NCBI GenBank assembly: GCA_964023275.1
Contig: OZ029929.1
Coordinates: 4,919,381 to 4,983,380 of the forward strand
Length of the DNA stretch: 64,000 nt
Origin: Norana najaformis
Taxonomy: Eukaryota > Annelida > Clitellata > Crassiclitellata > Hormogastridae
Direction of reading: 5' to 3'
Positions 1 to 64,000 of this stretch are shown one piece after another. The position numbers were made by a program, and so were the translations under genes. The notes beneath the pieces were generated by a model that saw only the letters and a list, made by a program, of their open reading frames with translations, had not been told where the DNA came from and ran no database searches. Numbering within the stretch: position 1 is the stretch's first letter; every line of letters begins with the position of its first letter.

Positions 1-159
1 ATGGGGTGGGGGGATATGCGTCTGTCCTTTGTCGCTCCATCCAGAGGACGCTTCCCTTGATCGTCTGATATCAGCTGGCGACGCCCCATCCGCACTCATA
101 GCTTTTCCAGCCCCTCATCTATTTCCCTCCACACCACGCTCCCCACCCCGCATCCATGC

Positions 160-515
160 ACGACGCCAAGGAATGAAAGAACGAATGACTGAATGAATTA
201 AATAAGAGAATGAAGGAACAAACGAAGCAATGAATGAATGAATAAGTGAATGATTGAATGAACTAACGAACGAATGAATAAATGAACTAACGAACGAGTG
301 AATGGGTGAGTGAGTGAATGAATGAACGAATGAACTAACGAATGGGTGAATGAGTGAATGAATGAACCGAATGAACTAACGACCAAGTGAATGGGTGTAT
401 GAGTGAATAAATGAACGAATGAACTAACGAATGAGTGAGTGAATGAATGAACGAATGAACTAACGAACGAATGAATGCGTGAATGAGCGAGTGAATGTAT
501 GAATTATTCAATCGA
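160..515. repeat. GAAT/GAAC tetranucleotide array
   Basis: Irregular AATGAATGAACGAACGAA-type repeats. Similar blocks at 4800-4975, 5910-6240, 11040-11125, 19990-20135, 30000-30250 and 34600-34860. Confidence 0.9.
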
Positions 516-1811
516 ATTGGTGACCGAAATAACGATGGAATCGTATTTACGCATTTATCTAGCGCATTTTCCATACTTCTTAGAGTCCTTACGTTACAAC
601 GTAAAGTAATCGATAGGCAGTTGATGGTACGAGGGAACGAATTGCTGAATGAATAGTCGTGTGAATGACTGAATGTAATGTAAGGTAATGTTATATCTTC
701 AAGGTGGGCACCACCATCTATTCCCGACCCTCGCTGCGGTCGATGCCTGGGATGCGGGTGATAAGACTCTGGGGTGAGTGGGGCTGAGAAATTTCTCCCT
801 CCGCACTGGCCCCATCCCAGCGTCCTTCCCCACCCCGTCCAGGTCACGTGCCTTATCATTGGAGTAGATGCATCGAAAGAGGAGCCCAGACTTAACGCCA
901 CGTAGAGCTACAGTTCCCCCTACGTCACGTGACCACAAGCGAACGTCGTCTGCTTCGACGACGTGTGATGACGTATTTCCGCCGTTTAAGAGCAGCGTCG
1001 TCGGTTGATAGCCTGCACTTTGGCCTGGACTAACTCGCGTCGCGGTATTGAGTGATTTTTTTGGCCTTTTGCATTCTGAATCCGTTCTTAAATATTTTGA
1101 TGAGAGAGGTATTGAACGAATGAACTTATAGATATAGGCCTAATCTTCTATCCAGTCATTCCATCCATTCATCCATCCATCCACAAAAGATATAATCCAA
1201 GGATGTATTCTGCGTATATATACTTATATCAAAGATATATAATATATTCTTGAAATGCATGTATCAATATATAAGCAGGTTGCATAAACGATCGAACGCT
1301 GTCTACAGTAGACTCGACTAGTGTAACTCACTTCTCAGAGTCGACGCTCCCATCATTATTAGGTCCAGAAGTTTTTTAAGAGGGATGATATTAAGTTAGC
1401 AATGCCGATCCTTATCCTGCTCGGAGTTTAGTAAGCAGATGACTCTTCATCGGCTTCAAATGCTCATAAGAAACGCGAGAAGATGGTCAACAGTTCTATT
1501 GACTAAAAAATCGTCATCACGACTTCCGGCAATTTTCTTCGGTTTCCACGAATTCTTTTCATTGCGAAATTTTCATTAACTTGGGTATACTTTCTGACAG
1601 ATCGGTTTCTTTAGTTTATCAACAATTCTTTCTCTAACCGGTTGGGGGTGGGGGGGAAGCTGCGTGAATTTCCAAACTGAGGGCATGTCCCGGATGTGGC
1701 CTTAGCTCCCGTGGCACTCACGGTGAGGTGTACAAATATTATTTTAGGGTTTTTAAAGATTTTTTTTGTATTTAGCTATATTTCGATGAGGCGACGTAAA
1801 CCGAATCCTTG
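516..1811. other. No gene; a GC-richer island with an E-box palindrome
   Basis: No coding sequence is supported. Around 915-1060 the sequence is CpG-rich with TCACGTGA (925-932) and TGACGT motifs, resembling a promoter, but no exon follows that I can place. Confidence 0.35.
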
Positions 1812-2416
1812 CGATGCATACAACTATTACATTACATTGTCAGTGCATACAACATTTACATTTTCAGTGCACACAACATTTACATTACGTTTTCAATGCA
1901 TACAACATTTACATTACATTTTCAATAGATACAACATTTACATTACATTTTCAGTGCATACAACATTTACATTACATTTTCAATAGATACAGCATTTACA
2001 TTTCATTTTCAACGCATACAACATTTACATAACATTTTCAATGCATACAACATTTACATTACATTTTCAATAGATGCAACATTTACATTACATTTTCAAT
2101 GGATACAACATTTACATTACATTTTCAATAGATGCAACATTTACATTACATTTTCAATGCATACAACATTTACATTACATTTTCAATGCATACAACATTT
2201 ACATTACATTTTCAGTGCATACAACATTTACATTACATTTTCAATAGATACAGCATTTACATTTCATTTTCAACGCATACAACATTTACATGGCATTTTC
2301 AATGCATACAACATTTACATTACATTTTCAATGCATACAACATTTACATTACATTTTCAATAGATGCAACATTTACATTACATTTTCAGCGCATACAGCA
2401 TTTACATTATTTTCAA
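1812..2416 (+). repeat. 29-bp minisatellite, about 20 units
   Basis: The unit is ACAACATTTACATTACATTTTCAATGCAT with GCAT/AGAT variants at its end. As 29 is not divisible by 3, it gives overlapping frames of histidine- and phenylalanine-rich peptide that should not be read as genes. Confidence 0.95.
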
Positions 2417-2419
2417 TTA

Positions 2420-2877
2420 TCCGCTCGGTCTTGGGTGTCACGATGCAGAATGAGCTGCGATGTAAAGTAATTACGATTTCAACCTCTAAATCTAATCCAT
2501 GTACTTAATCAGATTTCCCTTTTTCGTTTCTACCATAAGACAAAAACCTAGAAAGCTAATTTAAAACTTTCGTAGGTTTTTTTAGATCTTTTAAAACAAA
2601 ATGTAAGAAACCTGCTTCTTGCATCCTTGACCAGGGCAGTACTAGTGAGTGCTGTCATCTTCTGTAGTTGAACTTTGACCTTTCGGATCTTGACCTGGTT
2701 TATTATGTCTACAGTAAATTGTTGAAGTCGACTGCATGCGACCTTCACTTCGGAAGCGATCATGCATCGATTGAAGTCTTGTGTGTTGGGAAACTGGCGC
2801 TATACAAATGTCCAGATTAGAAGAGGAATGGGAACGAAAGAAAGAATGAATGAGTTATCGTTAGTATGTGTATCGGC

Positions 2878-2908
<31 letters not shown>

Positions 2909-2995
2909 CATTAAAACCTATATGTAGATATATATACAACGATGCATATCGATATATATATATATATATGAGTATAAATAAACCTGTTTGTGTGC
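2420..2995. other. No gene seen
   Basis: Mixed unique sequence and TA-rich microsatellite (2875-2975). The short frames lack any recognisable domain. Confidence 0.5.
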
Positions 2996-2997
2996 GC

Positions 2998-3285
2998 GGC
3001 ACGGTGGTCTATCGGTAACGTGTTTGGTCAATGATCATGCAGTGACGGGTTCGACTCCGTGTAACAAGTTGCTTGCGCACACCGTGCCTCTGTCACCAAG
3101 CAGGGTAATTTGGTGCCGGCGTAAGTTGGAAAGTAAGCGGCAAGTCCTGCAGTTGATGCACTGACCCCCACCCCCGTGTCCAGGACCTTGGGATTCGTCC
3201 ACTGCCGGCTAGAAATGACGATGAGCGATGAGCCTACATCTCACTTTTGCGCGGGATATGGGTCACTTTACTTTTTAAACCTCTA
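2998..3285 (+). mobile_element. tRNA-derived SINE, family 1, copy A
   Basis: The tRNA-like head has box A (TGGTCTATCGG) and box B (GGTTCGACTCC). The body includes CCTCTGTCACCAAGCAG, GGCAAGTCCTGCA and GTGTCCAGGACCTTGG. It ends near CACTTTACTTT. It directly precedes the truncated LINE at 3290. Confidence 0.85.
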
Positions 3286-3289
3286 TGTA

Positions 3290-4680
3290 AATATATATAT
3301 AACCCCTCACTTTTCTTCTTAACCAATCAATCATTAGATCCTATGTTCCACCTCAATGGAAAAATAGTGTCATCACCCCTGTTCCTAAAGTTCCGAACCC
3401 TACCTCATGTAGCGATTTTCGCCCAATATCTATAACTTCAATTCTCTCTCGATTACTTGAAAAACTTATTGTTCGAAGATTCTTCTATCCTATTCTTACT
3501 GAACAATCACTCAATCGTGACTTCTTTGACCAATATGCATTCCGACCTACTGGTTCCACGTCTGCAGCTCTTATTTCTATTACTCACCATCTGTCTGAAC
3601 TGCTTTCTTCTAACCAATATGTTCATCTCATATCCCTTGACTTCTCAAAGGCCTTTGATACAATAAGACATGCCTATCTCGCTGATAAACTTGCTGATCT
3701 CGCTATTCCTGATCACATTTACAATTGGATAATTTCCTTCCTAACCAACCGACAGCACTGTACCAAATTCAGTGATAGTGTCTCTACCTTAGTTGGCATA
3801 AATTCCAGTATTGTTCAGGGTTCGGGTCTGGGACCAGTGAACTTCCTAGTTGCCATATCCAATTATAAGCCTTTAGCACCCAACAATAGGTTATTTAAAT
3901 ACGCTGATGACAGTTACCTTCTTGTACCATCCTGCAATAGCTTGATGGTTCAGGCTGAACTAGACCATGTTGCCCTTTGGGCGGATAAGTGTAACTTAAA
4001 ACTTAATCATAAAAAGACATGTGAAATGATAATTCACCGGCCAAGAATGAGAAATCAGCAGATAATTTTACCTAATGTGATTCCTGGTTTAACCAGGGTA
4101 CCAGAGATGACAATATTGGGTGTTACCCTATCGAGGATGTTAAATTTTGATTCTCATATTGATCGGATTCATAGTCAGGCGCGTCAGTCTTTATATGCCA
4201 TACGAATTCTTGTATCACATGGCCTAACTGGCCCTCGGCTCTACGACGTTGTCCGAGCCACAACACTGGCCAGGATGCTGTACGCCTCTCCCGTGTGGTG
4301 GGGCTATGCTGGGGCACAAGCTAGAGCTCGGCTCCAGGCTTTGATGCGGAGACTTGTGCGTCTCCGCTATCTTCCTGGGAACTCCCCAACGTTCGATGAA
4401 CTCTGTGGCACAGCTGATGCTCGTCTCTTTAAAGCAATCTTGAACAACTCAAATCATGTCTTACATCAGCTACTCCCACCAATTAAAACCCTCAGTTATT
4501 CCCTACGGCCCCACACCCATGATCGTATTATTCCTCCTGCTGACAATTTAACTCGTAAATGTTTTATTGTTAGGATGTTGTATGATTATTAAGTTTTCTT
4601 GTGTTCTTAAATACTTGTAAACCAATGTGCGATTAGCTATTGGTTAATAAAGAATATACTTACTTACTTACTTACTTATA
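3290..4680 (+). mobile_element. 5'-truncated non-LTR retrotransposon with (TTAC)n tail
   Basis: An open frame from about 3345 to 4592 encodes the reverse transcriptase from VPPQWKNSVITPVPK through LISLDFSKAFDT, VQGSGLGP and the catalytic KYADDSYLL, then the thumb and a C-terminal region ending MLYDY. No upstream endonuclease is present. The 3' UTR is short, holds AATAAA, and ends in four TTAC repeats (about 4658-4678). It belongs to a CR1/Jockey-like clade; I cannot name it closer. The frame is unbroken, suggesting a fairly young insertion. Confidence 0.88.
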
Positions 4681-4980
4681 CATATATATAGCGATGTTTA
4701 CTTATGTAAAGTATAGATTTTAATTAGCTTACTTTGCCAGAGAAGAAGGAATTGCACTCTTAAAAGTGGAACTCGGAGTAATTCAGTGATGAATTGTGAA
4801 TGATAGACGGATTAAAAGAAAGAGTAAATGAAGGAATGAATGAAGGAGATGAGCGAGTGAATGAATGAGTGAAGAAATTAGGAAATGAATGAATGAACGA
4901 ATGATGAATGAAATGAACAAATGAATGCACGATTGAAGGAGGAATGAAGGAATAAATGAAAGGAATAAAGCGAATATAAA

Positions 4981-5910
4981 TATATATATATATGTATATA
5001 GCTATACCTAAAAATATATATCTTATATATCTGTCTGGTTTGAGTCAATAGTCTGTGCTGGGAATCATTGCTTTGACAACGAGGACGATTCGCACTAGTC
5101 CATTGTATCGATACAAGCTGTCAACGATGACTCCGCCCCTCTGGAAAAAAACTATAGCGCCCGCCAGAGCTTGAAAACGACGAAATTGTATAAAAATTGA
5201 GAATTCTTCAACGCCCAGAGCGAACAGTGACGCCACCTATCCATCGACATCAGCGACGCATGCTGGCGGCGGGAGGGATATTAGCCGATAGATCGGCGCC
5301 GATGGGGCGTTATCGGAACGGCCTATGAGCGGTGGCCGTGCAGCCAACCAGCGCGCAACAGTCAGACACGTGATGGACGCCGATGGCCAATAAGAAAAAG
5401 CGTATTGTTCGTAAGCAAGCGGATATATTATTGCGAGCTAATATAAAAACTGTAATGTAAGTTAATGTAAAATTATGCGGACACTTGCTGTACGCTAGTT
5501 AAAGAGCGAGTAGAATTATGAAGAAAAATTAAAATTAATTTAAACTTAATGCAAAGTAAGCATAAATATAATTAATGCTATTAGATAACGAGAAAACTCT
5601 ATATCAATAGAGAGCCCATATTATATAAAATATATAATGCTTTTATATATAATTTAGTTTTTTAAAAACTATATGTACTTATATAAATGTATATATATAT
5701 ATATATACCATATTCATGTTTTGATGTATAATTTCCCGGAAAGCGCGTAAACATACGAAAGGATTGGCTGGTTCTCTGATTGGCTGACGAGCTGCTGGTT
5801 GACTATCGATTGGATGGCGAGCGAGCTCATTAGTTGACTGGCTGGCCTGATCGATTGACTGATCGGCCGATCGATGGACGGGGGATTTCGCTTGCTCAAT
5901 CGATCACTCA
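4981..5910. other. No gene; GC-rich island at 5220-5400
   Basis: TA-rich flanks surround a CpG-rich patch containing GGCCAATAAG (CCAAT-box-like) and GTCAGACACGTGATGG. It could be a promoter; no open exon with a donor was recognised. Confidence 0.3.
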
Positions 5911-6240
5911 CAAAGTGAACGAACGAACGAAAGTATGCATGAACGAATGAATGATTGAGGGAAAAAATCAGTGACTTAAGGAACGATTCATTGATTGAAC
6001 GAATGAGTGAATGAAGAAATTATTCATTTAATGAACGAACGATTGATCGACCGAATGATTGAATGAGTGAACGAACGAATGAATGAACGAATCAATGATT
6101 GAACGAATGAGTGAATGAGGAAATCATTCATTTAATGAACGAATGATTGATCGACCGAATGAGTGAATGAACAAAAGATTGAATGACTGAACGAACGAAC
6201 GAACGAATGAATGAATGAACAAATGAATGAATCAATCAGA

Positions 6241-6989
6241 GAATGACTAGCATATGTTGTCTGTCTATTCTCGAATGGCTGAAGTTACGCTTGAATTCGA
6301 GATGACCATAGCATGGAAATCGGCGATATTTAACCTATGATTAAAAGCTACTAAGGTTCCATAACGTATAATTATAACAATTCCCACGCTTACATCATAC
6401 ATATGCATTTATTATACATTTGCATACATATACATTATATATATATGCATATGTATGAGTATATATGCGTTTAAGCTCTATGCTGTCATGTATATATATA
6501 AGTATTGGAGCAGATTTTATACGTTAGCCACTATGGGGATCGCTATATCAGACACGAAGTATATGCATATATATATCTGGCAAATATTCGCGCATCTGTC
6601 TGCATTAGAGTCTGCTATAGATATAATTGGGCATTTATTTAGCGCTACTATTGGCAACTATATAGCAATCGAGTGTAGATATACGCTGAGTAGACCTATA
6701 TATAAGAACCAGAATCTCATTTTTGACACGTAACGTATGCAGTTGTGTGAATTGTTTTATATGGCCTGTGTATGAAGTGCACTTGTATGACCCATCAGTC
6801 AACTTCTATAGCGCCACTGTTAAATAACCCATCGCTTGAATCGATGGGGTCTTGAAAGGCGGAGTATATATAGACCTATACTCTATGGGGTACAGGGCGT
6901 GTGACAGCGGCGATCGTCTTCGGAATAATTGCAGGAATCTCCGGAGTTGGTAAAAGAGATAGGAACTTGTGAAATACGAGATTCTCTGA
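6241..6989. other. No gene seen
   Basis: AT-rich, with repeated TATATA and CATATG words and a CTATATAG-type repeat edge. Nothing codes convincingly. Confidence 0.45.
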
Positions 6990-7272
6990 TTCAGCAGACT
7001 ACTGGGTGAAGTCGTCCAGCGAAGACTTCGATGTTTGAAGCTCGGGAAAGTCCTCCACTGGGTGGTATCCCAGGCATTGCATGGCACGTATACGATTCGA
7101 ATGAAAGCGAAACAAAGGAAGACCACAAATTCGTAGGATAGACAATAGAAACGAAGACAATAGAAACGAAGACAATAGAAACGAAGACATAACAAGACTT
7201 GGACTAAACACCAGAACGACACTGGATCTGACAAATGACCCCAACGAGTGGAGGTCATTTCGTCGTCGCCAA
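6990..7272 (+). mobile_element. 3' end of an RTE-like LINE with a 15-bp triplication
   Basis: RFERKRNKGRPQIRRIDN, then NEDITRLGLNTRTTLDLTND and PNEWRSF, resemble the C-terminal GRPxxRW and LGL motifs of RTE/Jockey-type reverse transcriptases. Three copies of GACAATAGAAACGAA (7141-7185) interrupt it. Confidence 0.55.
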
Positions 7273-8454
7273 ACGGCTGGCGTCAGGATCTGAAGCTTCT
7301 GCTGCTGCTGCTGATGCTTCTGCTGCTGCTGCTGATGATGTTGTTGTTGGTGATGATGATGATGAGCGCCTAGAGCATTCACTGAATGCCGTCTATAAAA
7401 GCGACCATCGATTGATGCTTCGTGCGTTACTATAACGGCGCTATAGAAGTTCCCAGATTCGATTCGATTAGATTGGGCTGAGAGATGTGCGTATATCCAC
7501 TGTAGTAAGTTTTAATCCGTCTATAGTGCAATCGGCGCATAGCAAGTGCGGTTTGTACACGCAGATAGTGGTCGCACTGATAATCCATGGGATATATTGG
7601 CATATAGCATCCGCTATATATATGAAAAGCAGCTACATCTTCCTATGTATATATTATGCATATGTCATATAGAGTATACATGTATATCTGTATATTTATT
7701 CATATATCTGGCAGATCGATTGGCATAACTATATGTTCAATGCAATATATATATATATATATTACACTGCAATGCATATATATAATATATATATAGTTAT
7801 ATAATGTCTTATAATTGTATAGTGTATTGATCAGCCGGTAATATCAGTCGACCTTGAAGCGCTGTCGATAATTTATTGTCGGGAGCGTTGCCATAGCGAC
7901 GGTGAGGCTGACGGAGCGGCGAGCGCTGAGCGCGAGGCAGCGCAGCGCTGGAGGTCAGCGCTTGTGATGGACCAGCAGCGATGAACTTACTGGGCCTCAG
8001 CTGCACGCTTGGGTTCTTGGGTAGACGGATGGACGGAGGGGTGGATGCAGAGGGTATAGATGTATATGGACACTTGCTAATGTGCCTTGTAAGTGCCTCA
8101 CAAAAGCGCCCCCCTCCCTAACCGAAAGAATGTTGAGGCCATTACGAACAAAAAGTGATAAGATAAATTGTAGTCATCTCTAGCGAGCTCTCGCAGACAC
8201 GTAGTTCCCATCCGACAGATTCCCGACCAGAGTTGATAGTAGAGACCAGGCGCAGAATTCCTGGACGACGAGGAAGAGGAGAGACGACAAGATGGTTGAA
8301 GGGATGGATAGATGAGCGGATGATGGATGGATGTATGGATGGATTGATAGATGGAGTTTGGATGAATGCATGGATCAAAGACTGGATGGCAGTGAGTGAG
8401 TGAGCAAGCGAGTGAGTTAAAGAATGAGGAAATCGGAGAATGTGTGAGATACAG
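7273..8454. other. No gene; GC-rich patch with an X-box-like site
   Basis: (CTG)n near 7300-7335, then TA-rich sequence. At 7860-8000 a CpG-rich patch contains GTTGCCATAGCGAC (7887-7900), an RFX X-box-like palindrome. Possible promoter, perhaps of lin-28, but no first exon is visible. Confidence 0.3.
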
Positions 8455-8600
<146 letters not shown>

Positions 8601-9139
8601 AGGTAAGGGAGGGAGTAGATTAAATTAAGGGATAGCGAAGCAAAATTGAGGACGGAAAAGTAAGTAAGTAAGTAATGCATTTGTTAACACGCCACATCGG
8701 CTGAGCGAGGAGTCGTATAGGCGTGGACATGCACACAAACAATTAAATACCTAAGAATGAAAATAAAAATGCACAAAGGCAGAGATGCAGAATGGCACAC
8801 AATAAGGTAGAGGTACATAGAGTATGCATGCATGCATGTATACTATGTATGACGTATTTATGTCTTGAAGAAGACATCGAATATAAGAGGAAGCGGGATA
8901 GTATAGAAAGAGCACAAAGAAGAGAGGAATAGTAAAACAGAGGAGGGCCAGCCAACTATACTAAGGCACTGGAGTTGCAGAAGAGAGCCTGCCGTGACAA
9001 AATACTTTGAAGCATTGCAGAGAAGGAGTCAAATATTCATTTCAGTAGAATTGGCCGCGCGGCAAACGACAGCATTTGTTCCGGCGAACTATAGCATAAG
9101 ACGCGATAGGTGGCATTTTAAGAGGAATTTCTTAGCAAT

Positions 9140-9432
9140 TGCGGTGCGGTGGTCTATCGGTAATGCGTTTGGTCAATGATCATGCGATTGCGGGTTCGAT
9201 TCCGTGTAACGACCCTGGGCAAGTTGTTTGCGTACACCATGCCTCTGTCACCAAGCTGTAGGATTTGGTACCGGCGTAAGCTGGGAAGTAAACGGCAAGT
9301 CCTGCGATGCACTGGCCCCGTGTCCAGCACATTGGGGTTCGTCCATTGCCAGCTCGAGGGCCTAAAGAAAAGGAAATGAGCACCTGCCCTACATCTCACT
9401 AGTGGGATATGAGATACTTTACTTACTCTTAG
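9140..9432 (+). mobile_element. tRNA-derived SINE, family 1, copy B
   Basis: Best preserved copy: GGTGCGGTGGTCTATCGG head, box B GGTTCGATTCC, the same body blocks as copy A, and a TACTTTACTTACTC end. The apparent reading frames on both strands here are non-coding artefacts. Confidence 0.88.
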
Positions 9433-9838
9433 CGCGATAGCATATATGTATAGAAGAACAGACTGCAGAATTAGATGAATTCCAATTAAAACGCCTTTCT
9501 TAACTTAATGTATAAATAAGCAATACTTTTATTAACACACTTTCCTGACGCACGCTACTGAGCATTTATATAGCGCTTTTAGGAAAATGTAGGCTTGTTC
9601 GTCGCTAAAGCTAAATCATAGTATCCACCGGATGTGGACTCTTTCTGTACAGTAAGTGACAACATGAAGTGGGTTGGCATAGGAGCATTATATAGTAATA
9701 TTGATAGGATCTAGTAGAAAATTGAAGACTTGTCTTTGTCCAGGTAACCGCACTTTTGAGGTGAATTCATAAATTAGCGCGATATAAGTATTTGATTAGT
9801 TATAATAGTAGTAATAATAATAGTAATAGTAGTAATAA

Positions 9839-9873
<35 letters not shown>

Positions 9874-9984
9874 GCAATGGTGGTAGTGATAGTAGTAATA
9901 GTAGTAGTAACAATACCAGTACAACAACAACTACTACTACTACTAATAATAATAAAGCCTCAATGGCCAACTTTCCGGCACCCT

Positions 9985-10250
9985 TTCATTTGCACCAGCG
10001 TTACGGCAATGCATTTATATGGAGGCCAAACTCTTTCCTGTATTATCATGCAACTGCAGACTATATTAAATGTTGCTGCCCGGCTGATTGTCAGTTTACA
10101 TCTGGGTGGTTTGGACATCATATACCTGTGGCTTCGTAGCGGAGGTACTGCGCTGCTTACTTTTGCAAAACGCACTGAGGAGTTTAAGACATTAATGTAT
10201 ATGCAACCTGCTCCAGATTATCTTAGGAAGTTACACATCTCGGTCTGATC
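9985..10250 (+). mobile_element. Weak LINE fragment
   Basis: IIMQLQTILNVAARLIVSL resembles the LQxVQNAAARLI motif near the C-terminus of CR1-group reverse transcriptases. It follows an (ATT)n run, and the surrounding sequence is degraded. Confidence 0.35.
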
Positions 10251-10369
10251 CATTCCTAGCAGCAAAAGAAACATATATAACAAAAGGAACAGTTTTATAA
10301 GTATAGAATACAACTGAGAACTGCGATTAGAGTACTGGTAGTGGTGGCTATATTCAGAGATTTTAATAT

Positions 10370-10530
10370 CGGGCTAGCACGGTCCGTACACCGGAACCTT
10401 CAGTGGCGTGGCGCCCCTTCAAACGGGCAGGGGTGGTGAAGGATTTCACCCGATTAAGTTATTGAAAAATGAGCAGGGTCGAGGTCATACGGTCGCTATA
10501 TAAAACAGTGTACATTTACATTTACATTTG
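10370..10530 (+). repeat. Interspersed repeat with (ACATTT)n tail, full-length copy
   Basis: About 160 bp beginning GGGCTAGCACGGTCCGTACA, with CAAACGGGCAG, GAGCAGGGTCGAGGTCATAC and an ACATTTACATTTACATTT end. Other copies: 13340-13432, 14125-14275, 49200-49300, 52298-52450 and 58200-58256 (plus); 45115-45215 and 48785-48940 (minus). A SINE or LINE 3' end; I saw no Pol III boxes. Confidence 0.85.
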
Positions 10531-10828
10531 ATACTACTACGATAGTAGTATCCTGTGTTTAGCGACATCTTGTGGCTCCCAGGGCGGGTGAAGTCGAATT
10601 ATTTTTTCGTGTACTCATCTGCAGCTGGGTATGGTGTTAGTCGTATCCTGTGTTTGACGACATCTTACGGTTGGCACGCATGTCCTTATGTGATTTTGGA
10701 TCATGCGAGATCACACTATACACTAATAAGTCAGGGTAGATCATCTTAAATCAGGATTGATGGATCATAATTGGATCGAATTCGATCATATGCTAATGAT
10801 GTATGTTTGGTCGTTTTCCGTTGTGTAG

Positions 10829-10938
10829 GGGCGACACCTGGCGCTCGCCGAAGTGGACGATGTAAGTGGTTCAATGTGGTCAAAGGTTACGGGTTCATAA
10901 CCCCTCACGACGGAACCCAAGATGTCTTTCTTCACCAG
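10829..10938 (+). CDS. lin-28: lin-28 exon: first half of cold-shock domain
   Basis: The acceptor follows a pyrimidine-rich run ending TTGTGTAG, and the donor is CAG|GTATCG. The exon begins with the last two bases of a codon and ends in phase 0 after DVFLHQ. It encodes [18 protein letters not shown], with the aromatic RNP1 and RNP2 residues that stack on single-stranded RNA. A short basic stretch (RRSGR) precedes the domain. Confidence 0.95.
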
Positions 10939-12120
10939 GTATCGTCGTCATCTTCAGCATCATGACGATGCTAGTCAACGTCGTCGTCATCGTCACCATC
11001 ACTACATCATCGCATCATGTTGATAATGCTGATGAATGAGGCTTTTGAACGAACGAACCAGGGAATGAACAAATGAATGAACGAACGAACAAATGAACGA
11101 ACGAACAAATGAATGAATGAATGAACAAAAGAAGCGATCAATCACTCAGCAAGTCAGCCATTTAGTCGGACAGTCAGTCAGTCAGACAGTCAGTCAGTCA
11201 ATCAATCGCTTCGTTCGTTCATTCATTTGTTTGTTCGTTCGTTCATTTGTTCGTTCATTTGTTTGTTCGTTCATTTGTTTGTTCGTTCATTTGTTTGTTC
11301 GTTCATTTGTTTGTTCGTTCATTTGTTTGTTCGTTCATTTGTTTGTTCGTTCATTTGTTTGTTCGTTCATTTGTTTGTTCGTTCATTCATTTGTTCGTTC
11401 ATTTGTTTGTTCGGTCATTTGTTCGTTCATTTGTTTGTTCGTTCATTTGTTTGTTCGTTCATTTGTTTGTTCGTTCATTTGTTTGTTCGTTCATTTGTTT
11501 GTTCGTTCATTTGTTCGTTCGTTCATTTGTTTGTTCGTTCATTTGTTTGTTCGTTCATTTGTTCGTTCGTTCATTTGTTTGTTCGTTCATTTGTTTGTTC
11601 GTTCATTTGTTTGTTCGTTCATTTGTTTGTTCGTTCATTTGTTTGTTCGTTCATTTGTTTGTTCGTTCATTTGTTTGTTCGTTCATTTGTTTGTTCGTTC
11701 ATTTGTTCGTTCGTTCATTTGTTTGTTCGTTGATTTGTTTGTTCGGTCATTTGTTTGTTCGTTCATTTGTCAGTCAGTCAGTCAGTCAGTCAGTCAGTCG
11801 ACTCTCGAGCAATCTAGACAGCCAGTCAGTCCCTGACCAATCCTTTGTTCGTAGCAGCGCAATGCATAGCCTAACGGTTTCGTCAGTTTGATGCAAGTGC
11901 TGACGGTTATTAAATCGCGAAAGTGGAGATCATAACGAGATCAACTGTAGTAATTTAATTTGGTTTATTACACACCTTGCCTGCAAAACATTGTATCAAA
12001 TTTATTTTCAACATGTAAAATTTTTATGCCTTTTAAAGTCCTAAAGTTTGTTATTCTTAAAAATTGTCTGCATTTAATGGAATCAGGTTCCTCAGCATGC
12101 AAGCCTCTTGAATAATGGCG

Positions 12121-12167
<47 letters not shown>

Positions 12168-15100
12168 ATACATAGATATATATTACGCCATTTATATATG
12201 CATATTACATTATTACACCATTACCTGCATGCATACATACATACGTGCGTATGTATATATACGTATATATACGTCTACACATATGTATGCATGCATGCTT
12301 GTAAGTATGTATGCAACTGAATTTTTCTATGAAGCCTTCTAGGGACCTGTCGAAGTCATCGCTCACCGCTGGGCTGAATGATGGCAGGAGTTTACAAAGA
12401 TGAACAAATCAACATTATCTTGAAACTGAAAATATTTGATTCTTTCATAAGGCAAATATTCTCGCAGGTTTCTTAAATATTTTTCGAATACTATCACGAG
12501 TTATCTCGACGAAATATTGCAGAGGAGATCGATAGCAGAGGAGATAGGAGATCGATCGAAGGAGATCGATCGAAGGAGATCGATCGAAGGAGATCGATCG
12601 AAGGAGATTGATCGAAGGAGATCGATCGAAGGAGATCGATCGAAGGAGATCGATCGAAGGAGATTGATAGGTTTTGTTCTTTGGAGTCTATTCAGTATAG
12701 GCGGAATGACGACAATATTGGCGATGTTTTCTTACTCGAATTAAATGCATTTCAGTCCGTTTTATCTCTTGCTGTAAAGCAGTGAAACTGTGATACAGTG
12801 GTTGGACATTATACAAACCTATCCGCAACCGCGGAGAGCATTCGTGCGCTAGCTCCAGAAAATCTCCCTCTGTTGCTCAACGTTAGCTAAGGACCACAAA
12901 ATCATCTGCTAAACGCTGCCTCGATTTTGAGAACTTAAAACTAGCATACGACGTTTACTATGGACAGCCATTTTTCTTATATCATTTGCGAGATATTGCC
13001 AGGGTTCACCATCGCATAAGTGCAGCTGGACCACGATCGTGTCTAAGGCTGTTATTATATAGATGACGTGTATAAATGAACCCAGATCAAATGCATTTTA
13101 AAATTACTTTTTAAAATGTAAACTTACTTTTGAAATGACAGTGGACTGGGAGGCTTTGTGTTGCAAATTCCAGTGTTAGGCATTATTTGCCAGCAGATGT
13201 AGTTCATATTGTGGGCCATACGGTGCCTTAGATTTTGTAAATTTCTAGTCCAATGATTAACGACATCTTGTGACTGCCAAGACCGTTGGCATCGATTATA
13301 CCTCAGTCGTGAAGGGTCTCATCTGATGAATTCTTTGAAAAACGAGCAGGGTCGAGGCCATACGGTCGCTATAGAAAACTGTGTACATTAACTTTTACTT
13401 TTACATTTACATTTACCTTTACATTTACATTTACCTGTCCTTTGTATGTCGTAATAGCTAGCGATTATAACCCACAACTAACGAGTGTATGAAGCGGTTT
13501 GAAAGCGTTTGAGCGGTATCTACAGTTGTTCAACTTGTGGCTCCAGGGCGGGCCATTCACGTCGACCTTGCCCTATAGAACTAAGATCGTTTAGAATTGC
13601 GAGTCCCTGGGGAGACGTATAGTCTCATTCGGAAATCGGTCACACAGAAATGGTGTTTAACCAGCCATTTTGGTGATGATCATAATGATGATGGTCATCA
13701 TGATCTTGATCTTGATCATGCCGACGACAAAGATTATGATGACAGACACATCCAGGTGGACATACATAAGGAAAGACTTGTAGAAAGACAAGCAGATAAC
13801 CAAACAGGCTGATTGACGTGAATTCATAACAAGCCAGTTGCTTCCCCGCGTAAATGGATTGCAATCCGGATAGCGGAATATGGAACAGTCGCCAGCATCC
13901 GGATACAGAGGCTGGGGAGTTGGGATCCGGCTCATTCCATCGCTGCTGCGTAGGAGGCATCTATTCTTACCAAGAGTCGTCTCATCTCACTAAGAATGAG
14001 GTATTTACATAAACACCCACAAACGCGCACACACAAACAGTACACGCAGAAACACACACACACAAGCACGACACAATACAGAAACACGCACACGCATCCA
14101 ATCGATGCAACAATGCATATTTTAGCCTCGGGCTAGCACGGTCCTTACACGGGGACCATAAATGGCATGGCGTCCATTCAAACGGGCAGCGCTGGTGAAG
14201 GAATACACCCTATAAATTCATTGAAAATGAGCAGGGGTCGAGGCCGTACGGTCGCTATATAAAAGCGTTTGCATTTAGGGACTCTTTCTTACATCCTTGG
14301 ATATCCAGTTATCATCTACAGTTTGGATTTTGAATGAAACTTTATTGATTCCAAAAGAACAAAAGAAAAGAAGAAATACATTGACCATTGTATAGATTGT
14401 TGGGATACAAATGGTAGACCCAAAAGAGACCTAAGTCCCGCAAAATTAGGGCCGCCTATTACAGAACGATGCATGTGGCGACAAAGATGTTTAACAAATA
14501 TTAGGTACAATTGAACTAAAAAGAAAGTCTTAACTAAAGCTTAACTAAGAAGAAACTAAGAAAGTGGATCAATGGCGTGCCTCTCGCGAGAGAGTTGCTA
14601 TTTCCATGACTTTACCAACCCCCTCGGTCTAGAGCCTGTCTCAGGCCCTGTGTAGCTCAAAGTTAAGTGAACGAAGATCCCCCTCCGTGTCCTTGTATCC
14701 CTTTGTCGTCCAACTGGTCTCTCCCTGCCCCTCGGGGGTCGGAAATCAAAGCCCTGAGCGCCCCAACTTCGTCCTGCTGCCATCGCACTGTGTGACCCAA
14801 ACATCCGGGGTCTTCTCGTTTCAATCATCTCCGAGACCGGGTTCTGTCTCGTGCCTCTCTGTCTGTTTCTGCGTTGGAGGTCTGCAGAATTTGGAATCCT
14901 CTTGATTCTCCTCAGGCCCTATTGTTGGAAGGAATGCAGTCTCTTCTCTAGGGCCACCGCGAGGGGCGAAGTCTCAGCCCATAAAATACCGCAGGTATAT
15001 AGTGTGTAACGGGCGGACTTATGTGTCCAGCAAATATATATATGTATATAATTGTCAGTTTATTGATCATATATATATATATATTTTTTCATACAGACGT

Positions 15101-18100
15101 ATAATTTATATGTTCGTTTCTTCAGTGATTTAAATTGAGAGAGACAGATTTTGTGCAGACGGACAGACAGAGAGACAGACAGACGGACGGACAGACACAA
15201 GGACTGTAGACAGACGTTAGAAAGTAGCCATTCTGTCAGTTTTTAGATGAGAAGCAGTTGTCAACAGCTGATAGATGGTGGGCGGATGGACGGACGGACG
15301 GACGAATGTGTTGGGGGAGGGATGGATGGACGGACACTTAATACATATATATGTGCATACATACATATACACACACATATATACATATATGCACACATAT
15401 ACATGCTAGATAGAGAATGTTTCTGAGAGAGACAGACAGAGACAGAGAGACAGAAGCAGGTAGCGGGGGCGGCCTTCTGCTATGCATAGGTATGTTGTCG
15501 TCAGCGCTGCCTTCTTTCGCCTCCTCCTTCTTCTTCTCCTATGTGAAAATTATTGATATGAGAGGCATGCGAGTTATTTGCCAGCCGGCCATTCATTGAA
15601 GCGGGTGCCTAAAAATTATTTCTCCGTTGAAAACTCATACCGACACATACGATGAGAACATATAAAACATTTCAACTGGCAATTTAACATTAAGTTTACA
15701 TTAAGTTTCCTCTGTGTGAATATGTATGAGTATGTTTGAATTTATATAGCGCGTTGATCTGGTGTATGTGTTTTGGAGAATTTATATAGCGCGTTGATAA
15801 GTTGTATGTAGAAGTGCATGTTTTGGAGAATTTATACAGCGTAGTTTAAGCAGCTTCCATAGGCGCAGAGTTGTCTGACACGAGAACACAAATACTTTGG
15901 CCTTTTATAAAAAAGTGGCTTTATACACCGCTGTGAGTACAGGTAGTTTCTGTTTAGTGATGATGTGTCATGGCGAAGATGATTAGCGTCGCCTGCCTCC
16001 TTTGTAAGTGTAATTGTAATTGTAATTTGAGATTTATAAAGCGCCTCTTAGAGGATAAACTCAACAGAGGTGCTTCCGACCCAAAAAAGTAAATCACTGT
16101 TAAACAGTACAGTCTTCAGGCGCCTGCGGAACAGAGGGTGCAAACTTGCACCCTCTGGCTAAAGGTACAGTCGGAGCTACTGTGACTTTACGCACTGACG
16201 TAGGTTTTTAGTCCGTAGCGTGGAACAGGACTGTGTTATCGAATAGGCTAAATCATTGGGCTGATTAGATTAGATTAGCTGTAGCTGTGCCTACATGGCC
16301 TGTAGAAAATATTTTGATGAGCTGCTAGAACGATAAAAATCTTCACTTACATGCTTGCCATTTTGTAAATAATTAAGACTATTTAAAGCAGCGATTGTTC
16401 AGTAGAAATCGATGGGTCGGCCTTCGGGAAATCGAAGTGTCTTCGACTCAGATGATCTGATATTCCACGCATCGCCGCGGAAGATCATAGTGTAACACTA
16501 GGAGCGTGCGAGAGCCTGTTGGTGTAAACTTTTCCCAGTTATTTGACCATAATTAGTCTTAAAATGAACTTTCCTTTCTTACCGAGCACTGCACTATACA
16601 TGTGCCCATATTCCCATTTCCAAAACACATAATTGCCTGCGGTTGCAAAACATATGTTTGTTGAGTTAGAAACAATTAAGGATGTCTCGTGAATGCAGTA
16701 GAGGACATTTACATATTGTTTACATTGCAGGCGACAATATTCTAGTCTGAACACCGCCTTAAGAATTATGCAATCTGCATACAACAGGCGTTGGTGTTAA
16801 CTGCGCAGTTGGCTAGAACTCAAATCTGAACCATAGCAAGTCGCAGCCCAGGGAATAAATTTTAACTGGGAATTGTTTGAAAGCGACACCGCATCAGTGA
16901 TTCGCTCTAAGGCCGACTCGCCTAAATTCCTGTGCGATGTCAAATCGCCGTAACCCACTTGGCACGGCGCCAGCGAGCCCTGGCAGGGACGTCTGTTGTA
17001 ATGTTTATGTACGAGAAACTTGTAGCTAAAAGTTGGTGTTAATTATAAAAATGTTAGCAACTTTCATATCTCGGTCTCGGTATAAATATGGACCCCGAAG
17101 TGTCATATCTGCAGGCAGATGAACAGCCGATTTACTCGTTTACAGCTGAGCTCACTAGAGTGCACTTTTAGAATAGCCTATAATAAGATTGTGATTTTCG
17201 TATTCGATCATTAAGAATAAATGAATCCTGTCTCTAGATTGGTAGTGAAATATGCTAACCAAATGGAAAAACTGGACAAACAGGTTTTTCAAAGTTTATC
17301 TTCCTGAACATTTTTTGGTGATTATGATATGCAGCTTCAAGCTGAACACAAGTATGATTTCAGATTTACTGTATCACATAGGAATTTAGAGAAACAAGAA
17401 ATAAACTTTTATTGGATTTAGTGTTTTTAATCGCACAGTGATGCTGACATATTGCATTAGTTCAACTGAGCTAAAAGTGTTTACTGTTGTTTTTCGCTTG
17501 TACTCAGCATCTGATGCTTCTCTTCTCAATGTCCGACAATAGTTGGCCAGCACTGATGGGTTCCAGTTGCCCTGACACCGCTTTTCCATCGTCACAATGT
17601 CCTGGTGAAGCATTTCACCATATTCGTCACTGACCTCACCAAGATTAGCAGGGAAGAAGTCCAAATGTGAATGCAGAAAATGAATCTTCAGCAACATGTT
17701 GCACTTCATGGTTTTGTACGCTTAAAGAAATTTGTCAACCAGATGGACGTAGTTTGGTGCTGAGTAGTTGCCAAGAACGTTCTCAACAACATCCTTGAAT
17801 GGTTTCCGTGCAATTTTCTCTGGTCCCACTTCGAATCTCTTGTCACTGATGACGTGTCTGATTTGTGGACCAACAAAATGACTTCCTTAAAATTGGCATC
17901 AGTTATTCTTGGAAATATCGATTTCAAATGTCAAAATCTTTCACCTTCTTTGTTCATCGCTTTCACGAAATTTATCATCAGTCCGAGTTTTATATGAAGC
18001 GGAGGCGAAAATATCCTTGTGTTGACAGTGGTGGTCCAAAAGACAGAAATTTTCATACTTGGCGACAGCAAACCCCATCCTTGCAGTCTTGAACAAAGTA

Positions 18101-21100
18101 GTTCTGTTTTTTTGATAAACCTAAGTCCCTGGCCAGGTCATTTAATTCTGACTGTGCTATCAGATGAAGATCATCCGACATAAACGGATCAAATCTACAC
18201 CAATATCGTTTTCCACGTCTGGCTTGTGAATTGTGCATTTTCGTCTGCCTCATCTAGGCTCCGTGTCTCTGTTGTCTTCGGTACTGGCAAACTGTCTTCA
18301 TGCGGCACCAACCTCCTGGCTGAAGGCAGATTGAGGTATTCAATAGATTTCTTATTTTTAGCAGAGAAGCCAGAGACATTGGTCAAATGGAAGGGTCCGT
18401 CACATGGTCCTTCTGCTCTCGCCATCTCATCGGGATTGCTAGCGGCATTGACTTCCAAGTACTTCTGAGCCAAGCTCTCAGATCGACAGCACATGTTAAA
18501 CAGCAGATGTGAGGAGCCCAGGGTTTCTCTTGACCACCAATTTTACAATGGAAGTAGAGCTCATACGCTTTCTTAATAAGTGCAGTCAGGCTGCGTCTTT
18601 CGCCAGAAATGTAACAGAATGTATCGTGGCTGTTTGCGACATTGACGAGACATTTCTGCTGAAACAAATCGTCCTGTAGATAATAAATGTCATTGTTAAG
18701 TACGCACAATATGATATCTCTGCCTGTAGCACATATGCATCAACATATGTACAAACTGATATCAACATAAGGCATAGCATCTGTGTATGCGAGCTGCTTC
18801 TATAGCCTGTCCTGCCAGCACCGATCCTGACTAAGCTTGCCCAGGCATGTTCAGGCCTTAGCATTTCCACTGCACGTTGTGCGACCTGCACTGAACGCAT
18901 GCCCAGGCATGCCTGGACTAAACAAAACAACTTACTTTGTGGGCAACATATTAGTAGACTTAAAATGTGAGAGGAACTCACAAAAATAAGCGATTCGAAA
19001 AAAACGGTACATGACAGTAAAAATTTGAAGGTGATTTTCGTGATCAGCAGCCCAAAATCCATAAGATACATCCAAAAATGTTCAGGAACGAAAATCTTCG
19101 TTGTATAGTGAAACTGTTACAGCCGCCTCGGTGCTATAGCCACAAACGATACATGAGCGTTCCCGTGTAGTAGCTGTTGTACAGAAGTCCGCAAGTGAAG
19201 CCAGAGGGCAGCAAGCGATGGCAAAGGAAAGGTCACGGGGTTAAACATAAGGCCGCCCGGGCGCCGATCATCATGCATGAGAAATCAAAGCCGATCGTCG
19301 TCGGTTGAACTGAGAATAGACACTAGCTGGCGCCACTATAATGCAGGCCACACATCATCAGACACTTGTATGTATGTGGCTGCTCGCAAAATTATGGGAA
19401 TGTGCAACCTGCCTGTCATCGAAATGCAACGACTGACTGACCGTCTCGTTCAGTCATTTTTTCTCGCTGAATGGCTGGGTGGTTGGTTGTCTAGCTCACT
19501 CTCTTACTCGAAGGACGACTGACTGGCTGACTCACTTACTCAATCACTGAATCACTGACTCAATCACTGACTCAATCACTTAATCAGTGACTCACTCACT
19601 GACTGACTCAGTTGCTCAATCACTGACTCATTCACTGACTCAATCACTGACTGACTGACTTGCTTACTCACTCGCGCGGATTGTATGTTTCATTGTTTAG
19701 TTGGTTATGACTGTATGCATAGGCGACACCTAGCGAATATACGCTTTATATCTCCTGAGCCTGTGTGTGTGCGTGTGTTTAAAGACGGTGATTCAGATGC
19801 AAGGTTTTCGGAGCCTGGCCGAGGGTGAGGAGGTGGAGTTTGAATGCAGGGACTCGGACAAAGGGGTCGAGGCGACGTTCGTCTGTGGCCCCGGGGGCAC
19901 CGACTGCAAGGGGTCCGAACGACGACCCGTCTCCAAGAAGAAGTTCAGAAAACTCAGGTATGGCTTAGCTATGATCCACCATCTCAAAACAAATCGATCA
20001 TGAATGAATGAATGAGTGAATGAATGAACGAACGAATGAATGAGTGAATGAATGAACGCAGCAATGAATTAACCAAACGAGTGAATGAATTAATGAACAA
20101 ACGAAGCAATGAATGAATGATTGAATGAATGAATTCACTCTGTCAGTCACTCAGAATCATAGACATGCATGTGGTCACTCATGCATTCGTTCAGTCTCGT
20201 TTATTCGTTTGTTCATTCATTCGAGGGTTCAGTCAGTTGATCATGTATGTACAGTCTTGTGCGAATTACTTGGGACAAGCATTATTTCAATGAAAATTTG
20301 ACATTTCAATCATGGAAAGTAAGTATTTTGTGTCCTTCTGCTTTTATTTCAGACAATTAGTATTTAATATGTCCTCCCTTTGCCTTGAGTAGCAAATTAA
20401 CTCTCTTAGGCATGGAGTCAACGAGTTTCTGGCATGTCAGAGACAATTCTGCATCGTGAAACCACATCGCTAGTATGGCTTCGATCATCTTAGTTTTTGT
20501 AGTGCAGTCTCGTTTCCTGAGCTTCTGTTTCATGACGGCCCACAAGTTTTCTATGGGATTGATATCAGGCGAGTTGCCAGGCCATTTAAGAACCGTAATG
20601 GCATTGTCATTCATGAACTTCTGAACTTTTTTCGACGTGTGACACGGAGCAAGATCTTGCTGGAATATGCCGTCGTTAATAGGGAAGTCGCGACGAAGGT
20701 GTGGCAGAAGTTTTGAGCGAAGGACTTCAATGTATTTGTCGCTATTCATCATCCCGGTGACAGGAAACAAGAAACCAAGACCAGCCGCTGAGAATGACCC
20801 CCAGAACATTTTCTTTTCCGGGTGTTTGACGTTCTGTTGGATGTGTTCGGTTGTTATCGGTTCACCCAGGGATCGCCTTACGAACTGCACACGTTGTCCT
20901 TGCACTTCGAAATGGCTCTCATCAGAGAAGACAACCTGCAGCACAGAAATACATGTAAATCACACACTGTAGGCTGTGCATGTACTGTACAAGTGCAATA
21001 TTGTTAGAGTTTGTCATCATGAAAGCAACAGCAGTACACGTGGACATTCACATGTGTAATTTTAAGAGTATGGCCTTTTTATGGAGAACAGAATTTACCT

Positions 21101-23408
21101 TTTGCCAGTCTTCCGTAGTCCAATGTTTGTAGGCCTTAGCCCAGAGCAAACGTTTCTTTTTCATGGCGGAGGTGAGTAGCTGTTTATTCTGTGGCTTGTG
21201 CGCTCTTCTTCCCACAGCCAGCAGACGACGACGGACCGTACTGGAGTCAATGTGAACACCATATGCTTCCATGTCTCGTTTGAGATCTCTGCTAGTCTTG
21301 CGTGGATCTCTCTTACTCATCCCGACCAAAAGTCTGTCTATACGTTGAGAAGTTTTTCGTTTCCTGCCACATCGTCCAACTCGTGAGGGTGAAATGCTGC
21401 CAGTTTCTGAGTAATGTTTTATCAACCGAGCAACAGTGCTCTTCCCTATTCCACATTCTAAAGCAATTTCTCTGCACGTTTTACTTGTAAAATTGGCCAA
21501 AGTAATTATTTTTGACCGCTTTCTTGGCGTGACATCCATGTTTTCTTACAATTAATTACATTTCCGGCAGCAGGGACCATATGATATCTGAAACGAAAAC
21601 ATAGGGATCATCTTCTCTGCTAAAAACCTGAAATGTCAAATTTCCATTGAAATAATGCTTGTCCCAAGTAATTCGCACAAGACTGTATGTATCACTAAAT
21701 TTATAAAGCGCCTTTTAGTAACTCACAAAGCACGGCTACCTAACGGTCTCTAAATAGGAACGTCTTGAGACGGGCAGAAAATGTTTCTTGAACAGGCAAG
21801 GGATCGGATGTCTGGTGGAAGAGTGTTCCACAGAGACGGCCCTACAGTGGAGAAGGCGCGGCCTGCCCGAGCAGACGTACGAGAACGGGGTACAATGAGT
21901 TGACCATGTGTCACCGATCGTAGTCTCTGTCGACCAGGTTGATCAGCAACTGGCTTGGTGAGCTCATTGATATAATGCGGCGCTGAGCCAACGATTGAGG
22001 AACTGACCACGAGGGATATTTTGAACTGTACCCTCTTCTCAACTGGAAGCCAATGTAGGGTGTCTCGTATGTAGGGGAAAATATGCCGGAATCGGGGCGT
22101 ACCAGCGACGAGCCGAGCAGCACAGTTGAGGACAGACTGGAGCTGACGGATGCGGAATTTAGGCAGGCCGACCAGGATGGAGTTTCAGTAGTCCAGACCC
22201 GTGATGACGAAGGAATGGACGAGCCGCGCTTTATATAGGACAGGTTTCGACGTAAAACCCTTATCTGACGCAGTTCATAGTAGCAAGTCCTGCAGAGTGA
22301 ATTAACATGGCCCGCCAGCGACAGCTCTTCGTCCAACAAAACACCCAGATCACGAACCGTTCGCAGCGAGACCGAGTTCGAAGTCGCTGCCAGAATCATA
22401 TCGCGATCCACATCCCGAAGTCTGTGCCGAGAGCCGAACCAGATGAACCGTGTTTTCGCCGGGTTCAGCCGAAGCCGGTTTGAGGACATCCATTTCTGTA
22501 TATTGGTAACCACCATCTGGATCTTCGAGACATGGGCTGCGGTGTCAGAAGTCGCATATATCTCACATCATCGTCGGCATATTGATGAACCATTGCACCG
22601 AGAGCTGTGACGATCTGGTTTAGATCGGCAGTAGAGAGTATGTAGAGGTGTGGCCCGAGAACTGAACCCTCCACACGCCACAGAGAACCGATATCCAGGT
22701 CGATGCATCCGTCCCGACCTCAACCCTCATAGTCCTCCCGTCGAGGAAAGAGCGTATCCAATCGAGTATCGGGCCCGCAAAACCATAAGAGGTTTCGAGA
22801 GGAGTCAGGAGAATCTGATGATCCACAGTGTCGAATGCTGCGTTTACATCATTTATTCAGTAAGTCAGCCAGTCAGTCTGTCATTCAGTCAATCAGTCGT
22901 CAGTAGGATTCTTGAGGCTTAACATCATGCCACGAGTCTTCAGCAGATGCGGTGCGATCTTAACACAGCTTAACGGTTTGATTGAAACCGTAATAGTCTA
23001 TTAAAGTCATTGTAAAATAGGATAATAACGTGAGAATGAATCGCGATTTGATTGAGAAGCGTTCTGTTGGTTGAAATCACTGGTTGATTGAAACCCCGAT
23101 TGATTTCTGATTGCAGGTGCTACAACTGCGGTGACTTTGCCAACCACATCGCCTCCAAGTGTCCGCGTGGACCTCTGCCGAAGCGATGTCACAATTGCAA
23201 GTCTGACGATCACCTGATCGCCGACTGTCCCCTCAAGAAAACTGATCCATCAGGGACCCCCACGGTTGGACCACCGCATACGGCCGGCGATGAACCTTCG
23301 CCCACGTCGAGCCAGAACAGCGGGGGTGAAGCCCCCGGCGGTGAGGGAACAGAAGGGGGTAGAGAAGGGCAGAGGACTGCCTCCTCCCAACCGGGCCCGA
23401 AATCGTGA
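10829..23408 (+). CDS. lin-28: lin-28 RNA-binding protein (5' coding exon not found)
   Basis: Coding exons 10829-10938, 19785-19957 and 23117-23408, first coding exon unlocated. LIN-28 is a cytoplasmic and nuclear RNA-binding protein that blocks maturation of let-7 precursors and controls developmental timing. The first two exons together make one cold-shock domain with RNP1 (KGYGFI) and RNP2 (DVFLHQ); the third carries two CCHC knuckles, and this pairing is diagnostic of the family. Phases agree at both visible junctions (0, then 2) and all splice sites are GT-AG. The model opens with two bases of a split codon, so an upstream exon ending in phase 1 must exist. Introns are 8.8 and 3.2 kb and full of transposons on both strands. 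The VIQM and FANH sequences match protostome rather than vertebrate LIN28. No other family fits. Confidence 0.95.
11212..11775 (+). repeat. 16-bp satellite-like array, about 34 units
   Basis: The unit TCATTTGTTTGTTCGT is repeated with short 12-bp variants, between GAAC-type and CAGT-type tetranucleotide runs. It lies in the first visible lin-28 intron. Long frames in all three phases ([12 protein letters not shown]) are artefacts. Confidence 0.95.
11780..12535. other. lin-28 intron sequence, no other gene
   Basis: Unique AT-rich sequence and a TA/CATA microsatellite (12120-12310). Confidence 0.5.
12536..12666 (+). repeat. 14-bp tandem repeat with GATCGATC core
   Basis: Eight or nine units of GGAGATCGATCGAA. 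The core is palindromic, so each unit can pair with any other. Confidence 0.93.
12667..14124. other. lin-28 intron; weak repeat remnants
   Basis: [17 protein letters not shown] near 12980 vaguely resembles a LINE thumb region. The (ACATTT)n-tail repeat lies at 13340-13432. ATG/GAT-rich sequence at 13670-13740 and a CACA-rich stretch at 14000-14090 are low complexity. Confidence 0.4.
14125..14275 (+). repeat. (ACATTT)n-tail repeat, second full-length copy
   Basis: Begins CGGGCTAGCACGGTCCTTAC and ends near GGTCGCTATATAAAAGCG. Same family as 10370-10530, diverged at scattered positions. Confidence 0.8.
14590..14910 (-). mobile_element. Probable LINE C-terminal fragment
   Basis: The minus strand reads [20 protein letters not shown] and [19 protein letters not shown], resembling the C-terminal RRxRWxGHxxRM and GRER motifs of RTE-like elements. 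Weak, short and shifted. Confidence 0.35.
14911..17385. other. lin-28 intron, mostly unassigned
   Basis: GACAGACAGACGG microsatellites (15150-15450), a twice-repeated GAATTTATATAGCGCGTTGA (15730-15800), and one LINE 3' UTR-like repeat (16005-16200). The remainder, 16200-17385, shows no coding pattern. Confidence 0.45.
16005..16200 (-). repeat. LINE 3' UTR-like repeat
   Basis: TGTAATTGTAATTTGAGATT, TATAAAGCGCCTCTTAGAGG and GTCTTCAGGCGCCTGCGGAA recur in diverged form at 59400-59580 and, less clearly, at 37520-37640. Probably inverted 3' ends of a CR1-like family with a (TTACAA)n tail. Confidence 0.55.
17386..18710 (-). pseudogene. Decayed copy of a widespread uncharacterised invertebrate protein
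   Basis: Overlapping minus-strand fragments in shifting frames read in order: [90 protein letters not shown] and [20 protein letters not shown] recognise these as a multi-copy family of unknown function in cnidarian, arthropod and mollusc genomes, probably carried by a transposon. At least four frameshifts or stops separate the pieces, so it cannot be translated whole. It lies in a lin-28 intron, opposite strand. The family match is from memory and not verified. Confidence 0.55.
18711..19784. other. lin-28 intron, unassigned, with ACTGACTC repeats
   Basis: 18711-19500 is unique with no domain. 19510-19670 is a CACTGACTCAAT tandem-like stretch just upstream of the next lin-28 exon. Confidence 0.45.
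19785..19957 (+). CDS. lin-28: lin-28 exon: second half of cold-shock domain and basic linker
   Basis: The acceptor is TTTAAAG at 19778-19784. A later AG at 19795-19796 would remove four residues that align exactly with LIN28 (TVIQ against SKLH in vertebrates), so the earlier one is chosen. The exon runs through [17 protein letters not shown] to GSERRP and a lysine-rich linker, and ends in phase 2 at CTCAG|GTATGG. The split AGG arginine joins the first zinc knuckle. Confidence 0.93.
20252..21685 (-). mobile_element. Apparently intact Tc1/mariner transposon
   Basis: A 1434-bp element bounded by TA target duplications (20250-20251 and 21686-21687). Its terminal inverted repeats match over 57 bp with one mismatch and begin CAGTCTTGTGCGAATTACTT. 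It contains one transposase gene on the minus strand that is open throughout after removal of a short intron. It lies in the second visible lin-28 intron, opposite in strand, beside a LINE 3' end. Confidence 0.95.
20357..21539 (-). CDS. Tc1-type DD34E transposase with one spliceosomal intron, 339 aa
   Basis: Exons 21539-21099 and 20935-20357 flank a 163-bp intron with GTAAAT donor and GCAG acceptor, phase 0. Joining restores [12 protein letters not shown], the usual Tc1 sequence at the first catalytic aspartate. The transposase cuts and pastes the element at TA. An N-terminal paired-type helix-turn-helix ([19 protein letters not shown]) is followed by a basic GRCGRKRK stretch. The catalytic triad is D in FSDESHF, D in FQQDLAPCH and E in NPIENLW, with exactly 34 residues between the last two. 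Length equals the family norm of about 340. No stop or frameshift is seen, so it could be active. Confidence 0.95.
21690..22850 (-). mobile_element. 5'-truncated CR1-like LINE, decayed reverse transcriptase
   Basis: Read on the minus strand, pieces in different frames give [44 protein letters not shown]-type thumb sequence and a C-terminal [15 protein letters not shown] motif, the normal order of a CR1-group reverse transcriptase. Frameshifts and stops break the frame. The 3' UTR ends near the Tc1 right end with a CGCTTTATAAATTTAG segment. Confidence 0.75.
23117..23408 (+). CDS. lin-28: lin-28 last exon: two CCHC zinc knuckles and C-terminus
   Basis: The acceptor is TTCTGATTGCAG. The first knuckle ([15 protein letters not shown]) has one residue more between the second Cys and the His than the canonical CX2CX4HX4C, as I recall for insect LIN-28. 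The second ([14 protein letters not shown]) is canonical. They bind the GGAG motif of the let-7 precursor terminal loop. The remaining roughly 55 residues are Pro/Gly/Glu-rich and probably disordered. Translation ends at TGA 23406-23408. Confidence 0.95.
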
Positions 23409-24017
23409 CCCAAGACGGTGCTTTCCTTATCCTACCGACTGATCGAGGCTTAGAGGCCCCTGAATGCCGGAAAAAATGGACTGGGAAGTTGGGGAAAACG
23501 GACGAAAAGGCAGAAAATGTACGGGAGTTTAAAGTTTAAATTGACGAAAATGATGAAAAATGTACGGAAAGCAGAAAACGGACACAGCGCTAGAAACGGA
23601 CGGACGGGAAAAGTGGGGAAAGGGACGAAAATGTAGAGGAAATGCGCGAAAATGCAGAAAGAGGGAAAATAGGCGAAAGAGGCGGAAAATTGACCAACGT
23701 TTTGTTGTCATCTATAAATGACGGTGGATAGGGGTGCGTGCGTGCGTGCGCATGAGAGGATTCGTTCGCGAGTTCACTGGATGGAGTTGCATTGAAGGTG
23801 TAGTCTGGCGCTTCCTAGCGAGTATTCGGAGAGCTACCTCAGACCATGTCTAACGTGACAACGGGTTATCGAGACGAGATGCGTAGAAGTTTTTAGCTGA
23901 CCCTTTTGTTTGTTTTTCGTAAAATACCAGACAAATCTTTTATTACGAGTTCTCGTCATTCAGTTATCATTACATTACGTGGATATCTGTTTGTGCACCT
24001 CGTCTGTACACATTAAA
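23409..24017 (+). promoter_or_regulatory. lin-28: Probable lin-28 3' UTR with purine-rich repeats and an ATTAAA signal
   Basis: Non-coding sequence directly after the stop. From 23470 to 23700 it is a degenerate purine-rich repeat resembling GGAAAANGGACGAAAANG. A perfect let-7 seed match lies at 23834-23841. An ATTAAA hexamer at 24012-24017 could direct polyadenylation. The UTR length is inferred; no transcript evidence is available here. Confidence 0.5.
23834..23841 (+). promoter_or_regulatory. let-7 8-mer seed site in the lin-28 3' UTR
   Basis: CTACCTCA is the exact complement of let-7 positions 2-8 followed by the A opposite position 1. It lies 426 bases after the lin-28 stop. Reciprocal repression of lin-28 by let-7 is well established in nematodes and vertebrates. 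I saw little 3' supplementary pairing and no lin-4/miR-125 seed match (CTCAGGG) in this UTR. Confidence 0.6.
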
Positions 24018-24408
24018 TTTCATGTGTAATTTCGTTTAGGGTCTCTGTCTTTCGCGGTGTATTTGTCCTGGTATATCTGTCTGTGTCTGTGTGTCTTTCT
24101 GTATGTGCGGGTGTCTTTCTACGTCTAATATATATGTACAGCTATATGTACTTCTAATACATATGCATATATATGTAATATATATGCATATATATATATA
24201 TATATATATGTATATAGCACTGCTGTGGCCTAAACATAGGCGGAAGTCAGTGTGCAATGTGTCCTAGCTAAACAATGGAGTTTGGCTGGGGATCAGACAC
24301 GTTCTGCTTTAATATACTAGATAGATTCTCTGTACGAGCTTTCTGGCTACAATGATGTCTGCCTTTAACAGAAATTAGTTCACCGCACTGCCATGTTCAT
24401 GTGACGCC

Positions 24409-24439
<31 letters not shown>

Positions 24440-25093
24440 CATACATGTATATGTAGACCAAAATATACAATATATACAGAATCAGACTATACACATTGTA
24501 CTTATATATACAAGACAGCATGTTTATATATACACATGTATATGTCACATATTTAGGTCAATATATAGCCTAGTATTTTATGATGTAATAAGTCTATATA
24601 TATATGTCTATTATCATCCTATCATAGTCATATATATAATGTAGGTCTGTGTATCACAAAATCAACGGAGCGAATGTATCATATGTAAACTCATGTATTG
24701 TCAGCGTGCGTTGACGAATTTTCGTCGTTTTTAAGTTTGCGCAATATAAATTGTATTGCTTCATGACGAACACTGATATGTTGTCTTACACTTTGTGGAA
24801 TTGTCTGATCTTTACTGATTTGTTCTGGTCACTTAGCTGTTCTGAACTTCACTGACCACTTATAAAAAGTCAGCTTAGCTAGAGTGGACTCACTGACCTT
24901 TCGTTGACCTTTCTATGTACCATTCTCGTCTGAACTGATTTGAACTCTCACGATCACTTCGCATCTCTTCATTTGCTCTCTTATTCCAACTATGTATGCC
25001 GCACTCTGTTGAACTGAATTCCATTCAAAAATTATTCAATTCTAAAAACTATTCTAAATTCTAATAGACTTATGAATTGTGACTAACTATAGT
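24018..25093. other. Intergenic, no gene seen
   Basis: TA/CATA microsatellites (24120-24220, 24408-24445) and AT-rich unique sequence. 24780-25080 repeats words such as TGAACTGA without a clear unit. Confidence 0.5.
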
Positions 25094-25272
25094 GGGGCAC
25101 GGTAGCCTGTTGGAGAGAGTTCTGAGCTTCTAATGCGGAGAGTGCGGGTTCGAAACTCCCCTGAGACGGTTACTGTGTAGAGACCTCGAGCAAGTCCTTC
25201 ACTCACAATTGCTTGGCGCCATAGATTGATGCTAAGCCATTAGAACGTGGCGCCTAATAAATGCAGATCTAA
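25094..25272 (+). mobile_element. tRNA-derived SINE, family 2
   Basis: GGGGCACGGTAGCCTGTTGG (box A) and GGTTCGAAACTCC (box B) at tRNA-like spacing, followed by a short body ending in AATAAATGCAGATCT. The body differs from family 1. Confidence 0.7.
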
Positions 25273-25912
25273 CAATAGTGACTCTTTGAACTCAAACAAA
25301 CTGATCTGAAAGTTTTTAAATGGTTAGCAGTAAACTAGCGCATGTACGGTTTAACTTCAAGCACGGGATATATTGCGCTTCCAGGGAATATAAAAGTCGC
25401 TGTATAAATATTCTGATACATATAGATACATACATACATGCACATACAAATACATAGTTACATATACACATATTTACATATATATATATACGTATATACA
25501 TAAATAAATATTTACATATAGCCTACGATCATACAACGTTTGAGATATTCTGAAAATTGTGCATGTTTACCGTTTAATTCCGGTAGACATAAACGGAGAA
25601 CAGGATTGCACGTAGATGTAGAGTAGGTTAATACCCTACATCTATTCTAATCTGTCGATGCCTTTGTCTCTTTACTTTGGTGCTATATAAATACGACAAA
25701 GAATAAGAGGAACGTCTTCAGCGGAACATCCATGAACGGAAAATTCCGAGAACAAACGGAAAATTCCGGAGACAGCCGACAAAGATTCATGTGTCCATTT
25801 TAACAAAGAACGAGTGAAAGAACAAACGAACGACAAAATGAATGAATGAATGAGGCTTTGAAAAAATAACAAGCCTACATATTATAAAGCATAATCATGC
25901 ACAATGTCATAT

Positions 25913-26002
25913 ATATATATATGACCTATATATATATATAGAGGACCTATATATATATAGGACCTATTATATATATATAGGACCTATTATATATATATAG
26001 GT
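25913..26002. repeat. Palindromic minisatellite of CCTATATATATATAGG units
   Basis: Units of GACCTATTATATATATATAG and a shorter variant repeat about five times. Each unit is close to a perfect hairpin. Confidence 0.85.
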
Positions 26003-26869
26003 CCACGAATGCGGCGTATACTAGGTTGCAAAGCATAACCTTTGTAAACAGCGTTATCTACAGTAGTTGTTAAGTTGCAAGCTTTTGTTGGCTGCAGTTC
26101 AACAGTTTGCTGAATAGTTCTACATCCAAAGCATCTGCAAAAACGAATGAAAGAACAATAGAAGAAATGAACTGAAAAGAATAAAAAGCCCATGTGGCGT
26201 ACAACAGCCCGCAGAGGAGGCAAAACAATCTGGCGGACCATCCTTCATAGGCATAAATGTTCGTATGTCAACTCCAGAAAGGATCAGTGGTTGGCAGGAG
26301 TGGCAAAGAAGGAAAAGATCAAGGCACAACATATCTAGTAAATGTATCATTAGGGACAGTTAGTCTGACTCAGTGGAGGATGAATCATGGGCTCAACATA
26401 AATTTTCAGGTAAGCATTATGCAACGAGCAGAGATTGTTTGTACCAATGAGAAAAGATCTATAGACAGGGTGGAAATGTATGTGGAAATTTATCGTCAGT
26501 GGGACATATTCCTCAGTGGGAGAAATTCCGAACAACTGTGGGGTAAATTCCCCGTTGCCCCATGCAAATCGCGCCCTGCGTTCCTGCACCTATGTGCGGA
26601 CTCCCAAGTAGGAAGACACACAGATAAAAGTCCAGCGCGTAACAGTAATCCATTTGCCTCCCTGGTACGTAAGTACCAATAATAATTGCGCACAAATAAA
26701 CTCCACCAAAGAAACTCGAGAATTGACTATGACAAAAATAGGAACAAACTTTTTTTACATGCTTTAAGCAAAGCTATCACAACAGCTGATACTTTAGCAC
26801 GGCTGTTAAGTACTTGTATGGCTCTGATTAGTACCACTAAGTACACTGCTCAACAATCACTCAGTGGGA
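26003..26869. other. Unassigned block with moderate reading frames on both strands
   Basis: The plus frame 26257-26682 (141 codons) and the overlapping minus frames have balanced composition but no motif I recognise. It lies directly upstream of a LINE fragment, so it may be older transposon sequence. Confidence 0.3.
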
Positions 26870-27180
26870 TATCATTTCTAGGCAGACGATGCTACTCAAA
26901 TCTACATTTTGTTCGATAGTTTGTCTTGTCAAACGTCTGTGCAGCTGCCATTTACACTGTCTTTGCCCATGCAGTCTCGATGGCGGCTAATAATAAACTC
27001 CTCCTTAACACGTTGAAGACTGAATTTCTACTACTTGGCAATCCACAGCAAGTTCAGAAATTTGAATGCTTTAATCTTTAAAACTTGGGGACCCTTGTTC
27101 AGTTGGCTGATTCTGCTCGTGCTGTAACTTGGGCGTCGTTTTTGATTCTGATTTTTAAGTCTCTCAACCACTATGTAAAT
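26870..27180 (+). mobile_element. Older CR1-like reverse transcriptase fragment, host of the RTE insertion
   Basis: Broken frames give an ADDATQIY-type catalytic motif near 26885, then NKLLLNTLKTEFLLLGNPQQ, and a LGTLVQLADSARAVTWAS segment, as in CR1/L2-group palm and thumb regions. Frame shifts occur between the pieces. The RTE element interrupts it after SLNHYVNG. Confidence 0.55.
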
Positions 27181-27204
27181 GGCATTTTTAAGGTTATCAT
27201 ACAT

Positions 27205-28551
27205 GTATAACTGGACGTATTGAGAGAGGAGGTCCTTATAACAATAAAGGACATGAAGAACAACAAAGCGGAGGGAATGGACAACATACCCATTGAAATG
27301 CTGAGGAACCTCGGCGACAAGGCAACGGATGAACTGGTACAGCTGTGCCAGGAAATTTACAGAACGGGAATATGGCCAGAGGATTTCCTACAGACGATAG
27401 TAATACCAATAAAGAAAAAACAGAATGCAGTGATATGCGAAGACCATCGTACAATAAGCCTGCTCACTCATGCATCCAAGATCATGATAAAAATTATAAC
27501 AAAAAGACTACAGTCAAGGGCAGAAGCGGACAAGTGTTTGGGAGATGACCAATTCGGCTTCAGAAAAGGAAGGGGAACGAGAGATGCAGTGGCAGCACTG
27601 CGAATACTAACAGAAAGAAGCATCCAACACAACCAAGATGTATATATATGCTTTGTCGATTATGAAAAAGCTTTCGATAGAGTGGACTGGAAGAAGTTAA
27701 TGAGAGCGCTAAAGCGAATGGGGGTGGATTGGAAAGACAGAAGGCTGATAGGCAACCTGTACATGGGACAGCGAGTCAGAATACGCATAGAGGGCGAATA
27801 CTCGGAACCAGGAAGAATAGGTAGGGGGGTCAGGCAAGGATGCCCACTCTCACCAATACTATTCAATATATACATAGAAGAAGTCATAAGAGAAACACTG
27901 GAGGAAATGACTGAGGGCGTGAAGGTAGGTGGAAAACTAGTAAAGGCGCTGAGATTTGCGGATGACCAAGCTATGATGGCAGGCAGCCAAAGGGGATTAC
28001 AAAAGATGATGGATCAGCTCGACAGAATATCGAGGGAATATGACATGAGGATCAACATCAAGAAGACAAAGGTGATGAAAATAGGGAGAGGAGAGGCAGA
28101 AACAGTTAGGATTACACTGAACGGGGATATAATAGAACAGGTAAAGAGCTTTTGTTATCTGGGAAGCACGATTACAGAGGACGCAAAATGCCACGTGGAG
28201 ATAAAAAGGAGGATCGCAATGGGAAAGGATGCCTTCTACAAGAGAAGCGAGCTGTTAAGAGGAAGACTAAATAAGAATCTAAAGAAGAGACTGATCAAGA
28301 CACTGATATGGAGTGTGGTCCTATACGGATCGGAGACATGGACAATGAGAAAGGAGGACATCAAAAGAATAGAAGCCTTTGAAATGTGGATCTGGAGAAG
28401 GATGGAGAAAATCAGTTGGACAGAAAAAAAGACGAATGAGGAGGTCCTACAGATGGTAGAGGAGAAAAGAACTATACTGGAGACAATAAGAAACCGACAA
28501 AAGAAGTGGATGGGTCATGTTCTAAGAGGAGACAATATTGTAAGAGACATA
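27205..28551 (+). mobile_element. RTE-type LINE fragment bracketed by 32-bp direct repeats
   Basis: One long frame (27220-28557, 445 residues) holds an RTE-clade reverse transcriptase: MKNNKAEGMDNIPIEML, DQFGFRKGRGTRDAV, FVDYEKAFDRVDW, VRQGCPLSPILFNIY, RFADDQAMM, then a C-terminal region to WMGHVLRGDNIVRDI. Identical 32-bp repeats flank it at 27173-27204 and 28552-28583. The last codon and stop come from the flanking repeat, so the element lacks its normal end as well as its start. An (AAG)n run follows the second repeat. It is nested in an older CR1-like fragment. Confidence 0.92.
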
Positions 28552-28834
28552 ATGTAAATGGCATTTTTAAGGTTATCATACATAAAAGAAGAAGAAGAAG
28601 AAGACATACATGATACTCGTAACATACACAGAACTAGGCGTTATGTTCCCATAGCAACCAGACATTTTATGCTTGTGTGTTAACTACCAGAATACGAAGA
28701 TCATTAGTGTCTGGAAGAAGCAGAAACACACCAGCCTCCTACTAAAACAGTTCTTTACAGCACAAATTTCGGTCTAGTGTGGTCAGAGAATTCAGCCAAA
28801 CACTTGTGTGTGTTTTGCGACACTGTCATGCATT

Positions 28835-29155
28835 CGGTAGCACGCCTGGTCTATTTTCCAGCAGCTGCGGGTTCGAACACGCTGGGCAGATTCTGTACAA
28901 GTTTACAGAGACTTGTCTCTGTCACCAAGCAGTATAATTTCGTACTGGGGTAAGTTGGGAAGTAAACGCCAAGTCCTGCAATGCACTGGCCCCGTGTCCA
29001 GGACCTTGGGATTCGTTCACTGCCGGTTCAGTGGCCAAAGAGTAGGAAATGAGCGCCTCCACAGCATTCCACTGTTGGACATATAAGAGGAAATCCTCAC
29101 TCAGTCGAAAGACATATGACGTGTTAACAACTCCATTACTTACTTACTTACTCAG
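28835..29155 (+). mobile_element. tRNA-derived SINE, family 1, copy C
   Basis: The head is degraded, but box B (GGTTCGAACAC), CTGTCACCAAGCAG, AAGTCCTGCAATGCACTGG and GTGTCCAGGACCTTGG are conserved. It ends in a TTACTTACTTACTT run near 29150. Confidence 0.8.
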
Positions 29156-29772
29156 GCTTTACTTTAGTTGAATGCGCCTTTGGTACTTAATGCAGCCCAT
29201 TTATAGCATGATACTTGCTGTGACCCTCAAAAAGATTCCAGTGTACTGCGGTGATCGGAAAGCAGTCAAAGGCATGCTGTCTCGCAGCAGAACTCAGCCA
29301 CTGTGGCTAGAGAACACTTGTAGGCCTGAAGCTAGACATTTTGCTGGTAACATCTCATAAAGGTGACACTTAATATTCCATATAAAAGCGTGGCCATAAA
29401 ACACTTGGGGAACTACTAGTAATTTGCCTCCAAGGGCGCTGTGTAATATACAAAAGGAGCACCGTTCTGACCCCATTAGTCTCTGCCGTTGCCAGACATT
29501 AATTTCGAGAAAGCCGGCCACAGTAATTTTACAATCGCAGACCACTATGCACCGACTTTTAAATTCGAAAGTTAGCACTATTAGTTGCTCGACCTCGGTG
29601 TTCCTTTGCTAGATGTTGCACCTCAGATCAAAGGATTCGTCCGACCGACGTCCCCGTTTCTAGCTGAGCCGACTAGATGGCGCTTCTCCTGTATGGATGT
29701 CTTGCTGCCGTTGTGGTGTTTCGAATCGCCAACCTGCGGGCTGACCTTCAAGCCGTCGATCCACTAGGCTGG
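29156..29772. other. Probable Syt12 3' UTR and flank, unassigned
   Basis: It lies directly downstream of the Syt12 stop on the minus strand. No convincing AATAAA on that strand was found close by. Confidence 0.35.
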
Positions 29773-40102
<10,330 letters not shown>

Positions 40103-40132
40103 GGTCGGTCGAAGGCAGGATCCTTATGCGGC

Positions 40133-40185
40133 GTTTCTATGGCAACGCCGACGGCGCATCTATTGCTTTCGGTTGCTATGGCAAT
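40133..40185. promoter_or_regulatory. Two RFX X-box-like palindromes upstream of Syt12
   Basis: GTTTCTATGGCAAC (40133-40146) and GTTGCTATGGCAAT (40172-40185) each resemble the RFX X-box palindrome GTNRCC-AT-GGYAAC. They lie 31 and 70 bases upstream of the Syt12 ATG, in a GC-richer patch between microsatellites. RFX factors drive ciliary and neuronal genes. Whether the sites are promoter or 5' UTR depends on the unknown start of transcription. Confidence 0.5.
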
Positions 40186-40244
40186 CTGCGGTTAGCAAAC
40201 AAACAGCGATTCCACAAGATGCAAATGACAAAAGTACACAATCA

Positions 40245-40390
40245 TATATATATATATATATAAGTATATATGTATATATATATGTATATATGTATATATA
40301 TGTATATATATATATGTATATATATATATATGTGAGTGCATATATATATCGTATTACATATGTGCATATGTGCATATATATACATATATC
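40245..40390. repeat. (TA)n-rich microsatellite upstream of Syt12
   Basis: TATATATGTATATA repeats about 60 bases beyond the X-box pair. Similar tracts at 42090-42300, 42530-42630 and 43060-43225. Confidence 0.9.
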
Positions 40391-42934
40391 ACACATGTAT
40401 ATAAGCAATATAATGCTGTCATATATAACAGTCACACTATCGGAAATACAGACAACAGAATTAGAATTTATTCCTAGTTCTCACTCATAAATATAATCAC
40501 TTCCTAATTTGCTTGATGTACAGGGCGTACATGTATGTGTGTATGTATATTGTATATATATCTATATATATATATATATATATTTGTGTATGTATGTATG
40601 TTTATGTATGCATGTATGTCTGGATCCATCCATCCATCCATTGATCCATCCATCCGTCCGTCCATCCACCAATGCATTCATCCATTCATCCATCCACATT
40701 CAAAGTTGTACATAGTACTGTGGGTTTTAAAACACACCGAGATGACTGGTATTTAAACCCACAGTCATTTAGGGTCCATCCGTCCGTCCATTATTTTCTG
40801 CTTCTCTTGTTTATATATACCTAAATTATACCCAGCTCATACCTTGTGAATGCAGATGTTAGGGAAATGGCGCCACATAAAGGTCGAGATATTGATACAC
40901 ATACACGTAGATACATGGGACTTATTATTTATTTATGATGGCAGAGAAGACAGGAAACGAATCAAATGAGGATATAGTAGAACAAACAAGCGGAATATAA
41001 ATGAGAAACGTCCGATATAACATATCCAATAAAATATATAGGAACAATAACAACATTACCATGGATGCACGTCTCTGTCTGTCTGTCTGTCAGTCTGTCT
41101 GTCTGTCTGTAATTGTCATGCATTTGTTTCTGTATCTCGGTGTTTCACTGTGTGTCTGGGTTTGTGTCTGTCTGTCTGTCTATCTCTCTCTGTCTCTGTC
41201 TGTGTCTCTCTGCCTGTCTCTCTGTCTGTCTCTCTGTCTTTCTCTCTGTCTTTCTGTCTGTAATTGTGTCATGTGTTTGTTTCTGTATCTCGGTGTTTCA
41301 CTGTGTGTCTGGGCTTGTGTCTGTCTGTCTGTCTCTGTCTGTCTGTCTGTCTCTCTGTATGTCTGTCTGTCTTTCTGTCTGTCTGTCAGTCGTCTGTCTG
41401 TCTGTTTGTCTGTCTGTCTGATGAATAATAGAAGAGTGAATGGTTGGAGCTGCACAGGGTTCAGTCAGTTGTTAAGCAGAGACCAAATCAATGGCGTTGG
41501 ATAAACTGACCACGGAACAGGGATGGACGGGTGGGGTGGGTAAACGGCTGGCTGGGTAATGGCGCACAATAAAGTTATCATTATCTTACCTTCCATGCCT
41601 TGCCATACCTCCATAGCTGACTATGTCTTCACCTAATCATAATTTTCACCCACCATGCACTGTCGTCGTCACCATCATTATAATAATAATAATATTTTAA
41701 AAAATCTTCATCATCATCAACAACAACTTCTTCTTCGTCGTCGTCATGATCATCATCATAATCATCATCACCAGCAGCAGCATCATCTTCTTCATGATCA
41801 GTTCTTCTTCTTTATCGCGTTCTTCCTTCTTCGTATAATGATACGTGCTTGACATGGATACATGACAGGTTCCTAGATGGCGCTGAAGGAATGAATGTTC
41901 GGCTACACATGACATCAGATAGTCTCAAGTATGGAAATCACTGCTGCCACATTGCCTAATATATATGCCAATACCAAATTGAAGATTAATAAACAAGAAT
42001 AGATGTATCTATATATTGCTTATTAGAGAATGGCAGATTCAAGAGGGGATTTAGGGCAACAGAGTTAATAAACATCATATTTATAGTTGATATATATATA
42101 TTTGTTAATGCATGTATTTAAACATATGTATATATATTTATGTCTATATATATGTATAAAATATACATATATACACAAACATGCATGTATATATGTATTC
42201 ATATGTACATACATATATGCATACATGTGTATATATGTACATATACATGTATATGTATACATAATGTATTTTGTATATTGTATATATATATGTATATTTG
42301 TTCAGAAGTCCTTGGTGACGATGTCTCGAGAGCCGGCAGCCGGTGTCCGGAACTTGGCAACAGGTGGTATTGCTCTGCCTCTAGACGAACGACCCAGCTG
42401 CTTCCGCTTCCGGTCTCCGCGGGATCATTTATTTTACGCCAGCACGACAGACGCGCATGCATCGAAATGTTAGTTATTAGCACCACCGAGCCTCGTACAT
42501 TATGACGTGTATATAGAAACGTATATAGATATATATATATATAGATAGATAGATAGATAGATAGTAACATATATACGTATATATATGTATGTGTATTGGT
42601 GTATGTATATATGTATGTATATGTGTGTGTATATATGTTGTAACTAATGAGAACAATTTTTGGATGATTGTTAGGACATCCTAAAGGGGAGTGTCTTATC
42701 TAGATATAAGTGTTGGGAGAGAGAGGGACTTTGGCCTTAGGTGAAGATTAAGGGGTGCTTCTGACATTAGCTTGGACTGGAATAATGTTCTACAGGAAGT
42801 TGGGTAAAAGGCTAACGATGTATCTAGTTGAACCTTTCTAAATGAGAACTAGACACCAGCTTGATTTAACCAGACTCCAGTTCAAGCTTCGGAACAATAT
42901 GTATAAGTATGTATGTATGTATGTATGTATATGT
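40391..42934. other. Intergenic, microsatellite-rich, no gene
   Basis: Contains TATG and CATC tetramers (40540-40700), the TGTC array, ATC trinucleotides (41670-41800) and TA tracts. A GC-richer segment at 42300-42480 has an open frame but no recognised domain. Confidence 0.45.
41080..41425. repeat. (TGTC)n microsatellite with an internal duplication
   Basis: TCTG/TGTC tetramers containing two copies of a TTTGTTTCTGTATCTCGGTG segment about 170 bp apart, so a larger unit was duplicated. Confidence 0.9.
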
Positions 42935-43055
42935 AGTGTAAATTCCGCCACTGCTTTGTTTGGGGGCAGTGCCAGTCCCAAGCCTGGCTAAAGGAGGAGG
43001 GCGACGTCAACGGCATTCGATGCCATAAGATGTCGTTAAACTGAGGAACTAACTA
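42935..43055 (+). repeat. Third interspersed family, forward copy
   Basis: GTGTAAATTCCGCCACTGC, GCAGTGCCAGTCCCAAGCCT and ATAAGATGTCGTTAAACTGA. Inverted copies lie at 50330-50425 and 50895-51020; a partial one is at 15958-16020. No coding potential. Confidence 0.75.
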
Positions 43056-43174
43056 TATGTAGTGTAGATGTATGCATGTATATATGTATATATCTGCATA
43101 TGTGTATAATTATATGTATGCACGAATATTACGTAGTAGATAGTTATAACAGTAGTCATATTTAAATATATATG

Positions 43175-43226
<52 letters not shown>

Positions 43227-43644
43227 ATATATAAAAACCAGACTGCTGTGTATCGGAAAGCAACCACTATATATAGCCTTTCCACTATACTGCAGTTTAG
43301 ATTAATTTATAACCGTGTTGCAACGATTAGACACCAGAAGCAACATGGTATTTATTTTGCATTGCAGTGTGTTGCAATTGCATTGCATTGCGTTGGGTTT
43401 GTATTGTATAGCGTTTATGTATCAAATTGAAAATCGATTGTCCAGCGACCAGCGCTTTTAGAACGCATTTCCTCAATTTTATATTTACCAGGGATTTATG
43501 GAAAAACAACGGAGTTGATGGGGGTTTAAACGAATACCCCCGGCTGGAAATTTCCTATCAACATTGAGGAACCTGACTGGGGAGGCGGGGTTGAACGTTC
43601 CCAAGACGCCTGGCAAATCCAGACGTATACAGCCAACTAATAGT

Positions 43645-44112
43645 AATCGTAAGCTCTAGATTTCGACAGTGCCCAGCGGGATCCACCTTATTCACAGCGC
43701 TCAGTCAAAACAAAATCTATAGGCATGAGGGGTCAGAATCAGTTCCAGGTAAAGATCCAATGAGGAAGACAGTCAGACGCCTGGGGTGGATGGTGTTTGG
43801 AATTGGAGCGGCAAGATAGATAAGAGGGAAGCCAAGTATTGATTTGGGCAGCGCAATGGAGACTTTGCAGCCCCACCGTAATGTACATTGCTGTGAAGTC
43901 ACACTGAGCTCAACCAGACAAAAACCTGAGAAGCTCCTGTGACAGCCTGCGATCGACATTTGCAACTGGACCTTATGGCTGAACTTTAATCGTAAGCTCG
44001 AGATTTCGACAGTGCCCAGCGGGATCCAGCTTATTCACAGCGCTCAGTCAAAACAAAATCTATAGGCATGAGGGGTCAGAATAAATTCCAGGACAAGATC
44101 CAAGAGTCTGGG
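43645..44112 (-). repeat. Two (GATTAC)n LINE tails in head-to-tail order
   Basis: Copies at 43645-43770 and 43988-44112 share AGTGCCCAGCGGGATCCA and CTATAGGCATGAGGGGTCAG and are closer to each other than to other copies, which suggests a local 343-bp duplication. Confidence 0.75.
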
Positions 44113-44939
44113 AGGGAGAATTCACTCTCCAAATTGTACTTAAAGCTTCTGAACGCAATTGCTTAGAACTAAGAGTATACTGCAGACACTGCGTATCATG
44201 ACTACAGTGTTACCTCCTCATGACCTGGTACTTGTACCTGGTACTTGTCCGGGTACCAAGTACCTGGTACTTATCACCTCCCTCGCTTTCAATGACCTGG
44301 CTGAAAAGTTGCAAAAAATATACACAATGCGAGCAAAAACCTCCGCATTCCACTTCGCAAGATGCTCATTAGCGTCTACTGCGTCTCCTGGAGGTTGGTG
44401 GGCCCTCCCTCGCAAGATAAACTGCGTCATGAGCCCGGCGCATGGCAAACCCGACGACGATATGACAGTATTTTTCCTTTCGTCGGCGTGGGATTCCTTA
44501 GCGGTGGAGATACCATTTTCGATGATCTCCACCCCAGTTCGGCTCCAGCAGAAGCTGATGACCGTGTGTCTAGTGTTGGAATGGGGTCTAGGGCGTTTCC
44601 CGCAGGACATTTCTCCCGGGTCATTCTCCCTTGCGTAATAAAATGCCGCATTTTACGAGTATTGACAGTGGCAGAGGTACACGCGTACGAACGATGTCAT
44701 ACATCATCACGCACGAGATCAGACACTATCGGTTGCCAGTAATAAAACGCAACGATTACATCATTCAGTGCAGAACGAGCACTTTAATATCCGAAAGAAT
44801 TGTTAACTTAAACGTATCGATATTTGTTATGGTGTCTTGTAGAACCAGACATTGATGCGGTGGCTCGGAGATGTTTTGTCTAGTGGTTAAGCACGTCATA
44901 TGATGGTTGCACATACTGAAAGGGTCTACCGAGCCGATT
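44113..44939. other. Unassigned sequence with GGTACTTG palindromic repeats
   Basis: Around 44222-44275, ACCTGGTACTTG repeats in both orientations. Overlapping frames of 125-160 codons on both strands share no known motif and are probably chance. Confidence 0.35.
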
Positions 44940-45500
44940 AGATCGATTTTGTTTTGACTGAGCGCTTGTGAATAAGCTGGTTCCCGCGACTTAGCTTTCG
45001 TTGGGCGCTGTAGAAATCTCGAGATTACGATTACGATTTCTCGTTTATTTAGTTAAGATTTTACTATTTAATAACATCCACCGTCGGTATTACTTGTTGA
45101 CTAGTGGCCATAATAAAATGTAAATATAAATGCAAATGTAAATGTAAATGTACACGCTTTTCTACAGCGATCATCTGGCCTCGACCCTGCTCATTTTTCA
45201 ATGAATTTATCAAGCAGGACTGGGGTCCATTCTGGGTCGACCATTTCTTCGCCAATCACCTGTTTACACTTCATGTTAAAATGGCATCTCTGTCGATTTT
45301 GGTATCAATAAACGAAGATGTATGTATCCAGATCGTATCGTAGCGTAATTCCGAGATTTCTACAGCGCCCAACGAAAGCCGCGCCGCGGGAACCAGCTTA
45401 TTCACAGGCGCTCAGTCAAAACAAAATCGATAGGCAAAAGGGTTCGGTTCCAGGTCAAGATCCAATAGTCAGACGGAGAGACAGCGTGGCAGCTATAGGT
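44940..45500. repeat. Inverted pair of (GATTAC)n LINE tails
   Basis: A plus copy at 44940-45040 and a minus copy at 45345-45500 could fold back on each other. An (ACATTT)n-tail repeat in minus orientation (45115-45215) lies between them. Confidence 0.8.
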
Positions 45501-45666
45501 GGTGGTTTTTGGGGTTGGAGAGGAGAAAGAGATAAGAGGAAGAAGGGGTGTGTATATCCGTATATATATACGTATATATATGTATTTATATACATGTACA
45601 GTATGTATGTTCATACATATATGCCTGTATGTATAAGTGTGTTTATGTGCCTGTGTTTGTGCATAG

Positions 45667-45958
45667 CATGAAAGCGGAATTAGGTCCATACCTTGATCGA
45701 GGCGTATGGTGGTCGCTAGGTGTCGCTGCGTCCCACTTCGCATCATTCGTGGCATACGTCGCCCAATACGCATTCATTGCTGCCAGCCGGATCCAGACTC
45801 CACCGCAGTCAGATAATGCTGCTGAGACTGGTAGCTGCTCAGGCAGACGGCGCGCTGCGTGTGTGGATGCCATAGAGACGGGGCTGCTGCTGCTGCTTAG
45901 TCAATCCAAGCGTGCACCACACGGGTGGGGGAACGTGCCTGCTGGTGAGAAAGGTTAA
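45667..45958 (+). other. Possible orphan exon with a hydrophobic segment
   Basis: A GC-richer open frame begins ATGAAAGCGGAATTAGG and encodes LDRGVWWSLGVAASHFASFV, then a Cys/Ser-rich tail. It ends at a good donor, CTGCTG|GTGAGA. I do not recognise it and no partner exon was found. Confidence 0.2.
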
Positions 45959-46572
45959 TTGGCACCGGGTCTAGTACGGTCAAAATCGTATTGACAATTG
46001 TTATGGTGTCGGCTGATACCAGACGTTGTTGCGGTGGCTCAGAACTATTAATTTTTGTCTGTTTGTAATGCACGCCATATGATGGTTGTACATATTGAGA
46101 AGTCCTCAGGTTGGATTAGATTAGATTGGATTTGATTAGATTAGAATCAGTGCTCGTGATTAAGCTGATGCCATGCTATTAGCTTTAGATGTTAGATTGA
46201 TTCTGATTAAATATATAGTTAACGTGGCTGTTTATACAGCAAACCATTGAGTAACCATCTAAGTGTCTGGTTGTAGGCTCGGGCGCCTTGACTCATAGTC
46301 CAAGAGTTCTATCCACATGAATGTCTGCTCTGTCCAGACATTTTCGGCGTGTCATATCAGCACTCGAATGCTCTTCGACGCAAAGTGCATGCTAATAAGA
46401 CAGAAGAGGCAACCGCGCACAGCAAGCCAGAATAAAAGCGATTTAAAAGCCCTGAAATTTCTTGATTTATGCTACCATTCCCGTTAAACGGCAGAGCTGA
46501 ATTGAGACATAATTCAAGCGCCGATCCAGGATTGGACGTCAGGTGCAAAGTGATGATCATAGATTATCTGGT

Positions 46573-46574
<2 letters not shown>

Positions 46575-46648
<74 letters not shown>

Positions 46649-46758
46649 CTGTCCACGGCAACTATCCGACTCATCAGTGAAAGGGAGAGAGAAAATCAGA
46701 CAGACAGACAGATAGATAGGTCTCTCTCTTTCTCTCTCTGTCTCACTCACTCTCTCGT

Positions 46759-46822
<64 letters not shown>

Positions 46823-46895
46823 CAGAGACAGAAGAGACAGAAGAGACAGAGACAGAGAGAAGAGACAGAGAGAGACAGAGGGAGACAGAGAGAGA
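46575..46895. repeat. (CA)n followed by (GA)n microsatellites
   Basis: Pure CA from 46575 to 46645; GA from about 46758 to 46820 continuing into GACAGA hexamers. The duplicated phrase ACCTGTCCA.GGCAACTATC flanks both, so a larger unit may have duplicated. Confidence 0.93.
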
Positions 46896-46929
46896 CACCT
46901 GTCCACAGCAACTATCTGACCCATCATAC

Positions 46930-47215
46930 AACCAATTACACCAACTCTGCTTCTCTTGCGATTTCTGCGTCGACACTAAAACAGTTCTTCAGAAAATCCT
47001 ACACTGATTCATCCACGTGTTATCTCTCTCGCAGCTTCAACTCCAAACTATCCCCTTAGCCGTCTGCTTGTCCAGCTGCCTGACCTTTGAACCTAGACTT
47101 TTAACCGAACCTGACGATACCTGCCTATATAATCGATTGTATCTTTGCTTTTACGCCTGCGAATAAGCTGGTTCCCACGCCTTGCTTTTTCGGGCACTAA
47201 GGATATCCGAATGCT
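46930..47215 (+). mobile_element. LINE 3' end, same (GATTAC)n family
   Basis: Encodes STLKQFFRKSYTDSSTCYLS, the family's last coding segment, then GCCTGCGAATAAGCTGGTTC and a truncated tail near 47215. Confidence 0.7.
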
Positions 47216-47829
47216 ACGATCATTTCGATATTCTGGGCCATGGTGGAGGGGAATGCACGGTCGAACTGTCTAAGCTAAAACGTGTGCGTTTAGTAAATTG
47301 GGTGGGTCAGCCACCGGGTGGGTTTGGCAGAAGTACATGTAGCTGGTCTCTGGAGTTTCTGCACGTTTGACTTCGTAATAGCAATAAAAAGTGCGTTGAT
47401 AGGATCGACTGGAATCAATGCATTTGCAAGGGGCATCCTTGTAGACCAAGGGACATAACGCCTAATTCTGCTCATGACACGAAGAGGCAGATATGAGAAT
47501 TACAAATGCCATTTTTCGTAGTAGAGTTGAAAACAAAAACTTAAGGTACGACCAGAATCAGCCATCCAAATAAGTGAGCCAATTGATTTGAGAGATTTGA
47601 ACCAAACTTCTTTGGCATTGTGGAGTGCTTAGTAACTGAAATTCAGTTTTCGATAGGCTAAGGAGGAGATTATTAACCGCCATCCATGACTGCACCTAGT
47701 AATAAGTAATGGTCAGCAGGTGCACAGATGAAAGACAAGAAAACAAAGACAACTTTATAAATCTCAAATTACAGTTACAATTACAACAAGTCAAAGGAAA
47801 TGAAAATCTGACTACCATCCACGTACAAA

Positions 47830-48155
47830 TGATATCCCGATTAACGATTATCAAGCAGCGTAACTAGTGGTGTGGTGTACAATGTAAAGAGGACCAAGTA
47901 CCATATGATAAAATAGCTGTCACTTAAATATGCTGACAATCCAATAGCAATCCAATTTAGGGCAGGGTCAGACATCCTAAACCAATGTTGGAAGCGATGC
48001 AAAAGAAGACCATGGTCAATAATGTCAAAGGCAGCAGACAAGTCAAGAAGGACCAATGCTTTCACTCTACTCTGGTCCGACGAGTCAATAACGTCATTAT
48101 GAATATCTAGAAGGACAGTTTCTGCTGCATGAACCTTACGGTATGCAGATTGAAA
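47830..48155 (-). mobile_element. LINE reverse transcriptase fragment
   Basis: The minus strand reads SAYRKVHAAETVLLDIHNDV, VKALVLLDLSAAFDIIDHGL and LLHRFQHWF, motifs A and neighbours of a CR1-group reverse transcriptase. The frame then degenerates; no catalytic ADD box follows. Confidence 0.75.
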
Positions 48156-48344
48156 GAGAGAAAGTAAAAATTATTCATTTATATCCAGCTGTTGTGACAA
48201 TGCGGCAGATATTTACCCCCTCAACAATGAAGCTCCTCTTTTACCTACCCCGATGGGATGGAAGGTTGAGTCACCCTATGGAAATTTGCTGCCTGAAGTT
48301 AGCCTAGGAATACTAACTTCCAAGGCCAGACTGTTATTGATCGT

Positions 48345-48490
48345 AATCGTAATCCCGAGATTTCTACAGCGCCCAACGAAAGCCACATCACGGGGACCAG
48401 CTTATTCACAGGCGCTCAGTCAAAACAATATCGATAGGCAAAAGTGTTCGTTTCCAGGTCAAGATCCAAGAGTCAGACAGAGAGACAGCG
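48345..48490 (-). repeat. (GATTAC)n LINE tail
   Basis: Starts ATCGTAATCGTAATCCCGAG and carries GCGCCCAACGAAAGCCACAT and GGTCAAGATCCAAGAGTCAG. Confidence 0.85.
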
Positions 48491-48784
48491 CGGCGGCTAA
48501 GATGGGTATTGTTTGGGATTGTGTTGGAGGAAAGAGCCTGGTCATCGCGCTACATTCTGAGCTGATTTTGATGACAACCAAATCTCCGTGAGTGAGGGTG
48601 ATTTTAATTCAGGGTTTTGATAAATCTTGCGACGGGCCTAGCTGTGTACCGCCTGGCAACCGGTCTGTCTGTCTGGTGTGACTGAGAGTCTGTCTGTCTG
48701 TCTGACTGCTTGTGCTTCTGTTTGTCTGGCTGCCGGTCTACCTACGTATTTAATACTTACTATTTACCTATCTATGTAGCTATA

Positions 48785-48940
48785 GGAAATGTAAATGTAC
48801 GCGGTTTTATATAACGACCCTATGACCTCGACACTGCTCGTTTTTCAATGAGTTTATTGTTTGAGATCCTTCACCACCGCTGTCCGTTTCATTGGGCGCC
48901 ACGCCAGTTAAGGTCTCCCTGCACGGACCGTGCTAGTACC
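48785..48940 (-). repeat. (ACATTT)n-tail repeat, inverted copy
   Basis: Reverse complement of the family: AAATGTAAATGTACGCGG at the left and GCACGGACCGTGCTAG at the right. Full-length. Confidence 0.8.
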
Positions 48941-49789
48941 GTACTTTATCTGCCTGTGTGTCTGTGTGTGTGTCTCTGTGTGTGTCTGTCTGTCTGTCTG
49001 TTGTCTTTGTGTCTACCTACTCCTCTAAACAAAGGTAGGTGGGACCAGCAATACTTGGAGAAGCACAACTGGAATTAGATCTGGCCATTTGGATCGTGAT
49101 GGATATTGTTTATAAGTATGAAAAAATAGGGGTACGGAGCCCTCAGTCCAAAAAGTGGAGTGTACGAGTACTCCGTAACCCCACAATTACGCCTATATTA
49201 TTACAGCAGCGGTGGTGAAGGATCTCACCGGAAAAATTCATTGAAACATGAGCAGGGTCGAGGTCATACGGTCCCTGTAGAAAACCGTGGGCATTTACAT
49301 TTCTTTTACGCAACACGAACGATAAATCGATAATGTATCTTACGCCACCCAGTGCGTTAGTCCTGTACGCCACCCGGTGCATTTTGTCGTCCATCCGGGC
49401 GTGTGTGATTCGCGGAGCCGGAAAATCTGGCGTACATGCCTGATCAATAATGCATAATTAGGCTTATATTAAGCAATGGCTTCTCCTATCGACCTATACC
49501 ATATTCTCATATCGAAGCAAGGGCTTGTCCTACCGACGTATGTTATATGGCTTATGTTAAAGCAACTGATTCTTGTATGCAGATCAACTCGAGCCCATCG
49601 TGTCTCTCATATCTGGGATCTTCTCCTTCGAACTGTCTCTTCCGCCTCCTCACATCCTGTTGCATTTGACTATCTGTTCAGCAAACTGCTTCAAGCTGTC
49701 TTTTAAAAATGCACTTTCTTGGATCAGATGGAAAGTCACGCGTACAGCGATATTGTGAGGTGCTGAAAGTGTGCTGTATGAAGCGTCAT

Positions 49790-50085
49790 GATACATACAT
49801 ACATACATGCACACAAATACATACATGCACACACATACATGCACACACTTACATACATACATATTGTACATACATACACATACCTACATACATGCATACA
49901 CACACATACATACATACATACATACTGTACATACATACATACATACATACATACATACACACATACATGCACATACATACATACACACATACATACACAT
50001 ACATACATACATACACACATACATACACATACATACATACAAACATACATACAAACATACATAGCGACACCGTACGTGCGTACAT
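49790..50085. repeat. (ACAT)n microsatellite
   Basis: ACATACAT with ACACACAT interruptions. Frames on both strands here are artefacts. Confidence 0.95.
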
Positions 50086-50329
50086 ACATAGACGCGTGCG
50101 TGCGTGATCCGACTGCATGTATGTTATGATGATCGATGGCGCTATCTGGCGAATAATATCACAACAGGTGGGCAGTTGTCAAATGTTCTGGCATTAAAAG
50201 AGCAGCTGAAACGATGTCTGTTAATTAACTCTTAGCACTCGGCGACAGTCGAGTTGACAATAATTGATTTTGCAAAGCTCGTTACTTACGGTACTATATA
50301 GGTAAGTAGTTTTTGTGTACCGACGCTGT

Positions 50330-51020
50330 GTCACAGCGGAGGCGGTTAGCGTCGCCATCCTCCGTAATCTAGGCTTGGGACTGGCACTACCCGAGTATGG
50401 TAGTGGCGGAGTTGCGACACTACATGAATTGTTGTTATTACAATTCTAATTACAATTACAATTACGAAAAAAATTGTTAGAAAAGGCAGTATGGTGGGGT
50501 AAGTTAAAGAGGTTATATAGTCATGCGTCCAGTTGTTGTTGCGTAGACGTCCGTATGACTCGTACAGAGCCTTGCCTTAACGCAGGTGCAAGCGATGGAG
50601 ATTATGCCAGAGGGCACCAGTGTCGCTATGTGATGACGAAATGACTCTAGAGTCACGTTATTCGCTAGAAGCCGCGATGATTATTTAACACTCGGTGGTT
50701 GCCAGAGGATCTGATGATGTGGCTAGTAGTCGCTAGAGGGCTGTGACAGCGGCGTGCGTCAAGAGATGTTAAACTGGGCGATCGTGACGTCAATTGCTTC
50801 CGCGCCTTTATCGTGAGATGGCGAAAGAATGATGGAAAGAGATTAATGACGTCTGCGTCTATGTGTGTTTTGGTTTCTTGCTGCAAGTGTGCTGGTAGTA
50901 GTTCCTCAGTTTAACGACAGCTTATGGCATCAAATGTCGTTGCCGTCGCCCTCCTCCTTTATCCAGGCTTGGGACTGGCACTACCCCCAAACAAGGCAGT
51001 GGCGGAGTTCTGCAAGTGTG
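50330..51020 (-). repeat. Third interspersed family, two inverted copies
   Basis: 50330-50425 and 50895-51020 both contain AGGCTTGGGACTGGCACTAC and GTGGCGGAGTT. Between them is unassigned sequence with (ATTACA)n near 50435-50465. Confidence 0.75.
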
Positions 51021-51284
51021 CTGCTTCCCAAAAAGTCTGTGTATCTATATATCAGTCTGTCTGTCTGTGTTTGTCTGTCTGCCTTATATGGTGTTGGTTA
51101 AATACTTGAATTACACAACATAGGTTTCCTAAGCCGTAGGCCTTTGTGTAAGCCTAAGCCCTAAGTTAGCTGGTTACCGTGTCAGTTTAAAACGATATTC
51201 AGACATTCTACGACTACAAATGCTGTTGGTGTCGACCATACCGCACTTTACCATCCACCGTAGCCGTCCGGCTGTCTGACTGCC

Positions 51285-51425
51285 TGACTCCTGGATCTTG
51301 ACCTGGAACCGAACCATTTTGCCTATCGATTTTGTTTTGACTGAGCGCCTGTGAATAAGCTGGTTTTCGCGACTTAGCTTTCGTTGGGCGCTGTAGAATT
51401 CATTCTTGAGATTACGATTACGATC
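51285..51425 (+). repeat. (GATTAC)n LINE tail
   Basis: GACTCCTGGATCTTGACCTG to GAGATTACGATTACGATC, with the GAATAAGCTGG and TTGGGCGCTGTAGAA blocks. Confidence 0.85.
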
Positions 51426-51429
51426 TTTT

Positions 51430-52297
51430 AAACTTCTGGATTGATGGCAAGTGGTTCATTTTATTGCATGGAATTTAAAAATAGCCGTTGGCAATTATTC
51501 TAAAGTATGATAGTCATTGTTACTCCAGGACTTCAGAGTTTTCGTTGCGTAAATATTTTCACGTTTTTGTCGTTGAAAATTAGAAATTTCAGATAAAACG
51601 GAGCAGCTGTAAGTTTTTCTTGAATACAAACAACGTATTTGAAAATATACTTGCATGCCTTGGTTACTTGCGTGTGTAACGTGAAATTGGAAAAGAACTT
51701 AAATCCACTATGCTTTAGCCTTCAGCGTAAATAATGTCACGTAATATACTACAGTGAAATCAAAGGTAATAGACTATGATGTAATTACAATCTTACTTTT
51801 TACCAGATCTTATGCAACCTACCCCCGCCTTACCGTACTATAACTTATCTTCTAAAATTAATACAAAAGTACTGTGACTACGGTACAAGTGATAGTAAAA
51901 TGTCACATTTGCACGAAGATCATTGGATACTTTTGAAGTGGAAGCATTAGCCCGCCGTGTGATGTACATAGGTATCCTTGATGGTATCCCAAGTTAAAGA
52001 TTTAGTTACAGGTGTGGTATGGTGACAGGTTGGGTGGTTCTTGTTTTTAACGTTTCGCACTAATGTTGAGACTCCCAGAATGGTCAGTGTGTCTTAAGCA
52101 AGTTCTTAACACGTAACTGCTTTGTGTCATTGCCTTGTAATAACCATGTATTGTGGTGCTATATAAATAATACAAAACTAAATAATTAACCCAGATAAGT
52201 TAGTAAGTGAATATTGATACAGAGCGTGTTCGCTGCTTGGCTAAATCTTGTGTAATTCTGTTACTGATTTACATTGATCAGAGGTTTTATTTCTGGG
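51430..52297. other. No gene seen
   Basis: AT-rich unique sequence with balanced composition and no long frames. It ends with GGTGCTATATAAATAATACA, a repeat-tail-like phrase. Confidence 0.5.
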
Positions 52298-52450
52298 CTA
52301 GCACGTCCCGTACAAGGGGACCTTAAATAGCGTGGTGCCCATTCAAACGGGCAGAGGTGATGAAGGATCTTACCTGATAAATTAATTGAAAAATGAGCAG
52401 GGTCTAATCCATATGGTCGCCATAGAAAAACATGTGCATTTACATTTGAA
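52298..52450 (+). repeat. (ACATTT)n-tail repeat, copy
   Basis: GGGCTAGCACGTCCCGTACA through GAGCAGGGTCTAATCCATAT to CATTTACATTTG. Full-length, diverged. Confidence 0.8.
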
Positions 52451-53452
52451 AGATGAGTTGGAACATGATGGACGTTGTATTTGGCAAGTGCCATTGATTT
52501 GTTTATAGTATTGGTTATTGATGTTATTAAGTGTAGGAAAATAAGTACAAGAATCATGTGATGCAATGTAATGAGATGAAGGAGAAAAAATTATACGAAA
52601 CCCCATCAGGTGAATTGCATGTCTAAGCATATGTCCAAGATTTCCAGTTAGGTTCAGAATTGATGTTAAGTTTTGACAATGTGTTAGCCCACTATATTTG
52701 GCAGAATGTTAGTATGTTTGTATGCATGCATCTCTATATTCTTACAGCATACATGTATACATGCATCTGCAAACATACATCGTGCATGCATATTTACTTA
52801 CTTACATCACTCATGCATCCATTCATACGTGAATACATGAACTGCTCGAAGCCAGGTGACTCAGGTATTGCTCGAGTGTGGCTGAGATGTCGGAAGCATC
52901 TGCCAACAAGTTCAACATAACAGATATCTGCGTTTATCTAGCTATCCATATATATATATATATGCATGTATCTGTGTGTGTGTATATTTGCGTATATCTG
53001 TATGTATATTTAAATGTCGTATATCTATACAAGTGACTCAGGCAGACGTAAAAATACCAGTTTTGTGAGTATCAATATGCATGAATATACGATGTCATTT
53101 GTAAAAACATGTATTTATTAGTATGAATGAGTTTTGCTGATTTAGATGGGGTGTACTTGTATATACTTGAGATTATTCCGGGTAATGGAGGATCAGTAGT
53201 CATTAACACTAAATTGCAATTAGCCTGACACCTGTGCTCACCTACTCAGATGCTTGAACAGACACAAACATGCAGACAGCCTGACCTAGGCTGACACAGG
53301 TGCATGTTTAGGTAATTGGTATATACATGAATTTGCCTGCTTATTATATATATATATAAATATATATAATATGTATATATTATATATGCATAATACATAC
53401 ACAAAAAATATTCATATATATATATACACAAAAGTCTAGGTAATGTGTGTAT
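52451..53452. other. No gene seen
   Basis: CATGCATA-type microsatellites and TA tracts (52945-53000, 53345-53440) flank the left end of the long-TIR element. Confidence 0.5.
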
Positions 53453-54268
53453 GGGCTATTCCGTGTGAAATCAACCAATTTCCTAACATTTTCCCACCTT
53501 CAACCTTAGATTTGGCTGAAAATTTCTCCATGTACCTGTCCACCATTTTGAGGCACAAATACAAAATTTTATTATGATATGTCAAAATTTGGTTTAGATA
53601 TACCATCTTAAAGTGAGGTGGGGTAGGCGAAAATTGGTATCCGATTTCGCGAAATGTTCTTTGAGGCCATGTTCAACATAAAATAACTCCAGAAGTAGAG
53701 GGGGTAGAGGCATGAGGTTTTCACTGTTGTATTCAGAAAGTGACTGGTGACCTAATGAGCCTATTACAATGACTGTGCCTTGAGTAGAGACTTTAGAGGA
53801 CAGCTGTCAATATGCCATCTCAGAAATCGCAAACTGTATTTTCTTCAGTTTGCCTCACCAATATGACGAAAAGCAGCTGCAAATTTTTTTTAATCTTTTC
53901 ATATTCTGATTTAGCAAGTAATGGGCTCCTACTGGATGTATTTTACTTTGATGTTTATTTACAAATGAAATCATACTGACATGCTAAACTTGGTCAAACT
54001 GATGAACGGGGGTCAACTTCACCAGCTGATATTGGGAAACTGACAACTGGGATCTACCTGAACTTCATATTTCTGAAAAGTGCATGCATTGACCTTTCTG
54101 GTGATACAAATTTGATTTTGGTGCTCAGAAGCAATCAGGAGCAATGCTTTGTTGAATATAGCTCTATTTTCGATGTCGCGACTAACCAGAATCCATGTCT
54201 AGTTTTGGCTGTTAATTATGTGATTATTCATTTTTCACTGTTATGTGTACCTCTATAAAACTTGCTAT
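53453..54268 (+). repeat. Left arm of the long terminal inverted repeat
   Basis: 816 bp, AT-rich, with no long reading frame. It differs from the reverse complement of the right arm by about 9 bp of length near 53480-53495 and by scattered substitutions, for example TTCTTTGAGG against TTCTCTGAGG. Such similarity implies a young element or recent arm conversion. Confidence 0.92.
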
Positions 54269-54454
54269 TTGTTTAGATTTGAATATGTATTGAAATCAAA
54301 GTCTGCAATCAAATTAACTAGCACATGCTATTTTCTAATATTATTCATTGACCTGCTTAAGATGTTTTGTGTCTAGGTCATGATTTAATATAAATTTCTC
54401 TCTATTCTATTAATTTTTATTGTGAAGAAATCATATTTTCCCCCAATGCCTTTA

Positions 54455-54750
54455 AGCCTTTATGCTAATTAGCCTCTAACATGCTAATTTGCCTCTAACA
54501 TGCTAATTAGCCTCTAAGCCTCTAAAGCCTCTAACATGCTAATTAGCCTCTAATGCCTCTAGCATCTCTAAGCCTCTAGGCCCTTATTCGAATTAGCCTC
54601 TGACATGCTAATTAGCCTCTAATGCGTTTAAGCCTTTATGCTAATTAGTCTCTAACATGCTAATTAGCCTCTAATGTCTCTAAGCCTCTAATGCCTTTAT
54701 GCTAATTAGCCTCCAAAATGCTAATTAGCCTCTAATGTTTCTAAGCCTCT
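54455..54750. repeat. Degenerate tandem array of GCTAATTAGCCTCTAA units
   Basis: Repeated blocks of GCTAATTAGCCTCTAACAT and GCCTCTAATG with irregular spacing. I count eight perfect CTAATTAG palindromes and two degenerate ones. CTAATTAG contains TAATTA, the classic homeodomain core. The array ends about 10 bases before a TATA box, so it could serve as upstream activating sequence for the element. Confidence 0.85.
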
Positions 54751-54756
54751 AAGGAT

Positions 54757-54943
54757 GCCTATAAAAGAGCATTAGCGTCGGCAGAGCCGTCCATCGAGTT
54801 TGAGGTCGCAGTACCATCAGCAGAGCAGTTCGTCAGCAGTAGTCGCAGTGTTCGAGTTCGACTCCGAAGTTTTCATTTAGCTAGTTAGTCGGCCGCGTTG
54901 AGTTGAGTACTCGAAATAGTTTAGTGGTTTAGTTGAGTAGTAG
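54757..54943 (+). promoter_or_regulatory. Predicted promoter and non-coding first exon of the long-TIR element
   Basis: TATAAAAG at about 54761-54768 is followed 25-30 bases on by GC-richer sequence unlike its AT-rich surroundings. A strong donor, TAG|GTAAGTC, sits at 54943/54944, and an acceptor TAACTGCAG ends at 54986, giving a very short 43-bp intron. All of this is inferred from motifs. Confidence 0.45.
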
Positions 54944-54993
54944 GTAAGTCACTGGCATAACTGTACTTCAGTTGTTATAACTGCAGTTTTAAG

Positions 54994-55179
54994 TTGCAAA
55001 CAATAAACGATAGAAACGTGAAGACTTTGTTGCTCAGCCTCCCGATAGACCATGGGAGCCTTGCCCTGTGGACCAACCCCAGAAGAGCACAGGTTAGGTC
55101 ATTCTGGTGTATGTTCGGACCAGCCACCCTCAGGAAACACATCCAGGGTTTTGTCCGTTACATTATCTGTGGTTTTTAA
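54994..55179 (+). CDS. Short reading frame in the long-TIR element, 61 aa, unknown
   Basis: The frame begins just after the predicted acceptor and includes LLLSLPIDHGSLALWTNPRR and VRSFWCMFGPATLRKHI. I do not recognise it. It has mixed hydrophobic and basic composition and no repeat content, unlike the microsatellite frames elsewhere. It may be a relict transposase piece or chance. Confidence 0.25.
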   Translation: MQTINDRNVKTLLLSLPIDHGSLALWTNPRRAQVRSFWCMFGPATLRKHIQGFVRYIICGF

Positions 55180-55587
55180 AACTGGACATGTGATTAGTCA
55201 GCAATTTTGAAGAGATTGTTAAGTAGATGATAATTTGTTTATCACTATCTTGGTCAGGATGTTAAAATTTAGTTTTTATTTTATGATTTACTGGGATTAT
55301 TTTGGGCAGAACATGTGATCTGTACTTGAGGCATTTTGAACAGATGTTAAGAGTTGTTGAATAGATGATAATTTGTTTTAACACTTCCAGTTAGTTTTAA
55401 ATAATAACTCATCGTGCAGTATAGAACTGCAGCACTTGTGGTCTGTTTTTACATTTATTTAAAAAATACAGTCTTCAATGTCTGATATGAAAACAAGTAC
55501 ATGATCCAGTCTGGAATTTCGGTGATATTTTGATCCTATGTTTTCAGTTTTTAGTTACATGACTCACTGCAGACAATTTCAGTAGTC

Positions 55588-55779
55588 ATGGACAGCTGCA
55601 GCATTGGAAGACACTGTAACCAAACCCAGGAATGTCATAAAACCACTTACACCACAAAAATTGGACTTAAGAGATTATCTGATTTGGCCGATGATGAAAG
55701 GCATATCTTTCTGCAAAGAATTTGTTTGGATAATCCAGTTCCTGAAATGACTGTCTGTCATCATCACGAGCAGATATAG
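55588..55779 (+). CDS. Cys/His-rich N-terminal fragment in the long-TIR element, 63 aa
   Basis: ATG follows an acceptor-like GACAATTTCAG. Cysteines at residues 4, 10 and 16, then RICLDNPVPEMTVCHHHEQ with two more cysteines and three histidines, look like a zinc-binding module. The segment DLADDERHIFLQRICL resembles N-terminal regions of large proteins I have seen repeated in cnidarian and mollusc genomes, but I cannot name the family. The frame stops two bases inside the right inverted repeat, as expected if the rest of a longer protein was lost by internal deletion. Confidence 0.5.
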   Translation: MDSCSIGRHCNQTQECHKTTYTTKIGLKRLSDLADDERHIFLQRICLDNPVPEMTVCHHHEQI

Positions 55780-56582
55780 CAAGTTTTATAGAGGTACACA
55801 TAACAGTGAAAAATGAATAATCACATAATTAACAGCCAAAACTAGACATGGATTCTGGTTAGTCGCGACATCGAAAATAGAGCTATATTCAACAAAGCAT
55901 TGCTCCTGATTGCTTCTGAGCACCAAAATCAAATTTGTATCACCAGAAAGGTCAATGCATGCACTTTTCAGAAATATGAAGTTCAGGTAGATCCCAGTTG
56001 TCAGTTTCCCAATATCAGCTGGTGAAGTTGACCCCCGTTCATCAGTTTGACCAAGTTTAGCATGTCAGTATGATTTCATTTGTAAATAAACATCAAAGTA
56101 AAATACATCCAGTAGGAGCCCATTACTTGCTAAATCAGAATATGAAAAGATTAAAAAAAATTTGCAGCTGCTTTTCGTCATATTGGTGAGGCAAACTGAA
56201 GAAAATACAGTTTGCGATTTCTGAGATGGCATATTGACAGCTGTCCTCTAAAGTCTCTACTCAAGGCACAGTCATTGTAATAGGCTCATTAGGTCACCAG
56301 TCACTTTCTGAATACAACAGTGAAAACCTCATGCCTCTACCCCCTCTACTTCTGGAGTTATTTTATGTTGAACATGGCCTCAGAGAACATTTCGCGAAAT
56401 CGGATACCAATTTTCGCCTACCCCACCTCACTTTAAGATGGTATATCTAAACCAAATTTTGACATATCATAATAAAATTTTGTATTTGTGCCTCAAAATG
56501 GTGGACAGGTACATGGAGAAATTTTCAGCCAAATCTAAGGTTGAAGGTGGGAGGGTCTGGTTGATCTCACACGGAATGGCCC
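55776..56582 (-). repeat. Right arm of the long terminal inverted repeat
   Basis: 807 bp, inverted relative to the left arm. The inner boundary is at ATAGCAAGTTTTATAGAGG; the outer end reads TCACACGGAATGGCCC. The short frame beginning at 55588 reaches its stop two bases into this arm. Confidence 0.92.
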
Positions 56583-56977
56583 GTATATATATATATGTGT
56601 GTGTACGAAATAGGTGTATGTGCAGATGCTTACAGATTTGTATATATAAATATATGTAGTATATATTTAAATGTATTTGTGGTTGTGTGTGTATGAGTGG
56701 AATTGGGTCATTGGCTTCCTTTTCTGAGTAATATATCTTTATATATGACTTGATTTTAAGTATTTATTTTTATGTACTATAATATACATACATATAATAT
56801 AAAAATATATGATACATATAATATACATACAAAATACACCAAGACACACACACATATATATATTCACATATGTATATAAATATGTATTGGCGGCAGTAAG
56901 TATTTGAGTGAAATTGAGCCAGTGGCATCCTTGTTCTGGGTTGGCCTTGTGGACGACTTCTGTCCCCAAGCAAATAG

Positions 56978-57052
56978 AGGGGACCCAATTAAGAAATGGA
57001 GGGGACCCAATTAAGAAATGGAGGGGACCCAATTAAGAAATGGAGGGGACCT
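56978..57052 (+). repeat. 23-bp tandem repeat, about 3.5 units
   Basis: The unit is GGGGACCCAATTAAGAAATG plus GAG. The last unit is truncated. Confidence 0.9.
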
Positions 57053-57519
57053 GGAGGGGAACAAATTAACTGAAAAACAACAGCTGCGGCTTTTATGTAT
57101 CCGTCAGATGGCACCAGTCTCATTCAGCCCATATCAGTTCTCCTCTAGACTCATGTTTTTAGACCAACCTTTAGACCCTCCCACTTGTGGCTTCTGGATC
57201 GGACTAAATGGGCAGCCATAAAATACATAATATAATTATGTCATATCTTTGTACCGTACATGCATGTCTATAAAATATGTGTGCAGCATATGCACTATCC
57301 TATATGCTACGGTATAAACAAATTCCTGAGTGAATAGAGAACAAAGTTCTGTCACTTACCTACTACACACTTGAATCTTACCCACCATCCGATCTTCCTC
57401 AGTTATGTACTATATAAACATGCGGTTCAACCTGCTCCTCTTCTGCTGTAACACTTTCCCCTTCCATCACCTCATCCTTAAACTGCCACCAGAATTACGA
57501 CAGTTATCTGATCAATCCT

Positions 57520-57835
57520 GGGAACTGACCGACACTACCCCTTGCAATCTTTTGGCAGGTTTTTCACTCGGAACTGAAAATGCTCCTCTTCCACAAATCA
57601 TACCCTGATTCCTCCTCTTTCCCTTATTTATCTTACCTCTCCAGTTTGAAGCACCATTTACCATAGCTGTCTGACTGTCTGCCTGCCTGATCCTTGGATC
57701 TTGACCTGGAACTGAAGCTGACCCTACCTGCCTATCGATTTTGTTTTGATTGAGTGGCTGTGAATAAGCTGGTTTCCATGACATAGTTTTCCTTGGGTGC
57801 TGTGGAAATCTCGAGTTCACGATTACAATTAATAT
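57520..57835 (+). mobile_element. 3' end of a LINE family with (GATTAC)n tail
   Basis: The upstream part translates, with shifts, as a CR1-type C-terminus (HSELKMLLFHKSYPDSS). A 3' UTR follows: GGATCTTGACCTGGAACTGA, ATCGATTTTGTTTTGATTGA, GTGAATAAGCTGGTTTCC and a CGATTACAAT end. This copy and 46930-47215 tie the short repeats to a LINE. Confidence 0.75.
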
Positions 57836-59182
57836 ATACATATGTATATATATGTATGTATGTGTATACATATATTTATGTATCTTTTCTGCTTTGTGTC
57901 TTGTCCCTTATTTTTCTGTTGCTGATTGAAACCCTGTTGTCCGCTGTCCAGTTCAGCAGCACATTTACATGCATGCACATTTGAAATTATGGTCTTGGAA
58001 TTGCCGACAATAACGTGACTTAGGATTGTGTAGGCTTTTGAATGGCATGTCTTGAATATCTCTAGCCTAAAAATGTAACTGCGGATATGCTAGTCAATTG
58101 TTTAAATGTCTTTATGTGCTGGAAGACCACAAAATAAGAACCAGCACAGGCCAACTACATAAAATGTAATTGTGCAGCAAAGTTACCCAACAAATGCATT
58201 GAATGAATCGAAAACTGAATGGGTTGAGGATATGTAGTTGCTATGGAAAAATGTGTACACACACATACAAACACACACACACCCACACACAAGCACACAC
58301 CCAAGCGCACAAACACACTCAAACACGCACACACGCAGACGCACACAAAAACAAACACCCAAACACATACAAACGCATGCACAAACACAAAAACATACAT
58401 ACAAACACCCAACGTAGACGTAATTGATGGCTGTGGCACTGTTATTTCGATGCCACTGTTTTTGTTGTGCAACACTGTTGTGGTGCAGAAATTAATCAAG
58501 CTTTGTTAGTATTATCCCACTGGTGTCATTTACCAGGATGATGTCGGAAACCTATGTTTCCATAAAGCGCCCACTAAGTTCACAGGAATTGCGCTTAGTT
58601 GTGATTGCAAGATTTTCCAAAAGGAGCTGTGTTAATGTCTACATTCATAAATGTATACTCTTACAACCTGTATCTGGCAGTAGCAGACACTAATGTGGCA
58701 CAAGTACTAATAAGTCTACTTTGGCTATAAAGTGCGCCTGTTGTGACTTTCATTTGTGTAGGTTTTATGTTCTGTATTTTAAGTTAAGTGTCTAAACATG
58801 TATATATATATATATATATATTTGTGTATGATATATGTGTATATATCATACATATATATGCATGATATGTGTATCATACTCATATATATGTATCAGTTAG
58901 GTACTAAATATATAAACATATATAGCACCTTGTGTTTTGCATGTTGTTCAGCTTGTTTATCTTTTTTTACCAGCCTCATGATACTTTACCTTTTTATGCA
59001 TCTGGAAAAATTTTTTATTTATGTAGTGCCTTTTTACTTGGCTTATACATTACACTACTGAAGCTGATACCCATTGTATGTATCTGAGCATTTATGTATG
59101 TTTACAGAGCATCTTTTTTACCTTTCCTTACTGATGAGGTTGTTTGTTATTGTTGGAAGGCATCTGTCTTCGTTGTGCTGAA

Positions 59183-59295
59183 ATGACCCTCGGGGAGATT
59201 GACCTCAGTCACCTGACTGACGAGGAGAAAAACAAGGTCCTTGAGGTCCTACAGCGTGACAAACAACTGCGAGAGGCAGAACAGAAACGAGTCAG
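59183..59295 (+). CDS. SYTL first coding exon: Rab-binding helix
   Basis: ATG 59183-59185 is chosen because family members begin a few residues before the (I/L)DLSxLT motif. The frame stays open upstream to a possible acceptor near 59159, so a slightly longer N-terminus cannot be excluded. The donor is CAG|GTGAAT, phase 2. The encoded helix includes LQRDKQLREAEQKRV. Confidence 0.88.
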
Positions 59296-61528
59296 GTGAA
59301 TGTCTTAGTGCTGCCATCTGGTTGGATGAGCCTTTCTATTTTGGAAATAGTAGTCTGTTTTCATCTCATCTGACCCACGAATTCAATTCCATAGCATCGA
59401 CTGTAATTGTAATTGTAAATTTGTAAAGCACTGCTTCAAGGTAGCCTTATCAGAGGCGCTCCCAGCCCTTCCGAGAACTGGGGAATAATACGGCCTTCAG
59501 GCTTTTACGAAAGAGGGAGGTGAGAGGGAGAGAAGCTCCCGTCGAAGGTCAGCAGGTAAGTTATTCCAAGAAGCAGGGCCAGCAAAAGACTGTGAATGGA
59601 AAACAAGAAACGCTTAAATTATTGTTAACAAATATTAAAAAATTTCCACAAAACCAATACTGGTTTAATAGTGACTATAATAACAATGTAATTTAAAAGT
59701 ATAGATTGGACCAATTAAAATATAATGTCACAATGACGTCATTTGTTAAGAAATGCCTTTGCAAAATGGCAATCAAATGGATAATTAATCAATGCTAATG
59801 GTGTGCACCTTATGTTTTGCAGTGTTGAAGCTGAAAGAAGGCATTATGGAAATGAAAAAATATATATTTTATAGTTAAAATATAGTTAAATTAAATCTAT
59901 AATGATTGAACTAAATTTCTTCTAGTTTGGCTTAAACTTCAATAATCTATAAGTTATTGAATTAATTCTAGTGGTTCATTTTATTCTGTTCACAGTTTCT
60001 AAGAAGAATTAATTTCTGAGGGATCATATGTAGTTTGGGTAAAAAATGATGAAAGAATAATCGCACAAAATATATACCAGCAGCATAAGAAAAACCAATT
60101 GAAAAAGAATAATTAAAAAATTATACCAGTTGACCGTTTTTTAAAGGTGCTATATAAATGCCGATTGACATTATATTACTGTTTGTAATATATCAGGAAT
60201 CTCAAGGACGAAGTGAAAAGTCTTCGTCTGAAAGGTACAATCCGTGAGGGACACAGCGCCACGCGGACGTGTGCACGATGTCGCGAGTCATTTGGATTTT
60301 TCTTTAACACAGGCAGCACATGTGCCAAGTGCCAGCACCGAGTCTGCAAGAAGTGCCAAGAGTCAGTAGCACCTGGGAAATGGATCTGCATCTTCTGCTT
60401 CAGACAGATGTAACTGTGATTTATTTATTCATCTGTTCATTTACTTATGATTTGTTTTATTTATGCTTTAAATAGTTGTTTTAATTAATTTTCTGGTTAT
60501 TTGACTCTTGGATCTTGACCTGGAACCGAATCCATCTTTCCTATCAATTTTGTGTTGACTGAGCGCCTATGAATAAGCTGATTCCCGTGACGTAGCTTTT
60601 GTTGGATGCTGTAGAAATCTCAAGTTTACGATTACGATTTTATGATTACGGCTGCTTTTGCTCATTCATTATGCAGTGCTTTGTGAGAGAAGCCACTAGG
60701 TTAGGTAATTAACTAACTAACTTTAATTTTTTATTGCTAAACAATTGTTTGTTGATCCTTTTGATTATACCCCGATATTACTAAGTCATTATAATTTATT
60801 TATTTACTTAAATAATTATTAACTGAAAAGGTTTTCCAGTTAGAAATGATCCCTCAGGATTTTTAAATTAAAATAGAAACACAAGGGAAATGTTTGGAAA
60901 ATCTGGCCGCATCCTCGGGGAGTGTCTGGGAGGGTCCCTTTAAATGTGACAGCACTGTTGTGTTGAAGGCACTGATTGAAACGCATTGGAAAAGGAAATT
61001 GGTCTCATGAGGTTCACCAGTTGGCTTGGTTTCCAAATATTAGATAAACTATTTGCATTTCAGCCAAGTAGCCATCAGTTGATGCATTAGACACTTGGGC
61101 AACAGAAGTTTCTAATTAAAAATAATGGACTACCCCTGAGCTCTCGAGTTTCGGAGATCAGTTGTTGGCTGGACTATAATTACATCAATTGAATGATTAC
61201 CTTCCTTTTTTAAATATTTGAAGCAAGCTTTGATTAATGCCTTGTGCATTACAATAAGGGTGCTATGGAAGTTATTAGATTAGATTAGATTAGAGTAGGT
61301 CATTGTTGTTTTTGCAGTGTCTTTCCTGTTTGTTATTTTCGTATTTACTTCTTATGGGTTGTTAATTTATTGCTTATTAGGTATGGTTTATTTTTAGGGA
61401 GTTTGAGGCCAAAAGTGGTAACTGGTTTTTTTCCAAGTTTCCTCGATCGATGAGGGATCGAGTGACAAATGAGATCATCTCTGGTGGAAAACTCGTCCAA
61501 GATGCAATATCCGGTGGAAACTTTGTTG
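59183..61528 (+). CDS. Synaptotagmin-like protein (SYTL/Slp, bitesize type), N-terminal part
   Basis: Exons 59183-59295, 60197-60409 and 61398-61528 join in phases 2 and 2, giving 152 residues before the model continues beyond what I can follow. Slp proteins bind Rab27-type GTPases through an N-terminal Slp homology domain and tether secretory vesicles by C-terminal C2 domains. Visible here are an acidic-to-basic helix starting EIDLSHLTDEEKNKVLEVL, a zinc finger with eight cysteines (C63, C66, C80, C83, C88, C91, C102, C105), and SGNWFF (115-120), equivalent to the SGAWFF motif of Slp domain 2. No C2 exon is visible to 64000. Rabphilin, Noc2 and RIM share the fold, but the short N-terminus and SGNWFF favour Slp. 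Confidence 0.88.
59400..59585 (-). repeat. LINE 3' UTR-like repeat in the first SYTL intron
   Basis: TGTAATTGTAATTGTAAATT, AAAGCACTGCTTCAAGG and GGCCTTCAGGCTTTTACGAA match the 16005-16200 family. The minus strand of its right part resembles the SFAGPASWNNLP C-terminus of CR1-like proteins. Confidence 0.55.
60197..60409 (+). CDS. SYTL exon: eight-cysteine zinc finger
   Basis: Acceptor TAATATATCAG; the exon ends in phase 2 at AT|GTAACT. It begins NLKDEVKSLRLKG, the end of the first helix, then TCARCRESFG, CAKCQHRVCKKC and WICIFC, a FYVE-related double zinc site. Reading past the donor meets a stop after one codon, which supports the splice. Confidence 0.92.
60505..60655 (+). repeat. (GATTAC)n LINE tail in a SYTL intron
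   Basis: GACTCTTGGATCTTGACCTG through CCTATGAATAAGCTGATTCC to TTTACGATTACGATTTTATG; lies between the second and third SYTL coding exons. Confidence 0.85.
61398..61528 (+). CDS. SYTL exon: second Slp homology segment
   Basis: Acceptor GGTTTATTTTTAG; donor G|GTCAGT, phase 1. The exon encodes MEFEAKSGNWFFSKFPRS and a following helix. The tryptophan and phenylalanines are the residues that in Slp2a and Slp4 pack into a Rab27 pocket. The next exon must start with the last two bases of a codon; I could not place it before 64000. Confidence 0.85.
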
Positions 61529-61754
61529 GTCAGTAGCTTTTCTTATACCTGTTTTAGTGCCTGCAGTGAATTATTAATTAACAATTTTTATTGCTATTAT
61601 TGTAAGTATTATTGTATTCATTATGTTATGTTTGATCATAGGTAGAAATGACTCTTAAATGATAAAATTTAGGTTAGGTAGGGTTAGAAAAATTTAAGAA
61701 AATTCATATCTAATTCTCCAGGTTGTCTGAAAAGCTGGCTATAAATGTAGTGGC

Positions 61755-61995
61755 TTAATAATAATAATAACAATAGCAGTAGTAGTAGTAGTAATAATAA
61801 TAATAATATTGTTATTATTATAATTATTATGAATTTTATTATTATTAATTATAGAATAGAAAAATAATAAAAATAATAATAATAATAATAATAGTAATAA
61901 CGTAGTAGTAGTAGTAATAATATTATTATTATTAATATAAGTATTATTAATTTTATTATTATTGTTAATAATAATCATCTTTTTGTTATTATTTT
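61755..61995. repeat. (ATA/ATT)n trinucleotide cluster in a SYTL intron
   Basis: AATAATAAT and TAGTAG runs switching to ATTATT, able to fold back. A shorter relative lies at 9800-9955. Confidence 0.9.
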
Positions 61996-62091
61996 ATTAT
62001 TACTACTGCATTATTGTTACTTTAGTAATGTCATTTTTTATGTCATAATTTTACCATGTCAAATGTCGGTAGGGACAAGAGTTCATATATA

Positions 62092-62468
62092 CAGTGTGGA
62101 CGCGTTTTTGCACTACCGTTATAACCTTGATTCTGCATAACGTGAAGGGGAGTGATGTCCCCAAAGCTGTTAACACGCAACGTGTTCGTTAACACATTGT
62201 ACAAAGGCCTGCTAAATATCTAAACAGAGGAAGTAGGTTTAATTAAATCACATGAACTTTCTGAACACTCTGAGGTATATTTCAGGTTATTTTAGCTTTG
62301 TCTCCGTTCATGTGGCCAGTTGCTGGCCACTAGTTGTCAACAGTGGCACCAGGTGGGTCAGCTAGGGCCAAACAAACATGGCTGTCTGGACCGTTTTACA
62401 CATGGCCTGGTTTAAATGTTGTTTCGATGGTTTGTGCCCGATGATTGCGTGTTAACGGGTCCACACTG
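62092..62468. mobile_element. MITE-like element with TA duplication and short inverted ends
   Basis: The ends are CAGTGTGGACGCGTT (left) and, inverted, CAGTGTGGACCCGTT (right), with TA on both outer sides (62090-62091 and 62469-62470). The 377-bp interior has no reading frame. The layout fits a non-autonomous Tc1/mariner derivative, of a different family from the intact element at 20252. Confidence 0.7.
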
Positions 62469-62552
62469 TATGTGTTATTGGTTGCAAACGATTTTGTTTG
62501 ATCATGGCTTTGGAGCACCTATTGTTATTGCTTGTAATTTGTTTTAATATTT

Positions 62553-62622
62553 AATCAGTTAGTTGTGGGTAAGTACTGCTGCAGTTGAATCAGTTAGTTG
62601 TGGGTAAGTACTGCTGCAGTTG
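62553..62622 (+). repeat. Perfect 35-bp tandem duplication in a SYTL intron
   Basis: Two identical copies beginning AATCAGTTAGTTGTGGGTAA. Each contains a donor-like GGGTAAGTA. Perfect identity indicates a recent event. Confidence 0.92.
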
Positions 62623-64000
62623 AATGTCTGTTCTGTAATTTTATATAGACATTGTAATTGTAATCACAACATTTTATACAACATTGTCATTAGCAAGCTA
62701 CTTCAAGGATGCTTTACCTTGTCAAATGTCGATAGGGACAAGAGTTCAACATTATGCATGGTCAGTCGATCATTCAGACAGTCTGTCAGACAGAATCACT
62801 TAGTGGCATACAGAATATTTCGTTGACAGCTGAGTTTAGGATACTGTTGCCACTTTAGTGATTGTAAAAAGCTGTCAAATTCAGAAGCACATGGAATTAC
62901 ACAGAAACTCATTGAAATGCTACCTTTGGAGCCTGAATCAAGAACCAGCTTATGATGATGTCATGTTATAACTAGTTTATTTTCTATAGGAGAGTTAATT
63001 TTGCCATTTGCTCGACTGTGTTTTATCAGGATTTATGTTATAATGAAGCATGTCATAATGAGTCTCCAGCGTGTTTTGAGACACTTCGTAAAACAATTTA
63101 AGTTCTTTCTTGATATGCTGTCGCAATTTGCCGAGTAAAAATTCATATTGTTTTTCGCAGTACAACCAGTGACATCCTAGCATCCAGTGGGTAAAATTTA
63201 ATTTTCCCCATTTGCACACTTGTGTTCCGCATTTTTACCACTTACGTGAATGTCGTGTTGTCATTTGTTGCAGTTAAACCGCTTGTGTGAATGTGTGCTG
63301 ATGTGTTTTGCAAGTAAAACTGCTTCTTATGTGAATTTTTCATCGATGTTTATTGCAGTTGAAGCGCTTCTGAGTTGATGTGTACTGGAATTTGATCAGA
63401 TATGCTTTGTAGGCTAATGTTTGTTTCAATTCTTGCTGCATATGTCTAGGTTGTTTTCATTTTCCTGCATATATGAATGTTCAGTTGCAGTGTATACCAC
63501 TTTGAGTGAAATGTGTTGTGCTTCCTTGTATTTCAGTTTTAGTCAGTCGTGCACATGTTGCGTTGTTGATTTATAGTTTCCCACAACATTGTGTTGAGAG
63601 TGAACGTGTTTGTTTGATGATGGTAACCTAAAAATGCTTTTTTCTCTAAACTTGAAATGTTTTCTAGACAGAATTCTGGTGGAACTATTAATAACAACAG
63701 CTCTTCCAGATGTTCTTTGCAATTTGTACTTTCTTGAGGGATATATCTTCCCTTGGGTACAAAATAATAATTTAATTGGTACATGTAATTATAGGTAATA
63801 ATGTTAATAATAATAACAATAATTATAATAACTATAAAAGCAAAAATAAGTAAAACTGATGATGGACTGTCATCTCAGAAGAATGGCTTCAAACTCTGTT
63901 TTGCTTTCCTACATCATTGGATTTTAATGACATTAAAATCCAGCACCATGGCACCACAAAAATAGTAATGATAATAGTATTAGCAATGATTTTATTAATA
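62623..64000. other. SYTL intron, no exon recognised
   Basis: AT-rich unique sequence. Repeated variants of GTGAATGTGTGCTGATGTGT near 63240-63500 suggest a degenerate long-unit repeat. The phrase TGTCAAATGTCGRTAGGGACAA occurs at about 62057 and 62719. Confidence 0.4.

Follow-up and report, generated by a model that had tools for sequence, protein, structure and literature searches.

Evidence for a young non-autonomous cut-and-paste DNA transposon with long inverted arms in Norana najaformis, and for end-trimmed copies with lengthened target duplications

The window studied here, a stretch of 64,000 nucleotides from Norana najaformis, contains a 3130-bp sequence (positions 53453–56582) that begins with an 816-bp arm and ends with an inverted 807-bp counterpart, and the question raised by this locus is whether the two arms delimit a mobile element or are the outcome of a local rearrangement. 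We conclude, with a probability of about 0.9, that a young non-autonomous cut-and-paste DNA transposon lies here, derived by internal deletion from a larger element that encodes a transposase-like protein.

The inner parts of the arms, 53492–54268 and 55776–56552, pair in the alignment over 777 nt without gaps and with one mismatch, so that a chance origin of the similarity is impossible. An earlier interpretation made from the letters of the window alone (the sequence-only reading) had described near-identical arms with a 9-bp indel, in agreement with this alignment, together with substitutions scattered along the arms, which is not what is found. Nearly all differences lie in the outermost 30–39 bp and thus outside the 777-nt stretch: the 9-bp length difference and several substitutions are confined to the outer 39 bp of the left arm and the outer 30 bp of the right arm. 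The left and right end types are also distinct in most of the other copies read, and the outer 726 bp of the right arm are common to the window element and its relatives. The GTAT duplication, which had been proposed only as a possibility, is present at both borders of the element. The features are listed in Table 1.

Table 1. Features of the 3130-bp element and its borders in window coordinates.
Feature	Position	Strand	Basis or remark
Left target site duplication GTAT	53449–53452	.	Matched by GTAT at 56583–56586
Left arm of the terminal inverted repeat, 816 bp, end GGGCTATTCCGTGTGAAATCAACCA	53453–54268	+	Arm alignment, end-pattern count
Left-specific outer 39 bp	53453–53491	+	Length difference of 9 bp and several substitutions relative to the right end
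Core: promoter-like region, 5' leader, first transposase-like codons	54269–55775	+	Colinear with L018
GCTAATTAGCCTCTAA-type tandem repeats, upstream of the promoter-like region	54462–54753	+	
TATA box-like TATAAAAG	54760–54767	+	Position read; function putative
Possible 5'-leader intron, donor AG/GTAAGT, acceptor TTTCAG/ just before the ATG	54944–55582	+	Splicing predicted
Transposase-like ORF, first 63 codons, stop at the arm junction	55588–55779	+	N terminus of the L018 ORF
3-bp microhomology ATA at the junction of transposase codons and inverted left-arm copy	55776–55778	.	
Right arm, 807 bp	55776–56582	-	Inner 81 bp plus outer 726 bp
Inner 81 bp of the right arm, the stretch that lengthens the inverted repeat in the window subfamily	55776–55856	-	
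Right target site duplication GTAT	56583–56586	.	Matches the left GTAT

Taken by themselves, the arms are compatible with a local inverted duplication or an assembly artefact, in which they would form a one-off palindrome and no transposon would exist; fold-back rearrangement and assembly error can both produce near-identical inverted arms, and the arms are the one observation that speaks for such an origin. The sequence-only reading had proposed a search of the whole genome with the arms and had reserved the local rearrangement for the case of a single-copy palindrome with no duplicated target. When the genome (608,420,607 bp in 17 contigs) was searched with the left arm, 40 of the 98 candidates were scored as matches, with identities of 98–100%, and 20 further stretches, later more, were examined. 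The 3.1-kb type is represented in the genome by 14 two-ended and seven one-ended copies (L009–L012, L016, L026, and L059). Ten of the two-ended copies (the window element, L019–L025, L027, and L028) were aligned over their full length, and for the other four (within L065–L072) the ends and the spacing between them, 3129–3130 bp, were read. Because of these copies, and because 22 of the 24 two-ended family copies with both flanks read carry a perfect 4-bp target duplication, the element is regarded as a transposon and not as a local rearrangement. The dispersed copies, with their different flanks and target duplications (at four of the 14, from the ends only), refute the artefact, which we consider practically impossible.

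The duplications are imperfect in the two remaining copies, L017 and L074. The set of 24 excludes L030 and L044, for which one flank each was available, and includes the short derivatives L073 (307 bp), L074 (740 bp), L075 (806 bp), and L076 (527 bp) as well as two older relatives, on C3 and C6, with arms 91–93% identical. In the 22 perfect duplications, 77 of the 88 bases are A or T, and there are 18 distinct words, with 6 palindromic. The hallmarks of cut-and-paste elements with terminal inverted repeats (TIRs) are therefore seen directly, namely inverted repeats at fixed ends and, in the two-ended copies, a duplication of fixed length. A pattern made from the ends of the element occurs with up to three mismatches at 199 places in the genome as compared with none for the reversed control. 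Among the 17 aligned copies, 52 of 3145 columns are variable, and several of these columns are single indels in L059 or belong to one 9-bp deletion in L019. The family is young, as the sequence-only reading had supposed, and has probably been mobile recently.

A longer autonomous copy had also been suggested as an object of search, and this expectation was borne out in part: a longer copy was found, but its transposase-like gene is broken. This copy, L018 (C3:24013023–24017653, 4631 bp), has a TTTT target duplication and TIRs measuring 392 and 383 bp and contains ORFs of 323 and 333 amino acids that share a frame interrupted by a single stop, with a frameshift before the next conserved block. 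Judged from L014, in which a 419-residue stretch is open to the C-terminal stop, the C-terminal part of the L018 gene has been cut off by a deletion. One older relative spans about 5.77 kb and has a TATA duplication. The genome contains at least 127 stretches that match the middle ORF, several of which can belong to one copy, and most of the long ones are broken; no intact transposase was present among the copies read. Summing pieces from different copies suggests a full protein of roughly 880 residues. The acidic blocks DFAENYSF, YFSDGA, and CDGIGG (SHGKSPCDGIGG) are conserved among divergent pieces and look like parts of a DDE/D core, and the protein is referred to here as a putative transposase.

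The relationship of the window element to this longer type is apparent from the alignment with L018. Over L018 positions 1–2332 its left arm plus core run colinearly with this copy at 97.6% identity, and the match ends after transposase codon 63; beyond that point the element reads as its own left arm in reverse complement, starting at position 816 and running outward. The extreme right end remains right-specific, and in the older relatives the inner limit of the right arm lies at a common position, 735 bp. An origin by gap repair appears plausible to us. A parent element would have excised, and repair of the gap would have copied its left part as far as codon 63; the broken end on the other side, with the right TIR, would have copied the homologous left arm past the old inner limit, and the two strands would then have been joined at the 3-bp microhomology. 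Most of the gene would have been lost in this way and the inverted repeat lengthened from about 735 to 816 bp, after which the derivative may have spread by means of transposase supplied from elsewhere. Such a repair would account jointly for the internal deletion and the microhomology, for the greater TIR length, and for inner arms that are nearly identical between outer ends that remain distinct.

Growth of TIRs by this route has a counterpart in Galileo of Drosophila, which, in the available text of PMC4168063, likewise combines long TIRs and many defective copies with TIRs extended in both arms by recruitment of internal and ORF sequence. In the family described here the corresponding change is the 81-bp extension that adjoins codon 63 and its 3-bp microhomology, and the family thus displays a stepwise TIR lengthening through copied internal sequence that can be compared with Galileo. 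The statement in the sequence-only reading that arms of this length are rare is apt only in part, given that TIRs near 1.6 kb occur in Galileo, where the copy ranking second in TIR length has arms of 1575 and 1608 bp (same portion of PMC4168063). By mechanism, the window element belongs with the cut-and-paste TIR transposons, and its TIR growth resembles that of Galileo; the likeness, drawn by analogy, would be one of similar workings and not evidence of membership in the P superfamily.

The absence of a complete transposase, noted from the window alone, is confirmed, yet codons 1–63 of the transposase-like ORF are retained in the core, a feature that had been overlooked. These codons match the N terminus of the L018 ORF with 94% identity over a 71-column alignment and are kept in 15 of the 16 other copies examined; L059 retains 52 codons. 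From the TATA-like box, the splice-like sites, and the retention of this ORF, a short N-terminal peptide may be made. The core was also considered as a solo LTR on account of TATAAAAG, AATAAA, and TTAT on both sides. This candidate was ruled out because the left arm together with the core runs colinearly with the 5' part of L018, the copy with the transposase-like gene, and because the promoter and leader of this gene explain the LTR-like signals better than an LTR does.

The protein pieces were compared with several collections. Pfam gave no family at E values up to 1 for the 323-, 333-, and 87-residue pieces or at E values up to 10 for the 230- and 323-residue pieces, a search in which a distant relative divided into pieces could be missed. 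No match to the protein pieces was found in NCBIfam; the PDB gave chance-level matches only for the 333- and 419-residue pieces by sequence and none by profile, and PHROGs gave a single chance-level match (E 0.041). Searches of phage records, viral contigs, and prokaryote genomes with the 419-residue L014 piece yielded no relative. Literature searches with the conserved transposase words found none, and those with the end sequence GGGTCATTCC and its variants gave nothing related by title among the matches listed. The present work adds a young family with a transposase-like protein that escapes Pfam.

Comparison with described superfamilies gives partial likenesses. Galileo owes its place in the P superfamily to its transposase, and Pfam includes models of P-type transposases; a P-type affiliation of the pieces described here is not supported by the Pfam searches, within their limits for distant relatives. 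The target duplications of P-type elements are longer than the 4 bp seen here. Sola transposases have a DDD triad, and membership in Sola is a guess from the AT-rich 4-bp duplication and the protein length, Sola having been compared by description. The resemblance is to Sola2, for which 4-bp AT-rich duplications and an 888-residue transposase are reported (available text of PMC3627910), as compared with the roughly 880 residues summed from pieces here. In contrast, the Sola2 families of Dictyostelium and Polysphondylium have TIRs of 12–21 bp and AWWT-like duplications (same portion of PMC3627910), whereas the TIRs here measure 735–816 bp (383–392 bp in L018) and AWWT fits only 3 of the 22 duplications. 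Kolobok and piggyBac share a 4-bp duplication with this family, and Kolobok also its 5'-RR termini, but both duplicate TTAA (available text of PMC9587614), which is found in none of the 22 perfect duplications; Kolobok is thereby ruled out, and the TTAA specificity of piggyBac separates it in the same way.

A second group of copies lacks one end. The best 100 of the 199 end-pattern places, sorted by mismatches, were used, and at no more than one mismatch the pattern marks 41 loci, 23 of them two-ended (including L076, in which the partner end has two mismatches) and 18 without a partner among the matches listed. Fourteen of these 18 were read at the far end; the far ends of C12:4213134, C1:45362136, C7:15451447, and L063, which runs off the fetched stretch, lie outside the count, and some of these four may be two-ended. 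Among the near-perfect loci read on both sides, 13 of 37 are one-ended, and a 14th, L036, lacks just 3 bp and lies in a tandem-repeat setting that makes its duplication unreadable.

In ten of the one-ended copies, one end is trimmed by 6–248 bp and the target duplication is 5–47 bp long, abutting the intact end on one side and, on the other, beginning directly at the trimmed end, from which one extra base separates it in L035. The trimmed and duplicated lengths in bp are, respectively, 6/5 for L026, 15/7 for L016, 25/7 for L059, 37/14 for L035, 68/10 for L010, 92/27 for L060, 128/30 for L009, 158/39 for L061, 229/41 for L011, and 248/47 for L012. The values for L016 and L035 were set by eye from first BLAST limits of 12 and 33 missing bases, and three of the long duplications are imperfect (93.6% identity in L012, 97.4% in L061, and one gap in L060). 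The two lengths rise together, with a Spearman coefficient of 0.985 (at least 0.979 when any one copy is left out), a slope of 0.176, and an intercept of 5.0 ± 2.2, close to the normal 4-bp duplication. The relation holds separately for the five left-intact and the five right-intact copies and is not affected by the assignment of microhomology. Three copies do not fit: L015 is trimmed by 178 bp and has no duplication, L064 is rearranged and has no duplication, and L062 is a solo arm that lacks 2414 bp and has a 6-bp duplication. The coefficient falls to 0.66 when L015 is added and to 0.37 when L015 and L062 are added. The relation was recognized post hoc, and because the idea arose from the same ten copies, with the misfits set aside, these statistics are descriptive and not confirmatory. 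With the rearranged L064 left out, 11 of 12 breakpoints (the ten copies, L015, and L062) fall within the outer 248 bp of the element, and most one-ended junctions have 1–5 bp of microhomology.

The reading that we favor, at roughly even odds, is a half-integration completed by host repair. In the sequence of steps proposed, (i) the linear excised element would be joined to the target through one end by the transposase, (ii) strand displacement would extend the 3'-OH at the target nick as the free end undergoes resection, and (iii) the gap would be closed by end joining of the host. Since both lengths would grow with the lifetime of the intermediate, this would explain the correlation and also its intercept. 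If so, and here we put the chances a little short of even, about a third of the near-perfect insertions would be half-integrations, and their duplications would record the lifetime of the half-joined intermediate as a genomic fossil record; it is with the same reserve that we would read the slope as about 0.18 bp duplicated per bp trimmed above the normal 4 bp.

The copies might instead have been inserted normally and lost one end later, when they excised and the gap at the donor site was repaired incompletely. An ordinary insertion, once excised, should leave only short repeats at the break, here of 4 bp, and gap repair at the donor site creates neither 5–47-bp duplications abutting the intact end nor a relation between their length and the trimming. 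The breakpoints would also be expected to be spread along the element and not to gather near its end. Late trimming at the donor site does suit L015, which lacks a duplication, better than half-integration does, and interrupted repair is known to yield defective P-type copies (available text of PMC4168063), which agrees with the internal deletions in this family; for the one-ended copies as a group we consider it unlikely. The clustering of breakpoints would be explained, as would the graded length of the duplication, if a trimmed element synapses via transposase bound inside the long arm, so that trimming stops near 250 bp, the shortened end reaches a displaced target point, and the second joining is also made by the transposase. 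This, too, is improbable in our estimation, in that no terminal motif common to the trimmed ends could be seen by eye and the microhomology at most junctions, with the extra base in L035, is of the kind left by end joining. Outwardly, variable-length duplications with one truncated end also resemble the signature of LINE-like target-primed reverse transcription. Either end may be intact in these copies, however, no poly-A tail was seen at the junctions inspected, and the two-ended copies carry 4-bp duplications, so that reverse transcription is very improbable as their source.

Half-integration, if it is correct, would have partial precedents. One-ended transposition has reportedly been described for Tn21. 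In the single-ended transposition of piggyBac, one transposon end reacts and the other stayed joined to the donor molecule (available text of PMC3952818), whereas the other end is trimmed here, by 6–248 bp, and the duplication scales with the trimming in the ten copies; such a relation is absent from the account in that part of PMC3952818. A limited search of open papers, by title and start of abstract, gave none on one-ended insertion with a duplication that grows with trimming. The near-identical one-ended copies offer a quantitative view of a possible response of the cell to target capture by one end, and if the relation holds in more copies and families, existing genomes could serve for the study of an intermediate to which only assays otherwise give access. 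One of the one-ended copies, L009, shares with the two-ended L023 three variants that are absent from the other aligned copies, and the two lie 41 kb apart, which suggests that they are related by a local hop.

Two genomic copies of the 3.1-kb element, the one-ended L009 and the two-ended L023, lie 41 kb apart on contig C5 and have in common three variants that are absent from every other copy in the 17-copy alignment; two further variants of the pair also occur in copies L012 and L025. The private variants, the spacing and the truncation of one of the two suggest local hopping, with a failed insertion near its source. In the same 17 copies, element positions 555 (left arm) and 2585 (right arm), which pair with each other, show three of the four variant combinations, both matched and unmatched; this could point to exchange or conversion between the arms.

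Among the matches listed in the end pattern search (up to 3 mismatches; first 100 of 199 places), a larger set of ends carries GGGTCATTCCATGTCAAATCAACCA or near variants, and the family may therefore belong to a broader group in the Norana najaformis genome. The 22-bp tandem array lies a short way to the right of the element.

Copies, related ends and tandem repeats
Feature	Position	Description
L009	C5:33030497	one-ended copy
L023	C5:32989200	two-ended copy
GGGTCATTCCATGTCAAATCAACCA-type end	C1:12337726	example
GGGTCATTCCATGTCAAATCAACCA-type end	C1:12337962	example
Short tandem array	window 56972-57051	22-bp unit AAATGGAGGGGACCCAATTAAG; 3.6 copies, 98% matches
Perfect tandem duplication	window 62553-62625	35-bp unit; 2.1 copies
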